Of a stretch of 47,676 bases of DNA, positions 1 through 47,676 are shown piece by piece (within the stretch, counting starts at the first letter, position 1; each line of letters starts with the position of its first letter). The stretch comes from a virus. The notes beneath the pieces are model-generated. The model was not told the origin of the DNA. It did not search any database and saw only the letters and a program-made list of their open reading frames with translations. Location: positions 1 to 47,676 of IMG/VR virus record IMGVR_UViG_3300009788_002224; one strand, 5' to 3'. Made by a program: the position numbers and the translations under genes.

Positions 1-564
1 CCGAATTATGTTCTTTGGATACGCACCTAGTGGGTGTAGTTCGATCTTCCTATTACCTCTGTCCTCCCTAATAGAATTCCAACGTACTTTAACATCCGTC
101 TTGTACCGTTGCAGGGTTCGTTCCCCATACGGTGTTCTTACTTGATCTGCATTCCAAGTAACATCTGTGCCTTTACCAAAAACTAAAGCAAACTCCCACA
201 TATCCATGGGCCGCCTGCCTTTGGAGTTAGGTAAAACCTTGACCTTATCCCAGATCATGTCTTCAATAAGATCAAATTTATCACACAATTTGTAGACAAG
301 TTCATATACATACGGGAGTCTTGCTTTCTTAACAATGTGATTACGAATGTTAAGAACAAAGACTCCATTCTTTTTCAGAATTCTATGGATTCTGTCCCCT
401 ATTGGTAGAAACCACTCTACATATTCTTCTGGTGGAATCTTGATATAATCTCTCATGTCAGCATAAGGAGGAGAGGTCATTACCAAATCTATAGATTCTG
501 GTTCAAGTTGATCCATAAAATCTCGGCAGTCTCTCTGATAGATGGAGTTTAATTCAAGATCCAT
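1..564 (-). CDS. DNA methyltransferase (N4-cytosine/N6-adenine, beta class), 3' end cut by the window
   Basis: The frame is open from an ATG at 564 to the window edge (188 codons, no stop). The N-terminus reads MDLELNSIYQRDCRDFM and is followed at about residues 30-34 by TSPPY, the catalytic motif IV of amino-methyltransferases (DPPY/SPPY type). Motif IV so near the N-terminus is the permuted, beta-class order; the SAM-binding FxGxG motif should lie beyond the window. Family members methylate adenine N6 or cytosine N4 in DNA, commonly for protection from host restriction or as orphan regulators. The start overlaps the end of the preceding methyltransferase gene by 16 nt. The protein has the same architecture as the complete enzyme at 29493-30374, so the phage carries at least two. 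Specificity cannot be read from sequence. Confidence 0.88.
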   Translation of the reverse strand, partial: MDLELNSIYQRDCRDFMDQLEPESIDLVMTSPPYADMRDYIKIPPEEYVEWFLPIGDRIHRILKKNGVFVLNIRNHIVKKARLPYVYELVYKLCDKFDLIEDMIWDKVKVLPNSKGRRPMDMWEFALVFGKGTDVTWNADQVRTPYGERTLQRYKTDVKVRWNSIREDRGNRKIELHPLGAYPKNIIR

Positions 565-1100
565 AGTTTCTTGATCGTTTCTTGATCCTCTTCTGACGCA
601 TTTTCATCAACCCAAAAGACCATATTACCACCAGGCTTTAGCAGGAATGACAGAGCTGTGCCCAACCACTGGAGCGATTCTAATTCTTCTTCTTCAAAAG
701 TGTAGTGATCCACGAAAATAAAGTCATACATTGGCTCAAGCACGGGGAATCCGCACACCCACTTTGTGGCATCCGCATGCAGAATATTGTGACGCAATAA
801 GGGCTTACCAAAAGCCCCTATGACATGTTCGTTAATCTCAACAGTTAGAAGGTGGGTAACGTCTTTTCTAGCTAGAATAACTTTAGAGGCTACGCCCAGA
901 CCTAGACCCAGCTCTAGACACTTCCCTTTAGCGTAGGGCATGACGTTTTTAATGTACCAACTACGTTCTGTGGTACTAGCATACATAACCGGACCAACAA
1001 AGAGATATTTCTCTTCATCCATGTCATAGACACGGACATCCTCTTGGTTGAATTCCATAGTAGCATTCTCTTCCCACCAATCGAATAGGCCTATTGCCAT
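549..1100 (-). CDS. class I SAM-dependent methyltransferase
   Basis: This 183-residue protein has a Rossmann-type SAM motif I (CLELGLGLGVAS, about residues 61-72), an acidic end of strand 2 (TVEINE), an HADATKW segment typical of the adenine-contacting region, and an IFVDHYTF strand 4. The order matches small class I methyltransferases related to the spermidine synthase fold. The substrate is unknown. It is probably not a DNA enzyme because no (D/S)PPY motif is present. The ATG at 1100 has GAGGA about 10 nt upstream, but a promoter-like TATAAT lies only 4 nt before it, so an in-frame ATG at 1058 (MEFNQ) is an alternative start. It precedes and overlaps the DNA methyltransferase gene. Confidence 0.75.
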   Translation of the reverse strand: MAIGLFDWWEENATMEFNQEDVRVYDMDEEKYLFVGPVMYASTTERSWYIKNVMPYAKGKCLELGLGLGVASKVILARKDVTHLLTVEINEHVIGAFGKPLLRHNILHADATKWVCGFPVLEPMYDFIFVDHYTFEEEELESLQWLGTALSFLLKPGGNMVFWVDENASEEDQETIKKLWILN

Positions 1101-1104
1101 TACA

Positions 1105-1133
1105 ATTATATCCTCATTTCTTCCTTTTTACAA
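1105..1133 (-). promoter_or_regulatory. sigma70-like promoter, TTGTAA-17-TATAAT
   Basis: On the minus strand, TTGTAA (1128-1133) and TATAAT (1105-1110) are separated by exactly 17 bp in a gene-free gap. The 10-mer TATAATTGTA recurs at the sites near 22776 and 28326. Only 4 nt separate the -10 box from the annotated ATG at 1100, so a transcript would be nearly leaderless or the real start is the downstream ATG at 1058. It is predicted from sequence only. Confidence 0.42.
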
Positions 1134-1156
1134 CCCGAGTTGGGTAGAAGTGTGTC

Positions 1157-1597
1157 TTAATTGTCATCTTGTTTGAATCCCGGGGCCTTTAGGATGTACG
1201 TTTGCCCATCAGTAGCGAGAACAAAGTAATCCAAACCATCAAGCAACTTTACCGTTACCGGAAGTCCGTTCGGAAGAGCGCCACACTTTCCCCCTAAAAC
1301 TAACTCTCCAGTCTCGGGATTAATCCCAACGGGATGAATGGACAGCTCGCCTCCTTCTCTATTTTCTTCGGCAGTGAGGGTTCCAGCAGCGTCCTTAGCA
1401 TTGAGCTCACGCCATCTATTTAGAGTGGCCTTGGACTCCGAGTTCAACTCTGGCACCCTACAAGCCAGGGGGGAACCAACAATAGTACCTGTCATTGCCG
1501 GGATAGTATCTGCATTGACAGTCGGAATGTCCGCAGCAGTTGGGGTTGCTAAAATTAGGCCAAAACAGAACAACGCTAACGCTATAATTTTCATCAT
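1157..1597 (-). CDS. secreted protein of unknown function
   Basis: This 146-residue protein begins with a classical signal peptide: MMK, then the hydrophobic run IIALALFCFGLILA, then a likely cleavage after TPTAA or nearby. The mature part has two Cys (about residues 46 and 104) that could form a disulfide after export. It is acidic to neutral, with no recognised domain. Two adjacent ATG codons are possible starts. An SD-like AAGGAGAAG lies upstream at about 1603. It follows a probable virion-surface protein gene, so it could act in the host periplasm or on the particle; that is inference. Confidence 0.72.
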   Translation of the reverse strand: MMKIIALALFCFGLILATPTAADIPTVNADTIPAMTGTIVGSPLACRVPELNSESKATLNRWRELNAKDAAGTLTAEENREGGELSIHPVGINPETGELVLGGKCGALPNGLPVTVKLLDGLDYFVLATDGQTYILKAPGFKQDDN

Positions 1598-1608
1598 CTT
1601 ACTTCTCC

Positions 1609-2274
1609 TTATGCGGGCCTCAAAGCCACGCTCAACGATACAGATGTATAGTCCGCAAGGTTGGTGATAGTCATTGGGAAGTACCCGCCCCCTGGTATTT
1701 CTTTTTCAAATCCCGAAAAACGAGAGTTCCCTTCCTGCTCATTGAACAGATCCAATTGTCCTGAACCTCCCACATGGATGCCGTTAGTTTCTGGACACAG
1801 GCAGGCGGTGATCGCCCGCCCAGTGGCAGTAGGTTGAAGGCCTACCCCTCCCAGGTTAAAGTTAGGATCTGCTGTAGAAGATACAGCAAATGCAAGAATC
1901 GGATCAGTTTGATCCACACCTTGATAATCTATAGCTGCCACAAATAGATCGTTAATCTCAGTACCAATATCCACCACTATAGGATTAGAACCAGTGATTG
2001 GGCTGGTCAAAATATAGGCCGCTAAATAAGGATCTTCTCTGGCTCCACGGACTTGTACTGAGCCCGTGTAAGTTAGTGCAAAACCGCTGTAAGTAACTTC
2101 CGCTGTATAGATACCGCTCGCCGGAACGAAAGAACCAGGAGGGGATACAGCATCACTAAAGCCCAAAAGTACTATAAGGACACCATCCGCCCCCAACGCT
2201 ACCGTATGCTCTAGGAGCAGGTTCTCGGTAAAACGGGCGGCGGCAGTAGTAATATTACCCCGAGTTAAGGACAT
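1609..2274 (-). CDS. Gly/Thr/Ala-rich beta protein, possible virion or adhesin component
   Basis: This 221-residue protein is rich in short beta-forming stretches (TVALGADGVLIVLLGF, TAEVTYSGFALTYTGSVQV, GTEINDLFVAAIDYQG) and poor in charged residues. That composition is usual for phage tail-appendage or decoration proteins. There is no signal peptide, and two Cys lie near residues 157-159 (CLC). It sits close to the LamG-domain gene at 2936-3763, and the two could be parts of one host-recognition or decoration module. I do not recognise the family, and the structural role rests on composition and neighbours only. Confidence 0.6.
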   Translation of the reverse strand: MSLTRGNITTAAARFTENLLLEHTVALGADGVLIVLLGFSDAVSPPGSFVPASGIYTAEVTYSGFALTYTGSVQVRGAREDPYLAAYILTSPITGSNPIVVDIGTEINDLFVAAIDYQGVDQTDPILAFAVSSTADPNFNLGGVGLQPTATGRAITACLCPETNGIHVGGSGQLDLFNEQEGNSRFSGFEKEIPGGGYFPMTITNLADYTSVSLSVALRPA

Positions 2275-2455
2275 AGTTTATTGCTGCGCAAGCAGGACAG
2301 ATCTTAAACCATTCATGTCCACAGCCATAGCATATTTTCTTGTTAGGGTCGTGGTCGTGCCCCTTGGGAGGTGGAAAAATAAGACCTTTAGTCTGCTCTT
2401 CTATAGTGGTACCGCCACACTTAGGGCAGACGGGATATTTTGATTTTCTTGACAT
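2255..2455 (-). CDS. small zinc-ribbon protein
   Basis: This 66-residue protein has three Cys pairs, CPKC (near residue 10), CYGC (about 42) and CPAC (about 53), which fits a compact zinc ribbon with a basic, His-containing linker between the pairs. The ATG at 2455 is chosen over an in-frame TTG at 2473 because GGAGGT lies 6 nt before it. It overlaps the 3' end of the dCMP deaminase gene and the start of the next gene. The role is unknown; small zinc ribbons in phages often bind nucleic acid or host RNA polymerase. Confidence 0.7.
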   Translation of the reverse strand: MSRKSKYPVCPKCGGTTIEEQTKGLIFPPPKGHDHDPNKKICYGCGHEWFKICPACAAINYVLNSG

Positions 2456-2939
2456 CTTCCACCTCCGTACCAAAAGTCAGCGTAATATCTGGCATAGGCT
2501 GGTACTCCACAATAGCGCCAAACGCTGTAGCGAGCCGTACGGTCATTTCTACCCGCTCTGCGCTCCGATATACCGACCCACAAACAACTCGTCTTACACC
2601 GCAACGTAGAAGCTCTGTGAGACATATTTCGCAGGGTGTTGCATTGATATACGCGACAGCCCCCAACAGATTGCGGTGCCTCTTCCGAGCCTGGTACAGA
2701 GCGTTCTGTTCCCCGTGGACAGACCTCTTACAATGGGGACGACCATCATCCCCCTCCACCATGAGATGTCCCACCTCATCGCATTCTGGCAAGCCTGAGG
2801 GGGCACCATTATATCCAGTCGCTACAATTTCGCCGTCAAGTACAAGTACACAGCCGCAATGAAGGCGATCACAAGTAGCCCGGGCCGCAACGATGTTAGA
2901 AATTGCCAAAAAATACTCATCTCGGGTCAACCTTTTCAC
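2421..2939 (-). CDS. deoxycytidylate (dCMP) deaminase
   Basis: dCMP deaminase converts dCMP to dUMP, the precursor of dTTP. The 172-residue protein has the zinc-binding signature HGE (His75, catalytic Glu77) and PCEIC (Cys103, Cys106) in the spacing of the cytidine/deoxycytidylate deaminase family, plus the N-terminal TRDEYFLAISNIVAARATCDRL helix region and the GYNGAPSGLP loop typical of dCMP deaminases. The start is GTG at 2939, overlapping the upstream stop as GTGA. Length and motifs are normal, so it should be active and cytoplasmic. It fits with the phage RNR and polymerase genes as part of dNTP supply. Confidence 0.93.
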   Translation of the reverse strand: MKRLTRDEYFLAISNIVAARATCDRLHCGCVLVLDGEIVATGYNGAPSGLPECDEVGHLMVEGDDGRPHCKRSVHGEQNALYQARKRHRNLLGAVAYINATPCEICLTELLRCGVRRVVCGSVYRSAERVEMTVRLATAFGAIVEYQPMPDITLTFGTEVEDVKKIKISRLP

Positions 2940-3763
2940 GAAATTGTTACTCCTGAGGATACCACCCCATGTCTCTGGGTGAAAGGATTCTGATCAAAGA
3001 ACGTACCAGGCGGTAACGTACCACTCGGTGCCACATCTCCGGGATCATCTCCCATTCGATACCAAAATTGAAGAGCAGGTACTTGGCCTAAGGAAAGGAG
3101 ATCCGCTCCTGGTACCCCAGCGTTGTAGGCCCCACTGATAGTTCCACTGCTCATTACGTCGTTGTATACAGCGAACTCGTCTAAGTCTCCCTGAAAATGC
3201 TCCGTAAACTCTATTCCCGATGTACCAATGGCAGGCCGGGCCCCAATGATGATCTCTACATCTTCCGGAGTACAGACAGCGGTGCTGCTATGTACCGTTC
3301 CATCAGGAAAAGTAAGTAGATTTCCTTTACCAAAACCCTTCCCGTTCTCTATGAGAGAGTCTATGATAATGTTGGCTACCTGGAAATCTTCGTGCCCAGG
3401 GGCAGCATCTGCCCGGTTCCAGGTACACACTATGTGATGAAAAGTCCCATCGTTTATCTTGAAAGCACTCTTACGTCCTGTACCTCTACCAAAGAGTTCT
3501 ATGAAGCCACCAATCAATCGAACTCTGCTCTGAGATCCGTCTGTCAGCCCAGAAACTACTGTATCTGGAAGTTGAATACCAAGTCTTTCTTTGTCAGCAG
3601 GACCAGTATTAAGCTTGGGTCCCCAATAACAGATGGTTGCTAAGTCTTTCTGTGTAGTGCGGATCCAAAAAGAGACAGAACGATGGCGTTCCTCTACCAC
3701 GCCTCTATACCCAGAAACTACTACAGTCCCATCAGCGCCATCAAAATTAGCAAACTTGACCAT
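2936..3763 (-). CDS. LamG/concanavalin A-like lectin domain protein
   Basis: This 275-residue protein reads as one jelly-roll lectin domain: an N-terminal FANFDGADGTVVVSG strand, RSVSFWIRTT (the usual FTISFWVKTT-like strand), DGTFHHIVCTWNR (matching the DGxWHHVAxTWD core) and GDLDEFAVYNDVMSSGTISGAYNAG (the LDEVAIYNRALS region). Such domains bind glycans and are common in phage tail fibres, decoration proteins and adhesins. The C-terminal 50 residues form a Gly/Pro-rich tail. There is no signal peptide, consistent with a virion protein. Ligand and particle location are unknown. Confidence 0.82.
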   Translation of the reverse strand: MVKFANFDGADGTVVVSGYRGVVEERHRSVSFWIRTTQKDLATICYWGPKLNTGPADKERLGIQLPDTVVSGLTDGSQSRVRLIGGFIELFGRGTGRKSAFKINDGTFHHIVCTWNRADAAPGHEDFQVANIIIDSLIENGKGFGKGNLLTFPDGTVHSSTAVCTPEDVEIIIGARPAIGTSGIEFTEHFQGDLDEFAVYNDVMSSGTISGAYNAGVPGADLLSLGQVPALQFWYRMGDDPGDVAPSGTLPPGTFFDQNPFTQRHGVVSSGVTIS

Positions 3764-3964
3764 CTAACATAGCCGCCAATACGCCTGCCAAAATTCTTTC
3801 AGCCACTCATCAACTTCCCTCTTTGTGCCAAAAGTTCTAGTCGTCAAGAAATCTTCTTCCTTGTGTCCAGTATACCATGAGGAAAGAACGGGCTTAATCT
3901 TCCCATCCGTATTAAGAACCCGCCATACCGCCATATTGTCTACTTCCAATGTTTCTCTAACCAT
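3764..3964 (-). CDS. small protein of unknown function
   Basis: This 66-residue protein has aromatic and charged residues (WRVLNTDGKIKPVLSSWYTGHKEEDF, then a predicted helix with KREVDEWLKEFWQAYW). The ATG at 3964 has AGAGG 8 nt upstream and overlaps the patatin gene by 25 nt; an internal ATG (MAVWRV) is possible. Its stop directly abuts the ATG of the LamG gene, so the three genes are likely co-translated. No family is recognised. Confidence 0.6.
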   Translation of the reverse strand: MVRETLEVDNMAVWRVLNTDGKIKPVLSSWYTGHKEEDFLTTRTFGTKREVDEWLKEFWQAYWRLC

Positions 3965-4899
3965 TTTAAACCTCTTTCTAAATCTACGTCTTCTGCAATC
4001 TCAATTAAATCTGGAATCCTTTTCCAAGCATCTAAAGATAGTTTCTCTGGAAGCAGAGGATCAATTCGGAAATACCTCTCTCCCAACAGTTGATTACACT
4101 GGAAGTGGGTCATATTAACTGACCCTTCCAACACCATGGACAGAATGTGGGGTGCCCACTGTAGGATTCCCCAATCGTGGTTCTTACCCTTAATCCAACG
4201 GCCGCTAAGCCCTGCCCCCAAGGAGAGCAGATTGATACCCTCAAAGGTAGCTGCGGGTCCCCTGCTATCCAGGGCCTGGGCAATACCTACCATCGAAGGA
4301 TTGTTAGCCACCACATCTCCGCCTATGTATCCCTCCACTGTGGGAAAGTAAGCAGGTATTGCGCTAGTTCGACATCCCACATCAACTACCCGCACATGTC
4401 CATCAGAATCGCCGTTGGCAAAGTTATGGAATACCTTTAACTTCCAGGCCCGATGCTTAGAATCCGGGCCGCTATCCAAATCAAAGGCTGTAATGGCCAC
4501 CTTCTTATCAAGATCTCGTAGAACCATATCCCCAAACTGTAACTGGAGAACCCTACGTATATTCTTGATACTATAGTCTGCCTCGCCCAACTTACATAAA
4601 TCTCGGAAATCATCCAGGGAACTATCAGCAAAAACAACCTTTGCAATCTCTTGATAACTCTTTCGATTTTCTGGGGCTGTTTGGCCTGCGGCTAAACCCA
4701 AGGCCTGAATACCCCCAGTTGAAGAACCCACAATCAAATCCACATTTTGTAGAAGCTTCGGAAATTCTGCTGTTAGACGATCAAGGGCCACTGCTTCAAT
4801 AACACCTCTAATACCCCCTCCGTCGAGAGCAAGGATGTTAAATCTTCGATGCTCGAGGACGCGCTCTCCTGCACTCTTATCCTTATTTTCGGCTGACAT
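3940..4899 (-). CDS. patatin-like phospholipase with altered catalytic Asp motif
   Basis: Patatin-like enzymes hydrolyse acyl esters of phospholipids with a Ser-Asp dyad. This 319-residue protein has the oxyanion-hole motif DGGGIRG (residues 26-32) and the nucleophile elbow GSSTGG (Ser60). The RTSAIPAYFP segment precedes the place where the second catalytic residue normally sits in DGG or DGA followed by xxANNP. Here the text is GGDVVANNP (residues 193-201), so the usual Asp position is Gly and an Asp appears two residues later. Either the dyad has moved or activity is lost. There is no signal peptide. A winged-helix gene lies just upstream. Roles in lysis, membrane attack or phage-phage competition are possible. 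Confidence 0.88.
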   Translation of the reverse strand: MSAENKDKSAGERVLEHRRFNILALDGGGIRGVIEAVALDRLTAEFPKLLQNVDLIVGSSTGGIQALGLAAGQTAPENRKSYQEIAKVVFADSSLDDFRDLCKLGEADYSIKNIRRVLQLQFGDMVLRDLDKKVAITAFDLDSGPDSKHRAWKLKVFHNFANGDSDGHVRVVDVGCRTSAIPAYFPTVEGYIGGDVVANNPSMVGIAQALDSRGPAATFEGINLLSLGAGLSGRWIKGKNHDWGILQWAPHILSMVLEGSVNMTHFQCNQLLGERYFRIDPLLPEKLSLDAWKRIPDLIEIAEDVDLERGLKWLEKHWK

Positions 4900-4910
4900 C
4901 GCTCCGTCCT

Positions 4911-5174
4911 TTATTCGAAGATTCTATTCTGAGCGTCAATTTCCTTTGCCCAATCATCAGCAACATACAACTGTTTTCCGAGTTTGTTAGTAGTCTTAGA
5001 CAGCCGGGGCTGGCCCTCCGCTACCATCTCTTGATCAATTAGTTCTTTGATAGCGGGAGTAACCACGTTGTTGGGAAGTCCTAGCTGATCTCGAATCTCA
5101 GTTCGAACCATACCAGGATTCTCCTTAATAATAAAAAAGATCCTATTCCTTAATGCTTCACCTTGTTGAATCAT
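4911..5174 (-). CDS. winged helix-turn-helix DNA-binding protein
   Basis: This 87-residue protein starts with RIFFIIKENPGMVRTEIRDQLGLPNNVVTPAIKELIDQEMVAEG, a standard winged-HTH pattern: a short helix, then a helix-turn-helix with TEIRDQLGLP and NVVTPAIKEL as recognition helix, then a beta wing containing LGKQLYVA. It resembles MarR- or phage-type small regulators. The ATG at 5174 is clear. It ends 12 nt before the patatin gene, which it may regulate; that is inference from position. Confidence 0.75.
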   Translation of the reverse strand: MIQQGEALRNRIFFIIKENPGMVRTEIRDQLGLPNNVVTPAIKELIDQEMVAEGQPRLSKTTNKLGKQLYVADDWAKEIDAQNRIFE

Positions 5175-5185
5175 TCCAATCCCCC

Positions 5186-5950
5186 CTAGTCTTCCGTCAG
5201 GACTTCATCCAAACCCGTTATCCTGTTCTTAGTTTTCTTTAAAATCAGAAGCGCACCAGAACCGGCCCGGGGGCCAAAACCACGATATCCTCCGTGAAGA
5301 GATATACCTTTCCCCTCATTCTTGACCACTATCTCATCTAACAAGTGTTTAGTCCTAGAAGAATCAACATCTTCAATACAATAAAAACCCCCCTCTTTAA
5401 CATAAGGCCAGCATATACGAAAGACGTCTTCTGTTGGATACGGATAATCATGCTGCGCATCATCTACAATTATGTCAAATGGTCCATGTTTCTCACAAAC
5501 TCTTTTGACATCTTCAGGCTCTTGTTGTTCTCCTTTCTCTAGAAAAACATTGTGACGACCAGGCCATACATAGGGACATCCATGGGGTCCTCCAAAAAAC
5601 TCTGTAGGTTCGTGATCAAAACCCACAATCTTAGCGTCAGGATTGGTAAAGAAGTCCCGATAATAATGCATGCTTTCCCCATAATAAACTCCAAACTCAA
5701 GAATGGTTATAGCCTCATGTTTCATAGGATCAAATAGGACTTCATACACATCTATGTGGCCCTGTTCCCACTTGGAAGTGGCATATTTTAAATAAGGCCT
5801 CACAACGTACGTTCCCTTTCTCCATGTGATACAGTCGCCCGCTTTATTTCCATAAAGCTGACCAGCATGGTAATCGTCCGGCTGTATAGTAGGCCATTTT
5901 TTCCATTTAATAGGTTCTCTAGCTTCGTGCGCTATTGTATTCTTAGCCAC
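5186..5950 (-). CDS. class I SAM methyltransferase, cephalosporin hydroxylase/sugar O-methyltransferase type
   Basis: This 254-residue protein has ILEFGVYYGESMHYYRDFF (SAM motif I, about residues 83-101), KIVGFDHEP (acidic end of strand 2), FDIIVDDAQHD (metal/acid motif near strand 4) and PYVKEGGFYCIEDVD (strand 5). This arrangement matches the CmcI-like and macrolide-sugar O-methyltransferases that act on small sugars. The start is GTG at 5950 with an in-frame stop shortly upstream and only a weak SD; a GGGAGA lies too far upstream to help. It closes the carbohydrate locus that begins near 19628 and probably methylates a sugar made there. Confidence 0.74.
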   Translation of the reverse strand: MAKNTIAHEAREPIKWKKWPTIQPDDYHAGQLYGNKAGDCITWRKGTYVVRPYLKYATSKWEQGHIDVYEVLFDPMKHEAITILEFGVYYGESMHYYRDFFTNPDAKIVGFDHEPTEFFGGPHGCPYVWPGRHNVFLEKGEQQEPEDVKRVCEKHGPFDIIVDDAQHDYPYPTEDVFRICWPYVKEGGFYCIEDVDSSRTKHLLDEIVVKNEGKGISLHGGYRGFGPRAGSGALLILKKTKNRITGLDEVLTED

Positions 5951-6003
5951 AAGGTTGTCTACTGGTATTTATTTGTTCTCCCAAATATTTTATTTATGCA
6001 CGA

Positions 6004-6882
6004 CTACCACTCTCGCGGATCTAATATAATGTTAAATGGACTTGCTTCCGGTCTCTTTGTGAATGTAAATCGATCCACTTCTTCCCACGTGGATGCGTTA
6101 TACTCCAGGATGTTACCTGGGGCAGATGCTACAAAAACTCTATTACTTCCTTTATCGTAGGCAATTCCCCTAAGCCAACCTGACTTGACATATTCAAACC
6201 CCCCCTTGTTATACAAAGAGGAGCGGTCAACAACACATGTTTGGCTGCCTGTTCTGACATTGATTTTCCAGAGTTTTCTAATGGCAGATTGCGTATACAA
6301 ACAGTGGTCTTCATCCACGAAAGTAACATCATGTGCTGCATTTTTACATTCTGCCGGCAATACAGCTGTCTGCTTGGTCCAGTTAAACAGGTAGTGCCTG
6401 TGGGAATACATCAAAAACATTTCCCCGGAAGGGGAAAACCCCACAGCATTAATACCAGTAGTCTGTTTCTCAGGGGGCTTATCGAACCCATACCCGGTGG
6501 TACAAATAATGGATTGCAGTTTATCTTCCCGAATCGCCAGGAGGGCATCTTCTTTCATGGCAGTTAACCACAGAGTGTGTCCATCAGAGTTCATACCGTG
6601 GAAACCCCCACCTATTGTCTCAGGCCTGGTAACCTCTTCATAGGTGTCTGGGTCTATAGATACAAGGCCGCGGCGGCATGCAATGTAGATCCGGCCATCA
6701 TGCCACGCCATGCCGGAGGCTCCGCGGCTTCTTCCCACCTCAACTTTTTTGCCGGAGTCTGCGTTGTATACTCCTACAATCTTTTTAGCTTCCCAATCGA
6801 TCGCTAGGAATTCCCCTTTGTCCTCTGGTTTATCTCCTTCATATTCAACACGGGTCCCTGCGGTCACATATAACCTTTTCAT
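6004..6882 (-). CDS. beta-propeller repeat protein
   Basis: This 292-residue protein consists of repeated four-strand blade patterns with DGRIYIACRRGLVSIDPDTYEEV, DGHTLWLTAMKEDALLAI, SGEMFLMYSHRHYLFNW, EDHCLYTQSAIRKLWKINVRTG and GSNRVFVASAPGNILEYNASTWEEV. That is consistent with a six- or seven-bladed YVTN/SMP-30-like propeller. There is no signal peptide. Propellers of this kind serve as binding platforms or as lactonases and lyases; no catalytic set can be assigned. It lies between a glycosyltransferase and a sugar methyltransferase gene, so a carbohydrate-related role is plausible. Confidence 0.7.
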   Translation of the reverse strand: MKRLYVTAGTRVEYEGDKPEDKGEFLAIDWEAKKIVGVYNADSGKKVEVGRSRGASGMAWHDGRIYIACRRGLVSIDPDTYEEVTRPETIGGGFHGMNSDGHTLWLTAMKEDALLAIREDKLQSIICTTGYGFDKPPEKQTTGINAVGFSPSGEMFLMYSHRHYLFNWTKQTAVLPAECKNAAHDVTFVDEDHCLYTQSAIRKLWKINVRTGSQTCVVDRSSLYNKGGFEYVKSGWLRGIAYDKGSNRVFVASAPGNILEYNASTWEEVDRFTFTKRPEASPFNIILDPREW

Positions 6883-6906
6883 TTTGACTTATCCTCTGGG
6901 TCTTTA

Positions 6907-7917
6907 TCAGCCAACTGATTTTCTTCGAGCCATTTCCGGGACCCATGCATCGCGGTCTGCTTCTATAGTATCTTTCCAACGATCTATACCTAAACATTCA
7001 AATTCTTTCCAGTTTATCTCCCCATTTCCTAGAAAACCCCTTTCAAATAGTTCATGATACCAAGCAAACCGAAGGGCAGGTTTAAAAGAAGCATGGTACT
7101 GTTTCTGGCCTGCAATAACTGTCCGCTCATTTCTCGCTCGATTGATCACCGCCATCTCCCCACCCGCATTAAACAAATGGGGGTAAGAACAATCCCAAGG
7201 GGTTTTGCCTGCAGTACCATTAGAAGTATTATGCTCAGTAAGATCAACATTAATTGCCAATCTTTCGGAATCCAAAATAGCAGAGGCATTAAAATAACCA
7301 GCATTCAAACAAGCAAGATGAAAAACAGTATCACCGTGATTAGTGAAAGCAGTTGCGAAACCCCCCAACTCCTCCCAAAGTTTTCTACGAAAAGCAAAAA
7401 CACCCGCACCTGCAGGAAGAGCTGCCAGTTGAAATGCAAGACCGTTATTGTAAACATTCAAACGTCCTACATTCTGGTCATGTGGGATAGTATTCTGGGT
7501 TGAAAAATTCGGCACAGATGAACTTATACCTACACATCCTAAATAAGGAACGTCCAACCACTGTTTAGCTATTTTTAAACAAGGGCGGAGCAGCTTAGTA
7601 TCATCGTTGAGCAAAATAATATAATCGCTATTAGCCAAAGATACTGCACGGTTTATACTAGCTGCTAATCCCATATTAAAACGATCAGGTGATCCAAAAA
7701 TTAAAGAACTGCAAAGGTGTCGATATTTATTGAATATTTCTGCCTCAAATTCTCTTCCGCTGGCATCATCATGTACTATAATTTCCACAGGCATATCTGC
7801 ATGTTCGTGAATCGATTGCAAACATACCCCTAAAAAGTCAGGTCGAGTATAAGACATTACAATAACACTAACAAATGAATCAGGCGTATAAGGTGCATCA
7901 AAATCTGCGGTACGCAT
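6907..7917 (-). CDS. glycosyltransferase family 2 (GT-A)
   Basis: This 336-residue protein shows a GT2 N-terminus, SFVSVIVMSYTRPDFLGVCLQSIHEHADMP followed by VEIIVHDDAS (nucleotide-binding Asp), then NMGLAASINRAVSLANSDYIILLNDDTKL, where NDDT supplies the metal-binding DxD-type motif. A later WEELGGFATAF loop matches the acceptor region of GT2 enzymes. It transfers a sugar from a nucleotide donor, probably in the cytoplasm. The ATG at 7917 is supported by its position 4 nt after the upstream stop. Donor and acceptor are unknown. Confidence 0.88.
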   Translation of the reverse strand: MRTADFDAPYTPDSFVSVIVMSYTRPDFLGVCLQSIHEHADMPVEIIVHDDASGREFEAEIFNKYRHLCSSLIFGSPDRFNMGLAASINRAVSLANSDYIILLNDDTKLLRPCLKIAKQWLDVPYLGCVGISSSVPNFSTQNTIPHDQNVGRLNVYNNGLAFQLAALPAGAGVFAFRRKLWEELGGFATAFTNHGDTVFHLACLNAGYFNASAILDSERLAINVDLTEHNTSNGTAGKTPWDCSYPHLFNAGGEMAVINRARNERTVIAGQKQYHASFKPALRFAWYHELFERGFLGNGEINWKEFECLGIDRWKDTIEADRDAWVPEMARRKSVG

Positions 7918-7921
7918 ATTA

Positions 7922-8458
7922 TTACTCCCCTTCTTTAGGCTTAATTACCCACCATTGGGTTCTACTCTGCCCTACATAAAGTTTTAGTTGTTCTTGCCGT
8001 GCAAATTCTTCCACTGCACGTTTAACACCTGGGTAGGGATCAAAATCATCTCCACCAAAAATTCCTCCAGGTTTGACTTTCGGATACCAACTGATAAGAT
8101 CCTCTCGAACTCCTTCATATTCATGGTCCGCATCAATATAAACCAGATGAAAATACTCTTTTGGATATAAAAGTGAAGCTCTCTTGGATGTGGTGGGGAC
8201 AAATCTAACACCAGGAAGATGATTTAACTGCCCTACTGCAAACGCATACATTTCATCTTTAGTAGATATGGCCCCATGAGAAACACGAGAAGCGCCGTCC
8301 CATTCCCAGTTATCTATAAGATGAAATTCTTTAGGCTTTAAACCGTCATAAACCAAAGCAGCATTATCTCCGAACGCTACTCCGACTTCAGCAATAACCA
8401 AAGGAACTTCTTTAAAATATTCTTGTGCAAATAAAAATGGACATCTCATAATGTTCAT
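7922..8458 (-). CDS. SAM-dependent methyltransferase (Methyltransf_24-like), copy 1
   Basis: This 178-residue protein carries VIAEVGVAFGDNAALVYDGL (SAM motif I), EFHLIDNWE (acidic strand 2), VYIDADHEYEGVREDLISWYPKVKPGGIFGGDDFD (strands 4 and 5 with the DADH acid pair) and a C-terminal QWWVIK strand. The DADHxY and GGDD motifs are typical of the O-methyltransferase family that includes Methyltransf_24. It is clearly paralogous to the next gene at 8460-9041, which shares DADHxY, GDD and QWW(V/F)IK, so the pair arose by tandem duplication. The ATG at 8458 has GGAG upstream. Confidence 0.82.
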   Translation of the reverse strand: MNIMRCPFLFAQEYFKEVPLVIAEVGVAFGDNAALVYDGLKPKEFHLIDNWEWDGASRVSHGAISTKDEMYAFAVGQLNHLPGVRFVPTTSKRASLLYPKEYFHLVYIDADHEYEGVREDLISWYPKVKPGGIFGGDDFDPYPGVKRAVEEFARQEQLKLYVGQSRTQWWVIKPKEGE

Positions 8459-8459
8459 A

Positions 8460-9041
8460 CTATTTCTCCCCAGGATCGTAATTTTTAATAAACCACCATT
8501 GAGTATTTTTAGATCCCGAATGTAAAATGTAATTATGTTTTTCTACAAATTCATTGACTGCGCGATGGGTTCCATCCCACATATAGTCATCGCCCATCAA
8601 CCATCCCCCCGTTTTAATTTTGGGAAACCACAGTTCAATATCTTTCAAGCTGGCATCATAGGTGTGATCAGCATCCAGATATACGAAATCTAAATCATTA
8701 GGTACTATATCAACTGCTTCTTCTGACCAGGCCTTAACTATCGTAACATTAGAATAGGTTTGAAAAAGGGCCTGGACTTCTTCATAAGTTCTTTTCCAAA
8801 AATCGGGATCTTTATCTATATTGTGATTAGAAACTGTTTGCGGTTCGTTTTCAAAATGGCCCCAACAATCAACCAACCAGGCATGTTCTATATTCATCCC
8901 ATCTAAAAACTTCTTCGCATTCAGCCCTTTGAAAACTCCAACTTCAACACACCTAAAGCTATAATTTTCTGGGTAGGCCTTGTTTATCTCAACAAAGGGG
9001 AGCCTCAACTCCCTAAATGTAGCACTTCCATCCCTAGGCAT
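8460..9041 (-). CDS. SAM-dependent methyltransferase (Methyltransf_24-like), copy 2
   Basis: This 193-residue protein has CVEVGVFKGLNAKKFLDGM (SAM motif I), HAWLVDCWGHF, FVYLDADHTYDASLKDIELWFPKIKTGGWLMGDDYMWDG and a terminal QWWFIKNY, closely parallel to the neighbouring copy at 7922-8458. The two probably methylate related or successive positions of a glycan. The start ATG at 9041 follows the upstream glycosyltransferase stop by 2 nt. Confidence 0.82.
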   Translation of the reverse strand: MPRDGSATFRELRLPFVEINKAYPENYSFRCVEVGVFKGLNAKKFLDGMNIEHAWLVDCWGHFENEPQTVSNHNIDKDPDFWKRTYEEVQALFQTYSNVTIVKAWSEEAVDIVPNDLDFVYLDADHTYDASLKDIELWFPKIKTGGWLMGDDYMWDGTHRAVNEFVEKHNYILHSGSKNTQWWFIKNYDPGEK

Positions 9042-9043
9042 AG

Positions 9044-10048
9044 TTATAATCCTAACTGCTCAAAGGCAATCTTAAAATTTCTTCGCAAACCCTCCGTCCG
9101 ATGATCCTCAAACAACATTTGTTGAATCTCAAAATTTCTCTGATAAACTCTTTCATCAAACCACAGGGTCTCCAAAGCCTCATAAATGTCTTGCTCATCT
9201 GCGTTTTCAGGAAACGGTAGAAGGGTTCCAAATTCATTAGACCAACAGTTTCTCGAAAAAAACATGGGAAGCCCTTTTGTAAATATACTTTCTGGAATAC
9301 TTCCCCAAAGACCCCCCACGGGAACATATAGCTTACACCGGGCAGCGATTGAAATTAGATCAGTCCACAGAACTCTTCCATAAAACTGTTTATTTCTAAA
9401 TTGAGACAACAGTTGGGGCACCCCAAACCTGGGGTGCGCCTGATCTAGCATCTCTTTAAGCAAAAAATGCATTGTAAACTCGGTCTTTTTTTGTAATCGC
9501 AAAAGAGCTTTTAATGTATCCAAACCGCCCTGAATAAAAACCTGCTCTCTCCCATCGGGCCGGGTCTGCGGCTCAAAATTAGGATGAAACATATCTTTGG
9601 TTGCCCAAAGAATTTCCGTACGATCAAAGCCTCTTACATCATCTACGTTAGAGGGGAGAAGGTTGTCAGGATAGGGCACAGGCAAAAAGATATTGTTAAA
9701 AGGCTTCGCAAGAGTTTTTTTCCAATTTTGATCTTGGACCCACTCTCGGAGATGAGGCACCGCCAAATTACAATCCCCACTAGGTAAACAAGGAAATTCA
9801 AGAGCACCCCCATTACAAGCAAAAAAAGAATGATGCACATGGACAGGGGCATTTACGTACTGACACCGTTCCCAAGATGCATCTAAAAAAAGATCGCAAT
9901 TGTGGTCCTGTCCTTCCGCGCAGCGGACTACTTCATGGCCTTCACTTTGTAAAAAATAAGCCATGTTAGATGTCCATCGACCTTCGCCGCCGCCATAACC
10001 ATTGAGTGTGTTACCTACCGCGCCATAACTTCTAATTGCTATTTTCAT
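9044..10048 (-). CDS. GT-B-like glycosyltransferase or surface-glycan protein, copy 1
   Basis: This 334-residue protein starts at ATG 10048 with AAAGGG upstream. The start is fixed by alignment with the next gene: MKIAIRSYGAVGNTLNGYGGGEGRW here against MKIAIQPIGPDSGKINSFGGGEARW there. The GGGE(G/A)RW N-terminal loop, a Rossmann-like first half (HEVVRCAEGQDHNCDLFLDASW) and a second domain with LLWATKDMF and PVGGLWGSIPESIFTKGLPMFFSRN (a late Pro-Glu-Ser motif like the donor-binding loop of GT-B enzymes) suggest a glycosyltransferase. I do not recognise the exact family. Confidence 0.66.
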   Translation of the reverse strand: MKIAIRSYGAVGNTLNGYGGGEGRWTSNMAYFLQSEGHEVVRCAEGQDHNCDLFLDASWERCQYVNAPVHVHHSFFACNGGALEFPCLPSGDCNLAVPHLREWVQDQNWKKTLAKPFNNIFLPVPYPDNLLPSNVDDVRGFDRTEILWATKDMFHPNFEPQTRPDGREQVFIQGGLDTLKALLRLQKKTEFTMHFLLKEMLDQAHPRFGVPQLLSQFRNKQFYGRVLWTDLISIAARCKLYVPVGGLWGSIPESIFTKGLPMFFSRNCWSNEFGTLLPFPENADEQDIYEALETLWFDERVYQRNFEIQQMLFEDHRTEGLRRNFKIAFEQLGL

Positions 10049-10062
10049 CTCTAAACCCTTTC

Positions 10063-11076
10063 TTATAGATCCATAGTTTCGAGGGCTTCTTTGAAATTCC
10101 TCATCCACCCAGAAGTAGTGTGATCTCTATTAATAGAATCTTGATAAAATTCCCATGCTTTCTTGTATGCCTTTTCATCAAACCAAAATGTTTCCAAAGC
10201 ATTATATATATCATCTTCAGTTGCTTCTCTAACAGGGGGGAGTAAGCATATCTCTCTTTCTACTATGGGATAGTAACGAGAATCTTGATAGAGAACAGGG
10301 AGACTTGTTGCAAATACGCTCTCCATAACACTGGCTTGGAGTCCTCCTATTGGAACATTCAATTTTGAACGCGCCATAAGTTTCAGTAACTCAGTCCAGG
10401 GGGCGGTTTCAACTTTATTTACATCCTTAAACTTAGAAAGAAGTTCAGGGATATTATGGCGGGGGTGTGCTTCCCCTAGGTGATGAGATAAAATAAAGTT
10501 GATCTTAAAATCTACACGTTGATTTAATTTAACTAAAGCTCTCAAGGTCAGGGCTGCATTGTTTGGTATGTAGTTATACCCAGGGTCTCCTTCAAAAGCT
10601 GGAGTAAAACAACCTTTGGTGGCCCATACAATTTCTTTTCTATCAAACGGAGGCGTATCTAAACTGGGCTTATAAACATCTGCGAAAGGCATAGGAATAA
10701 ATACAGGCACAAAATCTACATTTTCCTCATCCCGGAGCGCAACGTTCCTATCATGACCTACTCGATAAGGATTAGAAACAATGCAGCCTCCCTTTCTGAA
10801 ACATTCTAACTGTCGGGCCTGAGGAAGCATAGCCCCCCCAATCATATCTCCAAACGAAAAATGAACATGTTTTTTTGACTTTACTTGTTTACAAAACGCC
10901 CAGGAGGTGTCTAAATATAAATCAAATCCCTCATCTTGACCGGGAGCTAGATAGTGAACATCATAACCCTCTCGTTTTAGAATGTCATACACATTAATAT
11001 TCCAGCGAGCCTCGCCGCCGCCGAAGGAATTAATTTTGCCAGAGTCAGGACCTATGGGCTGTATAGCTATCTTCAT
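10063..11076 (-). CDS. GT-B-like glycosyltransferase or surface-glycan protein, copy 2
   Basis: This 337-residue paralogue of the 9044-10048 product shares GGGEARW, DLYLDTSW, KHVHFSF, the (L/V)WATKxxFxPxFE segment and PIGGLQASVMESVFATSLPVLYQDSRYY, the counterpart of the possible donor-binding loop. The ATG at 11076 overlaps the stop of the upstream gene in an ATGA arrangement. Tandem duplication within the locus suggests two related transfer steps. Confidence 0.66.
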   Translation of the reverse strand: MKIAIQPIGPDSGKINSFGGGEARWNINVYDILKREGYDVHYLAPGQDEGFDLYLDTSWAFCKQVKSKKHVHFSFGDMIGGAMLPQARQLECFRKGGCIVSNPYRVGHDRNVALRDEENVDFVPVFIPMPFADVYKPSLDTPPFDRKEIVWATKGCFTPAFEGDPGYNYIPNNAALTLRALVKLNQRVDFKINFILSHHLGEAHPRHNIPELLSKFKDVNKVETAPWTELLKLMARSKLNVPIGGLQASVMESVFATSLPVLYQDSRYYPIVEREICLLPPVREATEDDIYNALETFWFDEKAYKKAWEFYQDSINRDHTTSGWMRNFKEALETMDL

Positions 11077-11534
11077 AAAGTATCTCCTCTGAGTAGGGTT
11101 ACATAGTCACTGCATACCCCTACATGTTTCGGGATATTTTCAAAAGAATAACTAAAATTAGTAGCCTCCGGCAAAACCCAGATAGATTTATCAGCCAAGG
11201 GTCGGCCCGGAAAAGTCCAAATATATCCTCTTGATGTAAGAATAAAATTATCTCCTTGGTGCCAAAAACAGTGGATAAGAGGATTAGCTAACATCTTTTC
11301 AAAAGCTGCTAAATTCTTTGCATGGCACCAGATACGGGCATTAATTAGAAACTCCTCATTAATTCGGTACTGGGGGGTCTCATGCCCTAGAAAAATATCT
11401 CCACCTACTACCCAGACATCTACCTCACAATGAAGCCAAGAGTGAGCAGAGAGTCCGCCTATAATATAGTTAGGCTTATTCTCATACTCAGGGCAGGGCC
11501 CTTCCATGTTTCCTCTGTGCGCTATGAAATACAT
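11073..11534 (-). CDS. glycerophosphodiester phosphodiesterase-like protein
   Basis: This 153-residue protein begins MYFIAHRGN, then has CEVDVWVVGGDIFLGHE, matching the HRG and ExD...GHD catalytic signature of GDPD and PI-PLC-like TIM barrels. It is much shorter than bacterial GDPDs (about 250 residues), so it is a minimal version of the kind found in capsule-type sugar clusters. I chose the ATG at 11534 because its A is shared with the TGA of the RuBisCO-like gene (TGATG), a coupled start. An upstream TTG at 11552 would give a longer form. Possible activities are phosphodiester cleavage of glycerol-phosphate or related sugar esters. Confidence 0.72.
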   Translation of the reverse strand: MYFIAHRGNMEGPCPEYENKPNYIIGGLSAHSWLHCEVDVWVVGGDIFLGHETPQYRINEEFLINARIWCHAKNLAAFEKMLANPLIHCFWHQGDNFILTSRGYIWTFPGRPLADKSIWVLPEATNFSYSFENIPKHVGVCSDYVTLLRGDTL

Positions 11535-12718
11535 CAGTCTACTTTGCCCCACTTATCTATTGCATGTTGGTACTCTTCCGAAGGGCACTTATCTATTGCT
11601 TGCCTCATGGCTTTCACTCCAGCAAGCGTTCCTTCAGGATGCCCGTGGATAGCGCCGCCCACATTAGCCATGTAATCTATTCCGAACCTAGTGTTTATTG
11701 CTTCTATTAGTCCCGGATGCATTCCACAACTGAGAGAAGGAACAACATCGTGTTTGTGCAATATTTTCAATGTGTCTTTTAAGTTGTCGTCAGACTCTGT
11801 TGAATACCCACCCCACATGCCCGCATGTATAAAATCCACGCCCATCAGTCCCGCAAGTTCACAAATAACATGCCAAGAGATGTGAAAATCATGTGACTCG
11901 TTAGTTAATATCTTGTCACCGCTCTTTTGAAAGAACAGAAACAGCGGGAGGTCTAACTCTCTAATTGCCTTATAGGCACCTAGCCCGCTCCAAAAGTTGA
12001 CGTGCACAGCATTACCGCCAAGCTCATGAACTCGTTTAACTCTTTCTAAGAGATACGGTGGATCAGAGGTTATACATGCTGCATATATAACTTGTTTTTT
12101 CTGCAAATATTCTACGATAGGGGGAAGACGTTCTTCTAGAGAACAAAAAAGAGGATCAGACATAATTTCATCTTCCTTAATAAAATTTACGCCTCCCTCT
12201 ACCAGTTCTTGAACCATTTCCAATAGCACTTCGGGGGGCATGCCTGTTTTGGGTTTGATTATTCCTCCTAAGATAGGCTTATCATAAACCCCAGTAAAAT
12301 TTCTAACCCCTGTTATACCATAGCGTGGGCCTGCAAACTCGCGTAAAACTTCTTCGGGAAACTCGATGTGTAGCAAGTGACATTTAGTAAAGATATCGAT
12401 ATCTAATTGTCCCCCCATAACCTGAACTAGTAGTTGTGATATACCATCTTCTTTCACATTTATATTCACAACTGGAAAAGCTATTTTTACTTCACCTTTA
12501 TTACCAGCCAGCTCTGATTCAGCATGAAGAATTCTACAAGAATGCCTTTCAAAAAGAGCATCTGTTTCCCATCTATTTCTAATGTTAGGATTGCCAACGC
12601 TCTGACCAATGGCCAAATTCCAAGCGGCGTCCTTTAAAGTTGTGGCTGATTCAATATAGTAGGTGGCTATTATATACTCTTGCTGATTAAGTTCAGCCTG
12701 CTGCAGAAAGAAATCCAT
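11534..12718 (-). CDS. RuBisCO-like protein (form IV-type RLP)
   Basis: This 394-residue protein is a member of the RuBisCO large-subunit superfamily. It has an N-terminal domain with AIGQSVGNPNIR, then the barrel with GGIIKPKTG (Lys155 and Lys157 matching Lys175 and Lys177), NFIKEDE (Lys181, Asp183, Glu184 matching the carbamylated Lys201 and metal ligands Asp203/Glu204), a conserved His in HDFHISWHV (His327 region), SLSCGMHPG (Ser379 region) and GGAIHGHPEG (Gly403/404). The loop-6 region reads AGMWGGYSTES without the catalytic Lys334, and the HRAMHA region reads FFQKSGD, so carboxylase activity is unlikely. Form IV proteins act as enolases, isomerases or decarboxylases on sugar-phosphate-like substrates. 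ATG 12718 has AGGAGA 7 nt upstream. Confidence 0.92.
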   Translation of the reverse strand: MDFFLQQAELNQQEYIIATYYIESATTLKDAAWNLAIGQSVGNPNIRNRWETDALFERHSCRILHAESELAGNKGEVKIAFPVVNINVKEDGISQLLVQVMGGQLDIDIFTKCHLLHIEFPEEVLREFAGPRYGITGVRNFTGVYDKPILGGIIKPKTGMPPEVLLEMVQELVEGGVNFIKEDEIMSDPLFCSLEERLPPIVEYLQKKQVIYAACITSDPPYLLERVKRVHELGGNAVHVNFWSGLGAYKAIRELDLPLFLFFQKSGDKILTNESHDFHISWHVICELAGLMGVDFIHAGMWGGYSTESDDNLKDTLKILHKHDVVPSLSCGMHPGLIEAINTRFGIDYMANVGGAIHGHPEGTLAGVKAMRQAIDKCPSEEYQHAIDKWGKVD

Positions 12719-12729
12719 CAAAACTCTCC

Positions 12730-13053
12730 TTATTCATCTACATATTTATCAGTAGGGCAAGAAGGAACCTTTACCACTATTAACTCGCAGTCTTCCAAAA
12801 AAGTAGGCTTAGTGCTCTCACCCGGCGCTATTATAAAAATATCACCTCGGTTTACTTCTTCACCATTGATCAACATTTTGCCCCGAACAAGACAATTTAT
12901 TTCTTTTGCTATCTTGTGGTGATGCTTGGGCCACTCTTCTCCCTTAGGATGTTGCATATAGGATACTTCAAAATCTGTAGTACGATGAACAGCCTTATCA
13001 AAATCACCAATAAACCACCCATGGGTGGTATCATTTATATTATATCTTTCCAT
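12730..13053 (-). CDS. small cupin-domain protein
   Basis: This 107-residue single cupin has motif 1 as HHHKIAKE followed by INCLVRG, which fits the HxHx4Ex6G pattern for metal binding. Motif 2 (RGDIFIIAPGESTKPT) keeps the Pro-Gly turn but lacks the usual His, so only part of the metal site is present. Cupins of this size act as sugar isomerases or epimerases or as small dioxygenases. It lies directly between the RuBisCO-like gene and two nucleotidyltransferase genes, so it likely belongs to the same sugar pathway. Confidence 0.82.
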   Translation of the reverse strand: MERYNINDTTHGWFIGDFDKAVHRTTDFEVSYMQHPKGEEWPKHHHKIAKEINCLVRGKMLINGEEVNRGDIFIIAPGESTKPTFLEDCELIVVKVPSCPTDKYVDE

Positions 13054-13767
13054 TTAGTTTTTTCCCCGAAGAAAATGTTCCAAATCTTTGGGAGTACCTA
13101 TGGGATAATGTTTATCAATTTTGTAAATAGTTATATTCAATCCCGCAGCTATATTTTCGTTATAAACAGGAGCAACGTAGTACTCATTGTTAACCTTGAT
13201 ATTTTTCTTCATCATGCTCTCCAACGCAGTCACAAAATATCTTCCTTTTGACCAATAGAAAACCCCACAGCATGCATGTGGGCTGATGACCTTTTTCTCT
13301 GCAGTTTCCAGAACAAAACCATCTTCATCCAACCTTGCATAGCTGTTCTTAGTGTCTTGGGAATCGAACGTCAATATTATTCCATCTGAATTACTATTAG
13401 AAGCGTGGTTTATAAAGTCCTCTGGATCCCACCCCATTATCTGGTCGCTATTAGCTATAAGCAAGGGTTCATCATTGTTAATAAATTCTTTAGCAGACAA
13501 ACAAGACGAGGCTTGCCCTTGAAGCTCATATTTATCTTGAACTATAATACTTTGGGCAGTTAGGGATTCTAACGTATCATACAAGTAAGAGTATGTATGA
13601 AGATCTTCCTCGCGTACAACAAATATATAAGTACTGTTTATTGCTAAATTTTCCACAACCCTCTGGATCATCGGGGCCCCATTAACATCTATTAGGGGCT
13701 TTAAAATTGTATATCCTTCTGCAGAAAATCTAGTTCCTTTACCTGCCATAGGGATAAGTATATTCAT
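13054..13767 (-). CDS. sugar-1-phosphate nucleotidyltransferase-like protein, copy 1
   Basis: This 237-residue protein has the NTP-transferase signature IPMAGKGTRFSAEGYTILKPLIDV (GxGxRF...PKPL type), LIANSDQIM (the metal-binding Asp region) and GVFYWSKGRYFVTALESM. The family couples a sugar phosphate to an NTP to make a nucleotide sugar. It is related to capsule-type nucleotidyltransferases rather than to the classic RmlA because the chain is short. Its stop abuts the cupin ATG with no gap. The next upstream gene is a diverged copy. Confidence 0.86.
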   Translation of the reverse strand: MNILIPMAGKGTRFSAEGYTILKPLIDVNGAPMIQRVVENLAINSTYIFVVREEDLHTYSYLYDTLESLTAQSIIVQDKYELQGQASSCLSAKEFINNDEPLLIANSDQIMGWDPEDFINHASNSNSDGIILTFDSQDTKNSYARLDEDGFVLETAEKKVISPHACCGVFYWSKGRYFVTALESMMKKNIKVNNEYYVAPVYNENIAAGLNITIYKIDKHYPIGTPKDLEHFLRGKN

Positions 13768-13774
13768 AATTTAC

Positions 13775-14491
13775 CTACGATCTTGTCCGATTGAGGTATG
13801 CATTTAAATCCTCTGGGGTTCCAACACCCCACATCTTATCGACATAGAAGGGGTACACGGTTCGACCCTTCTCAATAGCTATGTTATACGCAGGACAAAC
13901 ATAGAACTCACCGTTAACTCTAAGGTTCCGTTTGATCATTTCTTCAGCACACATGACAAATACTCTCCCCGCATCCCAAAAATACACACCGCACGTAGCT
14001 ATATTTGAGATAGGGTTCTTCTCCGCGACCTCCACGATACGTTGCCCATGAACACGGGCGAAGCTCCACTTCGGGTTAGTGGCGTTAAATGTCCAGATCC
14101 AATCCGCATTCCGACCCAGTTCATACATCAGCTTGAAGTTCTTTGGGTTGTACTGTATGATCTGGTCTGAATTAGCAATTAAAAGTTCTTCACTACTGTT
14201 GATGTAATCCTTTGCGAGAAGCACCGTACACGCGGCGCCCTCGGTGTGCTCTTTTACGGGAATAATATCGCAACGCCCATTAGTAATCGTAGTAAGCAGG
14301 GACCCCACATTATATTGATCTAGATGTTCCTGGCTTACTAAGAAAATGAAGTCCGCATCAAAATGATTAAGGTTGTCCACAACTCTTTGGATCATAGGGA
14401 CGCCTTCTACATCAATCAAAGGCTTAGGAAAACTATATCCTACTTTAGAAAACCTTGAACCTAAACCCGCCATCGGGATTACAATCTTCAT
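13775..14491 (-). CDS. sugar-1-phosphate nucleotidyltransferase-like protein, copy 2
   Basis: This 238-residue protein starts IPMAGLGSRFSKVGYSFPKPLIDVEGVPMIQRVVDNL, has LIANSDQIIQY and GVYFWDAGRVFVMCAEEMI, and is parallel along its length to the product of 13054-13767. Both keep the GxGxRF loop, so both should bind nucleotide. Two copies suggest two different activated sugars or alcohol phosphates, or sub-functionalisation after tandem duplication. Confidence 0.86.
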   Translation of the reverse strand: MKIVIPMAGLGSRFSKVGYSFPKPLIDVEGVPMIQRVVDNLNHFDADFIFLVSQEHLDQYNVGSLLTTITNGRCDIIPVKEHTEGAACTVLLAKDYINSSEELLIANSDQIIQYNPKNFKLMYELGRNADWIWTFNATNPKWSFARVHGQRIVEVAEKNPISNIATCGVYFWDAGRVFVMCAEEMIKRNLRVNGEFYVCPAYNIAIEKGRTVYPFYVDKMWGVGTPEDLNAYLNRTRS

Positions 14492-14492
14492 T

Positions 14493-15194
14493 TTACTTCC
14501 TCACATATGCTGTTGGACATAGATAATCCAAAACCTTGATTTCAATATTTTTGTCTTCAAAAAATCTATCCACACCTTGTGCTTCAGACCACTGATGGTA
14601 CGCATACTCATCAAAAACCACAATGCCTCCTTTAGAGACTCGTGGCCAGAGAGATGCCAAAGCATTGTATGTACAATCTGCAAGATCCAAATCCATATAT
14701 AGGACTGAGATCTTCAAGCCCGGGCGTTTAGCTACAAACTCTGGGGCAGTTACAGAAACGTTGCCTTTAATAAGCTCAAAATCACCAGCTGTAAACCCAG
14801 CTGCATGTATCTGATCTAGTAGGAACTGTTCTGCCCCACTAGCGTGGTGATAATCCCGCTCCCGAAATAGCTCCTCCATTCTCTGCAGATCCAACCCAGT
14901 AAGGGAGTTCAACAGTACATCTGTATCGAAGTAGTCAAATCCAATTACCTTCTTAAGTGCGTTAGGAAAAAGCACGTGCTTAAGCTTCAACCACGTTAAT
15001 AGTCCGGAACCTTTGTAAACTCCACACTCCACAATATCTCCGGGCACATCCTTAGTTTCCGCAGCTATCAGAGCTCTGGCTACCAACTTACCCAGCACTT
15101 TTGTATCAGAACTGAATATGAAAGAGTTGAAAGCATCATACACTTCCTGGGACGTAGTGATCTCTGCCTTTTCCGCATTGATTAATTCAGACAC
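14493..15194 (-). CDS. TylF/macrocin O-methyltransferase family protein
   Basis: This 233-residue protein contains DIVECGVYKGSGLLTWLKLKHVLF, KVIGFDYFDTD, ELIKGNVSVTAPEFV and VLYMDLDLADCTYNALASLWPRVSKGGIVVFDEYAYHQW. These match the TylF family: metal-dependent sugar 3-O-methylation with Asp pairs in the DLDLADxT motif. A GTG at 15194 is preferred (AAGGA 7 nt upstream); TTG at 15212 is an in-frame alternative. It overlaps the HAD gene end by 13 nt. It probably methylates a sugar of the nucleotide-linked or polymer-linked glycan. Confidence 0.88.
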   Translation of the reverse strand: MSELINAEKAEITTSQEVYDAFNSFIFSSDTKVLGKLVARALIAAETKDVPGDIVECGVYKGSGLLTWLKLKHVLFPNALKKVIGFDYFDTDVLLNSLTGLDLQRMEELFRERDYHHASGAEQFLLDQIHAAGFTAGDFELIKGNVSVTAPEFVAKRPGLKISVLYMDLDLADCTYNALASLWPRVSKGGIVVFDEYAYHQWSEAQGVDRFFEDKNIEIKVLDYLCPTAYVRK

Positions 15195-15787
15195 TGCGCA
15201 ATCCTTTCCCAAGTAACGTCAGTGGCATTAGTGACCTGTAGGACATACGCCCCTGTACTTTCTGCGGCCTGAATTCCTTTAAGTGAATCTTCTACAATCA
15301 AGGTGTCTCGGGGCAGAACTTCCAAACGAACCATGGCTACTATATATCCTTCTGCGCAAGGCTTGGGATGTATAACATCCTGATTCGATATCACAAACTC
15401 CATATAGTCTAGTTGCCCGGTATTCCTCAGCATAGTTTCCGCTGACTGACGAATTGCGTTGGTAACACATGCTATCTCAATACCCAAGGCGGCTACCTTC
15501 TCGTGAAGATCCACCTTCCCCGGATCTATTGTCAGATTCTCCAAAATCTCCATGGTAAACTGCTGCTTCAAGGCGTTGACGTCAGTGAAATCCTCTGTAG
15601 CAACTCTTCCCTGATTATTCAACAGATCTAACTTTGACTTAGTAGGAAGACCGTTGAATGTAGTTTGGTGTTCTCTAGGGGAAATCTTGAAGCCACACAC
15701 TGCCATCAATGCTCTGTTCAGAGCGTCGTAATGCCAGTCACAAGCATCTACCAGTACTCCATCTAAGTCGTACAGTATTGCTTTCAT
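15182..15787 (-). CDS. HAD-superfamily phosphatase/phosphomutase
   Basis: This 201-residue protein starts AILYDLDGVLVDACDWHYDALNRAL, with the catalytic DxDG motif (nucleophile Asp7 and acid Asp9) and a cap domain of the beta-phosphoglucomutase/phosphoglycolate phosphatase type. Motif II is IACVTNA and the C-terminal acid motif is LIVEDSLKGIQAAESTGAYVLQV. The substrate is probably a phosphorylated sugar. Together with the RuBisCO-like, cupin and nucleotidyltransferase genes it suggests a small sugar-phosphate pathway. Confidence 0.88.
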   Translation of the reverse strand: MKAILYDLDGVLVDACDWHYDALNRALMAVCGFKISPREHQTTFNGLPTKSKLDLLNNQGRVATEDFTDVNALKQQFTMEILENLTIDPGKVDLHEKVAALGIEIACVTNAIRQSAETMLRNTGQLDYMEFVISNQDVIHPKPCAEGYIVAMVRLEVLPRDTLIVEDSLKGIQAAESTGAYVLQVTNATDVTWERIAQCLN

Positions 15788-16525
15788 TCATGGTCCCTCA
15801 GGTCTTTCTAGTACTACATTTGAATGTTCATTCCTCTTAATGGCTGGAACTCCTATTTTAGAAACTTTAGCTAGCGTTCCTAAGTTCGTAAGTTCTTCGA
15901 TATGATAAGTCAAAAACTTTTCAGGGCGCACAAGGTTCAAAGCCTCTATTATTTGTGGAATATTATCATAAACAGACGACCACGTACTCATCACTTCCTG
16001 ATTCCCAAAACAAAACTCATCGCCATAGCTAAACTTTCCTAAATTCCACTCGGGCGGGCGCGGAAGTAATCTGTAACACCATAAAGCATCAGTATCAGAT
16101 TTGAACTCTTCGAGATCAAAAGCTCTCTCAAAGGTGTTGTCAGTCCGACAACGAATAACACAATCATATACTCCGTTTATCAAAGCGTTCACTTGTTTAA
16201 TCGAATAAAACATACTCAATATCCGCTGGTAATTCCAATATAACCATTCTGGATCAGTTGTTAAGGTTTTATTATCACAAGCCACTGTAGGCTTATCATC
16301 TATCCAAGCGGTATCAAAAATTTTCTGGGGCTCTATCTTATATCTTATGGGCCGGTAAAGTTTTACAGCAGTGTTAGGGGCCGTACCTATCCGAGAATCC
16401 TCAGTATTCCAAAAATAGCAAAAAATATCAGGATTACCAGCAGGTTCTAAAATCTTAGTCCTAATTTCAGAATAATTTTCTTCAGCAAAGCGTGCTTGCC
16501 CAGACAAACAAACCGCTACTTTCAT
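15788..16525 (-). CDS. SGQAR-type putative glycosyltransferase, copy 1
   Basis: This 245-residue protein starts MKVAVCLSGQARFAEENYSEIRTKIL and has DIFCYFWN, YDCVIRCRTDNTFERAFDLEEF (an RTD motif like a metal-binding acid pair) and YGDEFCFGNQEVMSTWSSVYD. The same elements occur in the product of 17160-17873, so the pair are paralogues separated by one methyltransferase gene. Proteins of this appearance occur in surface polysaccharide clusters of bacteria and phages and are usually assumed to be glycosyltransferases. The reaction is unproven. Confidence 0.68.
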   Translation of the reverse strand: MKVAVCLSGQARFAEENYSEIRTKILEPAGNPDIFCYFWNTEDSRIGTAPNTAVKLYRPIRYKIEPQKIFDTAWIDDKPTVACDNKTLTTDPEWLYWNYQRILSMFYSIKQVNALINGVYDCVIRCRTDNTFERAFDLEEFKSDTDALWCYRLLPRPPEWNLGKFSYGDEFCFGNQEVMSTWSSVYDNIPQIIEALNLVRPEKFLTYHIEELTNLGTLAKVSKIGVPAIKRNEHSNVVLERPEGP

Positions 16526-17160
16526 TAGGCTTTTCCTTCAAACCAAAGGACAAGTTCAATCCCATAGTTTGGAAAATGATGTCTAACCCGTCTCCATTTT
16601 AGCGCCTGAGCAGCTAATTCGTCGTTCTCCGAAAGTTCTAAAAGATGAGGACCTTCTGGTTTGGCGGGGCCCCAGCCTATATCTTTATAAGGCATCAAGA
16701 AAACAACAGCTTTTCTAGCATGATTCACACATTTAGGTAGAATCACATTCATAACCTCATCACGGGTAAAGTGTTCAATTGTGTGTGTCGAAAATATATA
16801 ATCAAACTCTTCTATTTCGTCTATTAAAATATTTCGGGGCCAGAATTCAATACCTGCCTCTAATCCTCCACCTGCTTCCTCCACCACATCCATACAAACA
16901 ATACGCTCTAAATCTAAATCTCGTTTATAAGTATTTGCATGAATTGGGTGCCCTGAACCAAATATCAAAAGAGAACTTCCGGGATCAAATTCACAAAGTA
17001 TTTCGTTTATCCACATGCTCAAAGTTTCCGGGGTACTTGGATTGTTGTCTCGCAAATACTGTTTTCTGTAATCTTTTAAATAATGCTTTTCTGTGGAATG
17101 CCTCACCCCGGGAGCTTGTTTGATCGGCTCGGCCAGGGGATTTGAAACAAAATTCCACAT
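16525..17160 (-). CDS. SAM-dependent methyltransferase-like protein
   Basis: This 211-residue protein has SSLLIFGSGHPIHANTYKRDL, a plausible SAM motif I with GSGHP in place of GxGxG, IVCMDVVEEAGGG (strand 2 acid), FDYIFSTHTIEHFTRDEVMNVILPK (the S.xxIEH motif of strand 4 in Methyltransf_11-type enzymes) and ARKAVVFLMPY. Both its ends share one base with neighbours in TAATG junctions, so it is translated with the two SGQAR-type genes. It probably methylates a product of those enzymes. Confidence 0.72.
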   Translation of the reverse strand: MWNFVSNPLAEPIKQAPGVRHSTEKHYLKDYRKQYLRDNNPSTPETLSMWINEILCEFDPGSSLLIFGSGHPIHANTYKRDLDLERIVCMDVVEEAGGGLEAGIEFWPRNILIDEIEEFDYIFSTHTIEHFTRDEVMNVILPKCVNHARKAVVFLMPYKDIGWGPAKPEGPHLLELSENDELAAQALKWRRVRHHFPNYGIELVLWFEGKA

Positions 17161-17873
17161 TATATTCTCCGGTTATCTATTGCCCTTGGTAGGCGGGGGT
17201 TTGTAGTTCTACACATCTTAGTATACTTGATGTTTTCAAACTGAGCCTCTTCATAGACGTATCGATAAAATACATTTTCAGTGAGCAGCTGTCCACACTT
17301 TTCTATAACATTATCTACATGGGAATGGCACATTGAGTATTTATCCATAATTTCTGAACTACCAAAAGCAAACCAGTCTCCAAAAGAAGGCCCATGTGGA
17401 GGCTTAGGCCATGTATCCCATCCCCACAAGGCTAAAGAGGCACTATTAAATTCTTCTATATCGAAAGGACACTCATAGAAAATGTCAGTTCTGCTTCTAA
17501 TCACACAATCATATTTAAAATTTTGCTCTTTTTCATAAGTTTTTTTTAATTCATTAGACCGCCAAATAGAGTAGAACATACTCCGAATTCTTTGATATTT
17601 ATCTTTACCTTCCTCACTAGTCGCCGTTATAGGAATAGAAGGAAGATTAAACCACTCTGGCTGTTCAAATACTACCTGAGGCTCTATGATATATTGTTTA
17701 GGGTGATATAAATCTACTGCTTTTAAAGGGGCCATATCATCTTGCTCGGACACGGTGGACCAAAAGTGAAAGAAGACATCTGCTCCAGTTGTGTCTAACA
17801 AATTTTCCTTGATGGCATTGAAGTTAGTCGTTATGCGGCGAGCTTGTCCCGATAAACACAGTGCAATACGCAT
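17160..17873 (-). CDS. SGQAR-type putative glycosyltransferase, copy 2
   Basis: This 237-residue paralogue of 15788-16525 starts MRIALCLSGQARRITTNFNAIKENLL and has DVFFHFWS, YDCVIRSRTDIFYECPFDIEEFN and FGDWFAFGSSEIMDKYS. The conserved RTD and W/F-rich segments suggest the same GT-A-like fold. It is joined to both neighbours by TAATG one-base overlaps. Substrate unknown. Confidence 0.68.
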   Translation of the reverse strand: MRIALCLSGQARRITTNFNAIKENLLDTTGADVFFHFWSTVSEQDDMAPLKAVDLYHPKQYIIEPQVVFEQPEWFNLPSIPITATSEEGKDKYQRIRSMFYSIWRSNELKKTYEKEQNFKYDCVIRSRTDIFYECPFDIEEFNSASLALWGWDTWPKPPHGPSFGDWFAFGSSEIMDKYSMCHSHVDNVIEKCGQLLTENVFYRYVYEEAQFENIKYTKMCRTTNPRLPRAIDNRRI

Positions 17874-18739
17874 TAGTTTATCACCACCGCTAAGATTTCT
17901 GTATATCCTAACACAGTTAGTACTGCCGCTCGATGACTTCCTCGCACCAGATAGGTCTCGTCTGGCATCCTTTGTACATGCACGTAATCATACTTAAAAG
18001 GGCCCTCACCGTAGCCGTACTTTTTCATGCACTCATACGCGGCGTATAGGTATCGTTTGTTAAAGTCTTCTGGAAGAGTCCGATTACGAATCTCGTTACT
18101 GTTTTCATCCAAGAGCCATCCCCCATCAGGGCGTTGTTCTTCCTCTGGTCGGATTAACTTTTTGGACTCTAAATACATGTCCCAAAAATCATCTGGATTA
18201 GCACGAGTTATTTCTTGATGTTCAATATATTCTTGCAACCAAGGAATATATTGATCAATTGCCACCTGCCCAATTTTTACACGATCAGAATTGAGATCAA
18301 TAGTTTCTGCAAAATCCTGAGCATATGCTTTATCAGACTGCTTCCACAGATCACAAAGGATATTGAAATCTCTCTTCGAAAGGTGTGTTCGTACATGTCG
18401 ATAGTGAAAGTGAAAAGTATCTCCTCCCCCATCTTTATCAGCGCCACCGCGAGTAAATTCTAACGCTGCTCGTTCATGGTGGAGCCTCTGTCCTGGAAGT
18501 CGGAAGGTATGAAGAGTAAAACCTTGTTCCTCGGGATCAGGCTGTCCTAGTTCATCATACTTCTTACGAGCCTCTATCCAGTGATCAGACATTGCGAGAA
18601 ATTCTTCCTTAGTATAAACCGGGCGCATGTCTTCAAAATGGTCGTGAATACACTCTCGTAGCTCAAGAGTACAACTATGCTCGTAGTATAATGTCTGATC
18701 TACTTGCTCTTCACCAAGTAGCTTTAGGTTATACCCCAC
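17873..18739 (-). CDS. unknown protein with a ParB/Srx-like C-terminal segment
   Basis: This 288-residue protein starts at GTG 18739 with GGAG 9 nt upstream. The middle is rich in Asp, Glu, Arg and His (TFHFHYRHVRTHLSKRDFNIL). The C-terminus reads YLVRGSHRAAVLTVLGYTEILAVVIN, which resembles the GxHRxxAxxxLGxxxxxxVV core of ParB-like nuclease and sulfiredoxin domains, found also in free-standing kinases and ATPases. The resemblance covers only about 25 residues, so no function is assigned. It overlaps the SGQAR-type gene (copy 2) by one base (TAATG), linking it to the glycan locus. Confidence 0.6.
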   Translation of the reverse strand: MGYNLKLLGEEQVDQTLYYEHSCTLELRECIHDHFEDMRPVYTKEEFLAMSDHWIEARKKYDELGQPDPEEQGFTLHTFRLPGQRLHHERAALEFTRGGADKDGGGDTFHFHYRHVRTHLSKRDFNILCDLWKQSDKAYAQDFAETIDLNSDRVKIGQVAIDQYIPWLQEYIEHQEITRANPDDFWDMYLESKKLIRPEEEQRPDGGWLLDENSNEIRNRTLPEDFNKRYLYAAYECMKKYGYGEGPFKYDYVHVQRMPDETYLVRGSHRAAVLTVLGYTEILAVVIN

Positions 18740-18743
18740 TAAT

Positions 18744-19628
18744 TCAGCTCCTCAAAGTTATATACTTATGGAATGCATAAAGTTCATGAATATGAGGGCG
18801 CTTATCGTTTTCTTCATTATGAAGTTCGGCCCATTCTTGAAACTCTTGGCAAATAGTTCCATTATAAAGTAACTTATCTAAGTCTCTATAATACTCTACT
18901 TCAGGATGATGTTGCTTAAGAATGTCTTTCATTTCATACCATGCGTCTATACGAAACCCATCCTGTAGAGGAAACGGGATTCCTTCTAGCTCTGGAACCA
19001 TCGGATGTTCTGGGTACCGACGCGGATCTTGCTTAGTTATCTGGTGCCAGTATAGAAAGCTTTCTTCGTGATCTGCCCAAACTCCAGCAATAAAGAAGTC
19101 TCTGCAAGCAGAGCGCAACGCTCCCAACGGGCTCTTATAATGTAGATAACGCCTTGTACTTCGGGCGGGTATTCGAAGCCCCACCAACGATTGGTGAAGA
19201 CTTACCTCATAATGTAAGTTAGGATTCCATTTGTATAATAGCTCTCGATGATAGTCAGTGTCATGATGTTCATTATTTATGACATTTGTACCAGGAAATG
19301 CCACCACATCATACCTTCCCCACGCAGCGCTCATTAACATACGTAGTTCATTCAACATCTCTGGGGTAGGAAGCTCATCATCATCAAGGCGAAGATGCCA
19401 TCCTTCTTTAGGGGCATGATCTAAGCATGCTTGGTATGCATCTCTAAAACTATCAGCCCATGGGAAATACACAAGATCAGTATTAGAAAAAGACTTCACA
19501 TATGTTTCTACTTCCAAATCCCGTTGCCCTATGCAGATAACCGTTTGATCCACATACGGATGTATCCGGGTCAAATTACGTTTAAGCTTATCCAAGTTAG
19601 GAGTTGTGTTACATAAATAACTAAGCAC
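18744..19628 (-). CDS. GT2-like glycosyltransferase
   Basis: This 294-residue protein has a GT-A type N-terminus (LSYLCNTTPNLDKLKRNL, then DQTVICIGQRD), EGWHLRLDDDELPTPEML with a DDDE acidic motif in the DxD position, and a RRYLHYKSPLGALRSACRDFF region shared with the products of 44636-45589 and 45599-46504, so three family members exist in the window. The GTG start at 19628 is inferred because it preserves the first beta strand; the SD-like GAAGAAG before it is close. It overlaps the Clp ATPase gene stop by 8 nt. Confidence 0.8.
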   Translation of the reverse strand: MLSYLCNTTPNLDKLKRNLTRIHPYVDQTVICIGQRDLEVETYVKSFSNTDLVYFPWADSFRDAYQACLDHAPKEGWHLRLDDDELPTPEMLNELRMLMSAAWGRYDVVAFPGTNVINNEHHDTDYHRELLYKWNPNLHYEVSLHQSLVGLRIPARSTRRYLHYKSPLGALRSACRDFFIAGVWADHEESFLYWHQITKQDPRRYPEHPMVPELEGIPFPLQDGFRIDAWYEMKDILKQHHPEVEYYRDLDKLLYNGTICQEFQEWAELHNEENDKRPHIHELYAFHKYITLRS

Positions 19629-21579
19629 TCTTCTTCAGCCCATTGGTTCGGAAGGCCAGCGCATCCTTGGAAGGATTCAAGCTAACAGTAATTTTAGCAT
19701 CTCTATCTGGTATTTCCTTCTTGAGAATAGCTCGAGCCAGCGGAGTAGACAGGTGCTTCTTGACTGCTCTGCGCAGGGGCCTAGCGCCAAACTTCTTGTC
19801 AATCCCATTATCCAGGAGGAAATTCTTGGCTCCCGGATTAACCTTCATCGTAATGGTCTTACTCTTATGGATCTGTTCAGCCGTTTCATCTAGGATAATA
19901 TTCAGTACGTGGAGGAAATCATCCTTCTCCAGATCGCGGAAATGAACAACGTCATCCACACGATTGAGAAATTCAGGCTTGAACTTCTTCTTGAGAGCTT
20001 CTGCCCTGGCTTTGGCATCCTTAGAACTTGATCTATCCGCTACGTCTCCAAATCCCAGAGTTTTACTAAGCTCCTCTACTTCTTTTACACCAATGTTAGA
20101 AGTCATGAGGATCAAAGTCTCGCTAAACGAAACCTTACGACCACCCTTAGACTCGGTAAGAAGACCATCATCAATGATCTGGAGAATCCGCTCATGGAAG
20201 TTGTTGTGCCCCTTCTCCACCTCATCAAAGAGGACTACTGAGAAAGGATACTTGGCCACTTCCTTAGTTAGGTGCCCACCGTCATCATATCCAACATAGC
20301 CAGGGGGAGAACCAGTTAGTTTGGCTACCTCGTGGGGCTGCTGATACTCCTGACAATCGATTCGCACCAAGTGCGCCCCCAACGTATCTGCCAGAACCTT
20401 AGCAGTCTCCGTCTTGCCGACGCCAGTTTTCCCAGTGAAAAGCAGGACTCCGATAGGTTCATTGTCTCTCTTGAGACCCACGGAGGCTCTCTGAACAGCA
20501 TCTGAAATGTGTTCAATTGCCTCATCCTGTCCCACAATCTTCTTCTTCATATCTTCAGTGATAGAAAGAAGCTTTTCACTAGTGAGATCCGAGAACTTGA
20601 TTCCTCGCTTACGAACAGCCCCACTTTGATTGCCTGCTGCTGCCAAACTCCTGCTATTCGTACGATGGGTAGCTCGGTTACGCCGACGATACTCTTGTTT
20701 AATCTTCTTTAGATTAATATCTTCAAGCTTCAAAAACGGATTGTAAAGTATCGCAATTTCGTAAAGCTCCCTAACCATATCTTCAGGCTTATGTTTCTTT
20801 GAGACCCCCATCTTATCCAACAGATGGAACACATCAGAAAAGTCTTCTACACAAAGCTCTACAACTAGGAGATTATACCCACGTGCGGATTCGAACGGGG
20901 TACCCCCTAGTAAATTCACCAGGGCATCCTCACTTTCCTCGTATTGACGGATATTTATGTGGACACCAGGGGTATTCCACTTATGTCCTACTAAGTCATA
21001 GGGCACGTCGCCTCCCATTCCATTTCCTCCGGTGTTATCCGAAAAAGGATTGTCCGACGGAAGTTCAGAACCAGAAAAGTTAGTATCCTCCGGATCATCT
21101 TCATCCCTGGGAAGACGATCATCCTCATCTAGGATTTCAGGAGCACTAATTATCATTCCAGGCCCAAAGTTAGACAGAGGAGGATCATGGTCCCATAGAT
21201 TGTTTTCAATCAACGGCCTGGCTGCCTCTTTATCCTTCAGACTGGCCTTAGTCTTTAGAATATTGTTCTCATTGATGAAAATATTCTCGGGTCTAAAACC
21301 TGGACTGAGCTTAAACACCAGATTCAAAGCCTCCCTACGAATATCGGCAAACCGCATTAGAAGCTCGGGACGTTTTCTAATGTGAAAGAAGAACGGCCCA
21401 GAGTTAGCCATGCAACTACTCAGTACAAAGTCTTCGTACAAATGCTTGTAGATAAGACCCTTCTCTGATGCCAAAGTAGCCAGCTTGTCATTCACATCCT
21501 CTTCAGGAAATTCAATGACTAGGATGTTGAAATCCGCTGTCTCTAGCAGCACATTGTGAGTAATGTATCGGTCAGCCAA
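19621..21579 (-). CDS. ClpA/ClpC-type AAA+ unfoldase with a single AAA module
   Basis: This 652-residue protein has an unfamiliar N-terminal half (about 1-325) and one C-terminal AAA+ module equivalent to the D2 of ClpA/ClpC: IVGQDEAI, Walker A GKTGVGKT (383-390), pore loop GYVG (427-430), Walker B VVLFDE (448-453), LMTSNIG (sensor 1) and NR arginine-finger region (539-540). An LGF tripeptide (508-510) sits where ClpA has IGL and ClpC has LGF, the ClpP-docking loop absent from ClpB. It should therefore unfold substrates for a ClpP such as the one at 36157-36762. Start TTG 21579 has AGGAGA 7 nt upstream. The D1 ring is missing. Confidence 0.9.
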   Translation of the reverse strand: MADRYITHNVLLETADFNILVIEFPEEDVNDKLATLASEKGLIYKHLYEDFVLSSCMANSGPFFFHIRKRPELLMRFADIRREALNLVFKLSPGFRPENIFINENNILKTKASLKDKEAARPLIENNLWDHDPPLSNFGPGMIISAPEILDEDDRLPRDEDDPEDTNFSGSELPSDNPFSDNTGGNGMGGDVPYDLVGHKWNTPGVHINIRQYEESEDALVNLLGGTPFESARGYNLLVVELCVEDFSDVFHLLDKMGVSKKHKPEDMVRELYEIAILYNPFLKLEDINLKKIKQEYRRRNRATHRTNSRSLAAAGNQSGAVRKRGIKFSDLTSEKLLSITEDMKKKIVGQDEAIEHISDAVQRASVGLKRDNEPIGVLLFTGKTGVGKTETAKVLADTLGAHLVRIDCQEYQQPHEVAKLTGSPPGYVGYDDGGHLTKEVAKYPFSVVLFDEVEKGHNNFHERILQIIDDGLLTESKGGRKVSFSETLILMTSNIGVKEVEELSKTLGFGDVADRSSSKDAKARAEALKKKFKPEFLNRVDDVVHFRDLEKDDFLHVLNIILDETAEQIHKSKTITMKVNPGAKNFLLDNGIDKKFGARPLRRAVKKHLSTPLARAILKKEIPDRDAKITVSLNPSKDALAFRTNGLKKSA

Positions 21580-21589
21580 AGGTCTTCTC

Positions 21590-22453
21590 CTAGAGTTGAG
21601 AGGCTTTGATTACTTGGATCGCCTCTGCATGGCTAAGCTCTTCAAACGTCTGCTTGGGGCTTCCAGTTTCATCCTCAATTACTGCTAGAGCAATCATGTC
21701 CGATTGAGATAATCCCTTTCTCTGAGAGAGATTAGTAAGCGCGTTCAACTGGGTAGGATTAGGTCCCGCACCTTCAACTCTACTAGCAAACGGGTTTGCT
21801 CTCTGAACCTCTACTGTTTTAGGAGCAGCCGGAGGTGCGGAGGGCTTTGGTACCGCGGCAGTCTGTCCTCCATTCCCAAACGGGTTGGTTCTCCGCGGTG
21901 TGGGTGGGGCCACGGTATTTGCAACCGGGGCCGCAGGGGGTGCAGGCGCTGTCGGCGCAGCAGGCGCAGCAACAGGCTTCGGCAAGGCGGGCTTGCCGGG
22001 GGTGTTACCCGGAACAGGCGGTGCTGGCGCACGCGGAGGTACCACAGGCTTCTGGAACTGCTGCTTCGGAGCCTCATCAGAGGCGTAAAGCTCAAGGGCG
22101 ACGCCCAAGAGAGTAGCAGCCTTCTTCATAGCATCACTAGCTGCTCCCTTGAATGCTTCTCCCGGGCCCATTCCTTTACCCACATCGCAGGATCCGAACT
22201 GTGCCTTGTTAACGGCGTTGTTCTCAGCATCCCACACTGTGAGATTAAGACCTACGACAGCTGTATCACCGTACATGGTCTGGTGAAAGACAGATGTACT
22301 CCACCGATATTCAAACGCCTCGTTTAGGAGACTGATGACAAAATCGGGACTCACATAATCAAAGGTCATGCCTGCTTTTCCGGGGCGTTTCTTGATCTTA
22401 TCCTGGGGAAGCGGTCTTTCAATAACATTCTGAGCTAGTTCTGTAAGGGGCAT
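21590..22453 (-). CDS. Rad52-family single-strand annealing protein
   Basis: This 287-residue protein has an N-terminal Rad52/22-type domain (about 1-130): MTFDYVSPDFVISLLNEAFEYRWSTSV, VVGLNLTVWDAENNAVNKAQFG and GPGEAFKGAASDAMKKAATLLGVALELY, the usual C-terminal helix of the annealing core. Residues about 135-215 form a Pro/Ala-rich linker, and the last 70 residues (AGPNPTQLNALTNLSQRKGLSQSDMIALAV) form a small helical tail that may bind partners or SSB. The family anneals complementary ssDNA in phage recombination. It starts one base into the upstream stop (TAATG). Confidence 0.87.
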   Translation of the reverse strand: MPLTELAQNVIERPLPQDKIKKRPGKAGMTFDYVSPDFVISLLNEAFEYRWSTSVFHQTMYGDTAVVGLNLTVWDAENNAVNKAQFGSCDVGKGMGPGEAFKGAASDAMKKAATLLGVALELYASDEAPKQQFQKPVVPPRAPAPPVPGNTPGKPALPKPVAAPAAPTAPAPPAAPVANTVAPPTPRRTNPFGNGGQTAAVPKPSAPPAAPKTVEVQRANPFASRVEGAGPNPTQLNALTNLSQRKGLSQSDMIALAVIEDETGSPKQTFEELSHAEAIQVIKASQL

Positions 22454-22755
22454 TATCCCTCCTTATTTTTTTCCGTAGTGGGTTCTGTATATACTTCTCC
22501 ATCGGGTAGAACCATTCCTTCCCGGGGGAAAATCTTAGTCTTGGTAATTCGATCAGACAACCTTAGCTTTTGAAGCAATAGAAACTTGTTAATCTCGGGG
22601 TGGTTGAGTAAAACTATAGCAGTAGTTAGGATGTGTTTGTCACTTCCTACACCAATAGTAATTTCACCAATTCCCTCGAAGTTCTCAATCCTCAAAGTTT
22701 CTAAGGGGCTCTTAGGCTGTAATTCATCCGGAATATTCTCCAACTTGTCAACCAT
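22453..22755 (-). CDS. protein of unknown function upstream of Rad52-like gene
   Basis: This 100-residue acidic protein starts at ATG 22755 with a strong GGAGGA SD; a TTG further upstream is rejected. The content (ENFEGIGEITIGVGSDKHILTTAIVLLNHPEINKFLLLQKLRLSDRI) suggests a mixed alpha/beta fold without known motifs. It is the first gene after a good sigma70-like promoter and is coupled to the Rad52-family gene by TAATG, so it may be a recombination accessory. Confidence 0.65.
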   Translation of the reverse strand: MVDKLENIPDELQPKSPLETLRIENFEGIGEITIGVGSDKHILTTAIVLLNHPEINKFLLLQKLRLSDRITKTKIFPREGMVLPDGEVYTEPTTEKNKEG

Positions 22756-22775
22756 TTCTTCCTCCTGACAGTACA

Positions 22776-22804
22776 ATTATAAGAGATAGGGGACTATAAA
22801 GCAA
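22776..22804 (-). promoter_or_regulatory. sigma70-like promoter, TTGCTT-17-TATAAT
   Basis: Minus-strand TTGCTT (22799-22804) and TATAAT (22776-22781) with a 17-bp spacer lie in the short gap between two genes. The -10 box extends to TATAATTGTA, identical to the sites near 1105 and 28326. The start codon of the downstream gene is 20 nt from the -10 box, so the leader would be short and carry the SD. Confidence 0.7.
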
Positions 22805-22806
22805 GG

Positions 22807-23310
22807 CTACATGAACAACCGAAGCCGATGCTCATACCAATCTTCCAATATATTAGTACTACTGTGAGTCTTGGAATCGCCAACTCCAGTTACTATTCTA
22901 ATACCGTAATCGTTGCAAACTTCCCACTCTGGAATGGTATCTACATCCATTCTATCCCCACCTTTGGTGAATACATCAGGATGTATAACCTTCAAGGCCT
23001 CATTTACAGTCAAATCGTCTTCGATCTCGAAAGGTATCACGAAATCTACACCTCGAATAGCGGAGACAATCTCGCTCCGAGTCTTGAGGTCCATGAAATG
23101 CTTACCCTTCTTGTAGTCTAAGAACCAATCTCCATTGACCACAACTACCAAATAATCTCCATGGGTCTTCGAGTCAACTATACAGGAGATGTGGCCGGGG
23201 TGGATCGGGTCGTACCCACCAGATGTTAGAATAAGACTACCCTCTAGGTTATTTCTAATCGGGGCGAACTCTTCTAAGGTTAAAATAGGCGCAAAATTAA
23301 CTTCACTCAT
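22807..23310 (-). CDS. cytidylyltransferase-fold nucleotidyltransferase (HldE-C/TagD-like)
   Basis: This 167-residue protein has LILTSGGYDPIHPGHISCI, with the HxGH motif of nucleotidyltransferases (HPGH, residues 37-40), DYLVVVVNGDWF, and VIHPDVFTKGGDR, which resembles the VKGGDY segment of heptose-1-phosphate adenylyltransferases. A late SSTNI motif replaces the usual SSTxI(R/I). It would join a sugar or alcohol phosphate to a nucleotide. ATG 23310 is chosen because AGGAG is correctly placed. It lies away from the main sugar loci, between PhoH and the Rad52 operon. Confidence 0.85.
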   Translation of the reverse strand: MSEVNFAPILTLEEFAPIRNNLEGSLILTSGGYDPIHPGHISCIVDSKTHGDYLVVVVNGDWFLDYKKGKHFMDLKTRSEIVSAIRGVDFVIPFEIEDDLTVNEALKVIHPDVFTKGGDRMDVDTIPEWEVCNDYGIRIVTGVGDSKTHSSTNILEDWYEHRLRLFM

Positions 23311-24046
23311 TTTGTTCGTACTCCTCAAATGCTTTGACTATATCGATCACTAATTGACTTCTGACAATGTCGTTTCGATCAAACTCCACAATGCCTACGT
23401 CAGGGGTGTCCTTTAAGACCTCCCGCAGCGTGCATAGTCCAGACTCTCTTCTATAAGTGGGCAGATCTGACTGCCCCGGGTCGCCATCAATTACTATCTT
23501 ACATCCCTCTCCAACACGAGTCAATACCATCTTCAATTGCTCGATGGTGGCGTTCTGTGCTTCATCGAGTATGATAAAACAGTTATTAAATGTACGACCT
23601 CTCATATATGCTAGTGGCGCTACTTCAATGTACTGTCTCTCCATCTTCTCATTGGTCTGTTGGATACCAATCAAGTCATAGAGTGCATCGTAAATAGGCC
23701 TCATGTACGGATCTAGTTTATCCGACATGTCACCCGGAAGAAAACCTAACTTCTCCCCCGCTTCAATAGCAGGGCGGGTGATGATCATTCTCTTTTTCTC
23801 TTTTGCGAAGTGATGGAGCAGTGCCTCATACACAGCTAAGTAGGTCTTACCACTACCAGCAGGGCCCAAACCTATGGTTACTGTGTTTTTCTCGATTGAT
23901 TCTAAGTACTTCTTTTGATTGTCATTACGGGGTTCTACCTTCTGTAACTGTCGAAAAGTTTTCTCTCGTAATGCCTTCTCGTCATTGCGTTTGTTAGAAT
24001 TCTTTCTATTAGTATTTCTTACCATGTAAGGTTTCCGCCTCCTCAT
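23303..24046 (-). CDS. phoH: PhoH-like ATPase
   Basis: This 247-residue protein has Walker A GPAGSGKT (residues 61-68), RPAIEAGEKLGFLPGDMSDKLDPYMRPIYDAL (the conserved PhoH core), Walker B CFIILDEAQNAT (about 156-167) and GDPGQSD. PhoH proteins are common in large phages; the helicase/RNA-associated role is not settled. A Lys/Arg-rich N-terminal 40 residues may bind nucleic acid. The ATG at 24046 has AGGGA upstream; an ATG at 24025 is the alternative. Confidence 0.93.
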   Translation of the reverse strand: MRRRKPYMVRNTNRKNSNKRNDEKALREKTFRQLQKVEPRNDNQKKYLESIEKNTVTIGLGPAGSGKTYLAVYEALLHHFAKEKKRMIITRPAIEAGEKLGFLPGDMSDKLDPYMRPIYDALYDLIGIQQTNEKMERQYIEVAPLAYMRGRTFNNCFIILDEAQNATIEQLKMVLTRVGEGCKIVIDGDPGQSDLPTYRRESGLCTLREVLKDTPDVGIVEFDRNDIVRSQLVIDIVKAFEEYEQNE

Positions 24047-24071
24047 GATTCAGATCCCTAACAGCATCCTT

Positions 24072-24308
24072 TTATACTTCTTCCTCCTTGATAAACTCAT
24101 CGAAAATAAGCTGGAAGATGTACTGAAACATCGGACCATCATACCTCTCGTTATGGCCGCAGTGACATTTAATATCCGTTACGGCCCTCGCTCGTATTTT
24201 GTGCTCATCATCCATAGTATTGTAGCCCTCTAGCCACACTTCATAAAGCAGAGCAAAAGATACGCGAGAGTGATCTCCACATTCATTACAACGCAAATCT
24301 ACGTACAT
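24072..24308 (-). CDS. small Cys-rich protein
   Basis: This 78-residue protein carries an N-terminal CNEC and a later CHCGH, a possible zinc-binding arrangement, followed by an amphipathic C-terminal helix (MFQYIFQLIFDEFI). The ATG at 24308 has AGGAGG at good spacing. The upstream region is the GC-rich hairpin array described separately. It shares the CxxC...CxxC style with the next gene upstream (24510-24872). Confidence 0.62.
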   Translation of the reverse strand: MYVDLRCNECGDHSRVSFALLYEVWLEGYNTMDDEHKIRARAVTDIKCHCGHNERYDGPMFQYIFQLIFDEFIKEEEV

Positions 24309-24322
24309 GTTGTACCTCCTGT

Positions 24323-24464
24323 GCTACCCAGGGGAGACCCCTGGGTAGCGGGGGCGACGGCAAGTGCCGGCGCACTCCACCAAGACAGTTTGGATCATGT
24401 CCAGGATCCGGGGTGCTCAGAGCAACCCCCGACCAGTCGCTCTTTTAGATCCTGCGACGGGATC
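24323..24464 (-). other. GC-rich array of five hairpins, possible structured RNA or leader
   Basis: The 200-bp gap at 24309-24509 contains no convincing gene but a run of inverted repeats: a perfect 12-bp stem GCTACCCAGGGG with loop AGA (24323-24349), CGGC/GCCG (24358-24369), GGATC/GATCC (24392-24409), GGGGTGCTC paired with GAGCA and CCCC (24410-24429) and GTCGC/GCGAC (24436-24458). A GATCC (24448-24452) can also pair with GGATC at 24460-24464, excluding the last hairpin. The 12-bp hairpin stands immediately before the SD of the next gene. The region is much more GC-rich than its surroundings. Function unknown. Confidence 0.55.
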
Positions 24465-24509
24465 ATCATTCCCCATCCCGAGTTGACTAAACCCGGGCGG
24501 TTCCCACAA

Positions 24510-24872
24510 TTAGTCTTCAAAATCACTATCTGGTCGGAGCATAAGCATACGTACAAAAGCATCTAACTTTTTCTTATCTCCTAGCTCCGTTAATCTCTTG
24601 AATTCTTCGTGTTCTTTATCCGAAACATCAAATGCGACAATCGCATACTTACCCGTTTCAGGACCGATCACACCCTCTTCAACCTTAGTCTTCATGTAAT
24701 GAGAGAAGAACTCACCGCTATAGCTAAAAGGATCTCCACAGGAATCACAAGTACCATCCACAGACAATTCCTTTGGTATATCCTCGTCCGGGTAGTCTGC
24801 TTTTATCGCCATTGCTAATAAATCCATACGCATTGAAAGGTCAAATTGACAGTGCTCACACTTGAATGCCAT
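24510..24872 (-). CDS. zinc-ribbon protein of unknown function
   Basis: This 120-residue protein has CEHC at residues 5-8 and CDSC about 35 residues later, consistent with a zinc ribbon. The C-terminal part (YAIVAFDVSDKEHEEFKRLTELGDKKKLDAFVRMLML) is helical and acidic at the end. ATG 24872 has AGGAGG 5 nt before it. No family assigned. Confidence 0.65.
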   Translation of the reverse strand: MAFKCEHCQFDLSMRMDLLAMAIKADYPDEDIPKELSVDGTCDSCGDPFSYSGEFFSHYMKTKVEEGVIGPETGKYAIVAFDVSDKEHEEFKRLTELGDKKKLDAFVRMLMLRPDSDFED

Positions 24873-24881
24873 GGCGACCTC

Positions 24882-25280
24882 CTAGCGGGTCTGCGATTTA
24901 AGCCACTCTTGTCTCCTCCGCTCAACCCGCATTTGATTTTTATCTACGTACTTGTAAGAACAAACCTTTCCTTCTCGTTCATACACCAAAATACCGGAGA
25001 CATCATAGATACAAGCTGTTAGATTCTCCGGCTTACGTGCATCAGAGTCGGGGTTCTTAAAGGGCCCAAGAATATTCCCACTAGGTAAAATAGGACCAAA
25101 ATTTCTGCGAATATTAGAAGAGCCCCTAAGAGAATATGTGCCTCTACTTCCATCATAGTGATAGACATTGATTCGATTATTGTAAGAGCGTGGGGAATGC
25201 GCCCCACGGAAATCACCTGCAACTACCTCAAGGGGCAGCAGAAGGAACAAAGCCACCAGTAATACTCTCATTAATATCAT
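24882..25280 (-). CDS. secreted protein of unknown function
   Basis: This 132-residue protein has a signal peptide (MILMRVLLVALFLLLPLEVVAG) with likely cleavage after VVA or VAG. The mature part is basic, with two Cys (TACIYD and KVCSYK) and a Tyr/Ser/Arg-rich front (YNNRINVYHYDGSRGTYSLRGSSN). It starts in an ATGA overlap with the preceding gene. It could be a periplasmic or lysis-related product. Nothing more can be inferred. Confidence 0.68.
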   Translation of the reverse strand: MILMRVLLVALFLLLPLEVVAGDFRGAHSPRSYNNRINVYHYDGSRGTYSLRGSSNIRRNFGPILPSGNILGPFKNPDSDARKPENLTACIYDVSGILVYEREGKVCSYKYVDKNQMRVERRRQEWLKSQTR

Positions 25281-25531
25281 ATTCGCCCCAATTTATGGCT
25301 TCTTCCCATCCATCGCAGTGCAAGATTTACTTCTAACTCGCAGCTTGGGCAGAACAGTTCGTCTGGATAATCCCCAACAGTACTCAAGGGCTGCATCGTA
25401 TGATACGTTAAGTAACACCAAGGACATAGAATATCATGCTTCTCCATTTGTTTAGCCAAATACTCTACAAATTTCTTATCGTCAACCCTCTGACCTTCAG
25501 TATTTATTCCTCTGAAGATTATATCCATCAT
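25277..25531 (-). CDS. small zinc-binding protein
   Basis: This 84-residue protein has CPWC and CPSC motifs (about residues 36-39 and 61-64), typical of a zinc ribbon. It is the first gene after the tmRNA, whose final hairpin (25545-25561) lies just before the AAGGAG SD. Two consecutive ATGs are possible starts. Function unknown. Confidence 0.66.
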   Translation of the reverse strand: MMDIIFRGINTEGQRVDDKKFVEYLAKQMEKHDILCPWCYLTYHTMQPLSTVGDYPDELFCPSCELEVNLALRWMGRSHKLGRI

Positions 25532-25544
25532 TTTAATTCTCCTT

Positions 25545-25865
25545 GCAACCCGTTCTGTTGCCCGGTGGGTCAGTCCGCGCTTTCCTATTGCAGTATTAGT
25601 GCTTAGGCAGCGATTGCAACCTGTTCCACGTCCTTGGAAACGAGTTCCTTAGCGTGTAGGCGAGTTGCGTACTCTACGAGAGAGTTGCCAATTATATATG
25701 TGAGCCTATTTAACATGGCCTGCTCATCCATGGGCTGCGTCCCTATACTTCATCAACACGTCGAATCCAATTCATCCCCAGTTTATCCAATGAACTGCTT
25801 GCTGGAGATGCGGGGGATCGAACCCCGGTCCGCCCTGACTCTATATAGAGCCGGGTTACAGCCAT
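25545..25865 (-). ncRNA. ssrA: circularly permuted (two-piece) transfer-messenger RNA
   Basis: Read on the minus strand, the acceptor half comes first. A P2 strand (GGCTG, 25859-25863) and GGAC lead into a T-arm with stem CGGGG/CCCCG and loop TTCGATC (25811-25827), then acceptor strand CATCTCC and discriminator A (25803). After 23 nt the coding half starts with GGGGATG (25779-25773), which pairs with CATCTCC, then AATTGGATTCGACGTG, the tmRNA D-arm signature. The P2 partner CAGCC is at 25733-25737. A PK1 pseudoknot pairs CATGG with CCATG and TGAGC with GCTCA (25701-25732). Exactly 11 nt later, as in E. coli, is the resume codon GGC (25689-25687) with A at -4. The tag is 28 codons, starting GNSLVEY and ending VEQVAIAA, with stop TAA at 25603. 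CCA is not encoded. Outer limits are approximate. Confidence 0.93.
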
Positions 25866-25917
25866 CTAATACTCATCTTTCTTAATCTGTCTTGTGCTAC
25901 CGTCCCCACACTTGCAT

Positions 25918-26103
25918 TCACATAGATCTTCGCTTTCTTTCCCCGGGGTGCGTCAAGGTGAAGACCTTACCGTGGTCCTTACAGAAGTCTACGCAAGCTA
26001 TGACGTGAGTGGGAATGTAGAGGCCCCGCTCGTAGTAGCCCTGCGGCCCGCTTGAGCATCCAAAAAACATCGCCACTGCTATGCTCAGGACAAGTTTCTG
26101 CAT
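25918..26103 (-). CDS. small predicted lipoprotein
   Basis: This 61-residue protein has a short signal sequence MQKLVLSIAVAMFFGC; FFGC resembles a lipobox, with Cys16 as the lipidated residue. The mature part has two more Cys (VIACVDFC) and a basic C-terminus. Small phage lipoproteins of this size can be outer-membrane spanins or exclusion proteins, but there is no companion inner-membrane spanin visible. Its ATG follows a short AGGTAGA SD. It is immediately upstream of the tmRNA. Confidence 0.65.
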   Translation of the reverse strand: MQKLVLSIAVAMFFGCSSGPQGYYERGLYIPTHVIACVDFCKDHGKVFTLTHPGERKRRSM

Positions 26104-26108
26104 TCTAC

Positions 26109-26318
26109 CTAGTCCTCGAACACATCACGAGTGACATGCTTAATGCCAATCTTACTTGCTTCCCCATTACCCATGTTACCTTTCCACACGTCTACAGCAA
26201 ACTCTGCTGCGCGCTCTTTGGCTTCCGGAGTCAGCCTTCTACCTACGGTATCACGATCAATGTTAGATCTCATTGTGCTCAATGCTCTCTCTCTTCGATC
26301 TTCTTTACTATCCCACAT
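26109..26318 (-). CDS. small charged protein of unknown function
   Basis: This 69-residue helical, strongly charged protein (WDSKEDRRERALSTMRSNI, then LTPEAKERAAEFAVDVW) has no Cys or membrane segment. It has a GGGGGAG SD preceded by a stem-loop with GAAA loop (see 26332-26365). No family recognised. Confidence 0.58.
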   Translation of the reverse strand: MWDSKEDRRERALSTMRSNIDRDTVGRRLTPEAKERAAEFAVDVWKGNMGNGEASKIGIKHVTRDVFED

Positions 26319-26331
26319 GTTCTCCCCCTTT

Positions 26332-26365
26332 ACATACTTTCGTATGTGTTAGAATATAATCTAAC
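26332..26365 (-). repeat. two adjacent inverted repeats in a gene leader
   Basis: In the 51-bp gap before the gene at 26318, ACATAC and GTATGT (26332-26347) form a 6-bp stem with GAAA tetraloop on the minus strand, and GTTAGA and TCTAAC (26348-26365) form a second 6-bp stem. They sit directly ahead of the SD. They could stabilise the mRNA, mark an RNase site or act as a DNA operator. No promoter spacing is convincing here. Confidence 0.5.
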
Positions 26366-26369
26366 TGTT

Positions 26370-26576
26370 CTATTTACCTGCCGTTTCCCAGTCAATCCCA
26401 TCATCTGCCACTAATGCTCTGGGCGAGGAACCAACTTGATAATATACCTTGCTACAAGTACTGCATTTAAGATAATTGGATCCCCCTAATGCAGGCTTGC
26501 ATTTCCATTTATATCCCCCACAAGCAGGACATAATATACTTTTGGGGTGTAGAATTTTGTTTAAAAATTTACGCAT
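26370..26576 (-). CDS. small zinc-ribbon protein
   Basis: This 68-residue protein has CPAC at about residues 16-19 and CSTC at about 39-42, separated by GGYKWKCKPALGGSNYLK, with Gly and aromatics typical of a zinc ribbon (rubredoxin-like knuckles). ATG 26576 is preferred over a GTG at 26585 because AAGGTGG precedes it correctly. It overlaps no gene at its end. Function unknown. Confidence 0.65.
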   Translation of the reverse strand: MRKFLNKILHPKSILCPACGGYKWKCKPALGGSNYLKCSTCSKVYYQVGSSPRALVADDGIDWETAGK

Positions 26577-26578
26577 TC

Positions 26579-26998
26579 TTACCACCTTAACTTTAGATCC
26601 GCATTAAGACCTGTTTTTGTCCCGTAAAATAGAGGATCACTTCCGCCTCCACCATCATGGGTCTGAGTCCATACGCGGGTCTCTACCTTATATCCTTCTT
26701 CTTCTAAAATCACCTTGAGACGTTTACATGCTGCGGAATAATAAGCGTAAAAAGCATCACTATCGGGAGCCCCAAACATACCACCAGTAATTCTGACAGT
26801 AGAATGATTTACGCCCCTAGCAGTTGCTTTTCCTATCGCCTTTCTTATCTCGGGCATAAATCTCTTGCGGGCTTCTACTCGCCCAGCTTTACCTTGCTTC
26901 TTAATATGAAGCTCTGCTTTCCTTTTCTCTTCACGTTTCTTGGCGACGTCGTCATCACGCGTTGTTTTTGAAGCTCTTCTGGCTTGTCTTGCGTCCAT
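26579..26998 (-). CDS. basic protein of unknown function, tandem paralogue 1
   Basis: This 139-residue protein has a very basic N-terminal half (RQARRASKTTRDDDVAKKREEKRKAELHIKKQGK) and a C-terminal domain with VRITGGMFGAPDSDAFYAYYSAACKRLKVILEEEGYKVETRVW. The next gene upstream has the matching RFTFSDWRGSGGGTIRGISEALVAKLKKAGFKATVIW arrangement, so both share one ancestor. The C-terminal pattern (strand, helix, strand) could be a small alpha/beta nucleic-acid-binding fold. No family recognised. Confidence 0.62.
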   Translation of the reverse strand: MDARQARRASKTTRDDDVAKKREEKRKAELHIKKQGKAGRVEARKRFMPEIRKAIGKATARGVNHSTVRITGGMFGAPDSDAFYAYYSAACKRLKVILEEEGYKVETRVWTQTHDGGGGSDPLFYGTKTGLNADLKLRW

Positions 26999-27000
26999 AT

Positions 27001-27450
27001 TTACCAGCTCCTACCATAGATATCTGTTCTAGGTTTATTATGTCCTTCTCCTGGTCCCCAAGATACTTCTACTCCACCTCTAATGATCGTAGTCATGATT
27101 CCCACTCTCTCTGTCTCGGGCCAGATCACTGTGGCCTTAAACCCTGCCTTCTTAAGCTTAGCCACAAGGGCTTCACTAATTCCTCGAATGGTACCTCCTC
27201 CCGAACCCCGCCAATCCGAAAACGTAAATCTAATATATTCTTCTCCCTTGTCTGCCGCTTCTCTTATCTCCTGACGACATTCCTTATACTTCTCTCCACG
27301 CCCAAGCTTCTTCGAAGCCACTGCTTCAGCATCCCATTTCTTTCTATCAGCACGACCCTTCGCTCGTTTCTGCTCGGCCACTCTATTCTTACCACGAGTG
27401 GTTCGTCTTCGTATACCCCCAGCAGTAATTTCTACGTCTTTCTCAGGCAT
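27001..27450 (-). CDS. basic protein of unknown function, tandem paralogue 2
   Basis: This 149-residue protein has an N-terminal basic segment (RRRTTRGKNRVAEQKRAKGRADRKKW), then a domain parallel to that of the adjacent 26579-26998 product, including the KAGFKATVIWPETERVGIMTTI strand and a C-terminal Gly/Trp-rich tail. It starts at a clear ATG (27450). The copies lie 2 nt apart, evidence for tandem duplication. Confidence 0.62.
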   Translation of the reverse strand: MPEKDVEITAGGIRRRTTRGKNRVAEQKRAKGRADRKKWDAEAVASKKLGRGEKYKECRQEIREAADKGEEYIRFTFSDWRGSGGGTIRGISEALVAKLKKAGFKATVIWPETERVGIMTTIIRGGVEVSWGPGEGHNKPRTDIYGRSW

Positions 27451-27462
27451 GGCTAAACCCTT

Positions 27463-27645
27463 TCATTTGTCTGGATGTTTCTGACAATAAACCTTACCAA
27501 TCTCTGCCTTTTCTTTACATGCAATGGTATAGCACTCTTGAGACCACCCAGTCTGTTTGACGTGGGTGGGGCAGTAGTAATCGAAGCCCCACACATTGTC
27601 GATGCAGCTTGCATAGTTACATACTCGTGATCCGTAATCAGACAT
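27463..27645 (-). CDS. small Cys/His-rich protein
   Basis: This 60-residue protein has seven Cys spread over its length (CNYASC, YYCPTH, CYTIAC, YCQKH), which looks like two small zinc-binding modules. It follows the same style as its neighbours between 24072 and 28553. Function unknown, possibly nucleic-acid or protein binding. Confidence 0.62.
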   Translation of the reverse strand: MSDYGSRVCNYASCIDNVWGFDYYCPTHVKQTGWSQECYTIACKEKAEIGKVYCQKHPDK

Positions 27646-27649
27646 GTTA

Positions 27650-27892
27650 TTAATCTCTTAACTCCCTTAGCCCTCTTGGTTCGTAAGGACTTTTAGGCTT
27701 ATAATTCCCTATCTTTCTTGGTTCGTAAGGACTCTTAGTCTTACGATACCCAACCTTCAAAGCCTTGCGTAGCTTAGGTAGGGTCTTCTGACAAAAGAGA
27801 CATGTCCAACCGATCATCATGTCACAACTACATGCCTGGTTGAGAACGTCTTGTAGTAACTGTTTGTTAGACACTGTTTCTTTACGTATCAT
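27650..27892 (-). CDS. small protein with KSPYEPR repeats
   Basis: This 80-residue protein has an N-terminal half with CSCDMMIGWTCLFCQ (possible zinc site) and a C-terminal half with two copies of KSPYEPR spaced 14 residues apart, encoded by a DNA repeat. The repeat part is basic and probably unstructured. It overlaps the endonuclease VII start by 4 nt. Function unknown. Confidence 0.6.
   Translation of the reverse strand: MIRKETVSNKQLLQDVLNQACSCDMMIGWTCLFCQKTLPKLRKALKVGYRKTKSPYEPRKIGNYKPKSPYEPRGLRELRD
27674..27733 (-). repeat. two direct copies of an 18-bp repeat, 42-bp period
   Basis: On the plus strand TCTTGGTTCGTAAGGACT occurs at 27674-27691 and again at 27716-27733, a 42-bp (14-codon) period inside the preceding gene. 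It encodes the KSPYEPR repeats and keeps the frame, so it is a coding minisatellite. Confidence 0.8.
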
Positions 27893-28305
27893 GCTTTCTT
27901 CTCCGACGCTTTCCTCAAATATGCTATTGCAGTCCGTAATCTTCGGGGACTATCCTTAAACATCCCTAATCCTGAGTTACAATTGCTACACAATAGTCCT
28001 CGAACCTTATCGGTCTTATGGTTATGGTCGATTACTAACTTCTTCTCAGGAATTGTTGCACAAATAGCACAACTACCTTCTTGTTCCCACATCATTTGAG
28101 CATACCTATCTACGGTCAGACCGGGGTAGTTACGTACTATCGCCTCAACAGTTTTGCAGCCCTTACATCTATGGTCTAGTCCATCCTTTTTAGTGCGGTC
28201 CCTATCGAATTGGTCGTTAGGTAAATACTTGTAACAGTAATCACACTCTTTATTCTTATCAAGATCTACGCCCACTTCACCATAAAGCATATTTTGTATC
28301 GCCAT
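27889..28305 (-). CDS. recombination endonuclease VII-family nuclease
   Basis: This 138-residue protein has CDYC and CKGC (zinc-like pairs, residues 21-24 and 47-50), CAIC, VIDHNHKTDKVRGLLCSNCNSGLG (the HNH-type active site, DHNH at 93-96, with zinc Cys 106 and 109) and a closing FKDSPRRLRTAIAYL helix. This is the endonuclease VII signature of T4 gp49-like enzymes, which resolve branched DNA before packaging; similar proteins also act as free-standing homing nucleases. It has its own promoter-like site at 28326. Confidence 0.9.
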   Translation of the reverse strand: MAIQNMLYGEVGVDLDKNKECDYCYKYLPNDQFDRDRTKKDGLDHRCKGCKTVEAIVRNYPGLTVDRYAQMMWEQEGSCAICATIPEKKLVIDHNHKTDKVRGLLCSNCNSGLGMFKDSPRRLRTAIAYLRKASEKKA

Positions 28306-28325
28306 CTATCTTATCCTCTACTACA

Positions 28326-28354
28326 ATTATACGTAATCATCCCCTATTTAGCAA
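28326..28354 (-). promoter_or_regulatory. sigma70-like promoter, TTGCTA-17-TATAAT
   Basis: Minus-strand TTGCTA (28349-28354) and TATAAT (28326-28331) with a 17-bp spacer. The -10 box extends to TATAATTGTA, as at 1105 and 22776. The start of the endonuclease VII gene is 20 nt after the -10 box, the same as at 22776. The -35 box overlaps the last codons of the preceding gene. Confidence 0.68.
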
Positions 28355-28553
28355 GCCGTTTCCGTAAAGATTTACGACCTCTCCGGGAAATCTTGTAGCA
28401 AGGCCAGCCTGCACCCCTACCCCTCTTTGGAAAAGACTTGTCTAAAATACCTTCATGTACCATGTCCTCCAAATCCCAATAGTTAAAGTCGCGGACTGAT
28501 AATCCCCACTTCTGTTGTTTCTTGGCTCGCTTCAATATCTCAAGTTTGTTCAT
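28344..28553 (-). CDS. small basic protein, possibly DNA binding
   Basis: This 69-residue protein is very basic (many Lys and Arg, KISRRGRKSLRKRLAK at the C-terminus). NKLEILKRAKKQQKWGLSVRDFNYWDLEDMVHEGILDKSFPKRG could form a helix-turn-helix with a wing, but the match is weak. Its stop overlaps the promoter for the next gene. Function unknown. Confidence 0.55.
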   Translation of the reverse strand: MNKLEILKRAKKQQKWGLSVRDFNYWDLEDMVHEGILDKSFPKRGRGAGWPCYKISRRGRKSLRKRLAK

Positions 28554-28757
28554 TTATAAATCCTCTGGGTGAATCTGTATCACTTTTGGGTCGCAGAAAC
28601 ATTCTTCTCCGCCTGTATGTGCACCGGGTATGTCCCTACAAATAATTAGCTCAGCACTCCTACCACTTTGCCTAACCATCTTGATCGCTACCTTCAGGGC
28701 TTCTTGACGATACCCCTGTTTGAAAGATATCTCGTCCGTCGTTGTGTCTTCTGACAT
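28554..28757 (-). CDS. small protein of unknown function
   Basis: This 67-residue protein starts at ATG 28757, with AGGAGA upstream; a longer in-frame extension would overlap the preceding gene further. The middle shows EALKVAIKMVRQSGRSAELIICRDIPGAHTGGEECFCDPKVI, with the HTGGEECFC motif seen in small phage proteins of unknown role. It overlaps the 3' end of the next upstream gene by 86 nt, which is unusually long, so either may be misplaced. Confidence 0.5.
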   Translation of the reverse strand: MSEDTTTDEISFKQGYRQEALKVAIKMVRQSGRSAELIICRDIPGAHTGGEECFCDPKVIQIHPEDL

Positions 28758-29484
28758 TGATTTTCTGTTTCTCCTCAGGCCACCCTGCGTCTCGTAAGGC
28801 TCGAAGGCGGGCAAGCTCTCTCCGCTTCTCCGGTGTTAGTTTCTGGCCCTCCCCGTGTAACTTATCCTCATAGAAATATCGATAAGAATCGTCAGTAGTC
28901 CACTTGGAATCTATTTCACACTTCCACTTATGGGTATTGATAAGATAGTCGGGGCGTTCTCCCTTTCGTAAATTGCTAGGAGAAGTAATTACTGAGGGTT
29001 CATGCCATATGATTCGGTTGTTGGGCTGGGCCGCGATACAACCGCAGTCTAGCTGTATGATGTGGGCATTCTTATGACCGTCCTCTCCAGGCTCTTCGGA
29101 ATCATTGTTTCCGTACCAATCAACAGTAAACATGTAAGACCCATCAAAGACTTGATGGTCTCTTACAGCTACCTGAACTCTCATTTCGTGCAGCCAATCA
29201 AAATCTGTGACTGAAACGTCGTAAGCAAAACAATCCCACAACTGAAGATAATGAAGGGGGAGGTGGGGCTCATGTTGCGTAAAAACTAAAGCACTTACTG
29301 GTAAACGTGCTATCTGAGCCCCATGTTCCGTAAGAACATGAAACCCTAAAGCTCTCCCATAAACACTTGAAAGTCCAAACACTGTCCCATGGATGTATTC
29401 TCCATGATGCTTCTGTAAGTCGTATAAATACTCCTTACGAATGAAACAATCGAATACCGGGACATTGGCATTAAGTTCAGGCAT
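28672..29484 (-). CDS. protein of unknown function
   Basis: This 270-residue protein has an N-terminal alpha/beta part (VPVFDCFIRKEYLYDLQKHHGEYIHGTVFGLSSVYGRALGFHVLTEHGAQI) and DCFAYDVSVTDFDWLHEMRVQVAV. A central acidic linker contains NDSEEPGEDGHKNAH, and a CGC pair is present near IQLDCGCIAAQP. The tail is charged, with a helix-forming RELARLRALRDAGW. Such proteins occur in phages without known function. It sits next to the DNA methyltransferase gene. Confidence 0.62.
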   Translation of the reverse strand: MPELNANVPVFDCFIRKEYLYDLQKHHGEYIHGTVFGLSSVYGRALGFHVLTEHGAQIARLPVSALVFTQHEPHLPLHYLQLWDCFAYDVSVTDFDWLHEMRVQVAVRDHQVFDGSYMFTVDWYGNNDSEEPGEDGHKNAHIIQLDCGCIAAQPNNRIIWHEPSVITSPSNLRKGERPDYLINTHKWKCEIDSKWTTDDSYRYFYEDKLHGEGQKLTPEKRRELARLRALRDAGWPEEKQKINVRRHNDGRDIFQTGVSSRSPEGSDQDG

Positions 29485-29492
29485 TAATATTC

Positions 29493-30374
29493 CTAATTAG
29501 TGTAAGGTATTTCATTGAACTCAGCAACGTCGCCTTCCATGTCTCTCTCTGTATAGATAGCCTTAGGTTCAAATTCAATCTGCTGAGTCTCATTGATTCT
29601 TCTTTGAGCTATGTCAGTAAATGCTTGCTCAAGCTCAATTCCTACGTACTGTCGCTTATGTTTATACGCCATTTTGGTCGTGGTACCCGCCCCATTAAAA
29701 GGATCTAGCACCACCATTCCTTGCTCCGTAAAGGCGAGAATGAAATCCTCAGCAATAGCTTCCGCCATCAACGCAGGATGCTCATATGCATATTTGTCTG
29801 TAGTCGTATGACCGCTCCCCAAAGGATAGTACAAATAATTACCCGGATCCTTACCCCACAGATCACTAGACTGGTTACGTGTAAACTTTACAAGAGACCC
29901 GTCCTGCTGCCTTATCCTAGAAGTTACTGCTTTTTTGGCGGCGTTTGTATACCTTACACGCATGTGTTTATTGTTGAACGTAATCCCACCCTTACCTTTT
30001 TTGTAAATATACATGTGCTCCCAGCCTGGCCGGGACCTCTGAGAGGACTTACCAGGCATAGGGTCTTTCAATAATGCATAATGGTCATGAAGATACAAGG
30101 GCTCAGGGATGTCTTGAGTCCACCGAACTACACATTGATAAGACACTGTAGTTTTGAGTCCTCCCTCAACAGGATCTCCGATGTTCCAGCACAACACCCC
30201 ACCAGGCTTAAGGACACGCTCAAAATGTGTACCCAGTTCCTTGATTCGGACTATGCTCTGGTACGCCTTCGACCTAGCCTCCGCATAAGGAGGGGAGGTA
30301 AGGATCAAATCTATAGACTCGTCCTCTATTGTCGGTAGAACTTCATAACAATCCCCAACTATTAACTTATTCAC
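29493..30374 (-). CDS. DNA methyltransferase (N4-cytosine/N6-adenine, beta class)
   Basis: This 293-residue complete enzyme has TSPPY at about residues 26-30 (motif IV), then IRIKELGTHFERVLKPGGVLCWNIGD, and a C-terminal VVLDPFNGAGTTTKMAYKHKRQYVGIELE (motif I, FxGxG). Motif IV before motif I is the beta-class order. A GTG at 30374 is chosen as start; it overlaps the upstream stop by 8 nt. TTG at 30401 is an alternative. It should transfer a methyl group from SAM to adenine or cytosine in DNA. No partner endonuclease is recognised, so it may be an orphan. Confidence 0.92.
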   Translation of the reverse strand: MNKLIVGDCYEVLPTIEDESIDLILTSPPYAEARSKAYQSIVRIKELGTHFERVLKPGGVLCWNIGDPVEGGLKTTVSYQCVVRWTQDIPEPLYLHDHYALLKDPMPGKSSQRSRPGWEHMYIYKKGKGGITFNNKHMRVRYTNAAKKAVTSRIRQQDGSLVKFTRNQSSDLWGKDPGNYLYYPLGSGHTTTDKYAYEHPALMAEAIAEDFILAFTEQGMVVLDPFNGAGTTTKMAYKHKRQYVGIELEQAFTDIAQRRINETQQIEFEPKAIYTERDMEGDVAEFNEIPYTN

Positions 30375-30642
30375 CAGCTCGAGCCCGTTCGAGAGCCTCA
30401 ACCTGTCCTGCTAGGCCTGCTATTTCTCGCTTCAAGGTAGCAGTCTGTAAGGACAGCAGTGTTACCGACCACTGATAGCGGCTGGCCAAAAATAGGACAG
30501 CAGTATTTTCGTCACTCATATCTACCCAACCATTCTGATTGCGTACTTCTGCTGCAAACTCAGAATCGCTTAGCACATGGCTTACGACCGCTAAGGTTTC
30601 CTCTACAGACACGCCGTTCGGCTGTACTTCTACGTCACTCAT
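30367..30642 (-). CDS. small protein of unknown function with coiled-coil C-terminus
   Basis: This 91-residue protein starts at ATG 30642 with GGAG upstream. The acidic front (MSDVEVQPNGVSVEETLAVV) is followed by helical segments SVTLLSLQTATLKREIAGLAGQVEALERARAGE with heptad hydrophobics, a probable coiled coil for oligomerisation. It overlaps the DHH gene end by 8 nt. No family recognised. Confidence 0.58.
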   Translation of the reverse strand: MSDVEVQPNGVSVEETLAVVSHVLSDSEFAAEVRNQNGWVDMSDENTAVLFLASRYQWSVTLLSLQTATLKREIAGLAGQVEALERARAGE

Positions 30643-31654
30643 TGTAAGTCTCCAGTAATAGCTCTCCGAGCTTTTCAGAGAGCTGTTTGAAAATTGGTGA
30701 TGCTTCACCGGTACCAACGCCGGCGGCTTGGGGGTGACCCCCACCCCCTAGCGGCTCAGCGAAATCTAGTGCGTTGGGCTTTGTGCCCTTCGCTTTGTGC
30801 CAAGATGTACCCCTGTACTTGGCACCGACTCGGAAGCTTAGAGACCCCCGCTTGATGTCAAACATTGCCACCAAGCCTGTCTTGGCCACTACCTCCGACC
30901 CCACCCACGATGCCCAGTCGTCAACCAGGCAGGTGTAGAACGGGGACTTGTACCCCTTATGCTTGACCAAAGTGGCCTGGGCTAGTGCCAAGCTACTTTG
31001 CTTCGCTTTGTCGACAGAACCAATGACTTCTTCCATATCTTCCACATTCATGTCAGGCTCGTCAGCTATTCTAAGGAACGTATGATAAGCAGTCTCTGCA
31101 CCCACGGTGGCTACATAGTCAGCCAATTCTGTGGAGCGCGGAAGCATCCTATGCCACAAATCATGGTCGTTGACCAGCTCAGCAAACTTCTTGAACACAT
31201 TGAACTTGTCAGAACCCCTACTACACTCGCGTAACACATCGAAGGTAATCCTGGCACTACATCTCTCGCCCTCGATGATATTAAAACCACCCCAACCAGA
31301 CGCGTCTGTGAAATTATTGATGTAAGGCTGCAATCTATCTAAATTGGTTGAGTGGTGATCAAAGATGGTCATCTTGGGAGCCAAGATAGTACCGATGTTC
31401 TTACATCCTTCCAAATTATTAGGAGCAGTATCGCACAGATATATGTGATCATACTGGGCTTTAATCTTCTCGCACCACTCGGAGTCAGAGAAGTAATCGT
31501 CCAGAGCCTTTCGAGACGGGAACACTGCATCTATCTTGGTACCCTTCTTAAAAGGGATCTTGCTCCCATAGAACATCTCATAGAACTTGGTGATGATTAC
31601 TGCAGAACCTGTACCGTCCAGGTCTGTGTCTGCGACGATTAATACCTTGTACAT
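30635..31654 (-). CDS. DHH-family phosphoesterase
   Basis: This 339-residue protein has VLIVADTDLDGTGSA (motif I, DxDxDG, residues 9-14), LCDTAP (Asp75, motif II), FDHHSTN (DHH, residues 99-101) and a C-terminal DHHA1 domain ending in LGGGGHPQAAG, the substrate-binding loop. Such enzymes include RecJ, nanoRNase/NrnA and cyclic dinucleotide phosphodiesterases. Length and single-domain form fit NrnA-type more than RecJ. ATG 31654 has AAGGAG at good spacing. Substrate could be nanoRNA, pAp or signalling nucleotides. Confidence 0.9.
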   Translation of the reverse strand: MYKVLIVADTDLDGTGSAVIITKFYEMFYGSKIPFKKGTKIDAVFPSRKALDDYFSDSEWCEKIKAQYDHIYLCDTAPNNLEGCKNIGTILAPKMTIFDHHSTNLDRLQPYINNFTDASGWGGFNIIEGERCSARITFDVLRECSRGSDKFNVFKKFAELVNDHDLWHRMLPRSTELADYVATVGAETAYHTFLRIADEPDMNVEDMEEVIGSVDKAKQSSLALAQATLVKHKGYKSPFYTCLVDDWASWVGSEVVAKTGLVAMFDIKRGSLSFRVGAKYRGTSWHKAKGTKPNALDFAEPLGGGGHPQAAGVGTGEASPIFKQLSEKLGELLLETYNE

Positions 31655-31664
31655 ATTAAACTCC

Positions 31665-31919
31665 TTAACAAGAAATGGTAACAAACTTATCTTCGGACCG
31701 AAGACCCTCAAGTATCTCATCAGTAGCGGCACCTGCCGTGCTCTTTACAGCTTCCTGGTGAATCCTGGGCATAGCTACAGCGTTCAAGCGCTCATGGAGG
31801 ATCGCCAATCCCTCAAGCACATCGTCGCATTCGATGTTAGCTATACTAGTACTTACCATACGAAACGGGCTATCCTTATCAGGATTATCCCCATAAAAAG
31901 AAACGGATAAATTACCCAT
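31665..31919 (-). CDS. small protein of unknown function
   Basis: This 84-residue acidic protein, starting GNLSVSFYGDNPDKDSPFRMVSTSIANIECDDVLEGLAILHERLNAVAMPRIHQ, looks helical with an alpha/beta beginning. The ATG at 31919 has AAGGAG upstream, preceded by a stable stem-loop. No family recognised. Confidence 0.58.
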   Translation of the reverse strand: MGNLSVSFYGDNPDKDSPFRMVSTSIANIECDDVLEGLAILHERLNAVAMPRIHQEAVKSTAGAATDEILEGLRSEDKFVTISC

Positions 31920-31934
31920 AGCAAAGCTCCTTGT

Positions 31935-31962
31935 GACTGCCTCCCGAAGAGGCGAGTCTTTT
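31935..31962 (+). terminator. stem-loop followed by T-run on the plus strand
   Basis: GACT-GCCTC, loop CCGAA, GAGGC-G-AGTC (31935-31958) is followed by TTTT on the plus strand, the form of an intrinsic terminator. On the minus strand the same stem has no U-tract and stands before the SD of the gene at 31919. Because all genes are on the minus strand, its use as a terminator would be for antisense RNA only. Confidence 0.45.
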
Positions 31963-32461
31963 ATAGCAATCCGAGTCTGCGAGCTACTCTCTGGTTCTGC
32001 GTGAACCGAGTATAGCGGGTACCCTTCTCAGAAGTCCAGCTTGTGAGAAGACGCTCGGAGGCATAGCGTCGTTGAAATCGGATTGCTTCCTCAGTCCTTC
32101 CAAGGAAACGGGACAGAAAATGGTTGGTGAAACGGTTGCTCGGAGCAACTAGGACCATGGCGATATCAACATCAGACCATGCATCACCGGTATTCCCGGG
32201 GAACAGATTCATCAGACGCGCATTGCCCATCTGAGCCTTCTTGGACTCTCTACGAAGTCTCTCTGTATGGAAAGCATAGCCACTGGCTACACTCTTAACC
32301 AGCCGCAATGTGCTGGGGTGGCGGGATGCTGAAACATTACGGAACTCCCGTAAAGCGCTGTCAAAATCACCAGCCTGAAGGAAACCAACTCCTTTACGGA
32401 TGGTGAAGACGCCCCGGGCCACAGCCGGGGCAGTTCGTCGACGAATATTAAAACGAGGCAT
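31961..32461 (-). CDS. basic protein of unknown function
   Basis: This 166-residue Arg-rich, helical protein starts MPRFNIRRRTAPAVARGVFTIRKGVGFLQAGDFDSALREFRNV. The middle reads SRHPSTLRLVKSVASGYAFHTERLRRESKKAQMGNARLMNLFPG. A TPR-like look in the first 60 residues is possible but not strong. It begins with a TAATG overlap with the next gene upstream. Function unknown. Confidence 0.58.
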   Translation of the reverse strand: MPRFNIRRRTAPAVARGVFTIRKGVGFLQAGDFDSALREFRNVSASRHPSTLRLVKSVASGYAFHTERLRRESKKAQMGNARLMNLFPGNTGDAWSDVDIAMVLVAPSNRFTNHFLSRFLGRTEEAIRFQRRYASERLLTSWTSEKGTRYTRFTQNQRVARRLGLL

Positions 32462-33027
32462 TACTTATTCTCCTTTGGTTTGGGACCAAACTTCGGTCTC
32501 ATGTCTGTATACTTGGCGTTAGCCTTTTTCAGCTTAACCATGTGTTGAAAATGTTCATCTATCACAGTGGCTAACTTTTCGATCTTACAGAAACACAACG
32601 CCGGATGTTCTGGATCAAATATAACATAGAAATCGTTGCAAGTAAAGTGATTATCTGTCTGATTCTTGTAAGCATCAATATCCGAAGCAACCACGTAAAC
32701 CATTGGGATAACAACTGCTCTCGTAAGCTCCCGATTTACTTTGACAAACAACGACATAGGGTGCCTATCATAGAACTTCTTCTTTCGTACAGGTACACTG
32801 AACTTCTTCCAAGTAACCGGATATGGAGCCTCAGTAGGCCATTTACTACCTTGTGTACTCTCAATCTCGATTGCGAACTCCTCGTACCCAAGTGCAGTGG
32901 CTTCCACATCAATACCGTATTGATCGCCGCGATGAAGTTCTAACTTGTACTTTGAAAGCCTCTTGCTGCGCTTGATAAGATCATAAATCTTCTCTTCCGC
33001 AGAGAATGCGTTTTTGTAGTCTACCAA
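32461..33027 (-). CDS. possible PD-(D/E)xK-type nuclease fold protein
   Basis: This 188-residue protein starts at TTG 33027 with GGGAG 9 nt upstream. Around residue 35-60 it has HRGDQYGIDVEATALGYEEFAIEIESTQGSKWP, where GIDVEA and AIEIES can be read as the D and ExE/ExK of a nuclease core. A Lys-rich C-terminus (KLKKANAKYTDMRPKFGPKPKENK) would suit nucleic acid binding. The catalytic Lys is not clear (ExE rather than ExK), so the assignment is tentative. Confidence 0.5.
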   Translation of the reverse strand: MVDYKNAFSAEEKIYDLIKRSKRLSKYKLELHRGDQYGIDVEATALGYEEFAIEIESTQGSKWPTEAPYPVTWKKFSVPVRKKKFYDRHPMSLFVKVNRELTRAVVIPMVYVVASDIDAYKNQTDNHFTCNDFYVIFDPEHPALCFCKIEKLATVIDEHFQHMVKLKKANAKYTDMRPKFGPKPKENK

Positions 33028-33029
33028 AG

Positions 33030-33920
33030 TTATACTCCCTCTCCTTGACAGGATGGGCAGAAGTGCGTGGATCTTCCTGCAAGTTTGATTCGTTTAATTA
33101 GAGTATTGCACTCGACACATTTCTGGCCGGTCTTCTGGTACACCCGGTGGTAATGCTGGTAAGAACCTTCACTACCGTCCGTGGTCGTGTAGTCAGACGT
33201 AGAGGATCCTCGATACTTGATCCCCTGCTTCAACACTGTCTTTACTGCAAATCGGAGCTTGTCGATCTGCTCTTCCTTTAGGGACATTCCCCTGGTAGCA
33301 GGGTGGATACCAGCACAAAAACATGCTTCATCCGCATAGATGTTTCCTACTCCTGCTATTTTAGTTTGATCCAACAAAACCGCTTTCACGGCCCTTTTAC
33401 CCCTCATGATCTTGGAAAAATCCTTCACAGTTATTCCTAGGGCATCAGGTCCCAGCCCTCTAAGGCCGGGAACATCTAGTCTCTCTATGTCCTGAACGTC
33501 TTCTACCAACCATACGTTCCCAAAGAGACGGACGTCATTGAAATGTAACTCAAGATCCTCTTCTTCATCGGAAGGATCAATCAATTCCATAAGCACATGG
33601 GTATGTTTATCCACATATTTATCACCTGTAAACTGATCCACAAAAGCTACATCTGGGGTTTCGTAAACCCACAACTTACCTGTCATACCGAGGTGGATAA
33701 CAAGTACATTGTCATTAGACAACGGCATTATGATATACTTGCCTTTTCGCAAAATTGTTATGATGCTCTGATTCATTATTCCCTGATAGAATCGCTCTGG
33801 ATCCGTCCTCAAGAGATGATTGATAGCTTTTTCACGTAACACTAAGCCAGTAATAACCCTTCCCATAATTTGGGATCTCAGATCTCGAACAATTGTTTCA
33901 ACTTCGGGAAGCTCAGGCAT
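33030..33920 (-). CDS. mutM: formamidopyrimidine-DNA glycosylase (Fpg/MutM)
   Basis: This 296-residue protein has N-terminal MPELPEVETIVRDL, with the catalytic Pro2 and Glu3 of the Fpg/Nei family, a helix-two-turn-helix region (KAVLLDQTKIAGVGNIYADEACFCAGIHPATR) with the conserved Asn and DNA-binding loop, and a C-terminal zinc finger with CVECN...HFCPSCQ. It excises oxidised purines and cuts the AP site. The length is slightly greater than usual because of an acidic insertion (LIDPSDEEEDLELHF). Its start shares one base with the upstream stop (TAATG). Confidence 0.96.
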   Translation of the reverse strand: MPELPEVETIVRDLRSQIMGRVITGLVLREKAINHLLRTDPERFYQGIMNQSIITILRKGKYIIMPLSNDNVLVIHLGMTGKLWVYETPDVAFVDQFTGDKYVDKHTHVLMELIDPSDEEEDLELHFNDVRLFGNVWLVEDVQDIERLDVPGLRGLGPDALGITVKDFSKIMRGKRAVKAVLLDQTKIAGVGNIYADEACFCAGIHPATRGMSLKEEQIDKLRFAVKTVLKQGIKYRGSSTSDYTTTDGSEGSYQHYHRVYQKTGQKCVECNTLIKRIKLAGRSTHFCPSCQGEGV

Positions 33921-34393
33921 TATACTTCCTGTTCTTTTCTCGCCAAGAAGAAAGCAGGATAATCCTGCTTCTCTAGATCAGCGTAAGCACCTCTAAAAAT
34001 ATAAGCACACACACCCACAGCTTCCAATCCTTCCGAACTTCTTGACAAACTATCTCGAACAAGATTCGCAGCCTGAAAAGAAGTAATGACATCGTCGACG
34101 ATAAGGTATCTCCCGGTATTAAATTGAGGGCCACGTATCTTTCCTTTCTTATCAATGATCACGAACGGTTTCTGTTTAGCAAACGCTGTTAGAAATCCAG
34201 GAACAATTCCACCCAACGCAGGAGAGGCGACGAAATCTATCTCCTCCCATAGCTCCTCTGGCACCTCTCTGATCAACCTTTCTACATAGTCTGCAGCCTC
34301 ACGAGGCTGCAGCAGATCGAAGTCATAAAACACACCAGACTGACGTCCGGAAGAGAGGGTAAATTCACCCTCCAAACGACACTCTTCGAACAT
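33920..34393 (-). CDS. orotate phosphoribosyltransferase-like protein
   Basis: This 157-residue protein has FTLSSGRQSGVFYDFD, the N-terminal OPRTase motif, VASPALGGIVPGFLTA, and the PRPP-binding motif YLIVDDVITS (residues 96-105). OPRTase makes OMP from orotate and PRPP; relatives are transcriptional PRTases. The chain is about 50 residues shorter than bacterial PyrE (about 210), and the C-terminal helices are trimmed. It may supply pyrimidines during infection. Close neighbours are Fpg and RNase HII. Confidence 0.85.
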   Translation of the reverse strand: MFEECRLEGEFTLSSGRQSGVFYDFDLLQPREAADYVERLIREVPEELWEEIDFVASPALGGIVPGFLTAFAKQKPFVIIDKKGKIRGPQFNTGRYLIVDDVITSFQAANLVRDSLSRSSEGLEAVGVCAYIFRGAYADLEKQDYPAFFLARKEQEV

Positions 34394-34405
34394 TGTTGTA
34401 AGCTC

Positions 34406-34720
34406 CTATTCTTCTAATTTTTTCTCAGGAACAGGTTGAATGATATGACCAAATTCTTCCCGACGGTGGTTCAACTTGGAGTAGAAAAGATCTGTCACGG
34501 ACTGGGCTTTAGCACGAGACAACTCTTCATTCTTATAATACATACCCTCAGGGTCGTCTCTATAATCCCATACGCCGCCGAGCATCTCCTTCCCAGTCTC
34601 CAGATCAATAACAACTTCCAAAGCCAATCCGCAAGGATGCAACAACCTTCTATTGATTTCTTGAATAAAGCCCAACTTACGAAATTCCTTTATTGATATC
34701 AGCTTTATATCATCAGGCAT
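34406..34720 (-). CDS. conserved phage-type protein of unknown function
   Basis: This 104-residue protein begins PDDIKLISIKEFRKLGFIQEINRRLLHPCGLALEVVIDLETGKEMLGGVWDYRDDPEGMYY and is highly polar. The LHPCGLALEV and GGVWDYRDDPEG segments are of the type seen in small conserved phage proteins; no fold is assigned. It overlaps the RNase HII gene end by 8 nt. Confidence 0.62.
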   Translation of the reverse strand: MPDDIKLISIKEFRKLGFIQEINRRLLHPCGLALEVVIDLETGKEMLGGVWDYRDDPEGMYYKNEELSRAKAQSVTDLFYSKLNHRREEFGHIIQPVPEKKLEE

Positions 34721-35297
34721 ACTCGTATACTCCCTTAAAAGTCAGCCTGTGCATACAACAAGGACCATGAACCATAATGGCTTCGCGATGTTGTTCGGTT
34801 CCGTACCCCTTATGCTTCGCAAAACCATACTCAGGATAGATATAGTCCATCTCGACCATGTAGTTATCTCGATATACCTTAGCAATAATGGAGGCTGCTC
34901 CTATTGCTTTGTTGATGTCATCGCCTCCCTTGAGAGTCTGCTGAGGTAAATTCAGCTTAGGGATCTCACTATTACCGTCAACTAGGACGAGATCTGGACG
35001 ACCTCCCTGCTCAACCACTGCCTCCACACACTTTCTCATGGTCCACAAAGTGGATTGGAGAATGTTGATCTCATCTATCTGATGGGGAGGGCCTTCACGA
35101 ATAGCGTAAATGCACTCCTCGGTGATGTATTCAGATAATAGCTGTCGCTTCTTAGCAGACAGCTTCTTACTATCTCTTACCTGATCAATCCAGGGACGAT
35201 GCTCCGCAGGAAGAATGACCGCTGCGCAGACCACAGGTCCAGCTAGGCAGCCTCTACCTACCTCATCAACCCCGATTATCTTCTTCGCTCTGATCAT
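34713..35297 (-). CDS. rnhB: ribonuclease HII
   Basis: This 194-residue protein has IIGVDEVGRGCLAGPVVCAAVILP (first catalytic Asp-Glu pair, GVDEVGRG), KKLSAKKRQLL, LVLVDGNS (catalytic Asp) and GDDINKAIGAASIIAKVYRDNYM (the AAASIIAK motif and last Asp). It cleaves the RNA strand of RNA-DNA hybrids and removes misincorporated ribonucleotides. ATG 35297 is taken instead of GTG 35300. Length is normal, so it should be active. It fits the replication block and may remove Okazaki primers. Confidence 0.94.
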   Translation of the reverse strand: MIRAKKIIGVDEVGRGCLAGPVVCAAVILPAEHRPWIDQVRDSKKLSAKKRQLLSEYITEECIYAIREGPPHQIDEINILQSTLWTMRKCVEAVVEQGGRPDLVLVDGNSEIPKLNLPQQTLKGGDDINKAIGAASIIAKVYRDNYMVEMDYIYPEYGFAKHKGYGTEQHREAIMVHGPCCMHRLTFKGVYEYA

Positions 35298-35712
35298 CAC
35301 TTCGTGTCCAAATTATTTGGCTATCAACAATCTCATGATCTGAGGTCTGATAGACGATGGGATCCTCTTCTACCTTTGTGCCCACTAAGGCTGCAGTTGC
35401 GGTAGATGCAGGCATGAGAAGAGACTTGGTGCGGGCAAACCCACCCTCTGTCTGAACCGACCCATCCTCGGCTACCGGAACCACTCCCATTTCAAGAAGG
35501 CGCTTGATCATCTTACGAGTCTTCTTGTCTATGGGAGGCATGTATATCGACGCACAGGGGACACGATTCTCGTACTCCCCCTTGAAGTTATACATGGTAC
35601 AAGTTCGCTTCTTCTTGGGCTTGACCTTGGCGTTCTTGGCATTGCAGTGGCTGCCAGAAAGCTTAGTACAATCGATACAACGAACCTTATTACCGCCTTC
35701 AAACTGTGCCAT
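35266..35712 (-). CDS. Cys-rich N-terminus protein of unknown function
   Basis: This 148-residue protein has VRCIDCTKLSGSHCNAKNAKVKPKKKRTCTMY at the N-terminus, four Cys in a likely zinc or iron-sulfur arrangement. The middle is rich in hydrophobic Ala/Thr and the C-terminus is acidic. It overlaps the RNase HII start by 32 nt and the next gene by one base (TAATG). Function unknown. Confidence 0.6.
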   Translation of the reverse strand: MAQFEGGNKVRCIDCTKLSGSHCNAKNAKVKPKKKRTCTMYNFKGEYENRVPCASIYMPPIDKKTRKMIKRLLEMGVVPVAEDGSVQTEGGFARTKSLLMPASTATAALVGTKVEEDPIVYQTSDHEIVDSQIIWTRSDDQSEEDNRG

Positions 35713-36164
35713 TAATCGTCCTCAAGATCTGATTCATCCACACTGACGGTGGCGTGTGTCTTACGCTTACCTTGTTCTTCCAAGACTTCCTTTTTGGTGC
35801 CAGCAATAATTCCAGCACCTAGTGAACGCTCGGGGCGAGGTGTGGGGTTGAATCTCTTCGTCAGCTTCTCTTGAAGCTCCTTAGAAGTTGCGCCTTCCTC
35901 GCTATTAGCGAGCTGCTTCATAGCTTCCTCATAAAGTTCATCCTTAGGGGCATGGGCGGACACACCCTTCTTGCTCCGCTTTTTCTTAGAGCCCTTGGGA
36001 CGGCCAGCCTTGCGCTTACCAGGGGCTTTCGCAGGCGGCGTCCCCTCATCATCGGCTTCGCCTTCCATAAGCTCCCTTAGAAGCTCAATCTTTGTCTCAA
36101 AGACGTCGATCTTATCCTCATACTCTTCAATCTTTGCTTGCAATGCCTCGTTGAAATTAGTCAT
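35712..36164 (-). CDS. AT-hook-like protein with coiled coil
   Basis: This 150-residue protein has an N-terminal coiled coil (EALQAKIEEYEDKIDVFETKIELLRELME), then a basic stretch KRKAGRPKGSKKKRSKKG, with the GRPKG core of an AT-hook, and a C-terminal helix plus acidic tail. It probably binds AT-rich DNA in the minor groove and may act in nucleoid organisation or transcription; that is inference. It overlaps the ClpP gene end by 8 nt. Confidence 0.72.
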   Translation of the reverse strand: MTNFNEALQAKIEEYEDKIDVFETKIELLRELMEGEADDEGTPPAKAPGKRKAGRPKGSKKKRSKKGVSAHAPKDELYEEAMKQLANSEEGATSKELQEKLTKRFNPTPRPERSLGAGIIAGTKKEVLEEQGKRKTHATVSVDESDLEDD

Positions 36165-36762
36165 CGGATTTTGTCCTCACACTTTTCTCATGGATTTCAT
36201 CGATAATACCAAAGTCCTTTGCTTCCATTGGAGTCATCCACTTATCCCGTTCAAAATGGGATTTAATCTCTTCAAGAGAATTACCAGTATTCTTAGACAA
36301 GATCGTCATGAGAAGATCATTCTTTCGCATCATTTCGTCATATCTGATAGAGACATCGGGGGCAGACCCTTCCGCCCCGCCTTGTACCATGTGCATCATG
36401 ATACTGGTATGAGGAAGTGAGAACCGCTTACCGACCGTACCCCCAGATAACAAAAAGCACCCCATACTTACAGCCTGACCCACACATACAGTCACAATAT
36501 CAGGTTTGACGTAGTGCATGGTGTCGTAAATGCCTAGACCCGCAGTAACTGATCCACCCGGGGAGTTAATATACATGAAGACATCTTTCTCGGCGTCGTC
36601 ACTCTCCAGGAACAGCAACTGGGCTATGATGGCATTTGCCACTTGGTCATTGATTGGGGTGCCTACAAAAATAATTCTGTCTTTGAGTAGTCGGGAGTAA
36701 AGATCGTATACTTTCTCGTTACTGCCATCCTTCTCGATCACTACAGGCAAAGGGTAGCTCAT
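36157..36762 (-). CDS. clpP: ATP-dependent Clp protease proteolytic subunit
   Basis: This 201-residue protein has a catalytic triad in standard positions: VGQAVSMGCFLLSGG (Ser99), LPHTSIMMHMVQGGAEG (His124) and FERDKWMTPMEAKDFGIIDEI (Asp173). MYINSPGGSVTAGLGIYDTM is the oxyanion-hole region. The length is that of a mature ClpP with almost no propeptide. It should form the tetradecameric barrel and work with an AAA+ partner such as the phage protein at 19621-21579. As a phage ClpP it may redirect proteolysis or act in prohead maturation. Confidence 0.95.
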   Translation of the reverse strand: MSYPLPVVIEKDGSNEKVYDLYSRLLKDRIIFVGTPINDQVANAIIAQLLFLESDDAEKDVFMYINSPGGSVTAGLGIYDTMHYVKPDIVTVCVGQAVSMGCFLLSGGTVGKRFSLPHTSIMMHMVQGGAEGSAPDVSIRYDEMMRKNDLLMTILSKNTGNSLEEIKSHFERDKWMTPMEAKDFGIIDEIHEKSVRTKSDD

Positions 36763-36774
36763 CGATTGATTCCT

Positions 36775-36948
36775 TTAATTGTTAGTGATGCATTCATGCA
36801 CCAAAAAACCTCTACCACCACAAGTATCACAGGTTTGCTCCTCTGGCTTGAGAGGATCCGCGCTGTAAGCATTGTGAACCAAAATAATCCCATCCACACA
36901 CTCGGGCTCGGGGCAAGGGATTGACTGAACAGATACGATAGGTGTCAT
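36775..36948 (-). CDS. small zinc-finger protein (57 residues)
   Basis: This gene starts at ATG 36948 with AAGGAG at ideal spacing and ends at TAA 36775. The sequence starts MTPIVSVQSIPCPEPEC and later has CDTCGGRGFLVHEC, a DnaJ-type zinc-finger repeat with a CxxCxGxG core paired with CPEPEC. It lies directly upstream of the clpP gene, so co-expression is likely. Function unknown. Confidence 0.68.
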   Translation of the reverse strand: MTPIVSVQSIPCPEPECVDGIILVHNAYSADPLKPEEQTCDTCGGRGFLVHECITNN

Positions 36949-36957
36949 ACACTCTCC

Positions 36958-37077
36958 TTAATCATGGCTGCGGGGACTGCAGCTACTGCTAAAGCACCAA
37001 TACTTTGATATAGCACTAAACCACCGCATTGGTTTCTTACAGTCAGGGCAAATCGGGGACCTTTCTTCCCTACTCAT
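36958..37077 (-). CDS. very small zinc-ribbon protein (39 residues)
   Basis: This gene starts at ATG 37077, with GGGAGG upstream, and ends at TAA 36958. The protein has CPDCKKPMRWFSAISKYWC followed by a late Cys, a minimal zinc ribbon. It is the first gene after the promoter at 37098-37126. Function unknown. Confidence 0.6.
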   Translation of the reverse strand: MSREERSPICPDCKKPMRWFSAISKYWCFSSSCSPRSHD

Positions 37078-37097
37078 CTCTTCCTCCCACAGTATAA

Positions 37098-37126
37098 ACT
37101 ATATGGTATTTTCCCCTAAAAGTCAA
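37098..37126 (-). promoter_or_regulatory. sigma70-like promoter, TTGACT-17-TATAGT
   Basis: Minus-strand TTGACT (37121-37126) and TATAGT (37098-37103) with a 17-bp spacer. This is the best -35 box in the window. It is in the gap between the HNH endonuclease gene and the first small zinc-ribbon gene, so it would drive the two small genes, clpP and those beyond. AGGGGA occurs in the spacer, as at 28326. Confidence 0.68.
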
Positions 37127-37143
37127 CTATTCAGCGAAAAATT

Positions 37144-37947
37144 CTAGCTATGGTACGTCTTAATCTCACCAATATAGTGGTTTTTCATGTGCTCAGCGTG
37201 GGCTTTAGAAACCAACTTGCAACCCTCACGTATCTCTTCCGCCGTAGCACTCTTTAACCGACCATCCGCCAACATGTGGTGCCTCCTACACAGAGGAAGC
37301 CAATTAGTACCATCAAGTGGATTGTTTTGGTGGTCACCGTCAAGATGATGGCAGTCTACTGCCTTTACATTCTCACCTTCAACCTTATCACAGCCTGGAT
37401 AGAAACATTTTAGAGGGTCGCCAAAAATCTTCTTCAGTCGGTGTTTACCCTTACCAAAATAGAGGTGTCTAGAAACGCCTCCCTTCCAAGCATTGCCTTT
37501 CTCAGCGGACTGGGACTCAGAAATGTGTTTGCGCCTCTCATCCGTAAACTCTACCTGACTAAGCTTAAGTCGAGTAAGATCACTTACGTCATGACCTAAC
37601 AAACCAGCGCTGATAGCCAGCTTGTGTCCTTCGGAAAGCTGAGAACCAAGACGGGCTTGTCTAATCTTCTCAATAGCGTCCGGAGTATGCTTCCGACCCT
37701 GGTTAGCAATGGAAATCTTGAGACCCTTAGAGGTCTGCTTGCTAACCTTACCTTTCTTCCTGAGGATAAACCTCAAGCGTGCGACCTGAATGCGTCTTCT
37801 CGTTAGAGGAGACACAATAGGAGCGCCGGGAAATTCCTGTCTATATGTCTTAGCAGTATGCTTATGCTTTCTTAAATGACCTGCTAAGGACTTAAATCGG
37901 GTAAAACAAACCTCACACTTTACGGTGGGGGAAAGTCGGCCTGCCAT
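37144..37947 (-). CDS. HNH endonuclease with NUMOD3-like repeats
   Basis: This 267-residue protein has an N-terminal C2H2-like finger (CEVCFTRFKSLAGHLRKHKH), then NUMOD3-type DNA-binding segments (TPDAIEKIRQARLGSQLSEGHKLAISAGLLG and FTDERRKHISESQ) and a C-terminal HNH nuclease: CFYPGCDKVEGENVKAVDCHHLDGDHQNNPLDGTNWLPLCRRHHM. Such free-standing homing endonucleases spread by cutting cognate alleles. It sits between the RNR-side genes and the clpP operon. No intron is seen at its position. Confidence 0.88.
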   Translation of the reverse strand: MAGRLSPTVKCEVCFTRFKSLAGHLRKHKHTAKTYRQEFPGAPIVSPLTRRRIQVARLRFILRKKGKVSKQTSKGLKISIANQGRKHTPDAIEKIRQARLGSQLSEGHKLAISAGLLGHDVSDLTRLKLSQVEFTDERRKHISESQSAEKGNAWKGGVSRHLYFGKGKHRLKKIFGDPLKCFYPGCDKVEGENVKAVDCHHLDGDHQNNPLDGTNWLPLCRRHHMLADGRLKSATAEEIREGCKLVSKAHAEHMKNHYIGEIKTYHS

Positions 37948-37998
37948 AAGCAGTCACCATCCTCACTCCCCGAATATTTGGTTAATTATCCCCTTTGT

Positions 37999-38274
37999 TT
38001 AGAATCCTTCTCTCAAAGGCGCACCGTGGGTCTCCATACAAGCAACCCCCAGTGCAGTAGCCTTTCGTACAACATGAAGCATTTGTTCTGCAGTAGGAGT
38101 ACCCGGTAATTCATCTTGGGTACTGGCTAATTGGCGTAACTCATCTAACTGGTGCTCCATCCAAAGTGTATAAGCAGAAATAGAGTTTACAGCATCGTTA
38201 AGACCACCCCATTTTTCATTTTGATACTCCCGTTCACCACTTATAGCATTATAAACTTCTTTTCGTGTTGCCAT
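37999..38274 (-). CDS. small helical protein of unknown function
   Basis: This 91-residue all-alpha protein has ATRKEVYNAISGEREYQNEKWGGLNDAVNSISAYTLWMEHQLDELRQL and AEQMLHVVRKATALGVACMETHGAP. The ERxYQxxKWG and VRKxxALGVxxMExHGA motifs recur in small phage proteins and may be distantly related to MazG-like pyrophosphatases, but that is not secured. It follows the RNR gene in sequence and may act in nucleotide metabolism. Confidence 0.55.
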   Translation of the reverse strand: MATRKEVYNAISGEREYQNEKWGGLNDAVNSISAYTLWMEHQLDELRQLASTQDELPGTPTAEQMLHVVRKATALGVACMETHGAPLREGF

Positions 38275-38296
38275 TTATAATTACCTTTCCTTATTA

Positions 38297-40852
38297 TTAT
38301 TCGCATCCTGAGTAGCCGCAATCTTTGCATTGGAGACAACCTTGTTCCATTACAAGTTTCTTGGATCCGCAGGAGCGACATCTTGATACTTCTAAATACT
38401 CCTCATCTGTGATATACTTCTTCAGTACACGCACAATAGCCTTGCTAAACGTCGTCACGTCCCCATCACACTTAGTCAATTGGGACACGAGGGCATTTAA
38501 AGGTGCTCCATGCCTCAGACCGGTTGATAGCAACCGGGTAATCATTCTGTGCTCATCTGAGAATAACAAGTGCGCCACGTTCTTGATGGCCCAGGCGTCG
38601 TCGCCGTCACCAATAATCAAGTTATATCTTCCGCGGCCGTTACGTTGTAGTAATCCTTTTGTTCTGTTGGTAGGTATAGAAATCTGTTCCTCTGGAAAAC
38701 AGAAGATCTCGTAGGGTCTTCCATGTAGGAGCCCTACCAGGAGCTTCCACTTCTCTCCCTTAACACTCGTTGCATGAATGTCACAATCCAGGTCATCGGG
38801 ACGCTTAGGTGCCTGCATAGTCACTACAGTCTGGGGTCTGGCGTCCTTGTTTTTGGCATAATTCTTGAGGGTTTCGAGGACCTGAGTCTTGGACCCGTCC
38901 CGGTAGACAGCTGTGGACTTGATGTTCATATCAAAGGCCCCGATATATGCACCCATGATGTCCTCTACAGTCGCGTCAGACGGAAGATTAATGGTCTTGG
39001 ATACCGAGCTGTCAACCTGCTCCGCAAAGATCGCCTGCATCGCAAGGTGGTCCTTCCACCCTATATCCTGGGCTTCCTCGAAATACTTTGGTACTCTCTT
39101 ACTGCGACGCAGCTCTTTGAGGTTATATCCGTACTCGTTGTAGTCAATGCCCCGTTCTTCGAGCCAAGCCAAAAAGCTAGGACAACCGTCCGTGATAGTA
39201 CCCACGTTAGAGTTTCTAACGTAAGCCATAGCGAAATAAGGCTCACACCCAGAAGAATACCCCGTAATAGTTCCAGTAGTTCCTGTAGGTGCTTGCGTAA
39301 GAATTGTGACGTTTGCAATGCCATACTCTTTCATTGCCTCCGCAAGGTCTGGACGCTCTTTGATGAGCTGCTGGATAAACTTGCTCTGAAGGAACTCCTC
39401 GTACTTGAAAGCAGGGAACGGACCAATCTCTTTGGCCAACTCAATAGATGCTTCGTAAGCAGAGTGCTTGATGAACTTCAGGATCTTCTTGGCCATAGCC
39501 CTACCTGAATCCTGGCTATAGATATACTCCCTCTCACTGTAAATGGACATGCGGATCAAGGCCTCGTGCATCCCAATGGTGCCTAGACCAATCCTACGCT
39601 CAGCCTGAGCGTTGCTATCAATCTGATCAACTCCCGTCTCGTTGAGAAGGGTGATCCAATTGAGACTACGCACTAAGACAGCTACGGCTTCCTTTAGTCC
39701 CTCCCAATCTATATCACCATCCTCAGTCACGAACTCAGGCAATACGAGACTGGACAGACAACACACAGACCACGGAGGCAAAACCTGCTCGGCACATGGA
39801 TTGGTGGCATCAAGAGGGTTGAAGTACTCGCCATTGTGAAAAGCCCTAGCCCTATCAATGAAGAAAATACCTGGGCATCCATCCTCCCACGCATTAGTAC
39901 AAATACGTCGGAACCAATCGTGCGCAGTAAGGTGGTAGGGGCCATTGATTAGCTTGAGGTGTTCTATATTTCTAAAAGGCACCTCATTCATAGCCTCATG
40001 CAAGGCAATCTCTTCATTCGGAGCACAAACACTGATGGGTACTATAGTTTCAACGATCTCACCATTAACTAAGTGATCCTGCATCAACAGTTCAAAGTCC
40101 CAAAGAGACCATTCCACATCATTCCAGTGGAGCTTCCACACCTTCTTTGTTTCGCGCTTAACCTGACGCATGAAGTCATCGGACAGGGCTACAGAAACGT
40201 TGAATGTCTGCCAGGGATAGGGGTTTACCCACTGCCACTGCTTGAACTTATTCTCGTCGGTGATTACTGCAAACTTACGAAGATTCTCCCAGTTGGATCT
40301 GGACTTCTTGGTAATAAACTTCAGCAGCCCGGGGTGGGTATCGTTAAGAATACCCATGTTCGCGCCGCTACGATTACCTCCCTGTTGGATATTGGAGGAG
40401 GCATACCCCATAGCGGTAATAAAACCCTCGGGACCACTGGAACGGGCATTAGCCCCCTTACACCAGGAGCCGCTCGGCCTTAGAGAGGAGAAGTTAATCC
40501 CTGTTCCTCCTCCATGTGCTTGAACGTGGAAGTGAATACGCTGTGCTTCGGAGATATCCTCACGGCTATCGTCAATACCCAGAACAAAGCAGTTGAACAT
40601 GTTCTTGATACCAGTACCGGCCTGAGCAAGAGGCCTACCCCCGTACATGATCTTCTTGTCTTCGCACAAACTTTGAGCCAGCTCTTTATGAATGGGATCA
40701 GACTGGTAGATGTAGTCATTCACCCTCTTGAATGTCTCAAAAATGTTCTTCTCTACCGAAAGACCTGTGTCATCCTTGAGGTAATACCTGGAACGCGCTA
40801 TCGCCTCGTGGGCTGGGTTCGAAAAGTAAGTCTCAGGGGTATAGTTGGCCAC
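38297..40852 (-). CDS. nrdJ: class II (adenosylcobalamin-dependent) ribonucleotide reductase
   Basis: This 851-residue protein has the radical-domain signature NPCAEQVLPPWSVCCLSSL (active-site Cys), MFNCFVLGIDDSREDI (N-terminal redox Cys), TQAPTGTTGTITGYSSGCEPYFA (the barrel loop) and a C-terminal CRSCGSKKLVMEQGCLQCKDCGYSGCE with the Cys pairs that regenerate the active site. No small NrdB subunit gene is nearby, consistent with class II, which generates its radical from B12. It reduces NTPs or NDPs to deoxy forms. The GTG start at 40852 has AAGGAG at good spacing. It suggests a host that supplies cobalamin. Confidence 0.93.
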   Translation of the reverse strand: MANYTPETYFSNPAHEAIARSRYYLKDDTGLSVEKNIFETFKRVNDYIYQSDPIHKELAQSLCEDKKIMYGGRPLAQAGTGIKNMFNCFVLGIDDSREDISEAQRIHFHVQAHGGGTGINFSSLRPSGSWCKGANARSSGPEGFITAMGYASSNIQQGGNRSGANMGILNDTHPGLLKFITKKSRSNWENLRKFAVITDENKFKQWQWVNPYPWQTFNVSVALSDDFMRQVKRETKKVWKLHWNDVEWSLWDFELLMQDHLVNGEIVETIVPISVCAPNEEIALHEAMNEVPFRNIEHLKLINGPYHLTAHDWFRRICTNAWEDGCPGIFFIDRARAFHNGEYFNPLDATNPCAEQVLPPWSVCCLSSLVLPEFVTEDGDIDWEGLKEAVAVLVRSLNWITLLNETGVDQIDSNAQAERRIGLGTIGMHEALIRMSIYSEREYIYSQDSGRAMAKKILKFIKHSAYEASIELAKEIGPFPAFKYEEFLQSKFIQQLIKERPDLAEAMKEYGIANVTILTQAPTGTTGTITGYSSGCEPYFAMAYVRNSNVGTITDGCPSFLAWLEERGIDYNEYGYNLKELRRSKRVPKYFEEAQDIGWKDHLAMQAIFAEQVDSSVSKTINLPSDATVEDIMGAYIGAFDMNIKSTAVYRDGSKTQVLETLKNYAKNKDARPQTVVTMQAPKRPDDLDCDIHATSVKGEKWKLLVGLLHGRPYEIFCFPEEQISIPTNRTKGLLQRNGRGRYNLIIGDGDDAWAIKNVAHLLFSDEHRMITRLLSTGLRHGAPLNALVSQLTKCDGDVTTFSKAIVRVLKKYITDEEYLEVSRCRSCGSKKLVMEQGCLQCKDCGYSGCE

Positions 40853-40881
40853 TAACCATCTCCTTGCCTATTCCTATTGCT

Positions 40882-41286
40882 TTACGCGATTCTGTTTGTG
40901 TCCGAATTATGTCCGGGCTGCGCATCAAATAAGAAATCTCCAATACCCACACCGTGAAGATCGAAAAATCCAACTGGAACCTCAAGTGCGTACTGAATAT
41001 CTTTTCTTGTAGTTGCTTGGGTGAACCCATACCCAGGATCAAGCCTGTAGATCTCCACCACTTCTCCATAATCGGTAACAAATGCTACATCTACTGGGAA
41101 TAATAGTCCCTTGGGGGTCATAATAGGGCTGAACTTACAGCCGAAGTCAAAAACCATTCCATCAAAAGGATCTAAACTAGCGACTCCGCTAAGACCTCGG
41201 ATTAATTCCGGGCCTGTTGTTGCTAAAGAGAAGTTGAATTCTTTATCTCCTAGCGAAAACTTTCTACCTGTGGGTAACTCGGGCAT
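40882..41286 (-). CDS. DUF192-like protein
   Basis: This 134-residue protein has LATTGPELIRGLSGVASLDPFDGMVFDFGCKFSPIMTPKGLLFPVDVAFVTDYGEVVEIYRLDPG, the pattern of the DUF192 family (E-x-RGLmG, gMlFdf, PvDvaFvd). DUF192 proteins occur in bacteria and phages with no known enzyme activity; many are exported, but here there is no signal peptide. It overlaps the next gene upstream by 23 nt. Confidence 0.78.
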   Translation of the reverse strand: MPELPTGRKFSLGDKEFNFSLATTGPELIRGLSGVASLDPFDGMVFDFGCKFSPIMTPKGLLFPVDVAFVTDYGEVVEIYRLDPGYGFTQATTRKDIQYALEVPVGFFDLHGVGIGDFLFDAQPGHNSDTNRIA

Positions 41287-41764
41287 CGATTGCTCTCCTT
41301 CGACGAATGTATCTTGATAAATCCTTAGACGTCATGTCTATCTGAACACTTACACTGTTCAGAACACCAACTACTTGGGGAAATTTTATAGACAGCTCGT
41401 CAAAGACATCAGATCGAATATTACTATAAGCAGTCTGACCAATGTCGATGTAATCCCCTAGACAAAACCAAGTCTTTCTAGACTCCAGACTATCAGGAAA
41501 TATACCCGAAACAAACAAAGCCACATCACCGGTAACTCGTAGATATTCTCTACGGATTAGACCGTCAGAGTCGAGGGCTTTGCGTAGTAAGTCATTTAGG
41601 AACACACTTCTGGAAACCATGTCATGAACACCAGAGGAGAGATTGACCATTACTTCAATCACATAAGTCTCCGCGTATGGGCTGATCTCAAGTTCATTGT
41701 TTTCTAAAGATGTACTTATCAAATCCGTAAAAGCCTCTTCCAGAGTCTCTTTTACGATCCTCAA
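41264..41764 (-). CDS. protein of unknown function in the replication block
   Basis: This 166-residue protein starts at TTG 41764 with a strong AGGAGG SD at 8 nt. The N-terminus is an acidic helix (RIVKETLEEAFTDLISTSLEN), then a mixed alpha/beta part (YAETYVIEVMVNLSSGVHDMVSRSVFLNDLLRKAL) and a helical tail with RYIRRRRAIDARVTHR. There are no membrane segments. It lies between DNA polymerase and DUF192. No function can be assigned. Confidence 0.58.
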   Translation of the reverse strand: MRIVKETLEEAFTDLISTSLENNELEISPYAETYVIEVMVNLSSGVHDMVSRSVFLNDLLRKALDSDGLIRREYLRVTGDVALFVSGIFPDSLESRKTWFCLGDYIDIGQTAYSNIRSDVFDELSIKFPQVVGVLNSVSVQIDMTSKDLSRYIRRRRAIDARVTHR

Positions 41765-41794
41765 AGCAGCACCTCCTATTCCCAGTGGGGAGAA

Positions 41795-43747
41795 CTACTT
41801 AGACCAGTGATTAGCTATCGTGACAGAAACCTTATCATCCTTGCCTACTGGCACAGTCTTTACGAAGCGATGAAATGCTTCTTTCATAATCTCGGCCTTA
41901 ACTTCGGCCACGTGATCCGCAATATTCGCAGGGCACTCGGATACTATTTCGTCATGAACAGGGAACAACAGGCGAGCACCCTCAATATCATCATAGGCAT
42001 CCTGAAGCTGGACAAGAGCTTCCTTAGTAATATCAGCATTGGTTCCCTGAATAACGTGGTTATTCCCCATTCTGCGGGTAGCCCCCTTAGAACGACGGAA
42101 AGCTTCTTCATCTTCGGGGTCAGCCAACTCAAAATACTTCTTTCGACCCAGAATTGTAGTGGCATATCTATTAGCAACTGTTTCGTAAGCGTTCTTACCC
42201 AACCAACGCTTAATACCAGAGTAGGTACGGAAATAGTTGTCCAAGATACGCTCGGCTTCGTCCTGAGGAATCTTAAATCGTTCGGCCAACGACCAAGCAC
42301 TTAACCCATACACAATACCAAAGTTGATAGTCTTGGTCTTGTCCCGGAAATCACCCACTTTCTTATAGGCGGCAACTTCGGCGGCAGAAAATAAATCTAA
42401 TAGATTCACATCGGGGTGGTCCTTCTTCTTCAGCTTGAGGTAAATATCTAACTCGGCATCCGTATAGTCAAATACTTGCTGAGAAGTAATGATGTGTAGA
42501 TCCTGGTTGGTCCTGAAAATCTCCAAGAACTTGGGATCCTGGCTCTCTTCCGCAAGGATTCTCAACTCACACTGGCTATAGTCGGCCGTGAGTATCTTGT
42601 TCCCCTTTTCTGCCTCAAAGCACTCGCGGAACGAGACCTTTATATCTGCATCTTCTCGATCCTGGGGAATATTCTGAATATTGGGCTTCTCAGAGCTTAA
42701 GCGCCCCGTGTCTGCACCCATTTGATGAAGAGTAAAGTGTAGTCGGTCGGTGTTTAGGTTGATCTTCTTAAGAATTACCTCTCCGTAAGTGGAAAGCAGC
42801 TTGGTGTATGCCCGGTGTTCCAGAATCATCTTAGCAAGCGGGTGCGACACCTTCTTAAGCGCCTTCTCATCTGTATTCTGGAGGTCAATTTTCAACTTAC
42901 GGAAGGCATCCATCAACTGGTCAGGGCTCTTAATATTCACTGTGTTCGTACCGAACAGAGTGTTTTGATCTGATAGAGGGGCCAGAATCTCTGACATATC
43001 CTTCTCAAGACCGTCGGCTAAACCCTTAGCATCAGAAAGAATCCTACGCCATTTGACCTTGTTAATGAACACACCATTTAGTTCCATCTCAGCTGCAGGT
43101 CGGACAAATGCAAATTCTAATGTCGCTGTATCTATAAGATCCTCATCCACCAAAGCCTGGCTCAGGATATCACACAGGGGCTGGAGTACAACGATGTCGT
43201 CAGCCGCGTATCGAAGCTGGTCAGTACTAAACTCCTTGTTGTACTGCTGGTTGGCAAAGGTCTCGCGGATCGACTTGTCTAGGGCAATTCCTAGGTACTT
43301 CTTAGAGAGGAAGTCTAGACTCTTATAGGGCCAGTGCCTCTTACTTTTGTCTCTGAATCCAGCGGGTACGAACCCACCTTGCCCGTTCTCAATCAACCCG
43401 GAGGTTAAGGAACGATATGCTAGCATAGTATCGAAGATGTTCTTGAGAACAATACCAGTATCCAGAATGGTAGACTGGTAATCAAACTTAGCGTTGTGGA
43501 GAATCTTGAGAATACTCTCCGATTCCAGGAGCTCTCTAAGCACCTGGGCATCAATCTTTCTGGGGTCAAAGAGGTAGGTTACTTCCTCTGTTCCCAACTG
43601 CATCAACAGCAACCGAGAGAACTTCCCGATCAACTTCAAACCTGTGGTCTCAGTATCATACCCCAGACGATCATGTTTCATCAGAAAATCAACCGCTTCT
43701 TGTGCTTGCCTGTCGTCGTCTACATATACATATTCTTTGTTAGTCAC
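41795..43747 (-). CDS. polA: family A DNA polymerase with 3'-5' exonuclease
   Basis: This 650-residue protein has an exonuclease domain with YDTETTG (Asp31, Glu33), NAKFDY (Asp89) and YAADDIVVL (Asp184). The polymerase domain has TADYSQCELRIL (motif A, Asp389), RDKTKTINFGIVYG (motif B, Arg468, Lys472, Phe476, Tyr480) and LFPVHDEIVSE (motif C, HDE 598-600). No 5'-nuclease domain is present, which is usual for phage enzymes. The phenylalanine at 476 predicts discrimination against dideoxynucleotides. GTG 43747 has AAGGA upstream. Confidence 0.96.
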   Translation of the reverse strand: MTNKEYVYVDDDRQAQEAVDFLMKHDRLGYDTETTGLKLIGKFSRLLLMQLGTEEVTYLFDPRKIDAQVLRELLESESILKILHNAKFDYQSTILDTGIVLKNIFDTMLAYRSLTSGLIENGQGGFVPAGFRDKSKRHWPYKSLDFLSKKYLGIALDKSIRETFANQQYNKEFSTDQLRYAADDIVVLQPLCDILSQALVDEDLIDTATLEFAFVRPAAEMELNGVFINKVKWRRILSDAKGLADGLEKDMSEILAPLSDQNTLFGTNTVNIKSPDQLMDAFRKLKIDLQNTDEKALKKVSHPLAKMILEHRAYTKLLSTYGEVILKKINLNTDRLHFTLHQMGADTGRLSSEKPNIQNIPQDREDADIKVSFRECFEAEKGNKILTADYSQCELRILAEESQDPKFLEIFRTNQDLHIITSQQVFDYTDAELDIYLKLKKKDHPDVNLLDLFSAAEVAAYKKVGDFRDKTKTINFGIVYGLSAWSLAERFKIPQDEAERILDNYFRTYSGIKRWLGKNAYETVANRYATTILGRKKYFELADPEDEEAFRRSKGATRRMGNNHVIQGTNADITKEALVQLQDAYDDIEGARLLFPVHDEIVSECPANIADHVAEVKAEIMKEAFHRFVKTVPVGKDDKVSVTIANHWSK

Positions 43748-44636
43748 GTAGTTCCTTCTTTCTATTTTTAATCAGTTTCAACAGTTCCGTATCAAAGTCT
43801 GCTTTGCATTCGAATTTCAAAATCTGTTTGGCAGGGGCGGGGTCTGCTACAGAATCGTATACTCTTACGGCTGGGTGTTCTAGGTATTTCAATCCTCCCC
43901 CAAACTCCACCAGCCCGCGTATTTTTTCAACCAAATCCCTAGTAGTAATAGGTGCACCCGGCCCTATATCTACGTTAAACAAAGATAGTTTGGACCTGAC
44001 AGCAAGCTTACATGCCCTAACTGCGTCAGAAATATGGACGTAATCCTTTTGTTTAGCCACATCAAATACAGCTATGGGCCTGTCCACTACCATGCTATCT
44101 ACGAGAAAGTTGACCAACGAATTAGAGCTTTGGACAGCACTTATCCCATAGATTTCAGAGAATCGGAGGATACCCAGTTGAATATTTACTACCGGACAGA
44201 CCGATTCCAAAAGTTTCTCTGATGCCCGTTTACAAATTCCATGATGAGATGTGGGATTCCTCACAGCTTCCGAAGATGCAAACACAATCTTCTTTGGTTT
44301 ACAATTATCACGCATACAGGTCTCTAACAGATTCGCTGTGCCTATGTAGTTAACTTCTGCACACATACGAAACTCTCCTAAAGTTTCTGGGCGAGTAGTA
44401 TGTGCAGCTAAATGAACAATAACATCGGGCTTGGCACGTTCCACAGCTCTAGAGATAGAATAGAAATCCTTGATGTTTCCTACAATCGTCTCTTTAATCT
44501 TATCTCTGGGAAGTTTTTCAGGGGCGCCGGCCATAAAGTTATCGAAAATATATACTTCGTTTTTCTTTCCCTTACCCAATTCTGCTACTAACTCACTCCC
44601 TAAAAAACCTCCGCCCCCTGTGATCAGATATCGCAT
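43740..44636 (-). CDS. NAD-dependent epimerase/dehydratase-like protein with Tyr-to-His change
   Basis: This 298-residue extended SDR protein has TGGGGFLGS (NAD-binding, residues 6-14), VGNIKDF (strand 3), VHLAAHTT and SSEAVRNPTSHHGICKRASEKLL. The usual catalytic YxxxK here reads HGICK, so the Tyr is replaced by His while the Lys stays. This might alter catalysis or make it a non-catalytic relative. Homologues convert nucleotide sugars (4-epimerases, 4,6-dehydratases). It is coupled to the glycosyltransferase gene upstream by TAATG. Confidence 0.86.
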   Translation of the reverse strand: MRYLITGGGGFLGSELVAELGKGKKNEVYIFDNFMAGAPEKLPRDKIKETIVGNIKDFYSISRAVERAKPDVIVHLAAHTTRPETLGEFRMCAEVNYIGTANLLETCMRDNCKPKKIVFASSEAVRNPTSHHGICKRASEKLLESVCPVVNIQLGILRFSEIYGISAVQSSNSLVNFLVDSMVVDRPIAVFDVAKQKDYVHISDAVRACKLAVRSKLSLFNVDIGPGAPITTRDLVEKIRGLVEFGGGLKYLEHPAVRVYDSVADPAPAKQILKFECKADFDTELLKLIKNRKKELRD

Positions 44637-45589
44637 TATTCCTCATAGCCTAGAAGATCCAGATAGCGAGCAAATGCCCGTAATTCTCCAGAAGCTTCCC
44701 CCTCCACCCCCTCATTATGCGTTCTATACTTGAATGCCCAGTCAATAAATTCTGGACAGACTTCCTTTGAAACAAGGAGGCCATTCAGCTTACTAAATAT
44801 TCCCGTTTCTGGATGATTTTTTGATATAATCTTCATCAATTCCTGCCACTCGGGAGTCTTAAAGCCTTCCTCTACAGGAGTGGAGGGCCACTCTCCTGAG
44901 ATAAAATAGTTACGGCAAGCATTACGCAGTTCATCCGTAGTACTTTTGATGTGGTAGTAATGAGCATCCACCCGAGCCACCGGGCCCCTTAAACCGCAGA
45001 GTGCCTGGTGGAGATGTATCTTATAGGTAAGGTTAGGGTTCCACTTATAGAACATCTGACGATAGTACTTATTCGGACCACTGTCTACCCGATTCTCCCA
45101 ATCACCCTCAACATAAGTGATGTCATTACACTGGAATTCTACGGTATCAAACTTCGTACCTTTCTCAGACTGCTGAACAATTTCTCTCAAAGACTTGAGT
45201 AGACCCTCAGAAGGGACCTCATCGTCATCACAGAGCAAAACCCAACCGCCCTTAATACTCTTGAGGTACGCATTGTATTGGTTGGCAAAGCTATCATCCC
45301 ATTCACGTTGGACAACTGTGACTTTATCTCCCAAAGACTGAAGATATTCGGTGGTACCATCCTTACTAAATCCATCCACAATCACAGCACGGTCTACGTA
45401 AGGCAGAACGATGGGCAGATTCCTCTGATTATGTCCCAATCTGTCCTGTGTGACCACCACATATGTAATAGAATCATCATCCCATTCATAAACATCGGGG
45501 GCTGCATTCCCCCCGGTCTCAGATTTCTGAACAGGCACAGGATTGGTGACTGTACTGTTACTAAACTGACTAAAGTCAAAAGTACTCAT
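44636..45589 (-). CDS. GT2-like glycosyltransferase
   Basis: This 317-residue protein reads TYVVVTQDRLGHNQRNLPIVLPYVDRAVIVDGFSKDGT in the first strands, GGWVLLCDDDEVPSEGLL (DxD-type acids) and a C-terminal HYYHIKSTTDELRNACRNYF shared with the products at 18744-19628 and 45599-46504. It would transfer a sugar from a nucleotide donor. ATG 45589 is clear. Confidence 0.83.
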   Translation of the reverse strand: MSTFDFSQFSNSTVTNPVPVQKSETGGNAAPDVYEWDDDSITYVVVTQDRLGHNQRNLPIVLPYVDRAVIVDGFSKDGTTEYLQSLGDKVTVVQREWDDSFANQYNAYLKSIKGGWVLLCDDDEVPSEGLLKSLREIVQQSEKGTKFDTVEFQCNDITYVEGDWENRVDSGPNKYYRQMFYKWNPNLTYKIHLHQALCGLRGPVARVDAHYYHIKSTTDELRNACRNYFISGEWPSTPVEEGFKTPEWQELMKIISKNHPETGIFSKLNGLLVSKEVCPEFIDWAFKYRTHNEGVEGEASGELRAFARYLDLLGYEE

Positions 45590-45598
45590 TCTTTACTC

Positions 45599-46504
45599 CT
45601 ACCAAGTTAGATCGGCACTCGCGGGCCGATCCTTATTATATGCGAAGTCCCTATTGCCTGCACAACCAAGGTTTAGCTCTGGATGGAGGAAAACATAATA
45701 GACTACGAACCACGAACGTGCTTCTGAATTCTCACTGTTACGGTTCATCACGAACCAACGAACAATCTTAGGAGGTACTGTACCTGCATACAATAGTTCA
45801 GCCATCTGGTCAAAAGTTTCAAGATTGTACTCTTGGCACAGCTGTTTAAACTCAATCCACGCAGGGGCACTTGTGGTATTTTGGGCTACTTCTGAGGTGG
45901 TCCAGTAGTTACGACAACCTCTAATCCACTCACTACCCACGGTTTTGACATGAAAGTATCTTAGGGGGGAGTTGGCCATATTCGCTGGTACTGGACGGGC
46001 TATCCCAATGTGGGTGCCGGGGGTGTATCGCATCCCAGGATAATGTTTATTAAAGTTGGGATTCCAATACCCAGACTTATTCTCATAAACTTCTCCGTCT
46101 GGAGCTGTTTGAATGTCGTGAGAGTTAAATCCTACGATATTGACGTCCTGTTTCTCAGCTTCTGTGGCAATCTTGCGCAAAGAATACAATCCGGGAAGCT
46201 CCAGATACTCATCAGAATCTGTAATCAAAAACCAAACTTGTTCCCCTACCTCTGCCATGTATTCGTCCAACTTCTCCATGTACAGATCCCGCAAAGCCTT
46301 AGGGTCGTACGGCATATTGGTACGAACTACATCAATATTCCACTGTGTTCCCTCAGATATGAGAAACTCCAGATTCTCCTTGTTCTCTTGATCAGAGCCG
46401 TGGAGAATAATTATACTTTTATCCACAAACGGGGCGTGAGTACGTACAGAGTATATAAACTCATCGTTTCTTCCCCTACATAGCAGAGTCCACGCAATCT
46501 TCAT
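45599..46504 (-). CDS. GT2-like glycosyltransferase
   Basis: This 301-residue protein has KIAWTLLCRGRNDEFIYSVRTHAPFVDKSIIILHGSDQEN and EVGEQVWFLITDSDEYLELPGLYS, where DSDE replaces the DDDE of its relatives. SPLRYFHVKTVGSEWIRGCRNYW matches the shared C-terminal part. It shares a base with the upstream acyltransferase stop (TAATG). Confidence 0.8.
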   Translation of the reverse strand: MKIAWTLLCRGRNDEFIYSVRTHAPFVDKSIIILHGSDQENKENLEFLISEGTQWNIDVVRTNMPYDPKALRDLYMEKLDEYMAEVGEQVWFLITDSDEYLELPGLYSLRKIATEAEKQDVNIVGFNSHDIQTAPDGEVYENKSGYWNPNFNKHYPGMRYTPGTHIGIARPVPANMANSPLRYFHVKTVGSEWIRGCRNYWTTSEVAQNTTSAPAWIEFKQLCQEYNLETFDQMAELLYAGTVPPKIVRWFVMNRNSENSEARSWFVVYYVFLHPELNLGCAGNRDFAYNKDRPASADLTW

Positions 46505-47148
46505 TATTCAATCTCCTTAATCACTCTGCACGGGTTGCCGTGGGCAACCACACCAGAGGGAATGTCGTTAACGACCACGGAACCAGCGCCGATGATCGTA
46601 TCCGTACCTATTATAATCCCTGGACACACACAACTACCTACCCCTATAAGGGTACGGTCGCCAATCTTTACAGCTCCGCAAAGATTCACTCCCGGGGCAA
46701 TGTGCGTATAGTTTCCTATTTCACAGTCGTGGTCCACCGTAGCGCCTGTGTTTATGATGCAGAAATCTCCCAGTACGACGTCAGGATTGACTGCTGCTTT
46801 GGCAAAAACCACTGTCCCAAGCCCCACCGCAACGTTGCGAGAAACGTAAGATGCGGGGTGACGAACAGCACTAAATATAAGTGGTTTTCCAGAACTTTTC
46901 AACCTCTTTACCATCTTTTCTCGGGAATAATTATCCCCGATACCCACAAGCACCTGAGACCGTTCGGGAATTTCCTCAGGAAGAACGTCATCCCAATTGT
47001 CAGGATTATCATCTACGAAAAAGCAGTCGATTCCTCGTGTTCTAGCAGTAGTTTCGATCAGAACGTCTCGTATAACACGGCCGTGGCCCCCAGCCCCTAC
47101 TATATATACAATATTGTTATCCGTAAAATGCTCGAACTGTATTAACAA
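46504..47148 (-). CDS. NeuD/PglD-like sugar O- or N-acyltransferase
   Basis: This 214-residue protein has an N-terminal Rossmann-like part (VYIVGAGGHGRVIRDVLIET) and C-terminal hexapeptide repeats (VNPDVVLGDFCIINTGATVDHDCEIGNYTHIAPGVNL and VKIGDRTLIGVGSCV), the left-handed beta-helix of acetyl-CoA-dependent sugar acyltransferases such as NeuD and PglD. A DegT aminotransferase gene upstream fits a 4-amino sugar route with acetylation. TTG at 47148 has GGAG before it; GTG at 47163 is an alternative start. Confidence 0.88.
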   Translation of the reverse strand: MLIQFEHFTDNNIVYIVGAGGHGRVIRDVLIETTARTRGIDCFFVDDNPDNWDDVLPEEIPERSQVLVGIGDNYSREKMVKRLKSSGKPLIFSAVRHPASYVSRNVAVGLGTVVFAKAAVNPDVVLGDFCIINTGATVDHDCEIGNYTHIAPGVNLCGAVKIGDRTLIGVGSCVCPGIIIGTDTIIGAGSVVVNDIPSGVVAHGNPCRVIKEIE

Positions 47149-47676
47149 TGTACTCCACCTCACTATCAGTTAATGCGGGGTAAAGGGGAAGAGCAAGACA
47201 GGTGGCGGCAAGCCTACGAGCGTTGTCCGCGCTGTGTTCAATTCCCTTAAATGAGCCCATATCCGGGATGGCCGGCTCAAAATATCGTTTAGTTCCAATA
47301 CCCTGTTCCTGAATAAAAATGTCTAACTTATCTCTTTCTTCTGTAGTTTCCGTAAACAACACACAATCTTTGTAGGATACAGTATGAACCCCCTCTCGGG
47401 TCTCCCACATCCTAACCGGGAGGGCATCAAAGCTATCCCGATAGAATTCCATGATCTGCCGACGTCGATTTCGAGTTCTATTAAATTGTTTCAGCGCATG
47501 ATAAGCCAGAATAGAGTTAAACTCTTGAATCTTACCATTAATACCACGAATTCGGGTATCTAAGCTGTTAAACTTGCCGTGGGAAGAACTATCTCGTAAC
47601 TCATTGTACAGCTCACGGTCGTTAGTAACGATGATGCCGCCCTCTCCTGCAGAAACAGGCTTGGTGGCTGCAATAC
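47117..47676 (-). CDS. DegT/DnrJ/EryC1-type aminotransferase, 5' end cut by the window
   Basis: The open frame runs to the window edge; only the C-terminal 186 codons are visible. The PLP-binding lysine motif is present as AATKPVSAGEGGIIVTNDRELYNELRD, followed by GINGKIQEFNSILAYHALKQF and the usual end, LAATCLALPLYPALTDSEVEYIVNTVRAF. The family transaminates keto sugars in nucleotide-sugar pathways with PLP and usually glutamate as amino donor. Its stop overlaps the next gene. Substrate unknown. Confidence 0.9.
   Translation of the reverse strand, partial: IAATKPVSAGEGGIIVTNDRELYNELRDSSSHGKFNSLDTRIRGINGKIQEFNSILAYHALKQFNRTRNRRRQIMEFYRDSFDALPVRMWETREGVHTVSYKDCVLFTETTEERDKLDIFIQEQGIGTKRYFEPAIPDMGSFKGIEHSADNARRLAATCLALPLYPALTDSEVEYIVNTVRAFYG

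Follow-up and report, generated by a model that had tools for sequence, protein, structure and literature searches.

Transfer-messenger RNAs have been found in several groups of phages. Huge phages carry tmRNA together with SmpB (PMC7162821), and tmRNAs are also present in mycobacteriophages and in Bacillus phage G (PMC4131195), while mycobacteriophage DS6A has a tmRNA-like RNA without a tag, for which a role as a decoy has been proposed (PMC4131195, PMC11915505). Permuted tmRNAs are on record as well: the Methylophilales phage Melnitz has one, and 53 unique phage two-piece tmRNAs were detected by ARAGORN (PMC9004378). The tmRNA database, which is the source of the model RF04321, holds 79 unique phage sequences, and the commonest tag length overall is 10 residues (PMC11915505).

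Here we describe a tmRNA gene on the window, by which we mean the whole analysed stretch of 47,676 nucleotides (IMG/VR virus record IMGVR_UViG_3300009788_002224). With the two-piece ssrA of Melnitz and other aquatic phages (PMC9004378) it has in common that a permuted tmRNA resides in an environmental phage, but its tag differs from that of Melnitz and no glutamine riboswitch was found at the window locus. It shares with the RF04321 two-piece tmRNA the order of parts, the T-arm, acceptor stem, helix 2, D-arm signature, PK1, resume signal and tag frame, whereas it deviates from the usual two-piece tmRNA in that CCA is not encoded and that the tag comprises 28 instead of the usual 10 residues. 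The tmRNAs of huge phages, mycobacteriophages and phage G are comparable as virus-borne trans-translation RNAs; unlike in huge phages, SmpB was not seen in the window lineage, which also lacks DNA-level similarity to deposited phages. The kind of gene is thus already known. An earlier reading made from the letters of the window (the sequence-only reading) had overstated its novelty, since permuted tmRNAs of phages have been described before (PMC9004378) and long tags of 26 to 33 residues are common among viral ones.

Identification and layout of the tmRNA gene

The match of the locus to RF04321 (tmRNA_permuted) obtained by cmscan reached 98.5 bits with an E of 4.6e-18 over the whole window, far above the gathering threshold of 47. 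ARAGORN called a permuted tmRNA* at 25512-25892 with the identical 28-residue tag. The permuted layout claimed by the sequence-only reading was recovered by both programs, all of its parts are in their places in the sequence, and its 28-codon tag ending with VAIAA was confirmed by the sequence and by ARAGORN. The layout had to be refined in two respects: CCA is not encoded, and the structure extends past the stop codon to about position 25546. Among the older lineage models, beta_tmRNA (RF01850) alone was reported at the locus; its 64.6 bits remained under the curated cut-off of 84, so that the gene is not a typical betaproteobacterial copy.

In the standard tmRNA (RF00023) the 5' acceptor strand comes first, and the T-arm and the 3' acceptor strand are located at the 3' end. 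At the window locus this order is reversed. The gene is genuinely permuted, as the 5' acceptor strand is preceded by the T-arm and the acceptor 3' strand. The order of parts was inspected directly since RF04321 also fires on standard-form phage tmRNAs (L154-L158), some of them with sub-threshold scores and one (L154) above threshold with 60 bits. We concluded that the feature, judged by its sequence, is a phage-borne circularly permuted two-piece tmRNA. A blastn search of INPHARED with the gene as query did not reveal similar phage DNA at the locus. Two genome-contig patterns, in which a bacterial source had to share the acceptor, spacer and D-arm, gave no exact match, a narrow search and a weak negative.

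The individual parts are compiled in Table 1. The acceptor stem consists of 7 bp (GGGGAUG/CAUCUCC), to which the discriminator A is attached. Between the acceptor 5' strand and the helix-2 partner CAGCC, the D-arm signature reads GGAUUCGAC. PK1 is separated by exactly 11 nt (25690-25700) from the resume codon GGC at 25689, and an A is located at position -4. By analogy to known two-piece tmRNAs, removal of the 23-nt spacer by processing is expected.

Table 1. Positions of the tmRNA parts and of associated genes (window coordinates unless a locus is named)
Feature	Position	Strand	Basis
Whole two-piece tmRNA gene including downstream structure	25546-25863	(-)	
Permuted tmRNA gene core	25603..25863	(-)	RF04321 cmscan, full model 1-213
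Helix 2 5' strand (GGCUG...), modelled start of acceptor piece	25854..25863	(-)	pairs with CAGCC 25733-25737
T-arm CGGGG-UUCGAUC-CCCCG	25811..25827	(-)	Rfam alignment
Acceptor 3' strand CAUCUCC and discriminator A	25803..25810	(-)	sequence, Rfam alignment
Intervening spacer, 23 nt	25780..25802	(-)	sequence, coordinates
Acceptor 5' strand GGGGAUG with G3-U70	25773..25779	(-)	Rfam alignment
D-arm analogue AAUUGGAUUCGAC	25760..25772	(-)	Rfam alignment
Pseudoknot PK1, two 5-bp stems CAUGG/CCAUG and UGAGC/GCUCA	25701..25732	(-)	
Tag reading frame GNSLVEYATRLHAKELVSKDVEQVAIAA*, 28 codons and TAA	25603..25689	(-)	ARAGORN; homologous tags in L003, L053
Stop-codon hairpin (CCUA...UAGG, GCA/UGC)	25584..25607	(-)	covariation with L003
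Candidate second pseudoknot, conserved GCAACAGAA loop	25546..25577	(-)	hand alignment, 3 copies
Clp-type AAA+ unfoldase, 652 residues	19621..21579	(-)	PF07724 162 bits, PF10431 68 bits; phrog_4871 E 3.5e-103
ClpP protease, 201 aa	36157..36762	(-)	PF00574 242 bits; NF001368 274.9 bits, cut-off 249
CCA-adding-type tRNA nucleotidyltransferase of G024	L165 15592-17058	(+)	phrog_2244 E 1.6e-66; PF01743, PF12627, PF13735

Relatives of the gene and conservation of its structure

One relative, a 29.6-kb contig (G001), is nearly the same as the window (99.96% identity across the 12 kb compared). Two others are more diverged: L003, a contig of 6.9 kb in which PhoH shares 84% identity with that of the window, and G024, a contig of 101,763 bases whose RNR is 74% identical and which harbours its tmRNA at 64238-64437 (locus L053). 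G024 has about 25 kb of protein order in common with the window, and the same conserved genes enclose the tmRNA. Three contigs (G023, G025 and G026) contain no tmRNA, which carries no information as the syntenic site appears to be situated outside of them.

The three diverged copies (window, L003 and L053 of G024) were compared over five core helices, namely H2, the T-stem, the acceptor and the stems S1 and S2 of PK1. All 27 pairs form in each copy, and in 12 of them both partners are changed between copies; as the helices were named from the sequence, the pairing rate is partly given by construction, the compensations are not. When the 3' partner was moved by 1 to 4 positions in both directions as a control, 29-38 of 81 cells were paired and not a single compensated pair was obtained. 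The acceptor-stem pairing is kept in the related phages, with compensatory changes in L003 (CGACUCC), where pair 5 is converted from A-U to U-A and pair 6 from U-A to C-G, leaving the pairing intact. H2 covaries in L053 (GGUCG/CGACC), the T-stem in both L003 and L053, and in PK1 of L053 six of the ten pairs are changed on both sides while the loop lengths are the same. The stop-codon hairpin, in which L003 compensates a third-position change in the last Ala codon, and the candidate second pseudoknot, which is clear in L003 and L053 and weakest in the window, covary too, in an alignment less certain than that of the core helices.

Between the window and L003, PK1 and the tag are 90% identical at the nucleotide level, compared with 74-78% in the flanking DNA. 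The cofold energies of single copies were modestly better than those of mononucleotide shuffles (z -1.3 for the window and -2.9 for L003), and for this reason we relied on the comparative evidence. The comparison shows that the predicted tRNA-like fold, PK1 and the tag frame have been kept by selection in this lineage.

Tag, charging and partner proteins

The tag encoded by L003 is GTSLMEYATRLHAEELVSEDVEQVAIAA. Read from the sequence, the G024 tag is homologous and ends with TLTA, its resume codon being uncertain by one codon. The end LTA in place of LAA indicates that the classical Clp degron is not strictly conserved among these phages. ARAGORN predicted tags of 26, 27, 29 and 33 residues for other viral permuted tmRNAs.

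The pair G3-U70 is a recognised identity element of AlaRS. It is invariant in all three copies, so that charging with Ala would be expected. The sequence-only reading had left the charging open, a question that this pair answers in part. CCA is encoded by none of the three copies, in which the discriminator is followed by GCA, CAA and GCA, respectively (A-GCA in the window); some tmRNA genes are known to lack an encoded CCA (PMC11915505). G024 possesses a gene for a CCA-adding-type nucleotidyltransferase (Table 1), whose best NCBIfam match, TIGR02692 (E 1.1e-65), is under the curated cut-off. As this contig also contains ten tRNA genes (L164), tRNAs may be the main substrate of the enzyme. A phage smpB, the search for which had been proposed along with the gene, was not encountered: the window, the 101-kb relative and 25 further viral records with tmRNA, 27 records in total and all of them fragments, yielded no match to SmpB (PF01668). 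The likely partner is therefore the SmpB of the host.

ClpP and a Clp-type unfoldase in the lineage

Genes for a ClpP protease and a Clp-type AAA+ unfoldase lie 10 kb and 4 kb from the tmRNA, respectively. In an alignment with the solved ClpP 8r04, Ser in VSMG, His in MMHM and Asp in ERDK of the window protein occupy the triad positions. We take these residues to be the Ser-His-Asp triad, and by this alignment the catalytic triad is intact. The unfoldase has one D2-type AAA module, which scores best to ClpB, and a GYVG pore loop. Between its TSN and PEFLNR motifs resides TLGFGD, which includes an LGF-type tripeptide. Tripeptides of this type are used by ClpA, ClpC and ClpX for docking to ClpP and are absent from ClpB. 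Neither the LGF tripeptide nor the GYVG pore loop differs in L003 or G024. G024 keeps both ClpP and the AAA+ protein (63.5% and 71.7%); the short L003 contig shows the AAA+ protein only. About 330 N-terminal residues of the AAA+ protein lie outside the AAA module and gave no family match; they are conserved in the lineage and apparently comprise two copies of a related segment.

ClpP and the AAA+ unfoldase are possible functional partners of the tmRNA. A variant compatible with a working tmRNA is that the latter is an ordinary one served only by the SmpB and the Clp proteases of the host, and that ClpP and the AAA+ protein of the phage act elsewhere, for example in head maturation or host takeover. 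We regard the chances of this variant as about even. A total of 709 phage records contain ClpP homologues, for which a connection to tmRNA is not established, and the annotation of many ClpP-like phage proteins is head maturation protease. Moreover, in an independent sample of 44 large viral records ClpP was not in excess among those with tmRNA: it was present in one of the five records with an over-cut-off RF04321 hit, at least one of which (L154) has the standard form, versus 9 of the 39 others. This sample does not support a general association of ClpP with tmRNA in phages. Against the variant stand the scores of the window ClpP, which passes the cut-off of the NCBIfam ClpP subfamily and falls far under that of the ClpP-related head protease model, and the dedicated LGF-bearing unfoldase kept in the same lineage.

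In two phage contigs, G007 (363 kb, locus L058) and G011 (69 kb, locus L059), a ClpP-like gene lies at most about 1.1 kb from a permuted tmRNA, and the neighbours common to both include thymidylate synthase-like and DHFR-like proteins. In G060/G061 (L156/L157) a ClpP-like gene was found within about 1.1 kb of a standard-form tmRNA. We consider these cases of proximity as leads only. In the cultured phages whose ClpP proteins match that of G011 most closely, there was no annotated tmRNA adjoining ClpP.

Other genes

The window encodes a RuBisCO large-chain superfamily protein of 395 aa (11534-12721, minus strand; PF00016, E 5e-34). Its best solved relatives are DK-MTP-1-P enolase and archaeal RuBisCO (E 2.6e-39), and it remained under every NCBIfam cut-off. 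In IMG/VR contigs 171 relatives were confirmed, of which the 80 listed are 53-68% identical; in INPHARED there were none. These proteins constitute a widespread viral RuBisCO-like family, of which no description was found. On another viral contig that also harbours a permuted tmRNA, ARAGORN detected a tRNA-Pyl with the anticodon CTA (L027 4907-4981, plus strand), for which a suppressor-like tRNA is an alternative.

Discussion

Taking the covariance-model match, the covariation and the conserved tag frame together, we infer that the window very probably contains a functional phage-borne two-piece tmRNA. As suggested by the sequence and by comparison, a single precursor would carry the acceptor half, the spacer and the coding half. 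From established tmRNA biology, RNase P and tRNase Z of the host would be expected to cut this precursor at the spacer, whereupon CCA could be added post-transcriptionally by a host enzyme or by a phage-type enzyme as seen in the relative. The acceptor would be charged by AlaRS via G3-U70, and in the infected cell host SmpB would bring the RNA to ribosomes that have stalled on broken mRNA. Translation would then switch to the tag, the stop codon would release the ribosome, and the product would gain the C-terminal degron VAIAA. Less certain is the last step, in which the phage Clp AAA+ protein and ClpP may degrade the tagged protein, besides or instead of ClpXP or ClpAP of the host.

The RNA might alternatively be a tRNA-like decoy, which binds SmpB or AlaRS of the host and thereby damps host trans-translation. 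DS6A offers a precedent (PMC4131195, PMC11915505), and since a phage SmpB was not found, the RNA must compete for that of the host. Unlike the DS6A RNA, however, the window gene has retained PK1 and the resume signal as well as a tag frame that is complete and conserved, and PK1 and the tag are the very part best conserved between the window and L003, which makes a decoy very unlikely. ssrA is often carried off, or used as an integration site, by phages and islands. That the gene is a decaying, non-working remnant of a host ssrA acquired in this way, to which the unencoded CCA and the imperfect PK2 of the window copy could point, is extremely unlikely and largely refuted by covariation, because compensatory changes have accumulated in the acceptor, T-stem, H2 and PK1 of three diverged copies, each with an open homologous tag, because the genomic neighbourhood is identical in every relative covering the site, and because CCA is not always encoded by tmRNA genes (PMC11915505).

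For the working tmRNA, the occurrence of a ClpP-coupled unfoldase, ClpP and tmRNA in one lineage renders a private route of degradation plausible, but unproven. It is rather doubtful that the lineage owns nearly the whole tag-and-degrade pathway, consisting of a tmRNA with a private long tag, ClpP, a docking unfoldase that possibly reads the tag and, in the relative, a CCA-adding enzyme, and depends on the host only for SmpB, AlaRS and processing nucleases. In the open-licence PMC literature, no description of a tmRNA together with phage ClpP and unfoldase was found. If such a pathway existed, the phage could decide which proteins are removed from stalled ribosomes in the course of infection. 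The combination of ClpP, unfoldase and tmRNA offers a concrete test of private ribosome rescue and degradation by means of a tag that possibly escapes host proteases. The comparison of the copies indicates that selection has preserved trans-translation in a phage lineage without a close cultured relative, in which compensatory change keeps the structure while the sequence drifts.
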